Assembly: GCA_903929355.1 (NCBI GenBank)
Contig: CAIYUN010000049.1
Location: 1-35,077, forward strand
Direction of reading: 5' to 3'
DNA from: an uncultured Opitutaceae bacterium
GTDB lineage: Bacteria > Verrucomicrobiota > Verrucomicrobiia > Opitutales > Opitutaceae
Length of the DNA: 35,077 bases
Under the pieces are notes generated by a model, which did not search any database, was not told the DNA's origin, and saw nothing but the letters and a program-made list of their open reading frames with translations. Made by a program: the position numbers and the translations under genes. Position 1 is the stretch's first letter. Every line of letters begins with the position of its first letter. Below are positions 1-35,077 of the stretch, piece after piece.

Positions 1-819
1 ACAGATCTGGTTCTTCGGCCCCTCCTTGTGCCTGTACGCGTGGGCCGGCAGCGCCTTCTCGTGCGTGCCCCATCCCATCTCGGCCGTCGTCTGGCCCTCC
101 TCGCGGAATCCCTCGATGCTCCACGTGTTGACGAACTCATCCACCTGCTTCGGCTGGTCGGTGATCTGGGTGTCGCGCTCCGAGCAGTGGATGACCTTCA
201 CGCCGATGGCCCGCGCGAGATGGTTGAACTGCTGGAGGGCGATGAGCTCGGCCACGGTCTCCGCGGCCTTGCCCTTGAGCTTCTTGTCGGCGATGAGGCT
301 CTGGCCGATGTCGATCAGGCCCTGCTTCACGAAATGCGAGATGAGCCCGGGGTTGGCCCCGTGCTCGATGACCGCAGTCGGGCCCTTGCTCTTCCAGGTC
401 GCGAGCTTCCGGCGCAGGTTCATGTGGCGCCAATACAGGGTCTTCTCCGTCGGGTGCTGGTTGGGGCCGGCGGCATAGGGATCCCACAGCTCGGTCGAGG
501 TGTTGATGTAGAGCACGCCGTGGTCGTGGCACCACTGGAGAATCTCGAGGGCGTCAATGTTCCAGGCGAGGTCGATCAGCAGGTCGCCGGGGCCGACAAA
601 CTTGGCGAGCAGCGCGCCCATGTTTTCCTCGGTCACGCGGTCGCGGACAAACCGCACACCCTTCGCGGTCCACGGCTTCAGCTTCTCCGCCCGGTCCTCA
701 AAATCCATCACGGTGACGTTTTTCGCCGGGACCTTGATGTGCTTGAAGAGAATCGGCAGCGTGCACTCGGCCACGGCGCCGTAGCCGACGAAAAGGATCT
801 TGTTTTTGAATTCGGTCAT
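1..819 (-). CDS. hss: Homospermidine synthase, C-terminus beyond window
   Basis: The frame starts with ATG at 819 and runs off the left edge, giving 273 codons. It begins MTEFKNKILFVGYGAVAE, a Rossmann dinucleotide-binding start typical of homospermidine synthase in the saccharopine dehydrogenase-like superfamily. Further matching segments are DLLIDLAWNIDALEILQWC, LYINTSTELWDPY and VIEHGANPGLISHFVKQGL. The family enzyme makes homospermidine from two putrescines (or spermidine and putrescine) with NAD as a catalytic cofactor, in the cytosol. No clear Shine-Dalgarno sequence precedes the ATG. The gene is divergent from the glycosylase gene at 1070, with about 250 bp between them. The usual protein is roughly 470 residues, so a little over half is visible. 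Confidence 0.9.
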   Translation of the reverse strand, partial: MTEFKNKILFVGYGAVAECTLPILFKHIKVPAKNVTVMDFEDRAEKLKPWTAKGVRFVRDRVTEENMGALLAKFVGPGDLLIDLAWNIDALEILQWCHDHGVLYINTSTELWDPYAAGPNQHPTEKTLYWRHMNLRRKLATWKSKGPTAVIEHGANPGLISHFVKQGLIDIGQSLIADKKLKGKAAETVAELIALQQFNHLARAIGVKVIHCSERDTQITDQPKQVDEFVNTWSIEGFREEGQTTAEMGWGTHEKALPAHAYRHKEGPKNQIC

Positions 820-1069
820 GAGCTGGGTGTTTTGATTTTTTGACGCCCCGGCGGGGCGGGGCACGAAACCACTTTGATTCGCGGGCGGGCGCAAGTGTTT
901 TTCGACGCGGGACCCGGGGAAATTTCCTCCCGTGTTACGATCGCGTTTCGGAGTTCGGAGTTTACCACGGATTGTCATACTGTCGCTCCGCTCGGTACAC
1001 CGATAAACCCGGATGCAGAATGCAGCGCTGCGCGGTTGGCAACTGTCTGTTAACCGCTAGACCTCCCCT
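820..1069. other. Divergent intergenic region hss/ogg
   Basis: This gap lies between two divergent starts and must hold both promoters, although no convincing -35/-10 pair was picked out. At 946-962 it carries a 17-bp tandem of the heptamer TTCGGAG. The same 17 bp recur at 22802-22818. Confidence 0.5.
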
Positions 1070-2023
1070 GTGCCCATCGAAGCTTCCTTGACCCCGTTTG
1101 TCCCGCTGACCGGACTGCCGCCGCTCACGCCCGCCGTCCTCGCCGAAACCCTCGACGGTGGCCAGGCATTCAGATGGCGGCGTGAAACAGCGTCGCAACC
1201 CGACATCTGGCTCGGCCAATGGTCCGATTGCATCGTCCGGCTGAGGCTCGACCCAACTGGCTGCCTGCACTGGTCGGCCCCTTCCGCCCTCGCTCCGCGC
1301 GTCGCCGCCGGGCTTACCCGTTACCTTGCCACCGACCGCGACTGGCTGGGGCTGGCCGACACGCTTCCCTGGCGCAGCGACCCGCATATGGCCGGTTGCC
1401 TGGCCGCGTTTCCTGGCCTGCGCATCCTGCGCCAGCCGTTCGGCGAAACCCTCCTCGGCTTTCTGTGCAGCGCGACCAAGCAGATCGTCCAGATCAAGCA
1501 AATGCTCGCCCTCCTCGCCGCCCGCCACGGGGCTCCGTTGGTGGAGCGCGTTGACTCCAACGCGCTTTCCGGTTCCGCAGTCATCCCAACCCAGCGCGGT
1601 GGGGTCAACGCGCACCACCGCCTCCCCACCTGGCCCGAACTCGCCGCCATCCCCGAAAAAGACCTCCGTGCCTGCCAGTTCGGCTTTCGCGCGCGCTTCA
1701 TCTCTGAGACCGCGCGCTTCCTCGCCGCGCACCCCGGCTGGCTCGACGAAACCGAAACACTGCCCTATGCCGAGGCCAAGGCCCGCCTGCGCGAGCTGCC
1801 CGGGGTGGGGGAGAAGATCGCCGACTGTGTGCTGCTCTTTGGCGCGGGCCGCCTGGAGGCATTTCCGGTGGACACCTGGATCCTGCAGGCGATGGCTGCG
1901 CGCTACGGCCTGACCGGCTGGAAGCCCGCGCAGGTCGCGCAATTCGGCCGCGCCCACTTCGGCCCCCTCGCGGGCCTGGCCCAGCAATACCTCTTCGCCT
2001 TCGAGCGCCGCGCCGCCCGGTAG
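1070..2023 (+). CDS. ogg: 8-oxoguanine DNA glycosylase (OGG1-type, HhH-GPD)
   Basis: This 317-residue protein starts at GTG 1070, the first start after the in-frame TAG at 1058. An N-terminal OGG-type domain (GGQAFRWRR) is followed by the helix-hairpin-helix LPGVGEKIADC and FPVDTW. In this numbering the catalytic lysine is K249 and the catalytic aspartate D268, matching the pattern of bifunctional OGG1 enzymes that remove 8-oxoguanine and nick the strand. Odd feature: residues about 158-183 (1541-1618) are encoded by two inverted copies of an intergenic-type repeat, and a third copy begins directly after the stop codon. The reading frame survives, so the repeat adds a surface insertion between conserved blocks. 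AlkA-type HhH glycosylase is a less likely alternative. Confidence 0.9.
   Translation: MPIEASLTPFVPLTGLPPLTPAVLAETLDGGQAFRWRRETASQPDIWLGQWSDCIVRLRLDPTGCLHWSAPSALAPRVAAGLTRYLATDRDWLGLADTLPWRSDPHMAGCLAAFPGLRILRQPFGETLLGFLCSATKQIVQIKQMLALLAARHGAPLVERVDSNALSGSAVIPTQRGGVNAHHRLPTWPELAAIPEKDLRACQFGFRARFISETARFLAAHPGWLDETETLPYAEAKARLRELPGVGEKIADCVLLFGAGRLEAFPVDTWILQAMAARYGLTGWKPAQVAQFGRAHFGPLAGLAQQYLFAFERRAAR
1541..1618. repeat. REP-like inverted repeat pair inside ogg
   Basis: Copy 1 (1541-1567) contains GCGCGTTG at 1546-1553 and CAACGCGC at 1558-1565, a perfect 8-bp hairpin with a 4-nt loop. Copy 2 (1593-1618) is the same element in the opposite orientation with a few changes. Together they could form a larger hairpin. 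Both are within the coding frame of the glycosylase. Confidence 0.75.
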
Positions 2024-2050
2024 GTGGAGCGCGTTGACCCCAACGCGCTT
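2024..2050 (+). repeat. Third copy of the GCGCGTTG repeat
   Basis: The block starts immediately after the ogg stop codon and differs from 1541-1567 at one base of the hairpin core (GACC versus GACT). The hairpin may also act as a 3' end structure, but no T-run follows. Confidence 0.75.
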
Positions 2051-2371
2051 GGGTTCGGCTCCGGCTCCTCCGACTATTCGCGTAAATTCGCAGCCTGTCG
2101 CGCCGTAGTCTGCGGAGGCGGATCCATTCGCGGTTCCCACCCCTCCGTTTCCTCCCATTCACTTTCGCCTTCATCCGTGTCCATCCGTGCAATCCGTGGT
2201 TAAAAACTCCGTCCTCCGTGTCCTCTCTGATTGGTTCTCTGTGCGCTGCTCCGTGTCCCAATTCCGATTCTGTTCCGCCCATCAGTGTCCATAAGTGAAA
2301 ATCAGTGGTTGAAAACCTCCGTTCTGCTTCCTCTGTTCTCTCCGTTTCCTTCTGTAAAAACGTTTGCTGAT
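2051..2371. repeat. Gene-free gap of word-like repeats
   Basis: No credible gene is seen between the ogg stop and the phytase stop. The stretch holds imperfect short-period repeats. Positions 2172-2205 repeat the unit ATCCGTG(T/C), and 2280-2316 carry a diverged version (ATCAGTGTCC, ATAAGTGAAA, ATCAGTGGTT). CT-rich words such as CTCCGTGTCC and CTCTGTTCTC follow. Low complexity is limited to the gap and stops at the flanking genes. Confidence 0.6.
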
Positions 2372-2375
2372 TTAC
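2340..2375. repeat. 36-bp gene-end repeat, copy A
   Basis: These 36 bp include the phytase stop codon (TTA at 2372 on the plus strand). The block matches 3571-3606 at 32 of 36 positions, and that second copy includes the stop codon of the glyoxalase-like gene. The same sequence word therefore sits on the 3' end of two neighbouring unrelated genes. Confidence 0.7.
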
Positions 2376-3349
2376 TTCACCTGCTTCCCCAGCCACTCGG
2401 TCCACGTCTGCGGCTTTCCATTGGGATTGGCCTTCGCGTAGTCGTAGAACGCCCGGACAAACGCGATGCGATCCGCCACATAGGGCGCCTTGGCGGTGCC
2501 GGCATCGGCGGGCTGGAGCACATCATAGTCATTGCCCAGGAGTTCCTGCCGCTTGGCAATGTCCTCCAGCGAGACTTGGCGAGCGTTGCGCAACATGTCG
2601 TAGAGCGCCATGAAGGTGGTGGTGCGGCCGCGGCCGGCCCGGCAGTGAAAAAACACCCATCCATCGGCCGGCAGCGTCCGTACCGCGGCGATGAAGCGGT
2701 CCACCGCGCCGTCATCCGGCCGCGCGTGATCGGCCACGGTGATCCGGACATAACTCGCCCCGGCCGCCTCGACGGTCTCGCGTTCCGTCGCCGGATGCAC
2801 GACCACGATGGTTTCGGGCATGGTGGCGCTCCCGGGAGATTTCTTCACCTTGTCATCGGCCAGTTCCAGCTTCGCGCCTGCGACCAGCGCGCGGGCGCGG
2901 CCCGTCTCCTCCGACTCAATGTCGGCCTGCGCCCGACCGACATTGGCCCAGTTGTTGGTCGCAAACCAGCTGACGGGCATCCCGGCGACAAACACGTGAG
3001 TCTCCTGGCGCAGATCAAACACCGTCACCTTCCCATGCAAAGGCGCGAGCGCCAGCTTCAAGGCCACCGCTGTGAACTCGGCGCTGCCGGCCTCATGCAG
3101 CGTCGCAAGGCCAAGCGCGCTCGGTAGCGGAGCCCCGGCCGAGCTCTTGAGCGGCATGTCGGTGGTCCGGTAATTCCGGGGCAGACCATCGCGCAGCTCC
3201 GGGGCGACATCCCATACCAGCACGGGTTGTTTGGCGTCGGATGGCGCCACCGGCTGGGTGTTTGGCAGCGGCGCACCCTCCAGCACACCCGCCACGCTCA
3301 GGCCGGCGACCCAGAGACGCACGCCCCGATGGATGCAAAAATGCCTCAT
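2372..3349 (-). CDS. Secreted cysteine (PTP-like) phytase
   Basis: This 325-residue protein begins with a probable signal peptide (RLWVAGLSVAGVLEGA after a basic start), so it is likely exported. The active-site P-loop is HCRAGRGRTTTF with catalytic C236. The general-acid loop is TVADHARPDD, and the upstream block DLRQETHVFVAGMPVSW is typical of PTP-like myo-inositol hexakisphosphate phosphatases such as the Selenomonas enzyme. Known members strip phosphate from phytate through a phosphocysteine intermediate. Length is as usual for the family. ATG 3349 is chosen because it gives the signal peptide. A dual-specificity phosphatase acting on other substrates cannot be excluded from sequence alone. 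Confidence 0.85.
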   Translation of the reverse strand: MRHFCIHRGVRLWVAGLSVAGVLEGAPLPNTQPVAPSDAKQPVLVWDVAPELRDGLPRNYRTTDMPLKSSAGAPLPSALGLATLHEAGSAEFTAVALKLALAPLHGKVTVFDLRQETHVFVAGMPVSWFATNNWANVGRAQADIESEETGRARALVAGAKLELADDKVKKSPGSATMPETIVVVHPATERETVEAAGASYVRITVADHARPDDGAVDRFIAAVRTLPADGWVFFHCRAGRGRTTTFMALYDMLRNARQVSLEDIAKRQELLGNDYDVLQPADAGTAKAPYVADRIAFVRAFYDYAKANPNGKPQTWTEWLGKQVK

Positions 3350-3602
3350 CGTCCCAGTTTATCCGCCTCCACCCCGCGCGCCAGTTGAAAATAATTCCGT
3401 TGTACGACCGCAAGTTGCGCATCCCTGCCTGCCTTCAAAGACCTGCAGGCGGGAGGACGGAACACCTTTCCTCCCTTTGTGTTCGTCTCTTTTCTCTGTG
3501 TCCTCCGGTTTGCCTCCATGCACTCCGTGTCGAAATCCGGGTCCGTCTCAGTATTTCCGTCCTCCGTTGCCTCCGTTTCCTCCTGTAAAATCGTTTGCCG
3601 GT
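3350..3602. other. Intergenic gap with CT-rich word repeats
   Basis: No gene is seen. The right half (about 3460-3602) is made of words such as CTCTGTGTCCTCCG and TCCTCCGTTGCCTCCG. It ends in the second copy of the 36-bp gene-end repeat (3571-3606). Confidence 0.5.
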
Positions 3603-3606
3603 TTAC
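3571..3606. repeat. 36-bp gene-end repeat, copy B
   Basis: This block matches 2340-2375 with four mismatches and overlaps the stop codon of the glyoxalase-like gene at 3603. Confidence 0.7.
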
Positions 3607-3992
3607 TTTGTCCGCTCAATCAGCTCGACCTCATACCCCTCGGGTGCGTCGATGAACGCGATCGTCGAGCCGCTACCGGTCACCGTCGGCCCGTCGCTGA
3701 GCGCAAAACCTTTCTTGGTCAGCTCCGCGGCGAATTTTTCCAAATCATCCACCGCGAACGCGAGGTGCATCAAATCCGGCTGCACCTGCACTGGCGGCGC
3801 GCCCGGCGGCATCTGGCATATCTCGATCTCTTCGTCGCTGCCCGGGGTGGCAAGAAACGCGAGCTGCGCCCCGCGCGGCGACGTGTGGCGGCGGCTCACG
3901 GTGAGACCGAGCGCGTCCTGGTAAAATTTCACGGTGCGCTCCAGGTCGTTGACGCGCATCCGGGTGTGGAGGAGTTTTTTGACGGCGGGCAT
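3603..3992 (-). CDS. gloA: Glyoxalase I-like VOC protein
   Basis: This 129-residue protein starts at ATG 3992 (MPAVKKLLHTRMRVNDLERT). It has two beta-alpha-beta-beta-beta modules and the four positions that bind metal in glyoxalase I: His in LLHTRMRV, Glu in EEIEIC, His in LMHLAFAV and Glu in YEVELIE. Family members isomerise the methylglyoxal-glutathione hemithioacetal to lactoylglutathione in the cytosol. Because VOC proteins vary in substrate, glyoxalase I is the best guess and another VOC activity is possible. The frame stays open far upstream through a tandem repeat, but those codons are low-complexity and are not included. Confidence 0.8.
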   Translation of the reverse strand: MPAVKKLLHTRMRVNDLERTVKFYQDALGLTVSRRHTSPRGAQLAFLATPGSDEEIEICQMPPGAPPVQVQPDLMHLAFAVDDLEKFAAELTKKGFALSDGPTVTGSGSTIAFIDAPEGYEVELIERTK

Positions 3993-4225
3993 GGGGAAGA
4001 ATAGGCTGAAGGGCTGAACGCTGAAGGCTGAAGAATGAGATATGAAGGATGAAATGTGTATCCCAGTGCTTCGTCGTCTGGTATTTTTCCAACCGCGACC
4101 ATCCGCGTCATCTGCGGGAGCACTCTGGGGCCCGGTTCCGGCCTCTGGCTTCCGGCCTCTGACCTCTGACCTCTGACTTCTGACCTCTGACTTCTGACCT
4201 CTGACCTCTGACCTCTGCGCGCGCC
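3993..4225. repeat. Heptamer tandem array downstream of the MFS gene
   Basis: The left part (4000-4060) has GAA/GCTGAAG words. The right part (4141-4217) is a heptamer array alternating CCTCTGA and CTTCTGA, with at least eight units. On the minus strand it reads as TCAGAGG/TCAGAAG. The array fills the gap between the exporter stop and the glyoxalase start. Confidence 0.75.
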
Positions 4226-5470
4226 TCATCTCCGGGCGCGCGCCGGCTCCACCTCCGGCAAGAATCCCGTGAGCAGACCGATCAGCGGCAGGAACGAGCA
4301 GACATTGAACACCACCACGATGCCCTGGTGGTCGGCCAACACGCCCAGCAGGGCCGCGCCCAGCCCGGCGGAGCCGAACGCCAGCCCGAAGAAGAGCCCG
4401 GCGATCAGGCCCACGTTGCCCGGCACCAATTCCTGCGCATAGACGATGATCGCCGAAAACGCCGAGGCCAGGATCAGGCCGATCACGACGGTGAGTGCGA
4501 TGGCGACCGGCAGGCTCGCGTAGGGCAGCCACAACGAGAACGGGGCCACTCCCAGGATGGAGATCCAAATCACCCGCTTGCGGCCGATGCGGTCGCCCAC
4601 CGGACCGCCGATGATCGTCCCCGCCGCCACCGCAAACAGGAACACAAACAGCGCATATTGGGAGGTCTGCACCGACACGCCGAAATGATTGATGAGGTAG
4701 AACGTGTAATAATTGCTCAGGCTCACCAGGTAGATGTATTTGGAGAAAATCAGCAGCACGAGGATCGTCAGGGCCCAGATCACCCGGCCGCGCGAAAGCG
4801 CCACCCGGGGGCCGTGGCCCGGCTGGGTGCCTTTGGCGCGGTGGGCCTCGAGGTGCCCGCGATACCAGTTGCCCACCCGCGACAGGACGACGATGCCCAG
4901 CAGGGCGATGGCCGTGAACCACAGGATCGAGCCCTGGCCGTGTGGCACCACGACCCACGCCGCCAGCAGCGGCCCGAAGGACGAGCCCAGGTTGCCTCCC
5001 ACCTGAAACAGCGACTGGGCAAAACCATGCCGGCCGCCCGAGGCCATGCGCGCCACCCGCGAGGCTTCCGGATGGAAGATCGCCGACCCCACCCCCAGCA
5101 GGCCGGCGGCCACCAGAATGAGGTGAAACGTGCCGGCCTGCGACAGGAGCACCAGCCCGGTAAATGAGATGCTCATGCCCACTGGCAGTGAATAGGGCCG
5201 GGGCCGCCGGTCGGCGTAGAACCCCACCAGCGGCTGCAAGATCGACCCCGTGACCTGAAACACAAAAGTGATGGCCCCGACCTGGGCGTAACTGAGTTGA
5301 AATGAGGTCTTTAGGACCGGATAGATGGCGGGCATCAGCGACTGGATGGTGTCGTTGAGCAGATGGGCCAGGCTGAGCGCGAACAGGATGCTCATCACCG
5401 TAATTTCGGTGTCTGACCGCCCGGCATTGGGCTGGTGGGGAGCGGGAATTTGTTCGGCGCGCTGGCTCAT
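4226..5470 (-). CDS. MFS exporter, fosmidomycin-resistance (Fsr) type
   Basis: This 414-residue protein has about 12 hydrophobic segments. The Fsr-type blocks are plain: SLAHLLNDTIQSLMPAIYP, LSYAQVGAITFVFQVTGS, QPLVGFYADRRPRPYSLP, GSAIFHPEASRVARMASGG and FAQSLFQVGGNLGSSFGPL. Fsr of E. coli is a proton-driven inner-membrane exporter that confers fosmidomycin resistance. The natural substrate here is unknown. The start is ATG 5470, with a soluble N-terminal stretch of about 20 residues before the first helix. No partner gene is adjacent. Confidence 0.9.
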   Translation of the reverse strand: MSQRAEQIPAPHQPNAGRSDTEITVMSILFALSLAHLLNDTIQSLMPAIYPVLKTSFQLSYAQVGAITFVFQVTGSILQPLVGFYADRRPRPYSLPVGMSISFTGLVLLSQAGTFHLILVAAGLLGVGSAIFHPEASRVARMASGGRHGFAQSLFQVGGNLGSSFGPLLAAWVVVPHGQGSILWFTAIALLGIVVLSRVGNWYRGHLEAHRAKGTQPGHGPRVALSRGRVIWALTILVLLIFSKYIYLVSLSNYYTFYLINHFGVSVQTSQYALFVFLFAVAAGTIIGGPVGDRIGRKRVIWISILGVAPFSLWLPYASLPVAIALTVVIGLILASAFSAIIVYAQELVPGNVGLIAGLFFGLAFGSAGLGAALLGVLADHQGIVVVFNVCSFLPLIGLLTGFLPEVEPARARR

Positions 5471-5511
5471 GCGGGGAACCAGCGTCTAGGGCGGGGTAGA
5501 CGTGTCAAGGC

Positions 5512-5589
5512 CACCGGGGGGTGAGGGTCTATTTGGTGGGGAAGGCTCTCCGAGCCATCCGCGGACGCCTCGGAGAGGCGCCCCCGGTG
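5512..5589. repeat. REP-like hairpin cluster
   Basis: An outer inverted pair (CACCGGGGG near 5512, CCCCCGGTG at 5581-5589) encloses two smaller hairpins built on GGCTCTCCGAGCC and GCCTCGGAGAGGC. The core at 5544-5569 recurs at 28116-28141 with two mismatches. It lies between the MFS start and the PP2C stop, where it could stabilise or end transcripts. Confidence 0.65.
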
Positions 5590-5631
5590 TCAATCCAATG
5601 TCACGCGAATTGGACCGCTTCGTTGCCCTGC

Positions 5632-6354
5632 TTAATCCGTCAAATCGTCCACAAACACAGCCACAGCGGTCGCGTTGTCGTAACCGCCCCGTTCCACCGC
5701 CATCATGGTGATGGTGCGGACGGCGTCCGCCGGAGTTTTCTCGCGGGCGAGCAGTCCGGCCAGCTCGGCGTCGGGCACCAGCCGCGTGACGCCGTCCGTC
5801 ACGAACAACCAGCGTTCCCCTGCCGCCGCCGTGTGCACGGCCGTGTCCGTCTCCAGTGGCACCGGCTGGCCCACGCAACGGGTGAGGGTGTGCCGGCTCT
5901 GCGCGTTCAGGAGGAGATATTCGCCCGGGGTGTGCTTCCGGCGGGCCTCGACCTCCACGGTGTGGTCCTCGGTCATGGCCAGAAACTGGCCGTCACGCAG
6001 CCGGTAGGCCCGCGAATCGCCCACATGGGCGAGTCGCACTTTGCCGCCGCGAAATAATCCAATGGTCACGGTCGTGCCAATCCCGGTTTCCGGACTGACC
6101 AGCTCGCCCAACCGGACGACCGCGGTGTTGGCGGTCTCCATCGCCAACTGCAGATCCGGCTCGGCGCCATTGGCGCTTTTCACCACGTGCGCGAGGGTGC
6201 GGACCGCGCATTCGGCCGCCTCCGCACCTCCCGGCAACCCGCCCACACCGTCGGCCACGCCAAAGAGCGCCAGCGCCGGCTGGCAAAGGATTTGGTCTTG
6301 GTTCTGCAGTCGGACTTTGCCAATGTCCGTCTGTGCAGCGGAGCGGAGTTTCAT
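5632..6354 (-). CDS. PP2C-family serine/threonine phosphatase
   Basis: This 240-residue protein starts at ATG 6354 (MKLRSAAQTDIGKVRLQNQD). An upstream UUG at 6393 is in frame but lies in repeat-like sequence. The ordered metal-binding motifs of bacterial PP2C phosphatases (PrpC/Stp) are present: QNQD, GVADGVGGLPGG, GIGTTVTIG, LAHVGDSRAYRL, MTEDHT, LFVTDGVTR and GGYDNATAV. Such enzymes remove phosphate from Ser/Thr using two metal ions and usually counter a Hanks-type kinase. No kinase gene is next to it here. The length is that of a single catalytic domain without a membrane segment, so it should be cytosolic. Confidence 0.9.
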   Translation of the reverse strand: MKLRSAAQTDIGKVRLQNQDQILCQPALALFGVADGVGGLPGGAEAAECAVRTLAHVVKSANGAEPDLQLAMETANTAVVRLGELVSPETGIGTTVTIGLFRGGKVRLAHVGDSRAYRLRDGQFLAMTEDHTVEVEARRKHTPGEYLLLNAQSRHTLTRCVGQPVPLETDTAVHTAAAGERWLFVTDGVTRLVPDAELAGLLAREKTPADAVRTITMMAVERGGYDNATAVAVFVDDLTD

Positions 6355-6401
6355 GGAGACACCCAACGTGACGGTCCGAACGCTCCGGCGCAAGCCGGAC
6401 C

Positions 6402-8468
6402 CTACATAAAAGGAGAAAACTTTTCCGGGCGGTCCGCGCGGGTCATCCGGGTGTGCCCGGCCTTCGGCAGGCAGTCCAGGAAACGTTTCCCATACGGCTT
6501 CTGCACGATGCGTGAGTCGAGGATCGTCAGCACCCCGCGGTCGGTCGCCGTGCGGATGAGCCGTCCCGCCCCTTGCCGGAACTTCACCAGCGCATCCGGC
6601 AGCGTCAGTTCGGCGAAAGCGTCGCCCCCCTGGGCGCGGATCCAGTCCGCCCGGGCCTCCAGGACCGGATGGTTCGGCATTTCGAAGGGCAGCCGCGTGA
6701 TGATGACCTGCGCCAGTGCGTCACCGGGCACGTCGATCCCGGTCCAGAAGCTGTCCGTCCCGAAAAGCACGCCATTGCCCGCCGCCCTCAGCCGTCGGGT
6801 CAGCTCCGTGCGGGACACGTCGGCCCCCTGCAGGAAAAACGGCCGCCCCGCTGCGGCGTAGCCCGGCTCCAGCGCCGCCGCGATCGCGCGCATGTCGGCA
6901 TAGCTGGTGAACAGCACCAGTGACCCGCCCGCCGTGCGCTGCGTGCAATAGTCAATGTGGTCCGTCAACACCTCGAGCGCCAGCCGCGCCCCCTGGGCGG
7001 TGGGTGGCGGCACATCCGTCGCGACAAAGATCCGCAGGTTGCGCTCGTAGTCGAAGGGCGAGGCCTCGACCGCCGTGCGCGCCCCTTCCGCGCCGACGCG
7101 CTGCTGGAAAGCCCCCATCTCCCCGCCCGCCGTCAGGGTCGCGCTCGTGAACACCACTGCGGTTTTCCGTCGCAGCAGCGCCTCCCGCAGCAAGGGTGCG
7201 ACGTCAATCGGCGCGGTGCGCAGCGTCACGATCGTCTGCCGCCGGCCCGTGCGTTCGGCCCAATAGACCATCGCCTCCGGGTCGGCGAGGGTCAGGAACT
7301 GCCGCAGGCCCGACTTCCAGGCCCCAACCTTGCCCGCCTGCTCCTGCAGTTCGTCGCGCTCGCGGCCGTCCTCCAGCTGGTCGGCGCGTTTTTTCAGCGC
7401 CCGTTGCAGCGCCTCCAGCGGTTCGTCGAGCCACGGCTCCACCAACCCCGCCTCGCGCACCCGCACCACGTCCTGTTTCGTGAGCAGCCGTTCGTCCACC
7501 GCCGCAAAAAACTGCCGCGCCGCCTCCAGCGCGTCCGCCACCAGCAGCCGGTCGGCCGCGTCGCCCAGTTTCGCCAGCAGGCCGCGCTTGGTCTTGGGGT
7601 TGTAGATATGCTTCAGGAGCCGGTCCGCGCCGTAGCTGCTCAGGCGCAGGCCAAAGTGTTCCGTCGCGACCTCCGGCACCGTGTGGGCCTCGTCCAGGAC
7701 CACAAAATCGTCAGCGAACAGCACCCCGCGCGCACCCGCCGCGCCGCCCGCCCCGGCACCCAGGAGCGTGAACAGCAGCGCGTGGTTGACGATTACGACC
7801 TGCGCGCCACGCAGCCGGGCGCGCGCGCGTTGGTAGAAGCATTTGGCGCCGTCGCAGTGTTTGCGTGAGCAGCCCGCCGAGTCGGCGCTCACCAGCTCCC
7901 AGACCTCGGGCGCGGGTGCGGGCGACAGCTCGGAGCGCAGGCCCTCGGGGCTCGTTTCGGCCCAGGCGGCGAGGCGTTGGAGCTCGCTGTGCTCGGGGGT
8001 GGCGAACAGCTCATGCTTGTCGCGCAGCGCCGCCGCCAGCCGCGTCGGGCACAGGTAGTTGCCCTTGCCGCGGAGCACGGCGGATTTGAACTTGGCGTAG
8101 GGCTCCAGTTCCGGGGCTGCGGCCAGCACGCGGCGGCACAGCGGCAGGTCTGACTGCTCCACCTGCTCCTGCAGCGCGATGGTGTGGGTCGAGACGATGA
8201 GCTGCCGGGACTGGTCGGTCGCGTGGATGATGCCCGGCAGCAGGTAGGCGAGCGACTTGCCGACGCCCGTGCCCGCCTCGAACAGCAGCGGCGCGTCATC
8301 CCGCATGGCGGTGGCGACCGCGCGGGCCATTTTTTCCTGTTGCGGCCGGTGCTCCAGCTTCAGGACGGAGGCAAGCACGCCGTCCGCCGCAAAGATGCGC
8401 GCGGCCAGCCGTGGCGCGTGCGCGGCTGGCGGCGGTGGGGCGGCGTTTTCTTCCTCCAGTCCGATCAT
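6402..8468 (-). CDS. dinG: DinG-family Fe-S DNA helicase
   Basis: This 688-residue superfamily 2 helicase has Walker A FEAGTGVGKSLAYLLP and the DEAH box VVLDEAHTVPEVA. Four cysteines sit where XPD/DinG proteins hold an iron-sulfur cluster: one in GNYLCP and three in AGCSRKHCDGAKC. Motifs at the C-terminal end include FGTDSFWTGIDVPGD and FRQGAGRLIRT. DinG unwinds DNA 5' to 3' and helps resolve R-loops and other structures. ATG 8468 (MIGLEEENAAPPP) is preferred over an in-frame UUG at 8567, because the longer start would run back into a hairpin repeat. The gene follows the ATP-grasp operon on the same strand after a 210-bp gap. Confidence 0.93.
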   Translation of the reverse strand: MIGLEEENAAPPPPAAHAPRLAARIFAADGVLASVLKLEHRPQQEKMARAVATAMRDDAPLLFEAGTGVGKSLAYLLPGIIHATDQSRQLIVSTHTIALQEQVEQSDLPLCRRVLAAAPELEPYAKFKSAVLRGKGNYLCPTRLAAALRDKHELFATPEHSELQRLAAWAETSPEGLRSELSPAPAPEVWELVSADSAGCSRKHCDGAKCFYQRARARLRGAQVVIVNHALLFTLLGAGAGGAAGARGVLFADDFVVLDEAHTVPEVATEHFGLRLSSYGADRLLKHIYNPKTKRGLLAKLGDAADRLLVADALEAARQFFAAVDERLLTKQDVVRVREAGLVEPWLDEPLEALQRALKKRADQLEDGRERDELQEQAGKVGAWKSGLRQFLTLADPEAMVYWAERTGRRQTIVTLRTAPIDVAPLLREALLRRKTAVVFTSATLTAGGEMGAFQQRVGAEGARTAVEASPFDYERNLRIFVATDVPPPTAQGARLALEVLTDHIDYCTQRTAGGSLVLFTSYADMRAIAAALEPGYAAAGRPFFLQGADVSRTELTRRLRAAGNGVLFGTDSFWTGIDVPGDALAQVIITRLPFEMPNHPVLEARADWIRAQGGDAFAELTLPDALVKFRQGAGRLIRTATDRGVLTILDSRIVQKPYGKRFLDCLPKAGHTRMTRADRPEKFSPFM

Positions 8469-8677
8469 GGAGCGTGAACATGGCCGCGGGCCCGCCCCGC
8501 CCGCAACCGGCAAAATGGGGGGCGCACTAAAACGGTAGCCGGGGTCGTTGACCCCGGCTGCATCCAAACCTCAGTCCTTCTTCTCCGGCAGCGCTTCCGA
8601 AGGCAGGAGCCTGCCTGCAGGCGAAGGGAGCCGGCACTCCCCAGCCCAAATGAGTCAACCCCGTCGCCCGATTTTGT
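8469..8677. other. Intergenic gap upstream of dinG
   Basis: A perfect 10-bp inverted repeat lies at 8537-8559 (AGCCGGGGTC, loop GTT, GACCCCGGCT). It could end transcripts arriving from the operon on the minus strand or be a REP element. There is no T-run on either side, so terminator use is uncertain. A second small palindrome (CCTGCAGG-type) lies near 8611-8620. Confidence 0.5.
8537..8559. repeat. Perfect 10-bp stem hairpin
   Basis: The arms at 8537-8546 and 8550-8559 are fully complementary with a 3-nt loop. It resembles other GC-rich gap hairpins in the window (5512-5589, 2024-2050). Confidence 0.7.
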
Positions 8678-9442
8678 CTATCCGCCCGACGACTCCGGCA
8701 CGAACGCGCCGAAACCGCCCTGCGAGTTGCGGGGCATGACCCAGGAGGTGAGGCGAAATCCCAGTTCCGCGAGCCATCCGGTGCGTGGCCATGGCTGGGT
8801 CATCGGCGATCCGTCCGCCGCCATCAGGCTGATTTCCATCCCTGCCTTTTGCCACGGGGCCAGCGCGTGCGCCAGATCACGGCCGACCGGCACGGTGGCG
8901 TCACGGACAACGAGCACGCGCGAGATGCCTTGGGCCTTCAGCATCGCAGCCGAGGGGAAGTCTGATGCGAACACCACTGAGCGGTTGTCGAACATCTCCT
9001 CCACAATCTGTTGGCCCGGGGCCTGCCGGTGCGCGTCCAGCACAAAGACCGGCGGGGCGTGGGGCGGTGGCGGGTTGCCGGTCAGCCCGGGTGCGGCGGC
9101 GGCGAGCACAGCGAGCAGCGCCTCTACGTCCACGGCCGAAGCAATGGGGCCCGGCTCGTCGGGGGGAAAGGGCGGCGGACAGGCGTTAAGCAGCGAAACC
9201 GGCTGCCAGCCAAGCGCGGCGAGCCGGAGCGCGAAATAAACCGCGGTGGTTCCCGGCAGGTCCGCGATGACGGCCCGGCGTTCGCCCACGGCCGTCAGCC
9301 AGCCCAGATCAAACTGCGGACGGAAGGTACCGGTCAGATCGGGCAGCGGACGCGGCAGATGGGCAAACGGCGCGGGCTTCACCCATGGTGACCACTCTCC
9401 GGTCGCCGGCGCCCAAGCGTCAAAGATGGCGTGTTTGTCCAT
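8678..9442 (-). CDS. Unrecognised third gene of the ATP-grasp operon
   Basis: This 254-residue protein has no motif that I recognise. It starts at ATG 9442 (MDKHAIFDAW), four bases after the stop of the ATP-grasp gene. A strong GGAGG at 9452-9456 lies inside the end of that gene, so translation is probably coupled. Visible parts are a segment rich in W and P (EWSPWVKP), a hydrophobic block AVIADLPGTTAVYFALRLAA that could be a beta-alpha nucleotide-type fold, a proline-rich linker (GNPPPPHAPP), a second alternating block (ISRVLVVRDATVP) and a glycine-rich end. There is no signal peptide or membrane helix. Its place in the operon suggests a job tied to the enzyme upstream. Confidence 0.75.
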   Translation of the reverse strand: MDKHAIFDAWAPATGEWSPWVKPAPFAHLPRPLPDLTGTFRPQFDLGWLTAVGERRAVIADLPGTTAVYFALRLAALGWQPVSLLNACPPPFPPDEPGPIASAVDVEALLAVLAAAAPGLTGNPPPPHAPPVFVLDAHRQAPGQQIVEEMFDNRSVVFASDFPSAAMLKAQGISRVLVVRDATVPVGRDLAHALAPWQKAGMEISLMAADGSPMTQPWPRTGWLAELGFRLTSWVMPRNSQGGFGAFVPESSGG

Positions 9443-9446
9443 TGGA

Positions 9447-10670
9447 TCAGTCCTCCACCAACACGGCGACATCCCGCGCTAAATAGTCAATCACGGGCTG
9501 CGGCGAAAGCCGCGCGTATAGGCCGGCAGCGCGGCCGTCCACGGTGTAAACGCCGAGGCAAAGATGCATCGGCCCTTCCGGCGTGGCGAGCGGGCGCGAA
9601 TCAAAACGACGTTGTGCCACCCAGGAGCCCGGCCGGACCATCGCATGCAACATCGCTCCGCCAAACCCGCGCCGGGCCGGCCAGCCGCGGCCCAACACGC
9701 TGTCACCGTTGTTACTGTAGGCGGCCTTCAGGAGCCAGCCGTTGCCGGTGGCGGCGATGCAGGGCGCCCGGGTGGACGGGAGCAGTCGCAACCAGCTGGG
9801 CACTGGCACGTCCAGCTCCGTCCACAACAGCGGCAGGCGCTTGCTCTCGACCAGCACGGCGGCGGCCGGATTGCATACGGGCGTGAGGCCACCGCGGAAA
9901 AGCCGCTGCCAGTTGTCGCCGGCGACCCGTGTCATCCACTCGCCCTGGTGGAAGCGAAAAATTGCGCCCACCGGTCGAGGCCTCGCGCCGCCCGCCAGGT
10001 GCGCCCGCTCATCGCGCCAGCTCAGTTGTTCCGGCCGGGCGATGATTGTTTCGCGGCCCCGCCGCCGCAACGCCGCCGCCAGCCCGGAGACCACCGCGAA
10101 ATCGTCGGTGTAGCCGGGCGCGGCGAGCAGCGCCACACGCGGGAGGTCGCGGGTCTGGGCGGCCAGCGCGTCCGCCAGCACCGCCAACGGATCGCCGGCG
10201 GGATTAAGTCCGGGAAAACTTTCCGCGACCAGTTTGGTGAATGTTGTCGCCTCATTGTAGCCGCCGGGCACGTCGCTGTTGACCTCGGAAATCCGCCAGC
10301 CGTCGGTCGTCGGGTGAAAATCATACCGCATGACGCGCGCGGCGGCGGGCGTCCAGGGGCGGCTGGTTTCAAGCGCGCGCCGGACGCGGGGCGGCAGGCC
10401 GAGCCGTGGCCAGAGCTCTGGGCGGCGCAGGAGCGCCTGTTCGACGGCCAGCAGTTCGCGGGTAAGTTCTTCGGCCTCGCCTGCGAGCGCCGTCCACCCT
10501 TGGCGGGGCAGCACCAGCGCGAAGGGGGCGAGCGCTGCCACATCGCCGACCTGGGCGTCCCATTTGCAGCCGTCGAGCATCATGTGCCGCACGATTTCAC
10601 GGTGGCGGCGGGCGGGCAGTCGTTCGGTGCAGCGCAAGGCGTCCGTCCCCTGCTCGGCCGTCGCGGTCAT
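9447..10670 (-). CDS. Glutathionylspermidine synthetase-like ATP-grasp protein
   Basis: This 407-residue protein carries the hallmark RYDFHPTTDGWRISEVNSD and GGYNEATTF segments of the pre-ATP-grasp/glutathionylspermidine synthase family. A later ATP-grasp part includes LVESKRLPLLW, WLLKAAYSNNGDSVLGRG and WVAQRRFDSRP. Characterised family members join a carboxylate to an amine, as in glutathione with spermidine, using ATP. Many, such as E. coli YgiC and YjfC, have no proven product. The start codon overlaps the stop of the upstream membrane gene (ATGA at 10667-10670), and the next gene begins 4 bp after its own stop. The substrate cannot be read from the sequence. A circularly permuted ATP-grasp peptide ligase is the alternative. 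Confidence 0.85.
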   Translation of the reverse strand: MTATAEQGTDALRCTERLPARRHREIVRHMMLDGCKWDAQVGDVAALAPFALVLPRQGWTALAGEAEELTRELLAVEQALLRRPELWPRLGLPPRVRRALETSRPWTPAAARVMRYDFHPTTDGWRISEVNSDVPGGYNEATTFTKLVAESFPGLNPAGDPLAVLADALAAQTRDLPRVALLAAPGYTDDFAVVSGLAAALRRRGRETIIARPEQLSWRDERAHLAGGARPRPVGAIFRFHQGEWMTRVAGDNWQRLFRGGLTPVCNPAAAVLVESKRLPLLWTELDVPVPSWLRLLPSTRAPCIAATGNGWLLKAAYSNNGDSVLGRGWPARRGFGGAMLHAMVRPGSWVAQRRFDSRPLATPEGPMHLCLGVYTVDGRAAGLYARLSPQPVIDYLARDVAVLVED

Positions 10671-11434
10671 GGGCGGACCGCAACCGCGATGAGCAAAAAC
10701 ACGCCTGCGGGCAGCGCGCCAGCCAGCAGCCCACCACGTCGCCCCGTCAGAAGCTTTTCGGCCAGCCAGCCCAGCAAGAGCAGCGCGAACAGCAGGGGTA
10801 TGGCCGCCGCAAAAGCCCGGAGGTTGGCGGCAGACGAAACCCAGTCGCCTGCGGCCGCGCGCGCCAGCGGCAGGCTTGCGGCCAGCAGCAGGGCGCCGAA
10901 TCGCATGCCGGCCGCTGGCTCGCGACCGGAAGTGATGGCGGTGGTCACGCCGGTCATCGCCACCACCGCGAGTGCGAATCCGGCCAGCAGCGCGCCGGCG
11001 AGGGCGAGCGGACCCAAGGCGGTGTAGATCGTGTCGCCCTCGCCGATGTTGGCCCCGATGTTGAGGGCCGTCGCGGCCAGCCAGGCGCCGACGACGGCCG
11101 GCAGCGCGGCCGCGTTGCCCTGGGCCACGGCTTGTCCGGGCACGTCGAGCCGCAGCAGGTTCAGCAGCGGCAGGGTGAGTCTCAATGTCACCGCGCCCAC
11201 GGCGGTGAACAGCAGGATGTAGAATGCGCTTTCCTTGACCTCGGCGGAGTCATAACGGCTGACGGCCCAGGCCAGCGCGATGAGGCACACTGGCGGACCC
11301 AAGGTCAGGAGCGCGCGATACCAGCCAGGGCAGCGCGGGGCGAACATTCGCCACAGCCGCACGTACCAGTCCCCCCAAGCGAAGAGGCTCACCACGGTTG
11401 CCGCCACCATCACGAATGCTTCGTCGCCGGACAT
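10667..11434 (-). CDS. Polytopic membrane protein, DUF350-like
   Basis: This 255-residue protein has about seven or eight hydrophobic segments. Two parts resemble each other and the DUF350 (YjfL) pattern: QGNAAALPAVVGAWLAATAL and REPAAGMRFGALLLAASLPL, each a small polar entry followed by a small-residue helix. This similarity is by eye and is weak. In E. coli a DUF350 gene (yjfL) lies beside a glutathionylspermidine-synthetase-like gene (yjfC), and the same pairing here supports the assignment. ATG 11434 lies 26 bp after the thrS stop, and the stop overlaps the start of the ATP-grasp gene. It probably sits in the inner membrane and acts with the two following genes. Confidence 0.75.
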   Translation of the reverse strand: MSGDEAFVMVAATVVSLFAWGDWYVRLWRMFAPRCPGWYRALLTLGPPVCLIALAWAVSRYDSAEVKESAFYILLFTAVGAVTLRLTLPLLNLLRLDVPGQAVAQGNAAALPAVVGAWLAATALNIGANIGEGDTIYTALGPLALAGALLAGFALAVVAMTGVTTAITSGREPAAGMRFGALLLAASLPLARAAAGDWVSSAANLRAFAAAIPLLFALLLLGWLAEKLLTGRRGGLLAGALPAGVFLLIAVAVRP

Positions 11435-11460
11435 GTGCGGGAGCGCCTTCGGTGGGGTGG

Positions 11461-13260
11461 CTACGTCTTCTTCTTCTCCGGCAGCGCGCGGGTGGCGATC
11501 TCGGCTTTCAGGCGCTCGAGATAATGCGCAAAGGGCTGCACGCCCTCGTCGCCCTTGGCGCGCGAGCGCACGCTCACGGCCTGGGCCTCGGCCTCCTTGC
11601 CGCCGAGCACAAGCGTGTAGGGCACCTTGTCCAGCTCGCCGCGGCGGATCTTGGCGCCGAGCTTGTCGTTGTGCTCGTCGAGCGTCACGCGGACGCCGGC
11701 GGCGTGGAGCGTGTCCCGCAGGGCGCGGCCGTAGTCGAGCTGCTTCTCACTGATGGGCACAAGCCGCACTTGCTCCGGCGCGAGCCACACGGGGAAGTCG
11801 CCGGCGAAATGCTCGATTAGGAAGCCGATGAACCGCTCGTGCGTGCCGAGCGGCGCGCGGTGGATGCACAGCGGCGTCGCCTTGGTGTTCTCGGCCGTCA
11901 CATATTCGAGGCCGAAGCGTGCGGGCACGGCGAAGTCCACCTGGTTGGTCGCGATGGTGAACTCGCGGCCGATGATGCTCCACACCTGCACGTCGATCTT
12001 GGGCCCGTAGAACGCGGCCTCGTTGGCCACCTCGACGAAGTTGATGCCGCTCTCCACGAGGACGCGGCGCACCATGTCCTCGGTCTTCTTCCACAGCTCC
12101 GGCTGGTCCACAAATTTCTTGCCCAATTGGGCCGGGTCGTGGGTGCTGAAGCGCATCTGGTATTTGCCGAGGCCGAAGATCTTGAAATACTTCAGGTACA
12201 TCTCGTTCACCGCGCGGAACTCCGCGGCAAACTGCTCCTCGGTGCAGTAGATGTGGGCGTCGTTCATCTGCATCGAGCGCACGCGCATGAGGCCGAGCAG
12301 CTCCCCGCTCTGCTCGTAACGGTAGCAGGTCCCGTACTCCGCCAGCCGCAGCGGCAGGTCCCGGTAACTGCGCGGCAGCGCCCCGAACAGCTTGTGATGG
12401 TGCGGGCAGTTCATCGCCTTGAGGTAGTATTTCTCGCCGGTGGCTTCAGGCTGGGCGGAGGCTCCTTCCTTCAGTTCCATCGGCGGAAACATCGAATCCG
12501 CGTAATACGGCAGATGCCCGCTGGTGAGGTAGAGTTTCTCCCGGGCGATATGCGGGGTGCGGACGCGCTGGTAGCCGGCGGCGAACTCGGTTTCCTTCGC
12601 CAGCTTTTCCAGTTCCTCGATCAGCACCGTGCCCTTGGGCAGCCAGAGCGGCAGGCCGGGGCCGACATCGTCGGCGTCGAACACGAACAGTTCCAGTTCC
12701 TTGCCGAGCTTGCGGTGGTCGCGGGCCTTGGCCTGCTCGAGGTTGTCGAGGTGCTGGGCCAGCTCCTCCTTGGTCGGAAACGCGGTCCCGTAGATGCGCT
12801 GGAGCTGTTTGTTCTTCTCGTCGCCACGGTGATACGCGCCGGCGATGGAGAGGAGCTTGAACGCCTTCAGCTTTGACGAGTAGCGCACATGGGTGCCGGC
12901 GCAGAGGTCCATGAACTCGCCGTTCTGATAGAACGAGATTTGCTCGCCCGCCGGGATGTCGGCGAGACGGCCGAGCTTGTAGAGCTCCTGGCCGCGTGAC
13001 CGGATGATCTCGGCGGCCTCCTCGCGGGAGACCTCCTTGCGGTAAAACGGCTGGTTCTCCTCGGCGACCTTCTTCATCTCGGCCTCGATTTTCACGAGAT
13101 CCTCGGCGGTGAACTTGTGCTCGAGGTCGAAGTCGTAGTAGAACCCGGTGTCCGTCGGCGGACCGATGTCGAGCTTGGCCTCGGGAAAAAGGCGGAGGAC
13201 GGCGGTCGCGAGGATGTGCGACCCCGAGTGGCGGAGTTCTTCAAGGGGGGACATGGGCAT
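11461..13260 (-). CDS. thrS: Threonyl-tRNA synthetase lacking the TGS domain
   Basis: This 599-residue protein attaches threonine to tRNA-Thr. It opens directly with the editing (SAD) domain LRHSGSHILATAVLRLFP and DLCAGTHV. The class II core follows, with the zinc cysteine in MNCPHHH, motif 2 around AEYGTCYRYEQSG, and a histidine ligand in IHRAPLGTHERFIGF. The anticodon-binding domain at the C-terminus contains LRDTLHAAGVRVTLDEHND. The N-terminal TGS domain of about 60 residues found in E. coli ThrRS (642 residues) is absent. Two ATGs, 13260 and 13254, are equally possible starts and neither has a good ribosome-binding site. The next gene begins 26 bp downstream. Confidence 0.95.
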   Translation of the reverse strand: MPMSPLEELRHSGSHILATAVLRLFPEAKLDIGPPTDTGFYYDFDLEHKFTAEDLVKIEAEMKKVAEENQPFYRKEVSREEAAEIIRSRGQELYKLGRLADIPAGEQISFYQNGEFMDLCAGTHVRYSSKLKAFKLLSIAGAYHRGDEKNKQLQRIYGTAFPTKEELAQHLDNLEQAKARDHRKLGKELELFVFDADDVGPGLPLWLPKGTVLIEELEKLAKETEFAAGYQRVRTPHIAREKLYLTSGHLPYYADSMFPPMELKEGASAQPEATGEKYYLKAMNCPHHHKLFGALPRSYRDLPLRLAEYGTCYRYEQSGELLGLMRVRSMQMNDAHIYCTEEQFAAEFRAVNEMYLKYFKIFGLGKYQMRFSTHDPAQLGKKFVDQPELWKKTEDMVRRVLVESGINFVEVANEAAFYGPKIDVQVWSIIGREFTIATNQVDFAVPARFGLEYVTAENTKATPLCIHRAPLGTHERFIGFLIEHFAGDFPVWLAPEQVRLVPISEKQLDYGRALRDTLHAAGVRVTLDEHNDKLGAKIRRGELDKVPYTLVLGGKEAEAQAVSVRSRAKGDEGVQPFAHYLERLKAEIATRALPEKKKT

Positions 13261-13458
13261 GGCGGGGGAAAGAAGAGAGGAAATTCGGACTAAACGCAAA
13301 GGCGCAAAGCGGCCGGGGCATGAAAGACAGGCCGGGTAGGGAGGCTTTCATTTTCATCGCCAATTTCCGCGAATCTGCGCCAAAGGAAACGAGAAAATTG
13401 CCAAAGGCATGAAACCGGCTGTGCTGTCCGCACGAACTCCTCCCTTCAGCCGAACGCG

Positions 13459-14355
13459 CCCCTCTTTGACGTAACCCTGCGCGTCGGCTGCAGCCTCGTC
13501 TATGAGGTCACCGGTTCCGCCACGCTGCTGCTGAACGTGCGGCCCCGGCCCGACCGTCGCCATGCGGTGCTGGCGGAGACATTCACGCTTGGCGACCACC
13601 TGCGGGCGGAGGAGTTTGAGGACAGCCACGGCAACCGCGTCCACCGGCTGGCGCTGAGGTCCGGCCGCAACGAGATCCGCCACGACGCGCTGGTCGCCAT
13701 CAGTTCGCGGCCCGACAACCACGAGCTGACCGTTGTCCCGCCTGCGTCCATCGGCGAGCTGCCGCCCCAGCTCCTGCGTTACACGCTGCCCAGCCGTTAT
13801 TGCGATTCCGACAAGCTCACCAACTTCGCCTGGCAGCAGTTTGGCCAGGTTCAGCACGGCTGGCCCCGCGTGCAGGCCATCAGCGAGTGGGTGCACCGCA
13901 ACATCGAATATCGCTACATGTCCGGCCATCCCAGCCTCTCCGCCGGGGATGTGCTCTCGCGCGGGTACGGCGTGTGCCGGGATTTCGCGCATCTCGCGAT
14001 CGCGCTCAACCGCACCTTCAACATCCCCGCGCGCTACATCACCGGGCACCTGCCCGACATCGGTTTTCCCGACCCCGACAATCACATGGACTTCCATGCC
14101 TACGCCGAGGTCTGGCTCGGGGACCATTGGTTCACGACCGACGCGCGCTTCCATGTGCCACGCATCGGCCGGGTCACGGTTTCCTGCGGGCAGGACGCGG
14201 TGGACGGCGCGTTTTCCACGATCTATGGCGGCGCGACCTTGTCGTGGTTCCAGGTCTGGGCCTACCAGGTCGCCCCTCACACGGTGCAGGTCGGCGACCC
14301 GCTCGATTTCTCCCGCCGGCTGGACAATCGCTGGGAGATTGCGACGAACCGCTGA
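13459..14355 (+). CDS. Transglutaminase-like protease fold protein, 5' end unresolved
   Basis: The core holds the Cys-His-Asp set of the transglutaminase superfamily: Cys in GYGVCRDFAHLAIAL, His in MDFHAYAEVW and Asp in WFTTDARF. An N-terminal beta domain (FDVTLRVGCSLVYEV, LLLNVRPRPD) is clearly coding before GTG 13537. Yet no ATG, GTG or TTG occurs in this frame between the stop at 13321 and 13537. An ATG at 13409 is in another frame. So either a single-base change shifted the frame near 13410-13460 or a rare start (CTG, ATT) is used. Bacterial relatives are often proteases or amidases acting on peptides, and the substrate here is unknown. It converges with cobA-hemD, with stop codons 7 bp apart. 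Confidence 0.85.
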   Translation, partial: PLFDVTLRVGCSLVYEVTGSATLLLNVRPRPDRRHAVLAETFTLGDHLRAEEFEDSHGNRVHRLALRSGRNEIRHDALVAISSRPDNHELTVVPPASIGELPPQLLRYTLPSRYCDSDKLTNFAWQQFGQVQHGWPRVQAISEWVHRNIEYRYMSGHPSLSAGDVLSRGYGVCRDFAHLAIALNRTFNIPARYITGHLPDIGFPDPDNHMDFHAYAEVWLGDHWFTTDARFHVPRIGRVTVSCGQDAVDGAFSTIYGGATLSWFQVWAYQVAPHTVQVGDPLDFSRRLDNRWEIATNR

Positions 14356-14362
14356 GGGCGGA

Positions 14363-15889
14363 TTATTCCTTGAGCTTCTTGGCCAACGCGGCCACCAGCG
14401 CTTCCAGGCTGGGCTTCTTTGCGGTGAAATCCACCGCCATCCCGAGTTCCTCCATCGTCCCGCTGGTCTGCGGGCCGATGCTGCCGGCGAGCGGGCGTTT
14501 CGCTTCCTTGGCGAGCTGGAGCGATTTGGCCTGGGTGTGAAACGACTGCACGGCCGACGAGCTCGCGAACAGGATCGCGTCGGCTCCGTGCTGCCGGAAG
14601 TCGTCGGCGACCGGGTCGCTGGCGAGATCGGTCCGCTCCGTGCGGTAGAGCGGCAGGCGATCCACGATGGCGCGGGCCGCCTCGAGTTTCTTCACCAGCG
14701 TGTCGCGGTTGAGGCTCCCGCAGACCACGATGACCTTGGCGTTGTCCAGGCTGCCGGTGGCGATGAGCGCGTCGGCCAGCGATTCGCCCGTGGCGGTTGC
14801 GGGCTGGCATTCGATCTTGAGATGGTGCCTGGCGATTTCGCGGGCCGTCGCCGCGCCCACACAGGCGAAGCGCAGCCCGCCCAGCGCGCGCACGTCCCCG
14901 AAGCCCTTGAAGAACTCCTCAAAGAAGAACCGCACCCCGTTGGCGCTGGTGAACACGATCCAGTCATAGCTGCCCAGTTCGGTGAGGATCTCGATCAGCC
15001 CGTCCTTGCTCACGTCCTTGGTCACGCGGATCAGCGGCAGCTCCAGCACCTCGGCCCCCCGCGCCTCCAGTTGGTCGCGCAGCTCGCTGTTCTGGTCGCG
15101 CGTGCGGGTGATGGCAACCCGGCGGCCGTAAAGCGGCAGGTGTTCGAACCAGTCGATGGCCTCGTGGTTCTTCACCACCTCGCCGACAAAGATGATCGCC
15201 GGCGCGGCCAGCCCCGCCTTTTCGACCAGTCCGGCCAGTGTGGCGGCGGTGCCGGCGACGGTGCGCTGGCGGCCGAGCGAAGCCCATTGTACGACGGCGG
15301 CGGGGGTGGCGGGGGCGAGCCCGCCGGCCACCAGTTCGGCCAGGATGTGGCGCAGGTGCCCCATGCCCATGTAAATGGCCAGCGTGGCGTGCTTGAGCGC
15401 GCCGTAGGCGCGCCAGTCCACCTGCGGGCCGGGCTTCGCGGGGTCCTCGTGTCCGGTGAGAAAAATCAGCGCCGGGCTGGTGTGGCGCTGCGTGAGCGGG
15501 ATGCCCGCGTAGGCGCCGGCGGCGAGCGCGGCGGTGACCCCCGGCACGATCTCAAACGCGACCCTGGCTTTCGCCAGCGCCTGCGCCTCCTCGCCCCCGC
15601 GGCCAAAGATGAGCGGGTCGCCGCCCTTCAGTCGCACCACCGTTTTTCCCGCTTGGGCGTGTTTGACCAGGAGGGACTCGATCTCTGCCTGGGGCAGGCT
15701 GTGGCAGCCGGCCGTCTTGCCCGCATAGACGATCTCGCATTCGGGTCGGCACCATTTAAGCAGATCAGGGTGCACGAGGTGGTCATGGACCAACACGTCG
15801 GCCAGGGCGATGAGCTCGCGGGCGCGGCAGGTGACGAGGCCGGGTTCGCCGGGACCGGCGCCGACAAGATGGACGATGCCTTGGGACAT
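14363..15889 (-). CDS. cobA-hemD: Fused uroporphyrinogen-III methyltransferase/synthase
   Basis: The 508-residue protein joins two enzymes. Residues about 1-245 are SUMT (CobA), with VHLVGAGPGEPGLVT, VVRLKGGDPLIFGRGGEEA, EIVPGVTAALAAGAYAGIPL and IYMGMG. They add two methyl groups from S-adenosylmethionine to uroporphyrinogen III to give precorrin-2. Residues about 255-508 are uroporphyrinogen-III synthase (HemD), with RRVAITRTRDQNSEL, DWIVFTSANGVRFF and ADAILFASSSAVQSF. They close the tetrapyrrole ring that the methyltransferase half then uses. The fusion places product of one half beside the other and is known in several bacterial groups. hemC lies just upstream on the same strand, so the two supply consecutive steps. 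Confidence 0.95.
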   Translation of the reverse strand: MSQGIVHLVGAGPGEPGLVTCRARELIALADVLVHDHLVHPDLLKWCRPECEIVYAGKTAGCHSLPQAEIESLLVKHAQAGKTVVRLKGGDPLIFGRGGEEAQALAKARVAFEIVPGVTAALAAGAYAGIPLTQRHTSPALIFLTGHEDPAKPGPQVDWRAYGALKHATLAIYMGMGHLRHILAELVAGGLAPATPAAVVQWASLGRQRTVAGTAATLAGLVEKAGLAAPAIIFVGEVVKNHEAIDWFEHLPLYGRRVAITRTRDQNSELRDQLEARGAEVLELPLIRVTKDVSKDGLIEILTELGSYDWIVFTSANGVRFFFEEFFKGFGDVRALGGLRFACVGAATAREIARHHLKIECQPATATGESLADALIATGSLDNAKVIVVCGSLNRDTLVKKLEAARAIVDRLPLYRTERTDLASDPVADDFRQHGADAILFASSSAVQSFHTQAKSLQLAKEAKRPLAGSIGPQTSGTMEELGMAVDFTAKKPSLEALVAALAKKLKE

Positions 15890-15988
15890 GGGATTTTTAA
15901 CGCAAAGACGCGAAGGAGCAAAGGCGCGAGGCCCGGAAAAGGCAAAGCTTGGATTCTTGGCGGCTCCGCGCCTTGGCGCCTTGGCGTT
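15890..15988. repeat. Opposed 8-10 bp word repeats between hemC and cobA-hemD
   Basis: From 15899 the plus strand reads AACGCAAAGACGCGAAGG with further GCAAAGGCGCGA words. From about 15960 to 15988 the opposite orientation appears (GCGCCTTGGCGCCTTGGCG). The two arms can pair, so the spacer could fold into a hairpin. A related AACGCAAAGGCGCAAAG word lies at 13295-13311 upstream of thrS. Confidence 0.65.
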
Positions 15989-16849
15989 TTATCCGAGCTT
16001 GAAACCCAATTCGGCGAGCACGCGTGCGGCGGTTTCGGCCGGGGCCGCGAGGTCGGCGGGCGTCAGTGTTGGCTGGAGAGGGCCAGTTTGCTCGTGGAAA
16101 AAATAGAGCGCGAGGTCGGTCGCATGCGCGCCAAAGGCCGTGTGGCAGCCGCCGCCCAGTGCCGTCTGGAAGGCGCGCTCCAAATTCACGAAACGCGCCG
16201 TCGGGATATCGAACACCCCGGCAAATTTCGCCACCTCGGCGGCGCGGCACTGGATGGCGATGGCGCCCTGGCCCACCGCCGGCGCCATCGTTTCAAAGCC
16301 GAGCGCGTGGAACTCGACTCCGGGCCAGTTGCCGATGCCGAGCCGGGCGAGCCCGGCGGCGGCGAGGATCGTGGCGTCGGCCACGCCACCCTCGCTGATC
16401 TTGCGGAGGCGCGTGTCCACGTTGCCGCGGATCTCGGTGAACTGCGCGTCAGGAAACAGCCGCGCGATCTGTAGTCGGCGGCGCGGGCTGCCGGTGGCGA
16501 TGAGCCGGGGCGTGGCCGTGCCGGCGCGGAGCACCAGCACGTCCCGGGCGTCGGCGCGCGGCAGGTAACCGGCCAGGGCGAGGCCGGCGGGCATGTCGCC
16601 GGGGAGATCCTTGGTGCTGTGGACGGCGACATCCGCCTCCCCGCGCAGGAGCGCGTGCTCCAGTTCGGTCGTAAAGAGCCCCTTGCCGCCTTTCTGCTCC
16701 AACGACCAGTCAGCCTGCTGGTCGCCGGTGGTGACGATTTTCAGCAGGTCGGTCTCCACCCCCAGCGCGGACCGCAGTTGCGCGGCGACCATTCCCGCCT
16801 GCGCGAGGGCGAGCGGGCTTTTGCGGGTGGCGAGGAGGAGTTTTTTCAA
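15989..16849 (-). CDS. hemC: Porphobilinogen deaminase
   Basis: This 286-residue protein polymerises four porphobilinogens into hydroxymethylbilane. The motifs are LLLATRKSPLALAQA, GDQQADWSLEQKGGKGLFT, DVAVHSTKDLPGD, TGSPRRR, RGNVDTRLRK and GQGAIAIQCR. The dipyrromethane cofactor attaches to C235 in GGGCHTAFGAH. The start codon is UUG at 16849, the only start that gives the normal N-terminus. It lies almost directly against a tandem repeat, and no Shine-Dalgarno sequence is visible, so translation may be weak. It is slightly short for the family (about 300-310). Its product feeds HemD encoded by the next gene. Confidence 0.95.
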   Translation of the reverse strand: MKKLLLATRKSPLALAQAGMVAAQLRSALGVETDLLKIVTTGDQQADWSLEQKGGKGLFTTELEHALLRGEADVAVHSTKDLPGDMPAGLALAGYLPRADARDVLVLRAGTATPRLIATGSPRRRLQIARLFPDAQFTEIRGNVDTRLRKISEGGVADATILAAAGLARLGIGNWPGVEFHALGFETMAPAVGQGAIAIQCRAAEVAKFAGVFDIPTARFVNLERAFQTALGGGCHTAFGAHATDLALYFFHEQTGPLQPTLTPADLAAPAETAARVLAELGFKLG

Positions 16850-16930
16850 AGTAGCGGTTGGCGAGTGGCGGGTAGCGAGTAGGTTCGGAAATGCTCGCTA
16901 CTCGCTGCTCACTATTCGCTACTGTTTCGC
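16850..16930. repeat. Inverted heptamer array filling the ilvC-hemC gap
   Basis: The 81-bp gap is nearly all repeat. The left half has GTAGCG/GGCGAGTGGCGGGTAGCGAG words on the plus strand and the right half has the complementary GCTCGCTACTCGCTGCTC words. The halves can pair into a hairpin between the ilvC stop and the hemC start. Confidence 0.7.
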
Positions 16931-17956
16931 TCAGTACGCGGCCTGGACGCCCTTGATGTTCTTCTTCGACATCCACGGCATCATGCCGCGCAGGTAGGCG
17001 CCGGTCTTCTCGATCTGGTGTTTTTCACCGTCGGCGAGCTTCTTCTTGTAGTTCTTGAGGCCGCCCTTGTATTCCTTGACCCACTCGGCGGTGAATTTGC
17101 CGGTCTGGATCTCCTTGAGGATTTTCTTCATCTCGGCCTTGGTCTTTTTGTTCACGATGCGGGGGCCGCGGGTGATGTCGCCGTACTTGGCGGTCTCGGA
17201 GATGGAGAAACGCATTCCGGCGATGCCGCTCTCATACATGAGGTCGCAGATGAGCTTCAGCTCGTGAAGGCACTCGAAATAGGCCATCTCGGGCTGGTAC
17301 CCGGCCTCGACGAGGGTCTCGAAACCCGCCTGCACCAGCGCAGTCGCGCCGCCGCACAGCACGGCCTGCTCGCCGAAAAGGTCGGTCTCGGTCTCCTCCT
17401 TGAAGGAGGTCTGGAGCACGCCGGCCCGGGTCGAGCCGATGCCCTTGGCCCAGGCGAGGACGACGGCCTTGGCGCCTTTGGAGCTGCCGGGGGCCACGGC
17501 CACGAGGGCGGGCATCCCCTTGCCCTCGGTGTAGAGGCGGCGGACGATGTGGCCGGGGCCCTTGGGCGCGACCATGATGATGTCCACGCCCTTGGGCGGC
17601 TTGATGAGGCCGAAATGGATGTTGAGGCCGTGCGAGAACAGGAGCGTCTTGCCCTTGGCCAGATTGGGCCGGATGGAGCTCTCGTAGACATCGGCCTGCT
17701 TCATGTCGGGCAGCGCGACCATGATGACATCGGCGCGGCGGACGGCCTCGCCGGTCTCCACCACTTCGAAGCCGTGCTGGGCGGCGACGGCGCCGGACTT
17801 GGAACCGGGGTAGAGGCCGATGAGGACCTTGCAGCCGGAATCCTTGAGATTGAGCGCATGGGCATGGCCCTGCGAACCGTAGCCGAGGACGGCGAGGGTT
17901 TTGTTGGCGAGGGCGCCGAGATCGGCGTCTTTGTCGGTGTAGACTTTGGCGGGCAT
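16931..17956 (-). CDS. ilvC: Ketol-acid reductoisomerase (class I)
   Basis: This 341-residue protein converts 2-acetolactate (or acetohydroxybutyrate) to the dihydroxy acid with NADPH and Mg2+, in valine, isoleucine and leucine synthesis. The N-terminal Rossmann part has [43 protein letters not shown] and the metal-binding acids in [18 protein letters not shown] are standard, as is [17 protein letters not shown]. The length fits class I. ATG 17956 is the normal start. ilvN lies 178 bp upstream on the same strand, so they are probably cotranscribed. Confidence 0.97.
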
Positions 17957-18134
17957 GGTGTTTGGGAAAGGGGGTCGAGACGGAGGGTTGAAAGGATGAA
18001 ACGTTGAAGGGCTGATCCGCCGTCGCCAAGGCTAGGGCGCGACGGGAAGGGGTTGAATAAAAAGAGCCGGAGGCGGAAGTCGAGCCCGGAAAATGGTCGG
18101 GCGAACCTTCCGGTGATCGGCTCGGTTGGAGCGC
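17957..18134. other. ilvN-ilvC spacer with word repeat
   Basis: At 18020-18033 it carries CCGTCGCCAAGGCT, the reverse complement of 31698-31711 in the repeat cluster after tRNA-Ala. The left end (17985-18013) has TTGAAAGGATGAAACG words of the same type as 4000-4060. No gene is seen. Confidence 0.5.
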
Positions 18135-18605
18135 CTACCGCTTGAGCGCCAGCACGCCGGTACGGGCGAGCTCCAGGATGCCGAAAGGCTCGACGAGCTT
18201 CAGAAACGCGGCGGCCTTGCCCTCGTCGCCCGTGACCTCGATGATGACCTCGGTGGCGGAGACGTTGACGATCTTGGTGCGGAAAATGTCGCAAATCTGC
18301 ATGATCTCGGAGCGGGCCTTGGTGTCGGCCTTGACCTTGACGAGCATGAGCTCACGGACGACGGCTTGGCCCTCCTTGAAGTCCACTGCGTCCACCACGT
18401 TGACCAGCTTGCGGAGCTGCTTGATGGCCAGGTCGAGGGCGGACTCGTCGCCCATGAGGACAACGGTGATCCGCGACAGGGACGGGTCGTGGGTGGGGGC
18501 GACGTTGAGCGAGTCGATGTTGAAGCCGCGGCCGGAGAACATGCCGGCGACGCGGGTCAGCACGCCGAATTTGTTTTCAACGAGGACGGAGATGGTGTGG
18601 CGCAT
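18135..18605 (-). CDS. ilvN: Acetolactate synthase small (regulatory) subunit
   Basis: The 156-residue protein has an N-terminal ACT domain (RHTISVLVENKFGVLTRVAG, then MFSGRGFNIDSLNVAPT) and a C-terminal domain (REIMLVKV-type segment VRELMLVKVKA, then ATEVIIEVTGDEGKAAAFLKL). It binds valine for feedback control and activates the catalytic subunit IlvB. The start is ATG 18605. The open frame continues upstream, but those codons are low-complexity. The large-subunit gene ilvB, usually directly upstream, is not in the window. The sequence before the start holds no ilvB remnant, so the catalytic partner must be encoded elsewhere. Confidence 0.95.
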   Translation of the reverse strand: MRHTISVLVENKFGVLTRVAGMFSGRGFNIDSLNVAPTHDPSLSRITVVLMGDESALDLAIKQLRKLVNVVDAVDFKEGQAVVRELMLVKVKADTKARSEIMQICDIFRTKIVNVSATEVIIEVTGDEGKAAAFLKLVEPFGILELARTGVLALKR

Positions 18606-18873
18606 GGAAAGGGTGGGGGGGTGGGATCCGCCTACGCTCGTGGAGCTTGGGCGTGACAAGAGGGAAAGGGAGGGAGGGAAAAGGAGACGGTTGGTTTGAG
18701 AAGCGGTGGGACGGGAAAGGGGGAGAGGGAGGGTGAAGTGAAAATGAAAATTGGCCGGCTTGCCAACCGAATGTTTGCACCGAATAAGCAGGAGACGGAT
18801 CTCCGCACGGCCCAAAGGTGTCGGTCCCGAGATGCGCCCATTCCCGGATGCAGCGCGAGGTCCGGCTTGAAGC
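18606..18873. other. Purine-rich gap upstream of ilvN
   Basis: No gene is seen. Positions 18655-18740 are strongly purine-biased (GGGAGGGAGGGAAAAGGAG on the plus strand, hence pyrimidine-rich in the ilvN leader). The ilvN-ilvC promoter should be here, but no clear boxes were found, and I saw no leader peptide with a run of branched-chain codons. Confidence 0.4.
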
Positions 18874-19470
18874 TCAAAACGGCAACTGGATCCAAGTAGC
18901 TCTGGGCTGCTGTCCTTTCAAGCCTTCGAGAACTTGGAATTGGATCCAAACCGTCTGGCGACCAAACAACGCCCCGGTCACGAGGCTGGTCAGCGCTACA
19001 AAAGTCTGCGCCATGGCTGGTGATGGTTTACCGCTGGAAGCTTCAAGCACTTCAAAGTCGGCCACCACGCCGTCCGCCTCCGCCCTGAATAAGAGCTGTG
19101 GCGTCGGACTGTCTGTAACCCTGATCGCGGTGATGACCCCCTTGAACAAGCCGTCGCTCGACAACGGGTTCACCTCTCCATGGTAAGCAGGCGGAATGGC
19201 CATGGCAGTCACGGCGTCGTCCATGCCGGGCACAGGCACATGATCAATTCCTGTGTCACGCCCGGTCAACGAAGCCGCGGTGGCCAGGACGGTCATGGCT
19301 CCAAAAACCTCTGGTTGGACGCTGCCCGTGAACACGGAGGACACATTGCTGTTGGCCGTGTAGCCGTTGATGAGGAGCTGGACGGAGCCTGGGCCGGCAG
19401 CCAGGACGCTAAGCTTGGAAATCCGGCCAATGAAGGTGGGCATGGGCCGGGAAACTTGACCTCCACCCAT
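18874..19470 (-). CDS. Unrecognised protein next to the left attachment site
   Basis: A reading frame of 198 residues from ATG 19470 contains ordered, beta-rich sequence (LSVLAAGPGSVQLLINGYTA, SVFTGSVQPEVFGAMTVLA, GIDHVPVPGMDD, ITAIRVTDSPTPQLLFRAEA). It has no motif I recognise. ATG 19443 and a UUG at 19485 are other possible starts, none with a well-placed ribosome-binding site. A second open frame in another phase (from ATG about 19597 down to 19409, beginning MLFNNYLKIHYIQVTTLG) leads into it, so the gene may have lost its 5' part through a frameshift. It lies just outside the element boundary at 19596. It may be a remnant of an earlier insertion, perhaps phage-derived, but that is a guess. 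Confidence 0.5.
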   Translation of the reverse strand: MGGGQVSRPMPTFIGRISKLSVLAAGPGSVQLLINGYTANSNVSSVFTGSVQPEVFGAMTVLATAASLTGRDTGIDHVPVPGMDDAVTAMAIPPAYHGEVNPLSSDGLFKGVITAIRVTDSPTPQLLFRAEADGVVADFEVLEASSGKPSPAMAQTFVALTSLVTGALFGRQTVWIQFQVLEGLKGQQPRATWIQLPF

Positions 19471-19595
19471 GATGGTCAAATCCAAAAGGCGTCTTCATCG
19501 CCGCCGAGCTGCGGTGGGCAATACGCTCGGGAAAATCCGCTGCACCCAGTGTGGTCACCTGGATATAATGTATTTTCAAGTAGTTGTTAAACAAC

Positions 19596-19621
19596 ATGGT
19601 GGACGGCGAGGGACTCGAACC
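19596..19621. repeat. Left attachment site (attL), copy of the tRNA-Val 3' end
   Basis: These 26 bp are identical to 25488-25513, which is the 3' end of tRNA-Val including CCA and most of the T arm. Only this fragment is present here, not a whole tRNA. An identical tRNA-end fragment about 5.9 kb from the intact tRNA is the standard mark of site-specific integration. Confidence 0.88.
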
Positions 19622-20022
19622 TCGTTCCACTGGGGAAGCTAAGTCGCTGGGAAACGTGGACTTAGTTATGGGTTAGTGTTTTAGAACGGGAACCAACAAG
19701 CCAGCAGGAGAAGCGAAAGCAAACGAAATCCGGCGAAATTCATCACTTTTGGCAACCTTCTGGCAACCTTGGCGGGCCCCGCCGGAACATGATCCAAGCC
19801 ACCGCCGCCGAAAGCCGGCCATGCGTATCCGGGCGATGGAGGGAATTCGAAAATGGGGCGTGGGGTGGCTTGTGTGCGGGTACCGGGGGGGGGAGGGTCG
19901 GGGGGCGTTGGCCTCGAATCGACCCGATGGATACGCACTCGGGAGATTTCGGACAAAAAGAGGTCGCGGTTTTGGTGCATGGGCGGCGTGCAGCGCGGGC
20001 TCGCGACTGACGGCTTGTCTGA
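19622..20022. other. Left end of the element without a credible gene
   Basis: Several open frames exist on both strands, but none has convincing composition or a recognisable motif. The only clear structure is the pair of direct repeats at 19750-19770. The stretch 19880-19905 is a G-rich run. Confidence 0.5.
19750..19770 (+). promoter_or_regulatory. Two TGGCAACCTT direct repeats, probable integrase arm sites
   Basis: TGGCAACCTT occurs at 19750-19759 and again at 19761-19770, one base apart. TGGCAACCT also occurs as an inverted pair at 25421-25445 near the other boundary. Placement at both ends of an integrated element fits arm-type sites bound by the N-terminal domain of a tyrosine integrase. 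Confidence 0.65.
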
Positions 20023-20214
20023 CGCACCTGTCTGGGCTTTGGCACCCCGTCGGTTTCGAGCGATGAACCGGCCTATCGGGAGATCGGCTGCGATTGCACG
20101 CTCTTTGCCGATGTGGCCTCAAGCGCCAGCGCCGTGCAAAGGCTCAAAACCGAACGGGAGCTTTATCAGCGCCTGCGGGCCAACTGTCTGGCCACCTTGA
20201 CCGACCTGTGCTGA
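20023..20214 (+). pseudogene. Probable C-terminal gene fragment
   Basis: After a stop at 20020-20022, the plus strand stays open for 63 codons and ends with TGA at 20212. The last part has protein-like, helix-forming composition (SSDEPAYREIGCDCTLF, SASAVQRLKTERELYQRLRA), quite unlike the surroundings. No start codon suits it, and I do not recognise the family. It is best seen as the tail of a gene whose front was lost. Confidence 0.4.
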
Positions 20215-20378
20215 ATCACCCCGCCGCGATGTCCTGCCCAAAATAGATCGCCAGCCAGAACGTGGCGGGGGCAATTGTGGGATCCATGTCGAGCCCCAGT
20301 TCAGTAAGCGACCGACGGCCGACCTACTATCCGGCGCGGGCGCGGCCGTGTAAGCTGCGGGGATGGCAATCATCACAG

Positions 20379-21271
20379 CTACGAGCGGGCGCCACTCCGC
20401 TCCGAGCCGCGCACCGTGCCGGCGGCGACGTTCGCCCACCTGCCGGTGCAGGAGACCATCACGATGCCGGCGCGGGCCAGCTTGGAGGAGTCGAGCAGGC
20501 AGTTGGACCGGGGTGTTTTGGCGGCGAGACGCATGAACTCGGTCTCATCGCGGAAAAAGACAAACTCCTTGGGACAGATTCCGCTCGCCTTGATGAGGTC
20601 GGTCACCTCGCGGGTGGTGATGTGACCGAGATTGGTGCAATGATAGGTGCCGAAAGGCGCGCGTTTCTCCCAGCAGGCAAAGGTGGCGGTGACAAACTCA
20701 TGCAGTTCGCTGATCGAATTGGCCGCGTCCAGCAGTTGGTCATAGCGCATGAGCTTGCTCAGATAGTTGCGCGGATTGTCCAGATGCGAAAACGGCATCC
20801 GGGGGCGCCAGATGAAAACCTCCGGGTAGCCCGTCAGCACCTCCTCGCCCAAGGCCTTGGTTCCGCTGTAAAACGAACCACCCCCGGCGCGAAAGGTGAA
20901 ATTAGGCGGATCTTCCTCGCGATAACCGTCCCCGGTGCCCCCCGGGCCATTGTAAATGCAGCCGGAGGAAACATGCCCCCACGGCACTCCGGCAGCGGCG
21001 CAGGCCTCCGCGATGCGACCGGGCAATACTGCATTGGCGGCCAGGCATTCCGCTTTGCGCGTTTCGCAGGCATCCACGTTGGGCTTGCCGGTGAAGCCAG
21101 CGACATTGATCAGAAACTCCGGTCGTCCACGACGGAGGGTTTCCAGCAGCACCGCTTGATCGGTGTAGTCGGTCTCGGTGCGTTGCAACGCCTTGAAGGG
21201 AATCTCCCTGCTTCGAAACAACGCCGCATAAGCTTGCCCAGATAGCCCGAACCGCCGAGGAGGTAGATCAT
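20379..21271 (-). pseudogene. Broken dTDP-4-dehydrorhamnose reductase-like gene
   Basis: The frame from ATG 21271 starts MIYLLGGSGYLGKL, a proper short-chain-dehydrogenase nucleotide-binding loop. It then loses phase near 21235, where the conserved sequence continues in another frame (FRSREIPFKALQRTETDYTD). One missing base in the AAGCTT region would restore it. The rest matches RmlD-like reductases: LINVAGFTGKPNVDACE, HVSSGCIY, the catalytic SFYSGTKALGE (Tyr and Lys) and VFIWRPRMPFSHLDNPRNYL. Similarity ends around SNCLLDSSKLARAGI (about 20465). The last 30 codons look random, so the C-terminus is also lost. It would have acted in nucleotide-sugar synthesis and is cargo or a stray remnant in the element. 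Confidence 0.75.
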
Positions 21272-21540
21272 GACGCCTGCCAGCCTATCGGGTCATTTAC
21301 CGCCCTCAAGTCGGAACTTCCCGTGGAGAAAGGTGAGCCAGCTACGCGCGCGGTGAGGAAATTGGCTGGTGAGAACTGGGCGGAGAATTAGACGAGCTTA
21401 AAGAAAGGAAGGGACCTGTGAGGATGGACCTGGCGCTGGGATGGGAGGGTCCGGTGGGCCACACGTTGGAGGTGGCAGACCGGTTGAGGCGGAGGGGCGG
21501 ACGCACAAAAGGAGGGACAGGCGAGGTGGCGTTATTGAAT
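21272..21540. other. Spacer within the element
   Basis: No gene or clear structure is visible between the broken reductase gene and the DUF3102-like stop. The DNA is purine-rich on the plus strand. Confidence 0.4.
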
Positions 21541-22092
21541 CTAGGGTGGGATGTCGGACGGTTCGCGGGAGAGTTGGGCGTGGAGGCGCGCGAACCATTT
21601 GAGTTCGTGGCTCAGGGAGCGCCGGGCCTCGGGTGTCCAGCGGTCGAGGGGAAGTTCGGTGGTGCGGCGGTGAAACCAGCGGCGGAACTGGTCGAGCCCG
21701 CGAACAAAGCAGACGGTGGGCGACGTGGCACCGGGTGAGCGACGACGATGCGGGGGAGTGGTGAAGACCCCAGTCGCAAGGTACGCCTGGCGGAGACCCT
21801 TGGCGTCGGTGAGCCCGGCTGTGCCAGCGCGGCGGGCAAGCATCATGTACCGGCGGGTGGTCGGGAGCGAAATGGCCGGACAGTTGGCAGCAAGCCACTG
21901 CTGCCAGCGGCCGTGCCCGATGGCGGCTTTTTGACGGTTGAGCAGGTGCCCGCACTCTAGGGCGCGGGTGACGGCCTGACGGGCAGTGAGGGTGGCCGAG
22001 CCGGCCATGGAGTGCGCTTCGTGGAAAGCGGCGTTGATCTCCGCGGACAGGTTGACGGCGGCGCTGGGATCAGGCGGCGTGGTCGTGTTCAT
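21541..22092 (-). CDS. DUF3102-like protein of the element
   Basis: This 183-residue protein starts at ATG 22092 and overlaps the end of the upstream gene by 23 bp, so the two are likely cotranscribed and coupled. The segment INAAFHEAHSMAGSATLTAR followed by ALECGHLLNRQKAAIGHG, RWQQWLAANCPAISLPTTRR and YMMLARRAG matches the DUF3102 pattern. That domain is common on phages and islands, often near replication or partition genes, and has no established activity. The basic, tryptophan-rich C-terminal part (FVRGLDQFRRWFHRR) may contact nucleic acid. The assignment is by eye. Confidence 0.7.
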   Translation of the reverse strand: MNTTTPPDPSAAVNLSAEINAAFHEAHSMAGSATLTARQAVTRALECGHLLNRQKAAIGHGRWQQWLAANCPAISLPTTRRYMMLARRAGTAGLTDAKGLRQAYLATGVFTTPPHRRRSPGATSPTVCFVRGLDQFRRWFHRRTTELPLDRWTPEARRSLSHELKWFARLHAQLSREPSDIPP

Positions 22093-22669
22093 GGTGTTTG
22101 GCGAGGTAGGCGAGGCGGGCCTCCCGGTGCGCCTGGCGAGCCCGGTGGGAGCGCATGCCGCGGGAGGGCGGGAGGCCAAAGGTGTCGGCCATTTGAACGG
22201 CGAGCTTGGAAAAGGCGGCGGGGGTGACGCCGTGCCGGGCGGCAAGGGCGGCTTGGCTCAAGCCCTCCACCGCCATGAGGCCGGTGGCGAAACAGATGGC
22301 GTCCAAGGCAAGCAGCGGGTTGGGGTGCGAACGGATACGGGCACAGAATGACGCCAGAGCGTCGGCGGCGGCGTGGGCGTGGTCTCGCTCAGGAACGGCA
22401 GGCGAGGCTGTGGAATCAACCGCGCGAGGCCTTGGCGTGGCCTCTGCGCCGGCATCGAAATCGTGGGGTTGTTCCGGGTCTGCGGCGGCCGTGATGGCGA
22501 GGATATGGGCATCGCCCTGGCGGGTGGAGGTGCGGCGGACGGTGTTGGGCGCGGCAAGCCCCTGGGCAGCAAGTCGGGCGCGCTCCTCGGGTGGCAGGGA
22601 CGCGACCCACGCCCGATAGGCGCTGGAATAGGTGGCGTCGCGAGCAGCCTGGTGGTCGGCGTAACTCAT
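22070..22669 (-). CDS. Putative HTH protein of the element
   Basis: This 199-residue protein starts at ATG 22669. The N-terminal third is charged and helical (YRAWVASLPPEERARLAAQG), and the middle is low-complexity. The last third holds a likely helix-turn-helix, LSQAALAARHGVTPAAFSKL, followed by MADTFGLPPSRGMRS and a basic, His-rich end. It starts 43 bp from a large inverted repeat (22712-22759), which could be its operator. A role as a regulator or replication accessory of the element is inferred from this layout. I do not recognise a named family. Confidence 0.65.
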   Translation of the reverse strand: MSYADHQAARDATYSSAYRAWVASLPPEERARLAAQGLAAPNTVRRTSTRQGDAHILAITAAADPEQPHDFDAGAEATPRPRAVDSTASPAVPERDHAHAAADALASFCARIRSHPNPLLALDAICFATGLMAVEGLSQAALAARHGVTPAAFSKLAVQMADTFGLPPSRGMRSHRARQAHREARLAYLAKHHEHDHAA

Positions 22670-22711
22670 GGCGCGGCCTTCGTGGGGGTGAGGTGGTGCG
22701 GTTCGCCCTCC

Positions 22712-22759
22712 ACTCCGACACTCCGGCCCCTATACATAGGGGCCTCGGAGTGCCGGAGT
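22712..22759. promoter_or_regulatory. Long inverted repeat, candidate operator or origin
   Basis: The arms span 22712-22759. The inner 9 bp (GGCCCCTAT/ATAGGGGCC) pair perfectly around a 2-nt loop. After a 2-nt bulge come two further 6-bp helices with one mismatch between them, so about 21 bp pair on each side. The unit ACTCCG/CGGAGT occurs four times within it. It lies between the HTH-like gene start and the helicase stop. Confidence 0.65.
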
Positions 22760-22818
22760 TGGACGGGCAGGCAACTCCGAATCGGAGGCAAAACAGAGCG
22801 GTTTCGGAGTTCGGAGTT
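22760..22818. repeat. CGGAGT iterations next to the inverted repeat
   Basis: CTCCGAATCGGAG at about 22776-22788 is a short palindrome of the same unit. The tandem TTTCGGAGTTCGGAGTT at 22802-22818 ends against the helicase stop codon. Iterated copies beside a replication module would suit iterons. The tandem also belongs to a heptamer family seen elsewhere (946-962). Confidence 0.5.
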
Positions 22819-23915
22819 CATGGGCGCTTTACCGAATAAGACCCGAAGGCATCGCGGGAGATGACGCCGAGGCGCCGCAGATCACTGATGACCTCCGACG
22901 CGGTGCTCTCTACGCAGGCTCGCACCTTCATGATTCCAGCCCTCATTTCGGTCCATCGCAGTGGGGACTTGGTCGCGAAAACCTCGTCGGCCAGTTCAAT
23001 AAGGTCGGTGCGCTTCCGGTCATCTTTGCTGGCCGCCTTCGATTTGGTGGAAATGTGCATCCCGGCCTCGGTGCTCCAAGTGAAGCACGGGGCTTTGTCG
23101 CCGGAGACCTCGGCGTGGCGGGCGGGTTGGCAGGTGATGCTGATGACGCCGTCGGCCTTGCGCAGGACCAGGACAGATTCCGATTTGCGCTCAAGCTGGC
23201 TGCCGAGGTGACCCCGCGATTTCTCACTTCCAGGGTTGTGGTGCAGCGCCACGACGACGACACACGCGGTATCGCTCGCGAACTGATGCAACGCGCCGAC
23301 CAGGCCGTTGGCCTCCTCCGGCTCGTTCACGTCTTGCACGAGGTCAGCCACGCCGTCGATGAAGAGCGCGAGCAGACCGCCGTCGTCGGCGGCGCGGCGG
23401 GCCATCGCCATGATGACGGCGCGACGCTCAGCCGGATCAAGGCGAACCAAGGAGTAACTGGCGAACCAGGTGGGAGGTTTTTCAATTCCAGCGCGACGCA
23501 ACCCGATCATCATCATCTCGTGGTGGTCGCCCCGGCTTTGCTCGGTGTCGAAATGGAAGACCCATTTGCCCTCGGGATTGTGGCCCTCGAAACCGAGATA
23601 ATCGCCGGAGGCCGAGCCGAATAGCGACGCGAGCATGGCGACTTTGGCAGAGGACTTGCCGGATTTAACGGCGGCGACCAAGGTGACGATGTTCCCCGGG
23701 TGCGCGATTTCGTTTCCGGCCAGCTTGAAAATACACGGCTCCTTGGGTGGAGGGTTGGTCGGATCGAACCGCGTCTTCTCGACCTCCGTGATGAGGGCGG
23801 CCAGCTTGGGGTTGAGTGCGGGCGGGGCCGGTGGTTTGGCCGCCGGGGCCGAGGGAAGTGGGCCGGTCGCAGCGCCGGTTGCCCCAACAGGTTGTGAGTA
23901 TGCTTTCTTGGGCAT
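22818..23915 (-). CDS. RepA-like RecA-fold replicative helicase
   Basis: This 365-residue protein starts at ATG 23915, with GGAGG about seven bases upstream. It has Walker A IVTLVAAVKSGKSSAK, Walker B LLALFIDGVADLVQDV, and the segment CVVVVALHHNPGSEKSRGHL with a sensor-type histidine pair. This is the layout of RepA/AAA_25 hexameric helicases of plasmids and islands. The N-terminal 35 residues are Pro/Ala-rich. The C-terminus (MRAGIMKVRACVESTASEVI, then SDLRRLGVISRD) resembles a small winged-helix. It lies 13 bp downstream of the primase-like gene, so the two form a replication module. Confidence 0.8.
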   Translation of the reverse strand: MPKKAYSQPVGATGAATGPLPSAPAAKPPAPPALNPKLAALITEVEKTRFDPTNPPPKEPCIFKLAGNEIAHPGNIVTLVAAVKSGKSSAKVAMLASLFGSASGDYLGFEGHNPEGKWVFHFDTEQSRGDHHEMMMIGLRRAGIEKPPTWFASYSLVRLDPAERRAVIMAMARRAADDGGLLALFIDGVADLVQDVNEPEEANGLVGALHQFASDTACVVVVALHHNPGSEKSRGHLGSQLERKSESVLVLRKADGVISITCQPARHAEVSGDKAPCFTWSTEAGMHISTKSKAASKDDRKRTDLIELADEVFATKSPLRWTEMRAGIMKVRACVESTASEVISDLRRLGVISRDAFGSYSVKRP

Positions 23916-23928
23916 GATACGCCTCCGG

Positions 23929-24900
23929 TTACATCCCCTCAAAGACCAGGCTGGACTCGTCGGATTCATCGCCGCCGGACGCGGCGAAGACCTCGGCAAG
24001 GTCCTTGAATGGCGGCAGAATCGTGAAACCATCAACAATGGCGCCTGCCTCACGAAGCTGAGCCGCCCAGCGGATGCCAGCTTTCACGCCAGCAAGGTCG
24101 GCCTGCTCGAAAATCCGGCCGCGCTTGTCTTTGAAAAGGGGAAGCGCGTCGGTATGGATGGCGGCGGACTCGCCCGGCATGCAGACGAAGGCCATGGTGT
24201 CGTCCCTCTCGGCGAGCCAGGCCAGCCCGTGCGCTGCCAAGAAGTCGGGGCCGCCTGGGCACAAGCAGAACAATGGATAAATTGCGATGGTGTCGGCGCC
24301 AATCGGCCAATTGGCCTGACTGCCCCCCAACGTCCAGGCCTTGGCGCCATTCCAGGACCAAGGCTGTCCATCTAGGCGGCGAACCTGCACCGAGCGCCGG
24401 GTCGAGTCCGTAATGGCCCAGGCGCGACGCAGGATGCCGTCGTCGAGCATGGTGCAGACATGCAGCAGGCCGCGGCAGAGCGCGACCTCCATACCGCCCA
24501 CAGTCGGCCAGTGCCGGACGGATCGAATCATCTCCAAGTCCGCACTCGTTGGATGGGTGAGGTCGTCTGGGATGCGTAGGTTCTTTTTGGCGGCGGCTGC
24601 GACCGGGGCCGGGGCCGGCGCCAACCCTGCAAGGCGGATCACCTCGCGGGCGGCCTCGCTGAGGGAGCATTGCTTGGCCCGGGCCACGAAGGCGACGACG
24701 TCACCGGCGTCGCCGGTGGCGAAATCGTGGAAGACCTGCCCATCGGCCCGGATGGAGAAGGAAGCGTTACGGTCCTCGCGGAACGGTGAACGGCAGATGA
24801 GCTTGGGAGCGCCGGGAAGGCCCAGAAGGTGCCAGGCGGCAAAGATGGTGAGGCGGGCTTTGGCTAGGTCGAGCGGGGAGGGGCCGGAAGAGGAATTCAT
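23929..24900 (-). CDS. Primase-like protein of the element
   Basis: This 323-residue protein has an N-terminal segment (APKLICRSPFREDRNASFSI, then VFHDFATGDAGDVVAFVARA) like the CHC2 zinc-finger region of DnaG-type primases. Only one clear cysteine of the ligand set is left. The C-terminal half has alternating hydrophobic strands (DTMAFVCMPGESAAIHTDAL, DGFTILPPFKDLAEVF) where a Toprim fold would be expected, but the acidic motifs are not obvious. Pairing with a RepA-like helicase 13 bp downstream supports a replication role. The start is ATG 24900. Replication initiator of another type is possible. Confidence 0.7.
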   Translation of the reverse strand: MNSSSGPSPLDLAKARLTIFAAWHLLGLPGAPKLICRSPFREDRNASFSIRADGQVFHDFATGDAGDVVAFVARAKQCSLSEAAREVIRLAGLAPAPAPVAAAAKKNLRIPDDLTHPTSADLEMIRSVRHWPTVGGMEVALCRGLLHVCTMLDDGILRRAWAITDSTRRSVQVRRLDGQPWSWNGAKAWTLGGSQANWPIGADTIAIYPLFCLCPGGPDFLAAHGLAWLAERDDTMAFVCMPGESAAIHTDALPLFKDKRGRIFEQADLAGVKAGIRWAAQLREAGAIVDGFTILPPFKDLAEVFAASGGDESDESSLVFEGM

Positions 24901-24913
24901 ATACCCTCAAAGG

Positions 24914-24923
24914 GGTAATTACC
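24914..24923. promoter_or_regulatory. GGTAATTACC palindrome, copy 1
   Basis: This perfect 10-bp AT-rich palindrome, stated in full in the call, lies 14 bp upstream of the primase-like start. The same palindrome occurs at 25025-25034. Its location fits an operator over the primase-helicase promoter. Confidence 0.5.
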
Positions 24924-24940
24924 AAAAGGCGGGCGTGAAA

Positions 24941-24969
24941 AAGGCCGCTTGTTTCATTCAAGCGGCCTT
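24941..24969 (-). terminator. Rho-independent terminator
   Basis: Perfect 11-bp arms (AAGGCCGCTTG and CAAGCGGCCTT) with a 7-nt loop are followed on the minus strand by a five-T run. It begins 12 bp after the small ORF stop at 24981 and would end transcripts from the integrase fragment before the primase-like gene. Confidence 0.85.
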
Positions 24970-24980
24970 ATGCGAGTGGT

Positions 24981-25124
24981 TTAAGAATCTTCGGGTGATT
25001 CCTCCGGTTGCTCAGGAGGCCCCTGGTAATTACCAAACGGGGTCTGGTATCGCTCCTCCTCGCGTCGGAGTTTGAAGAGGGGCCAAAATCCATGGACCCG
25101 GATTCTTTTACCGGCTCGCGCCAC
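24981..25124 (-). CDS. Small ORF after the integrase fragment
   Basis: A 47-residue frame starts at GTG 25124, four bases after the stop of the integrase fragment, with GAGGAG about 13 bases upstream. It ends just before a strong terminator. The product would be basic at the start (ARAGKRIRVHGFWPLFKLRRE) and acidic at the end (PPEQPEESPEDS). It may be a real small protein, for example an excisionase-like or regulatory factor, or a leftover of the deleted integrase in another frame. No family is recognised. Confidence 0.4.
   Translation of the reverse strand: MARAGKRIRVHGFWPLFKLRREEERYQTPFGNYQGPPEQPEESPEDS
25025..25034. promoter_or_regulatory. GGTAATTACC palindrome, copy 2
   Basis: This is identical to 24914-24923 and lies 111 bp from it, on the other side of the terminator and inside the small ORF. 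Confidence 0.45.
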
Positions 25125-25128
25125 CCAG

Positions 25129-25416
25129 TTACCGGTCTCCTCGAATGCGAGGCCCTTGCGGGCTGTCCTTGAGCCGACGGAACGAGGCCTCGGCCTCGCG
25201 GAGCTGGTCGTTCGTCAGGAAGGTGGTCGCGGAGCGGATGCAGCCGGCGGTTTCCTGGAGGGCCTGAATCTCCAACACGGACTTTTCGGCCACCGCCTCG
25301 GCCTTGGATTTGAAGTTTTTGCGGATGCGGACGCCGGCCAAAAAGCCGGACACCCGCCAGGAGGCAACGCCGTTGCGGTTCTTGAATTCAGACAGGGCAA
25401 ACGTGGACTGGGTCAT
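25129..25416 (-). pseudogene. N-terminal fragment of a tyrosine integrase
   Basis: The 95-residue frame (start ATG 25416) reads FALSEFKNRNGVASWRVSGF, then AGVRIRKNFKSKAEAVAEKS and FLTNDQLREAEASFRRL. It resembles the arm-DNA-binding and core-binding start of tyrosine recombinases from this group of bacteria. It stops soon after, so the catalytic domain with the R-H-R-Y residues is missing and is not found elsewhere in the element. It lies next to tRNA-Val, where the integrase of such elements normally sits. Probable arm sites are just upstream of its start (25421-25445). It could still bind DNA but cannot recombine. A small regulatory protein derived from an integrase is the alternative. Confidence 0.65.
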
Positions 25417-25420
25417 GTTT

Positions 25421-25445
25421 AGGTTGCCACATCAACTGGCAACCT
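25421..25445. promoter_or_regulatory. Inverted TGGCAACCT pair, probable integrase arm sites
   Basis: AGGTTGCCA (25421-25429) and TGGCAACCT (25437-25445) are perfect 9-bp arms around 7 bp. The pair lies four bases upstream of the integrase fragment start, so binding could also repress that promoter. The motif recurs at 19750-19770. Confidence 0.65.
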
Positions 25446-25487
25446 AGCTACCCCCTGAATTTAAGTGGCTGGTTGAAAGCCTCTTGA

Positions 25488-25513
25488 ATGGTGGACGGCG
25501 AGGGACTCGAACC
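25488..25513. repeat. Right attachment site (attR) in tRNA-Val
   Basis: This 26-bp identical repeat of 19596-19621 overlaps the 3' end of tRNA-Val. Insertion rebuilt the tRNA, so the gene stays whole. Confidence 0.88.
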
Positions 25514-25565
25514 CCCGACCCCCTCGGTGTAAGCGAGATGCTCTAACCAACTGAGCTAGCCGTCC
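25489..25565 (-). tRNA. tRNA-Val (anticodon UAC)
   Basis: A full cloverleaf is present: acceptor GGACGGC with GCCGTCC, D stem GCTC/GAGC, anticodon loop CTTACAC and the T loop TTCGAGT. CCA is encoded in the DNA at 25491-25489. The length is 77 with CCA. The anticodon UAC reads valine GUA and GUG codons. The gene serves as the integration target of the element to its left. Confidence 0.95.
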
Positions 25566-25811
25566 CGGGGAGGACCAATGAAGCGGGGTGGGGGGCGGCG
25601 TGACAAGGAATTATTCCGGGCGGCGGGCGGGTCGGGGTCAGAACTTGGTGTGGGCGGAGTGCCCTCGCCCCGCATGAGGTGGACACGGGGTGAGGGAGCT
25701 ACACCCACAATGGTTGAGGGAGCGATCGGGCAGCGCGCCGTGGCTCCGCCTTGCCCAGTTGGAAAAATGCGGCCTGTTAATGGCTCGGCCAGCCTGGAAA
25801 CGCCCCGAGGC
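25566..25811. other. Gap between hicB and tRNA-Val
   Basis: No gene is seen. It must hold the tRNA-Val promoter. GGAATTATTCC at 25610-25620 is a palindrome of unknown use. Confidence 0.4.
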
Positions 25812-26159
25812 TCAGGCGTGGGCGATGGCCCCGGCCACGAATTGGTTCAGGCTTTCACCACGCGCCATGGCCTTGAGCACGGCCCGCTGGTGCAGGTCGG
25901 GGGAGACCCGTACGACAAATTTGCCGCTGTAGCTCTTGCCGGTGGTCGGGGCTGGCAGGGGTCGGCCGTCGCCTTCAATCAGTTCAATCCACTCCTCGGC
26001 GGCCTGGCAGAGCTGGCGATAGACCTCGGCCTCGTCGTCGCCATGGCATCCGCCAAAAAACAGGCCGGGACAGCGGCCGACAAAACATTGATCGGCCGCG
26101 GACCATTCGACGACTTTCAGGTAACGGGCGGCCTTGGCCTTTCGTTCGGCGGTTTTCAT
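25812..26159 (-). CDS. hicB: HicB antitoxin
   Basis: The 115-residue protein has the degenerate RNase H-like HicB fold (RYLKVVEWSAADQCFVGRCP, FGGCHGDDEAEVYRQLCQAA) and a C-terminal ribbon-helix-helix DNA-binding part (YSGKFVVRVSPDLHQRAVLK, ARGESLNQFVAGAIAHA). HicB binds and blocks HicA and usually represses the operon. Its ATG overlaps the hicA stop (ATGA at 26156-26159), giving the usual toxin-first order. It lies beside the tRNA-Val insertion site but outside the 26-bp repeats. Confidence 0.9.
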   Translation of the reverse strand: MKTAERKAKAARYLKVVEWSAADQCFVGRCPGLFFGGCHGDDEAEVYRQLCQAAEEWIELIEGDGRPLPAPTTGKSYSGKFVVRVSPDLHQRAVLKAMARGESLNQFVAGAIAHA

Positions 26160-26362
26160 GGTTGGTTTTTGGTCTGGTTGACAGCTTTGATGGCGTCCTC
26201 GATGTCACGTTGCTGGTAGGGCTTGGCCTCGCCTTGGTGGACGGAAACCAGGAGGCGGTAGCCGCTGGGATGTTCGTAGTTGCGGTGGCTGCCCTTCCCG
26301 CCACGGCTGATAAACCCGGCTTTCGCCAAATCCATCAGGAGCCGCGCGAGCTTCTTGGGCAT
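26156..26362 (-). CDS. hicA: HicA mRNA interferase toxin
   Basis: The 68-residue protein is a normal HicA, with the double-stranded-RNA-binding-like fold, the catalytic histidine in GGKGSHRNYEHPSGYRLLV and the end segment AKPYQQRDIEDAIKAV. It cleaves mRNA and tmRNA unless bound by HicB. The start ATG at 26362 has a palindrome only four bases upstream and no Shine-Dalgarno sequence, so the transcript may be leaderless or have a very short leader. Confidence 0.9.
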   Translation of the reverse strand: MPKKLARLLMDLAKAGFISRGGKGSHRNYEHPSGYRLLVSVHQGEAKPYQQRDIEDAIKAVNQTKNQP

Positions 26363-26366
26363 GGGA

Positions 26367-26381
26367 GTATCAGAATGATAC
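26367..26381. promoter_or_regulatory. hicAB operator palindrome
   Basis: GTATCA and TGATAC form a perfect 6-bp inverted repeat with a 3-bp spacer. It lies directly before hicA and probably overlaps the -10 region. HicB with a ribbon-helix-helix domain would bind it. Confidence 0.6.
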
Positions 26382-26475
26382 TGGGAAACGAGTCAAGCGC
26401 ACGTTTAAGTTTGCGGTGCGGGACATGCCAATCAACTCATTGAAGTCGTTCTTGGACTTGGGTAGTCCACGCCGC

Positions 26476-27513
26476 TCAAGGGGCCTTCACCTTCAGCCAC
26501 CCCTCGCGGATCATCAGCTCGGCGTTCTGGATCGCATTGAGTGCCGCGCCCTTCCAGAGGTTGTCGCCGCTCACCCAGAACGAGAGGCCGTTCTCAAACG
26601 CCGTGTCCACGCGCAGCCGGCCCACGCCGCACCGCACTTTTTCGGCAAAATCCAGCGGGGTAGGATACCGCCGGGTCGCCGGGTCGTCCACGAGCTCCGC
26701 GCCGGGAAACGCCGCCACGGCGGCGCGCGCCTCCGCCAGGTTGACCGGTCGCTCAAACTCCGCGCTCACCGCAATGGAGTGCGCGCGCACCACCGGCACC
26801 CGCACGCAGGTTGCCGACACCTTCAGATTCGGCAGGCCCATGATCTTGCGGCTTTCCTGGGCCATCTTCGTCTCCTCGCCGGTGTAACCGTCGCCGCCAA
26901 AGGTGTCCACCTGCGGGATGCAGTTGAACGCGATTTGGTATGGGTAGACCTTGTGGGTCACCGGGCGCCCGGCGACGTGCGCCTGCACCTGTTCCTCCAA
27001 CTCGCGCACCGCCTCGGCCCCGGTGCCGGAAACCGACTGGTAGGTGGAGATGAACACGCGCTTCACCCCAAACTTCTGGTGCAACGGCCACAGGCCCATG
27101 AGCGTGACCGCGGTCGAGCAGTTGGGGTTGGCGATGATGCCCTGGTGGTTGCGCAACTGCTCCGGGTTGATTTCGGGGATGACGAGCGGCACCTTTGGGT
27201 CCATCCGCAGCGCGGCGCTCTTGTCAATGACCAGGCAGCCGGCTGCCACCGCATCGGCCGCGAGGGCGCGGGTCACGGGGCCGCCGGCCGCGAAAAACGC
27301 GAGGTCCACCCCGGCGAACGCCCCGGCCTTGGCCTCCCGGATGGTGAGCTTTTGGCCGTTGTGCTCCACGACCTTGCCCGCCGAGCGCGCGGAGGCCAGC
27401 AGCCGCAGTTCGCGCGCGGGAAAGTTGCGCTCGTGCAGCAGGCGCACCAGTTCTTGACCGACGGCGCCGGTGGCGCCGACGATACCGACAACGTAACGAT
27501 TGTTATTCAACAT
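26476..27513 (-). CDS. asd: Aspartate-semialdehyde dehydrogenase
   Basis: This 345-residue enzyme makes aspartate semialdehyde from aspartyl phosphate with NADPH, for lysine (and diaminopimelate), threonine and methionine. The nucleotide-binding loop is VGIVGATGAVGQELVRLL. The catalytic cysteine is in IIANPNCSTAV, and the substrate-binding parts are STYQSVSGTGAEA and RVPVVRAHS. The length is typical. The start ATG 27513 shares its bases with the ATG of the divergent L,D-transpeptidase gene, so promoter elements must lie within the other gene or one annotated start is wrong. Confidence 0.96.
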   Translation of the reverse strand: MLNNNRYVVGIVGATGAVGQELVRLLHERNFPARELRLLASARSAGKVVEHNGQKLTIREAKAGAFAGVDLAFFAAGGPVTRALAADAVAAGCLVIDKSAALRMDPKVPLVIPEINPEQLRNHQGIIANPNCSTAVTLMGLWPLHQKFGVKRVFISTYQSVSGTGAEAVRELEEQVQAHVAGRPVTHKVYPYQIAFNCIPQVDTFGGDGYTGEETKMAQESRKIMGLPNLKVSATCVRVPVVRAHSIAVSAEFERPVNLAEARAAVAAFPGAELVDDPATRRYPTPLDFAEKVRCGVGRLRVDTAFENGLSFWVSGDNLWKGAALNAIQNAELMIREGWLKVKAP

Positions 27514-28048
27514 GGATCATCCTTTGGAACCTCCCAATAAAGCCTGTGCCCGCCTCGGGATCAAGCCCGCAGAGCGGATGCTGGTGGTCCGCCTCGGCGC
27601 GCAGTCGCTGCAGCTTTACCGCAGCGGCGTCCTTGCGCTCGCCTATGCCGTGTCCACCTCGTCGCGCCCGCCGTCCAATGTGCGCAACTCCCTCGGCACC
27701 CCGCGCGGTCTCCACGAGATCGCCGAGCGCATTGGCATGGGCCAGCCGCCCGGCATGGTCTTCAAGGCCCGCGTGCCCACCGGCCGGCATTTCTCCGAGT
27801 TCAGCGAGGAGGAAAACCGCACCAACCTCGTCACGACCCGTATCCTCTGGCTGCGGGGGCTCGAGCCCGGCGTGAACGAGGGCGGCGAGGTGGACACCCA
27901 CAGCCGGTACATCTACCTGCACGGCACCAACCATGAGGACAAGATCGGCCAGCCGTGCAGCGCCGGTTGCGTCCTCCTCCGCAATCTCGACATCATCGCC
28001 CTCCACGACACGGTGCGCGTTGGCGACATGGTGTGGATCGGGGAGTAG
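27512..28048 (+). CDS. L,D-transpeptidase (YkuD)
   Basis: This 178-residue protein has the YkuD catalytic signature YIYLHGTNHEDKIG and CSAGCVLLRN with the nucleophilic cysteine. Earlier blocks are SLQLYRSGVLALAYAVSTS and SLGTPRGLHEIAERIG. Such enzymes form 3-3 cross-links in peptidoglycan or anchor proteins to it, in the cell envelope. No signal peptide is visible from ATG 27512, nor from the alternative ATG 27578 just before the conserved domain, so export is unclear. Short YkuD proteins of this kind without a signal are known in Gram-negative bacteria. It is divergent from asd, with overlapping start codons. Confidence 0.88.
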   Translation: MDHPLEPPNKACARLGIKPAERMLVVRLGAQSLQLYRSGVLALAYAVSTSSRPPSNVRNSLGTPRGLHEIAERIGMGQPPGMVFKARVPTGRHFSEFSEEENRTNLVTTRILWLRGLEPGVNEGGEVDTHSRYIYLHGTNHEDKIGQPCSAGCVLLRNLDIIALHDTVRVGDMVWIGE

Positions 28049-28115
28049 TTCGCTCTCGTTCTCTAAGTCCGGATCGGTTGGTGAGGCATTTTGATCTGGC
28101 CCCAAAGGTAGGGGC

Positions 28116-28141
28116 GGCTCTCCGAGCCGTCCGCGGACCCC
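28116..28141. repeat. REP-like hairpin copy 2
   Basis: It matches 5544-5569 at 24 of 26 positions, including the GGCTCTCCGAGCC hairpin. It lies in the gap between the L,D-transpeptidase stop and the DDAH stop, two converging genes, where it could serve as a shared 3' structure. Nothing else was recognised in the 200-bp gap. Confidence 0.65.
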
Positions 28142-28249
28142 ACGGAGTGACGTCCCTTGCTACCCAAAGACCGCCAACTGCTTCACCACCCCGAATCGTT
28201 ATTCTGCTTCAAGTCGGAGAAAGAGAAAGATTGTCACTAGCATCTTCCC

Positions 28250-29023
28250 TCACCAGCGCAGCGAGAGGCAGCTCAGCCCGCCGTCCATCTTGCGGAACTC
28301 GGAGACCTCCAGCTCGACCACGCGCACCCCGGGCTCCCGCACTGCGGCCGCCAGGTGCGGAAACCCCGCCGGCACGAGGATCGCGTCGTTCACGCGCACA
28401 CAGTTCGCGGCATACTCCTCCTCCGCGGACACGCGCAGCACCGCCCAACCCTCCAGCGCCGGATGCCGGGCCAGCGCCCCGACCGCGGCCAGCCGCCGGC
28501 CGCCCAGATGGGACAATCCGCTCTTCAGGTGCAGCAGTTCGCTCAACGCGCGGATGTCCATGACGGTCGAATCCCAGCCCAGCCCCGCCAGCCACGCGGC
28601 CAGTTGCCGCGCGCCCTCGTCGTTGGTGCGTTCCGAGCGGCCGATGAAAAAATGTCCGTCCGCCTCGCACACGTCGCCGCCGTCGAGCGTGCCCGGCGCC
28701 TTGATGGCTTCCAGCCACTGAAAATGTTCCGCGAGCGCCCGACCGACGATTGCCTCCTCCCCCTGCCGGCTCTCCGCGCCCGGTCGGGTGAGCATGGCCC
28801 CGCGCGGGGTCACGATTGCCGTGTCCTCCACGAACGGCGCGTCGGGATAATGCCAGTCCGGTTCAAGCCGTGTGATGGCCAGCCCGCACTCCTCCAGCAC
28901 GCGGACATAGTTCCCATGCTGCGCCCGGGCCAGCGCGAGATCCGGCGGGCCGAGGGCGGAAACCGTGAGCCCGTCGGCAAAATTATCGCCCGGCGGGCAG
29001 ACGATGGCTTGGGCAAGGCGCAT
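28250..29023 (-). CDS. Dimethylarginine dimethylaminohydrolase-like protein
   Basis: This 257-residue protein has the amidinotransferase fold of DDAH and related arginine-modifying hydrolases. FVEDTAIVTPRGAML, GTLDGGDVC, FFIGRSERTNDEGARQLA, the histidine in LKSGLSHLGG and the C-terminal GGLSCLSLRW with the nucleophilic cysteine match DDAH in order and length. DDAH hydrolyses N-methylated arginines to citrulline and a methylamine. No arginine pathway gene is near. The cysteine could instead serve a different guanidine substrate, so the exact reaction is inferred. Confidence 0.87.
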   Translation of the reverse strand: MRLAQAIVCPPGDNFADGLTVSALGPPDLALARAQHGNYVRVLEECGLAITRLEPDWHYPDAPFVEDTAIVTPRGAMLTRPGAESRQGEEAIVGRALAEHFQWLEAIKAPGTLDGGDVCEADGHFFIGRSERTNDEGARQLAAWLAGLGWDSTVMDIRALSELLHLKSGLSHLGGRRLAAVGALARHPALEGWAVLRVSAEEEYAANCVRVNDAILVPAGFPHLAAAVREPGVRVVELEVSEFRKMDGGLSCLSLRW

Positions 29024-29135
29024 GGCGGCAATCTCAGTGGTTCCGATCCGGTGGGCCAGCTGAAACTATCGTTCGGATGCGCCCTCGTGACCGACCCGAT
29101 CGAAATCCGGCCTCCTGCACCCGGTGCAGCCTGCG

Positions 29136-31493
29136 CTACTCGTTTTTTCCCAGCAGCAGCCGCAGCGAGTTCAGGCATACCAGCACCGTGCTGCCCTCGT
29201 GGGCGGCGACGCCGACGGCCAGCGGCACGATGCCAAAGATCGCCGCGACCGCCATCACCACTACGACGCCGAGAGCGATGGCCAGATTCTGACGGATGAT
29301 GCTCCGGGCCCGGCGGCTCAGGGTCAGGGCGGCGAGGAAATTTTCGATGCGGTCGTGCATCAGGATCACCTCGGCCTGCTCCAGCGCCGCGTCGCTCCCG
29401 CGCGCGCCCATGGCCACGCCCACCTCGGCGGCGGCGAGGCAGGGCGCGTCGTTTACGCCATCGCCGACCATCGCCACCTTTCTCCCGCCCTTCCGCAGCT
29501 CCTGAATCGCCGCGACCTTTTGCTCCGGGGTGAGCCCCGCCCTCACCTCGTCGAGGCCCAGCTCGCGGGCGACCGACTCGGCCGCCAGCCGGCGGTCGCC
29601 GGTGAGCATGACCGTGCGCAGGCCGGCGCGCTTCAGCCCGGCCAGCACCCCGCGCGAGGCGCTCCGGATTTCATCGCGCAGGAGCACCCGGCCGACCACG
29701 TCGCGGCCGATCACCCACACTTCGGCCAGCTCGGCCGGCGCCGGGGGCAGCCCGCGTGCCCACGCGGCCAGCGGCCCGTCCTCGAGCAGTTCGCGCCGGC
29801 CGAGCAGCACCGGGGTGTCGCCGACGCGTCCCCGCACCCCCCGGCCGGTCAGCGACTGAAATTCCCCTGCTTCCACCGGGCGCCCGCCGCGCGCCTGCGC
29901 GTCGCGCACGATGGCCCGGGCGATCGGATGCTGGGATTTCGCCTCGAGCGCATAGGCCAGCGCCCGGACCTCGTTCTCGCGGCCGGAGGGGAAACTTTCG
30001 TAGCCGACGACTGCGAGCTCCCCGGTCGTGAGGGTGCCGGTCTTGTCGAGCGCGACAACGTCCACCTCCGCCAGTTTTTCAATCGCCCCGCCGCCGCGGA
30101 ACAACACGCCGTGCCGCGCGCCCCACGCAATCGCCGCGAGGATGGCCGACGGGATCGAGAGCACGAGCGCGCAGGGGCTGGTGACGACCAACAGCGTCAT
30201 CGTGCGGTAAAACGCCGAGGTGTGGCCGGGCACGTTGTGGAACGCCGGCTGGCCGAGGCCCAGCCACCAGACGAAAAACATCCCCGTGCATCCCCCGAGC
30301 ACGGCCAGCGTGTAGCCGCCGCCGAACTTGTCGGTGAACCGCTCGCTGGGCGCGCGCAGCTTTTGGGCCGTCTGGATGAGGCGGATGATTTTTTGCAGCG
30401 TGCTCTCCCCCGGCAACCGTTTCACCGCAAACTCGACCGCCCCCCACAGGTTGAGGGTGCCGCTGAAGACCGGGTCGCCGACGCCCTTTTCCACCGGCGT
30501 CGCCTCGCCGGTCAGGGCGGCCTCGTCGCTCGCGCTCCGGCCCAGGACCACGTCGCCGTCGGCCGGAAACGCCCCGCCCGGCCGTACGAGCACCCGGTCG
30601 CCGATTTTCAGCTCCTCCACCGCCACCTCGCGTTCGCCGCCGTCGCCCAGCTTGAGGGTCGCATATTTCGGCGCGGTCTTGAGCAACGCGCTGACCTCGC
30701 GGTGCGTGCGATCGAGTGCAAACTCCTCCATCGCCCCCGACGCCGAGAACAGGAACAGCAGCAAGGCCGCCTCACCCCACGCGCCCACGGCCGCCGCACC
30801 CGCCGCCACGGTCAGCATGAGAAAATGGATTTCGAGCCGGCCCGCGCGCAGGTTTTCCCACGAGTCCTTGGCCGCGTCCCATCCGCCCGCCACCAGGGCC
30901 AGACCGTAGCACAGCGCCGCAGTTGGGGCGGGGAGGATCTGAAACTGCCCGATCAGCCAGCCCGCCAGCCCGGCCACGCCACATCCGGCCGCGAGCGCGG
31001 CGAGTTGCTTCCACTCCGGTGCCCCCGGTTCGGCGGCGGCGGCCGGCGGTTCCGGCCAGACGAACTCCCTCCAGCGCCAAAATTTCGGGGCGGTGGCGCA
31101 GGTTTCCCCGGCCAACTCGGTCACGCCGCCGGTCCGCCGCAGGGTAAACCCGGCCGGTGCGACTGCCTGCGCGTCCAGTTGGGCCCCGATGGCGGCCAGC
31201 GTTGCGACCAGCCGCAGGCGGAACTCGGCCTCATCCACCTGGCCGAGGGTGGCGATGGCAAACTTGCGCGCCACCGGGTCGAGGCGCACCGCCTCGACCC
31301 CGGGCGCAGACCGGAGAAACTCTGCCAGAGTTTCGGTCCAGTTCACCACGGGCGCGCGGCGGTTCATGGCCGGACCATGGCCGGCCGGTTCCGCTTTCGC
31401 AAATCCGAACTGCCCGGTCCTGGTGCTGGCGGGATTCCCCCCGTTCACTTTGCCCCCTGCCATGCTGGTCAAGGATTTGGCCTCGTCGTTCAT
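29136..31493 (-). CDS. P1B-type metal-transporting ATPase with SPC motif
   Basis: This 785-residue inner-membrane pump has the phosphorylation site DKTGTLTTGE, the phosphatase loop LTGEATP, the HP motif KSQHPIARAI and the hinge MVGDGVNDAPCLAAA. The metal site in the sixth helix is VVTSPCALVLSIPSAIL, that is SPC and not CPC. The last helix has VAAHEGSTVLVCLNSLRLL, close to the HEGGT motif of P1B-4 pumps, known to export Co2+, Fe2+ or Zn2+. The N-terminal 110 residues look like a ferredoxin-like metal domain but have no CxxC. A second domain is unusual for the P1B-4 group. ATG 31493 is used, and ATG 31370 is another option. No regulator is adjacent. Confidence 0.9.
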   Translation of the reverse strand: MNDEAKSLTSMAGGKVNGGNPASTRTGQFGFAKAEPAGHGPAMNRRAPVVNWTETLAEFLRSAPGVEAVRLDPVARKFAIATLGQVDEAEFRLRLVATLAAIGAQLDAQAVAPAGFTLRRTGGVTELAGETCATAPKFWRWREFVWPEPPAAAAEPGAPEWKQLAALAAGCGVAGLAGWLIGQFQILPAPTAALCYGLALVAGGWDAAKDSWENLRAGRLEIHFLMLTVAAGAAAVGAWGEAALLLFLFSASGAMEEFALDRTHREVSALLKTAPKYATLKLGDGGEREVAVEELKIGDRVLVRPGGAFPADGDVVLGRSASDEAALTGEATPVEKGVGDPVFSGTLNLWGAVEFAVKRLPGESTLQKIIRLIQTAQKLRAPSERFTDKFGGGYTLAVLGGCTGMFFVWWLGLGQPAFHNVPGHTSAFYRTMTLLVVTSPCALVLSIPSAILAAIAWGARHGVLFRGGGAIEKLAEVDVVALDKTGTLTTGELAVVGYESFPSGRENEVRALAYALEAKSQHPIARAIVRDAQARGGRPVEAGEFQSLTGRGVRGRVGDTPVLLGRRELLEDGPLAAWARGLPPAPAELAEVWVIGRDVVGRVLLRDEIRSASRGVLAGLKRAGLRTVMLTGDRRLAAESVARELGLDEVRAGLTPEQKVAAIQELRKGGRKVAMVGDGVNDAPCLAAAEVGVAMGARGSDAALEQAEVILMHDRIENFLAALTLSRRARSIIRQNLAIALGVVVVMAVAAIFGIVPLAVGVAAHEGSTVLVCLNSLRLLLGKNE

Positions 31494-31575
31494 TCGTCGG
31501 CTCCTCCCGGGGAATCGGGCTAAAAATTGGGTTGGACTTGCGGTCGGAAAGAATTCAATACCTTTCGCTCCATCC

Positions 31576-31651
31576 GGGCCAGTAGCTCAGTTGATAGAGC
31601 GCGTCGTTCGCAACGACGAGGTCGTCGGTTTGATCCCGATCTGGTCCACCA
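31576..31651 (+). tRNA. tRNA-Ala (anticodon CGC)
   Basis: A complete 76-nt cloverleaf with CCA encoded. The acceptor GGGCCAG/CTGGTCC has the G3-U70 pair that identifies tRNA-Ala. The anticodon loop TTCGCAA gives CGC, reading GCG. Unusual: D-loop position 19 is A (GTTGATA in place of GTTGGTA), and T-loop position 56 is T (TTTGATC in place of TTCGATC). The normal G19-C56 tertiary pair is replaced by A19-U56. Confidence 0.95.
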
Positions 31652-31675
31652 ACTTTCGGCCGCAGGCCGAAAGTT
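31651..31675 (+). repeat. Hairpin directly after tRNA-Ala
   Basis: Perfect 10-bp arms AACTTTCGGC and GCCGAAAGTT with a 5-nt loop start at the last base of the tRNA. There is no T-run, so it may mark the 3' processing region or be part of the repeat that follows. Confidence 0.6.
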
Positions 31676-31885
31676 GCCGCGCCGACGTGTCCGCCACAGC
31701 CTTGGCGACGGTGGAAGCCAGGCGAAGGCGGGCCGTCTCCGTCAACTACGGCTCGGCGAGCCGTCGCTTGGTGTCGGCCGCAGGCCGAAAGTTGCCGCGC
31801 CGACCTGTCCGCCATCCTCCGCGCGGAAGCCTGGCTTGCGCTCCATAGCCTGGGCGAAGGAGCGGCGACGGTGGAAGCCTGATGG
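31652..31885. repeat. Repeat cluster downstream of tRNA-Ala
   Basis: A 41-bp block at 31656-31696 recurs at 31774-31814 with one mismatch. A 16-bp word at 31704-31719 recurs at 31864-31879. A 14-bp word at 31698-31711 is repeated in reverse at 18020-18033. Pieces of the family therefore lie more than 13 kb apart. No gene is seen from 31652 to 32049. Confidence 0.75.
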
Positions 31886-32049
31886 GCGGCCCGCAACCAT
31901 GGGGCCGAGCTGGCTTCCCCCGCGAACCCGCCTCCCGGCCGGCTTGTCACCTAAAATTTACTCCGGCTGGCTGGCAGATTGGCCTTTCATTTGCTACGGT
32001 GGTGCGCGTAACCGGGGTAAAACCGCCTCCCTCCCATCCAACTGTCACC

Positions 32050-32466
32050 ATGAAAAAGACCAAACCCAAAGCTGTCTCCGCGCCCGCCCCGGCACCGAAG
32101 GCCGCCGCCAAGCGCGCGCCCAAACCCGCCGCCAAAAAGAAAACGCCCGCCGCGGCCACCCCCGCGGTCAAACCGGCCGCTCCTGCGGTCAAACCGGGCG
32201 CCCCGGCTCCGGTCGTCACCGTGATCACCGCACACATCGACATCGGCTTCGGCAACACCCTCTATCTGCGCGGTTTGGGCTCCGGCCTTACCTGGGACCG
32301 CGGCGTCCCGCTCGAATGTGCGGACGACACCACCTGGACCATCACCCTGCCCGAGACCGCACGGCCCATTATCTGCAAGTTCCTCGTCAACGACCTCACC
32401 TGGTCCGCCGGCTCCGATTATGTCGTGCAGCCCGGCAGCACGGTCACGCTCGAGCCCACGTTTTGA
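32050..32466 (+). CDS. Basic H1-like tail fused to a small beta domain
   Basis: The 138-residue protein starts at ATG 32050. Residues about 1-55 are rich in Lys, Ala and Pro (KRAPKPAAKKKTPAAATP) like bacterial histone H1-type tails. The rest, from HIDIGFGNTLYLRGLGSGL through WDRGVPLECADDTTWTITLP to FLVNDLTWSAGSDYVVQP, resembles the small beta-sandwich of starch-binding (CBM20/48-like) modules, with conserved tryptophans. There is no signal peptide. It might bind nucleic acid or an acidic polymer through the tail and a glycan or other ligand through the domain. The function is unknown, and the carbohydrate assignment is by eye. Confidence 0.75.
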   Translation: MKKTKPKAVSAPAPAPKAAAKRAPKPAAKKKTPAAATPAVKPAAPAVKPGAPAPVVTVITAHIDIGFGNTLYLRGLGSGLTWDRGVPLECADDTTWTITLPETARPIICKFLVNDLTWSAGSDYVVQPGSTVTLEPTF

Positions 32467-32487
32467 GCGTGGCTTTGGCCGGATTGT

Positions 32488-33144
32488 TCACACCACCGTC
32501 GCGGCTGGTTCGTCGTCGGGGCTGATCTCCCGCAGCCGCGCCGCCAGCGCGGCCGTGGCTCCGGCCTTGGCGAGTTCCGCGTTTGACACATATTCGCAGG
32601 TGATCCGCACCCGGGAGAAAGGGCGTGGCACATAGAGTCCGTCCCAGGTGGGCAGGCGCCACGCCGACTCAAACCGGCCGCCCACGAGGAGCACCGATGC
32701 GCCCGACCGGCGCGCCACCACCACCGTACCCGCCTTGAAATCATATCTCGGTCCGCGCGGCCCGTCGGGCGTGATGCCGACATCGTGGCCGGCGCGCAGC
32801 ACGTCAACCAGATTCCGGGCCGCCGCGTGGCCGCCACGCTGGCTCGACCCGCGGACCGCGCGCAACCCGGCCAGTCGGAAAAACGCGGCCGACCACGCCC
32901 CATCCCGGCTGGTGCTGATCAGCCCGTGCACCGGCCGCCGCCGGCGGAAACGGCGGAAGATCTCCGCGCCCAGGAACACGCGGTTGTGCCATATCACCAT
33001 CGCGAACGGCTCGTCGAACCGCGCCAGGTTGCGGCGGGCCGGCGCCGACAGCTCGAACTGCAGCGACCGTCCCCACCAACGGACCAGCAGCGCCAACGGC
33101 CAGAACGCGAGCCGCCGCCAGCCGGCGACCTCATGCACAACCAC
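32488..33144 (-). CDS. DUF374 lysophospholipid acyltransferase-like protein
   Basis: The 218-residue protein from GTG 33144 has the DUF374 blocks FAMVIWHNRVFLGAEIF, LISTSRDGAWSAAFFRLAG, VRGSSQRGGHAAARNLVDVL and VGITPDGPRGPRYDFKAG. This family is related to plsC-type acyltransferases, with HN in place of the usual HxxxxD start. It is linked to membrane lipid or lipid A assembly. One N-terminal hydrophobic stretch (LAFWPLALLVRWWG) suggests membrane association. The start is uncertain. The frame is open farther upstream through a Pro/Gly-rich stretch to 33378, but that would overlap the divergent gene at 33218. Confidence 0.83.
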   Translation of the reverse strand: MVVHEVAGWRRLAFWPLALLVRWWGRSLQFELSAPARRNLARFDEPFAMVIWHNRVFLGAEIFRRFRRRRPVHGLISTSRDGAWSAAFFRLAGLRAVRGSSQRGGHAAARNLVDVLRAGHDVGITPDGPRGPRYDFKAGTVVVARRSGASVLLVGGRFESAWRLPTWDGLYVPRPFSRVRITCEYVSNAELAKAGATAALAARLREISPDDEPAATVV

Positions 33145-33217
33145 GGGCGCGCCAACCCCAGGGGCGGACGGGTCGGGGGGCGCGGGCTGGCTGTCCTCGG
33201 TTGGGTTCAAGTTGCCG

Positions 33218-33862
33218 ATGTTGTCGCGCAATCTGCCGCGTCCGCCAAGCGCAGACTCGTGCTTGCGCCAACCGGTCCTTCCCTTGTTTCCTCCTGCTTC
33301 GCTCCCTCCCGCCGTGTCGATTCCGCTTCCCGCTTGTCCCCATCTGCCTCCTCCCCGTCCCGGGCTGGACTGGCGCACCCTGCACGTTCACCGGGAGGAT
33401 GTGCGTGGCGCGGAGTTTTATCACGACTGCCTGGAATACGCGCACGCCCTCTGGCAACGCGGTCTTGCGGCGCGCGCCCTGCTCTGTCTCGACCGCGCGT
33501 TTGGGGCCGACTTGCGCGGTGATGAGCCCGTCCTGCGGTCGTGGCCGGAGCCCTACGCAGCTCTCGCTTGGATTCTTCACCATGCTCCGTCACCCAGTTT
33601 GGTCGGCAACCCGCGCGTGCATTTCCAACATTATGCCGGCCGGATGAACGAGCCGCGCCGCGAGCCGCGGCGCTGGCGCGCTTGGGCGTGCTGGGCGATC
33701 ACGCGCCGCGTGCTGCCGCATCTGCCTGGCGATGCGACCCACGCCGTGGAGGAACCATCGGCCGCCATCATCGCCGCACAGCTCCTCCTTCATGGTTGGC
33801 CCGACGAGGCCGGAAGGTGGCAGGCTGAAATGGCCCTCCTTTCGTCGGTTTCCAGCCGGTAG
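33218..33862 (+). CDS. Unrecognised protein, divergent from the DUF374 gene
   Basis: A 214-residue frame from ATG 33218 has a Pro-rich start (about 45 residues of low complexity, perhaps not translated). It is followed by well-formed helical sequence: VHREDVRGAEFYHDCLEYAH, WQRGLAARALLCLDRAFGAD, LRSWPEPYAALAWILHHAP and RRWRAWACWAITRRVLPHLP. The alternation of helices recalls TPR-like repeats, but no motif is firm. No membrane helix or signal peptide is seen. A later start near 33370 is possible. I do not recognise the family. Confidence 0.65.
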   Translation: MLSRNLPRPPSADSCLRQPVLPLFPPASLPPAVSIPLPACPHLPPPRPGLDWRTLHVHREDVRGAEFYHDCLEYAHALWQRGLAARALLCLDRAFGADLRGDEPVLRSWPEPYAALAWILHHAPSPSLVGNPRVHFQHYAGRMNEPRREPRRWRAWACWAITRRVLPHLPGDATHAVEEPSAAIIAAQLLLHGWPDEAGRWQAEMALLSSVSSR

Positions 33863-34031
33863 CCATACCTTTTCCATTTTCTACGCCTTGTTCTATTTGG
33901 CCGGTTAGGGCGGCGAATTATGCTTTGCCGATTGATTTGTATACTAAGCAGAATAGAACTTGCCACTAGGGTTTATACCCCATGTCTTGTTGCCAGTCAT
34001 TATCCTTACTGTATGGTTTGGATCGTTCATT
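33863..34031 (+). promoter_or_regulatory. AT-rich leader of the beta-repeat protein gene
   Basis: The 170-bp gap is clearly richer in A and T than the rest of the window, as expected for a promoter and leader. A TATACT at about 33940 could be a -10 box, but no -35 at the right spacing is convincing. Nothing else was recognised. Confidence 0.3.
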
Positions 34032-35077
34032 TTGCTAACCAAAGAGCACGCCAGCCGACACCAATCTTACCCGAACCGACGAGCAAAAATCTGGCTCCTC
34101 TTCGGGGTCTGCTTTGCACTCGCTGGATCGTTGCGAGGTGCGACAATCATTTGGGCCAATCTTGGGACAGATTTTGGCACTGGGACCAACTGGAGTGGAA
34201 ATGTCGCGCCGGCCAATAATATTACTAACGACATCGCCTCGTTCGGCAGCACAACCGTCAGTTTTCAACCGAATCTTGGCACGAATTATAGTGTGAACGG
34301 GGTGCTCTTCGCCAGCGGAGCGGGTTCGTTCACCCTGGGCAGCACCGGCGCGTTCACCCTTACGCTGGGCGCCTCGGGGCTCAGCGACCAAAGCACGGCC
34401 GCGCAAAATGTGAGTCTCGCGCTCACCCTCGGTGCGGCCGCGAGTTTTACGGTGACCACCGGCGGGGCCCTGACGATCTCCGGTGGCGTCAACACCAATG
34501 GGTTCGCTCTCACGCTCACGAGTTCCAGCACGGGGGCGGGCACCCTTTCCGGAGTCGTCAGTGGCACCGGCAGTGTGATCAGCAACGGGACTGGGCTTTG
34601 GAACCTCACGGGGCCCAACACCTACACGGGGGGAACGACGCTGACGGCGGGCACGCTGGTGCTGGGCAATGCGACGGCACTGGGCGGCGCGGCCAGCACC
34701 CTGACGATCACCGGCGGGACGTTGGATTCGTCGGTCGCCAATCTGGTGCTGACGAACAACAACCCGCAGGCGTGGAACGGAAATTTTACCTTTGCCGGCA
34801 GCAACGCGCTGAGCATGGGGACCGGGGCGGTGACGTTGAACGCGGGGCGGACCGTGACGGTGAGCGCGAGCACGTTGACGGAGGGCGGGATCATCAGCGG
34901 GGCGTTTGCGCTGACGAAGCAGGGGGCGGGCACGCTGGCGCTGAACGGGGTGAACACTTACACGGGAGGCACAGGGCTGGCGGCGGGGACACTGGTGCTG
35001 GGCAACGCGAAAGCGTTGGGCGCGGCGGCCGGCACGCTGACGATCACGGGCGGGACCGCGCTGGATTCGTCGGTGGC
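34032..35077 (+). CDS. Autotransporter-associated beta-strand repeat protein, N-terminal part
   Basis: The frame runs off the right edge (348 codons seen). It starts at a probable UUG 34032, since no ATG is in this frame. A basic stretch leads into a signal peptide (IWLLFGVCFALAGSLRGA), so the protein is exported. The mature part is Gly/Thr/Ser/Ala-rich with repeated units: LWNLTGPNTYTGGTTLTAGT then LVLGNATALGGA, and LALNGVNTYTGGTGLAAGT then LVLGNAKALGAA. These match the autotransporter-associated beta-strand repeat (PATR). Such repeats form beta-helical surface or secreted fibres. They are very common in Opitutaceae. The C-terminal anchor lies beyond the window. Confidence 0.88.
   Translation, partial: MLTKEHASRHQSYPNRRAKIWLLFGVCFALAGSLRGATIIWANLGTDFGTGTNWSGNVAPANNITNDIASFGSTTVSFQPNLGTNYSVNGVLFASGAGSFTLGSTGAFTLTLGASGLSDQSTAAQNVSLALTLGAAASFTVTTGGALTISGGVNTNGFALTLTSSSTGAGTLSGVVSGTGSVISNGTGLWNLTGPNTYTGGTTLTAGTLVLGNATALGGAASTLTITGGTLDSSVANLVLTNNNPQAWNGNFTFAGSNALSMGTGAVTLNAGRTVTVSASTLTEGGIISGAFALTKQGAGTLALNGVNTYTGGTGLAAGTLVLGNAKALGAAAGTLTITGGTALDSSV

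Follow-up and report, generated by a model that had tools for sequence, protein, structure and literature searches.

Capsid-forming PICIs (cfPICIs), reportedly described by Alqurainy et al. in 2023, are one of the known systems with which the element reported here and its relatives can be compared. As far as the cited account describes them, they are integrated elements in which no tail genes are recognised and which carry an integrase, replication genes and a terminase, portal, protease and capsid of their own (PMC11389934). PICIs and PICMIs are presented, in the part of the source used here, as minimal satellites with few excision and replication genes and no capsid genes, the PICMIs adjoining fis in Vibrionaceae (PMC10803314), whilst the Streptomyces satellite phages Mulch and Flayer are characterised, in the portion of that report drawn on, as encoding encapsidation machinery and as being without key replication genes (PMC10690885).

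Our element lies at a tRNA-Val gene in the window, by which we mean the whole 35,077-nucleotide stretch of Opitutaceae DNA that was analysed, taken from a draft genome of 91 contigs. Compared with PICIs and PICMIs as outlined in that source, the window copy is likewise a short integrated element with few genes and no capsid genes, but it has neither a full integrase nor an excisionase, and its closest kin have capsid genes. It possesses att sites and replication genes, however its integrase stops at ~codon 82, xis has no match and it has no terminase, portal, protease or capsid genes of its own, which leaves the PICI/PICMI set incomplete. It is the relatives, not the window copy, that match the description of cfPICIs, with genes for integrase, replication, terminase, portal, protease and capsid, and apparently none for tails. 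These islands differ from cfPICIs in their Verrucomicrobiota host, their tRNA-Ser, tRNA-Glu and tRNA-Val sites, their length (29–40 kb), a variable cargo arm of 6–19 kb and a replication module that is swapped between members. They resemble Mulch and Flayer in carrying encapsidation genes, yet unlike them, as characterised in the cited portion, carry replication-type genes.

Two exact 26-bp repeats bound the window copy, one on the tRNA side (25488–25513) and one on the outer side at the right end (19596–19621), the two lying 5,892 bp apart. These repeats, the right end and an inverted repeat have no strand assigned, all other features given here are on the minus strand. The integration target is an intact tRNA-Val(tac) (25489–25565, ARAGORN), which stands beside ilvN without the element in the congeners G001 and G079. 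A simple composition model predicts ~1.6e-6 exact direct 26-bp pairs in the window by chance; the other exact direct repeats of at least 20 bases are a tandem array (~4.16 kb), a 20-mer (14749/16486) and a 31-mer (31656/31774), and full 26-bp matches in the genome are confined to these two copies. In G001 and G079 the tRNA 3′ end lies 32–36 bp from where the ilvN-side similarity stops, compared with 6.9 kb in the window, and these empty sites support the view that the DNA between the repeats is an insertion. At the left end, an inverted repeat read in the sequence (TAGGTTGCCA-N7-TGGCAACCTA, 25420–25446), also present ahead of int in a second island of the same genome (contig C22), is a candidate integrase arm site.

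Reading inwards from the tRNA, the first gene is a 95-aa integrase stub (25129–25416), of which residues 1–82 are homologous to integrases of 406–458 aa and the catalytic part is absent; the first 82–87 residues are 57–67% identical to the two closest full integrases. After ~82 codons the integrase runs into the end of an accessory gene, Y′, whose C-terminal remnant (24981–25154; E 1e-7 to 1e-5 by tblastn) places the left deletion junction at ~25155–25170. Full forms of Y′ are 385–386-aa open-reading frames in G013, G235b and G235e, and in G235c a 428-aa open-reading frame spans the match. A terminator-like hairpin followed by T's (24941–24969, read in the sequence) separates the remnant from a primase-like protein (23929–24900; PF01807, 1.9e-8) with a zinc-less CHC2-like and a TOPRIM-like region, in which a Pro replaces the Glu of the EG.PD motif, which we take to be the TOPRIM motif with its Glu. 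Next are a RepA-like AAA_25 ATPase (22818–23921; 1.5e-4, below the Pfam cut-off), an HTH-like protein without a Pfam family (22070–22669) and a DUF3102 protein (21541–22092; Pfam 7e-5, just below the cut-off), the latter two sharing 81% and 85% identity, respectively, with copies in the C22 island. The last stretch of homology to this resident island lies at 21387–21420 (sequence comparison), and we infer that the right deletion junction falls between it and 21271, where a frameshifted RmlD-family gene (20379–21271; Pfam and congener homologues) is encountered. Relatives of this gene in the congeners G079 and G121 are 67–69% identical and presumably adjoin sugar-nucleotide-type genes, judging by neighbours named from sequence. 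The right end (19597–19776) is homologous to the right ends of capsid-forming islands.

Six window proteins were scanned with Pfam and PHROGs, which detected no capsid, relaxase or conjugation families; the six also included no tailed-prophage structural family, no mating-pair or relaxase genes of integrative mobilisable or conjugative elements and no match to island head genes. At E 1e-8 the window showed no match to island packaging and head proteins, and island xis had none either. The first-pass annotation had described an element with replication genes integrated at tRNA-Val, bounded by two identical 26-bp repeats 5.9 kb apart with one in the intact tRNA, and had proposed a search for empty tRNA-Val sites, all of which is borne out by the exact repeats, the tRNA, the ilvN-side empty sites and the primase and RepA genes. 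Its gene list (primase-, RepA-, DUF3102- and HTH-like genes and an integrase remnant, with no capsid, portal, relaxase or conjugation genes) was correct in what it named and in what it found missing, but overlooked the frameshifted RmlD-family gene and the Y′ remnant.

The left arms of three islands (L038, L140 and L142) match the integrase stub, primase, RepA, HTH and DUF3102 genes of the window in the same order, and then run on into packaging and head genes. In L140 these are TerL (4e-37), portal (6e-63), protease (3e-17), phrog_673 (3e-9) and MCP (2e-36), in L141 TerS was detected (3e-19), and the packaging and head genes of L038, L141 and L142 were assigned by similarity. In three near-complete genomes of one to three contigs each (G075, G235 and G013), all eight islands carry six head and packaging genes including terminase, portal, protease and capsid; these islands sit at tRNA-Ser and tRNA-Glu genes, repeated tRNA 3′ ends bound seven of the eight, and those with two known ends measure 29–40 kb. 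Packaging genes need not come with the full head module, since the island of G134 (L040) encodes TerS, TerL and portal whilst its contig has no protease or MCP and the G134 genome no MCP match. We also compared right ends, using stretches reaching the att: 19597–19776 of the window matches five of nine island right ends just inside the att (E 5e-9 or better, 63–68% identity), two weakly (0.002 and 0.005) and two not at all (G235a and G235c), whilst none of 23 window stretches used as controls gave a match. As the same gene order forms, in relatives, the left arm of terminase/portal/capsid islands, the element appears small because of internal deletions; what it lacks is the excisionase, most of the accessory pair and the whole stretch that starts with the small terminase subunit and reaches almost to the right end. 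The earlier picture of a naturally compact, self-contained element is thus not supported, given an integrase without its catalytic part, an excisionase that was not found and relatives of 29–40 kb.

The RepA of the window had no match in five other genomes of the genus, and a single-sequence search of viral contigs found nothing, whilst an alignment search recovered at least 78 loci (from the best 80 of 153 places). In a RepA tree of 81 rows the window pairs with L037 of G024 (99/87) inside a clade of nine rows (100/99) which holds all five capsid-labelled rows. HTH and DUF3102 occur in only seven of 81 distinct RepA loci among the matches listed, the window included, all of them in the capsid-island clade. 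The HTH gene was present in 14 of 252 Opitutaceae genomes, 11 of the other 13 also having MCP, and in G134 TerL and portal adjoin it. L037 itself has no HTH, DUF3102 or capsid genes, so the sub-clade it forms with the window might have shed them early and persisted in their absence; neither a tRNA nor boundary repeats were seen at this element. Its accessory pair X/Y had no match in Pfam, PADLOC or NCBIfam, X having a weak PHROG match of unknown function, and AlphaFold models of the G235b pair (mean pLDDT 42 and 59) were too poor for use.

The relatives could alternatively be ordinary tailed temperate phages whose tail genes escape recognition, which would make the window copy an ordinary defective prophage. 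The packaging and head genes of the islands are those of phages, a Mu-like prophage that the window's genome carries on contig C81 has related ones (TerL 41%, portal 34% and protease 44% identical), and the islands' length is a usual phage size. No tail family appeared among the 25 most frequently matched of 148 PHROGs (112 of 133 right-arm proteins scanned), but PHROGs also recognised no tail protein in the C81 open-reading frames tested downstream of the head, so the missing matches are weak evidence. C81, however, has a transposase and DNA-transposition genes, and none of the 11 open-reading frames that it has beyond the head, from 53.1 to 65.7 kb, was matched in the islands. The right arms (13 arms, 133 proteins) share no common module, 72 proteins being without a homologue elsewhere among the islands, whilst 43 have one in a single other island, 14 in two, four in three and none in more, in contrast to the six head and packaging genes present in 8/8 islands. 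Right-arm contents are instead largely unshared cargo: one gene is SspB (7e-91), four match PLD-helicase, DrmD, DpdE and HmaA models, the systems found by model (Ssp, QatC-like, PLD-helicase) mostly differ from copy to copy, and by motif we take further cargo to include restriction and metal efflux. Once the regions beyond MCP had proved to be such cargo, the idea of complete tailed phages was weakened and we consider it unlikely; the islands apparently lack tail genes, a reading that rests on arms sharing no module.

Alternatively, the short element may be a mobilisable deletion derivative which parasitises islands and is moved in trans by a resident one that supplies integrase, excisionase and capsids. 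Both of its ends are kept, its replication open-reading frames are open, and within this genome int and xis are full-length in the C22 island, the left end of which is 73% identical to that of the window element. The window copy has, however, decayed: besides the truncated int it has lost the TOPRIM Glu, contains a frameshifted host-type RmlD gene, and has accumulated changes faster than its sister (100 unique changes versus 63, chi-square 8.4). Moreover, the short form was seen in no second genome, and no tRNA adjoins the C22 island, whose integrase would have to act on tRNA-Val sites. With island MCP and portal as queries, the window's genome yielded nothing but a 24% match on C68 for MCP and, for portal, the Mu-like gene on C81. 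We judge such mobilisation distinctly improbable, and that the element is a living parasite, with C22 machinery performing its excision, copying and packaging whilst the C22 island itself depends on a helper such as the C81 prophage, is decidedly doubtful.

Opitutaceae do harbour compact elements at other tRNAs, with integrase-type genes of full length (L043 5.9 kb, L044 6.7 kb, L045 5.5 kb, L081 6.3 kb), and the window copy might have been such a satellite from the start (int, HTH, RepA, primase), its integrase damaged later. Yet these belong to other lineages: the L081 RepA falls in another part of the tree, those of L043–L045 share 18–20% identity with that of the window, and HTH and DUF3102, as well as the Y′ remnant and the right end, tie the element to the islands. 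Kinship with compact satellites was dropped in view of the RepA tree, of where HTH and DUF3102 occur and of the Y′ remnant, is largely refuted, and this origin is very improbable. An assembly or binning artefact is scarcely credible, for although the draft is fragmented and the tRNA-Val loci of congeners lack a match to the asd side of the tRNA, synteny on the ilvN side holds in 4/4 congeners having that tRNA, both repeats are on one contig, and the ends and interior agree with independent genomes.

From the observed boundaries, empty sites, missing parts, relatives and tree position, we consider it likely that the window element is a decayed deletion derivative, probably an immobile leftover, of a family of larger tRNA-inserted islands. 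The exact parent is not among the islands seen, because the islands to which RepA, primase and Y′ trace back are of different sub-types. Against a relic, four replication and regulatory open-reading frames have stayed open, and selection could thus be acting on part of the element. The order of events can only be suggested: one deletion would have joined integrase codon ~82 to the last part of Y′, and a second would have taken all the DNA between a point immediately past DUF3102 and the vicinity of the right end, where the RmlD fragment is now found; the result should be unable to excise by itself. Full islands would be inserted into the 3′ end of a tRNA gene by their tyrosine integrase, excised with an Xis-like HTH protein, replicated from a swappable module, and presumably packaged into their own heads by TerS, TerL, portal, protease and the major head protein. 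As no tail module is recognisable in them, tails are probably borrowed from a helper phage, as in cfPICIs, and the remaining room would hold defence or metal-efflux cargo.

The first-pass annotation had suspected an undescribed family of mobile elements, of a kind hardly described in Verrucomicrobiota, and our literature search indeed gave no description of this tRNA-island family in the phylum; the family consists, however, of larger islands resembling cfPICIs, and the small size is due to deletion. By itself the window copy is a relic, but it points to a family of capsid-gene, apparently tail-less tRNA islands in Opitutaceae, which merits study more than the copy that revealed it. Whether the islands are satellites is testable in the copies with both ends known in near-complete genomes. 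If they are, capsid-forming satellites would extend to Verrucomicrobiota, and defence genes in this phylum would have a concrete vehicle.

The identical 26-bp repeats reported in the first-pass annotation to bound the tRNA-Val element were recovered as an exact pair at 19596–19621 and 25488–25513, the latter at an intact tRNA-Val(tac) (25489–25565). A simple composition model of the window gave a chance expectation of ~1.6e-6 for such a pair, and no further full 26-bp matches were present in the draft genome (3.8 Mb, 91 contigs, 96% complete, the window being all of contig C49). Apart from this pair, the window's exact direct repeats of at least 20 bases comprise a tandem array near 4.16 kb, a 20-mer with copies at 14749 and 16486, and a 31-mer (31656–31686/31774–31804); the copies of the last are 118 bp apart, just downstream of tRNA-Ala(cgc). 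Empty sites, proposed as a check on the element, were found in the genus sample of six genomes, in five of which (the window's own among them) tRNA-Val was located: in G001 and G079 the tRNA 3′ end lies 32–36 bp from the end of the ilvN-side similarity. The same gap is ~190 bp in G102 and 2.2 kb in G050, where it holds an unrelated 701-aa ORF, and in the window it is 6.9 kb, made up of ~980 bp, the outer repeat and then the element. No RepA match was found in the five other genomes of the genus. The asd side found no match at the tRNA-Val loci of congeners, which leaves the ilvN side and, in three of the four, ~55 bp past the tRNA as the basis of comparison. The ~980 bp separating ilvN from the outer repeat (18613–19595) are missing in G001 and G079 and include a 203-aa ORF matching no Pfam family; this stretch may be left over from an earlier insertion.

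From the tRNA inward, the element carries genes for an integrase stub, primase and RepA-like AAA_25 ATPase (RepA), then an HTH-like gene and a DUF3102 gene, all on the minus strand. The stub corresponds to the first 82–87 residues of 406–458-aa integrases, with nothing beyond, and between stub and primase, in a different frame, lie the last codons of Y′, an accessory gene of larger, tRNA-inserted islands with capsid genes. The matches of this remnant (E 1e-7 to 1e-5) are to the ends of ORFs of 385–386 aa in three islands (G013, G235b, G235e) and of one of 428 aa in G235c, and a Y′-type ORF directly precedes the replication genes in G235b and G013. A left deletion has thus fused integrase codon ~82 to the Y′ end at ~25155–25170. 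A palindrome, GGTAATTACC, occurs twice upstream of the primase (24914–24923 and 25025–25034), one copy within the Y′ remnant; these are possible operator or origin repeats. In the EG.PD motif the window primase has Pro in place of the Glu, which we take to be the catalytic Glu of TOPRIM, found in five close relatives and eight other compared rows. On the right, DNA identity to a second island in the same genome (contig C22) is 82% over the HTH and DUF3102 genes, with the last short match stopping at 21387, and a frameshifted RmlD-family gene occupies 20379–21271, so the right deletion probably lies between 21387 and 21271. RmlD-family genes 67–69% identical to it occur in two of the five other genus genomes (G079, G121), beside what we presume to be sugar-nucleotide enzymes.

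RepA matches were present in 26 of 252 family genomes (E 1e-15) and in 14 of 273 genomes of an order-wide sample (E 1e-30), three of them from the family; further RepA searches yielded 52 loci from the genome collection and at least 78 from the viral one, the latter by an alignment search confined to the best 80 of 153 places. The closest among the RepA matches listed (L038 in G098, L040 and L068 in G134, L075 in G195, and IMG/VR contigs L140, L141 and L142) keep the window's gene order as far as their contigs reach. L038, L140, L141 and L142 continue into terminase subunits (TerS, TerL), portal, protease, a phrog_673 protein and the major head protein (MCP), PHROG E-values for these packaging and head calls having been obtained on L140, L141, L038 and L040 proteins. 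L040 carries TerS, TerL and portal, but its contig lacks protease and MCP, and the G134 genome gave no MCP match; L075 stops at a contig end, and MCP lies on two other contigs of G195. A two-gene slot separates the excisionase from the replication genes and holds either a QatC-like pair (QatC model 1e-52 in L038, 3e-54 in L068) or a pair, X/Y, matching no named family.

In a tree of 81 RepA sequences, the window groups with L037 of G024 (99/87), both nested in a nine-row clade (100/99) that contains all five capsid-labelled rows, the label denoting a close match inside the fetched locus, which distant capsid types would escape. Just within the outer repeat, window 19597–19776 matches the right ends of islands G491, G075a, G235d, G235e and G235b (E 3e-17 to 5e-9; 63–68%) and weakly those of G075b and G013 (0.002, 0.005), with no match to G235a and G235c; none of 23 other window stretches of equal length gave a match. 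The HTH gene occurs in 14 of 252 family genomes, and 11 of the 13 others have MCP somewhere in the genome; the remaining two are G134, with TerL and portal beside the HTH gene, and G189 (79% complete), outside the MCP matches. The second island, at the end of C22 (40151–51166; L289, L290), encodes a full-length integrase (408 aa) and excisionase (76 aa), a QatC-like defence pair, a 769-aa protein in the replication slot, differing from the window's module, and HTH and DUF3102 proteins that share 81% and 85% identity with those of the window; no tRNA was found beside it, and the contig ends after DUF3102, where packaging genes would start. The five-gene order and kinship, right-end match, RepA tree, HTH distribution and second island together place the window copy among the islands.

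MCP matches were found in 33 of 252 family genomes (E 1e-6), with close copies in G075 (two, one contig), G235 (five, three contigs) and G013 (one, one contig); G235 holds two more at 48–49% identity. All eight close copies possess TerS, TerL, portal, protease, the phrog_673 protein and MCP. Seven are bounded by tRNA 3′ end repeats, namely Glu(ttc) 25 bp (spacing 37.1 kb), Ser(cga) 12+12 (37.2 kb), Ser(tga) 25 (29.3 kb), Ser(gct) 18+13 (40.3 kb), Glu(ttc) 32 (39.4 kb), Ser(cga) 37 (38.1 kb) and Ser(gga) 30 bp (40.0 kb); the G013 island has no clean boundary repeat. Primase and RepA queries matched none of the eight, and in the three islands read in detail the replication slot is filled by what we take, from motifs, to be alternative replication-type genes, hence the replication module varies within the family. 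A second integrase follows the islands of G013 and G235b, and in tandem islands L270 (G013) and L279 (G235 C1) a second integrase and excisionase begin directly past the first island's right end.

Past MCP, several copies share two small ORFs (~65 and 64 aa), and the arms beyond them (6–19 kb) mostly differ between islands: of 133 proteins in 13 arms, five of which are interrupted by contig ends, the numbers with homologues in none, one, two and three of the other islands are 72, 43, 14 and four, and no protein has more. A model scan of 112 of the 133 identified SspB (7e-91) at the start of one arm and assigned four proteins to PLD-helicase, DrmD, DpdE and HmaA models; other arms presumably encode type I restriction, DUF499/DUF1156 systems and metal efflux, and the G235a arm has a transposase-like gene. 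Tail families were absent from the 25 most-matched of the 148 PHROGs hit by arm proteins (112 of 133 scanned) and from the PHROG matches of ten G235a/G235b arm proteins. The window's genome also carries a Mu-like prophage on contig C81 (about 50–88 kb; L296–L298) with phage transposition genes, whose TerL, portal and protease are related to those of the islands; few of its ORFs beyond the head genes are known to PHROGs. Five of these ORFs (53.7–62.6 kb) gave no PHROG tail match (four no match, one of unknown function), so PHROGs may miss tails in such bacteria. Unlike the C81 TerL, portal and protease, eleven C81 ORFs at 53.1–65.7 kb have no island match, and this, with the absence of a common arm module, is the better argument from sequence against island tails than the silence of PHROGs. 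The C81 prophage is a possible tail donor for the islands.

The window copy lacks the integrase catalytic domain and excisionase, and carries 100 unique changes vs. 63 in its sister L037 (outgroup L140; primase, RepA and integrase stub; chi-square 8.4); by gene, RepA gave 5.9, with primase (1.3) and stub (2.0) not significant. We read it as a relic; that it might still be moved in trans is a less likely, more novel reading. A comparable gutted copy, L234 (G098 C16, 5095–6002), has integrase N-terminal and MCP C-terminal remnants side by side at tRNA-Ser(gct). The compact satellite first proposed for the element comes nearest to PICMIs (PMC10803314), a reading on which the window copy fails for want of a full integrase. 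Elements of the kind then meant do occur, 5.5–8.2 kb long and bounded by tRNA-Gly, Leu, Arg, Asn and Val 3′ end repeats (L043:4175–10111, L044:7471–14126, L045:5837–11338, L079:6102–14273, L081:6617–12931); all five have RepA-like and integrase-type genes (on a Pfam basis in L043), L043–L045 a primase-like gene, and no island capsid genes were seen in them. A 10.4-kb tRNA-Cys element in L046 has a terminase-small-subunit-like gene (13832–14380; phrog_57, 7e-10), with no TerL noticed among its ORFs. A terminase small subunit without TerL is a trait of PICIs.

Among the titles and abstract openings found on satellites and prophages of Verrucomicrobiota and Opitutaceae, none mentions such islands; most subscription journals lie outside the library searched, and we claim no absence from print. 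Passages of PMC5303756 give only incomplete prophage regions for the chromosome of a Lacunisphaera (Opitutaceae). The capsid-forming satellites (cfPICIs), which according to PMC11389934 build their own capsids and fall into three distinct capsid clades, resemble the islands by gene content, and if the missing tails are real, the islands would work alike.
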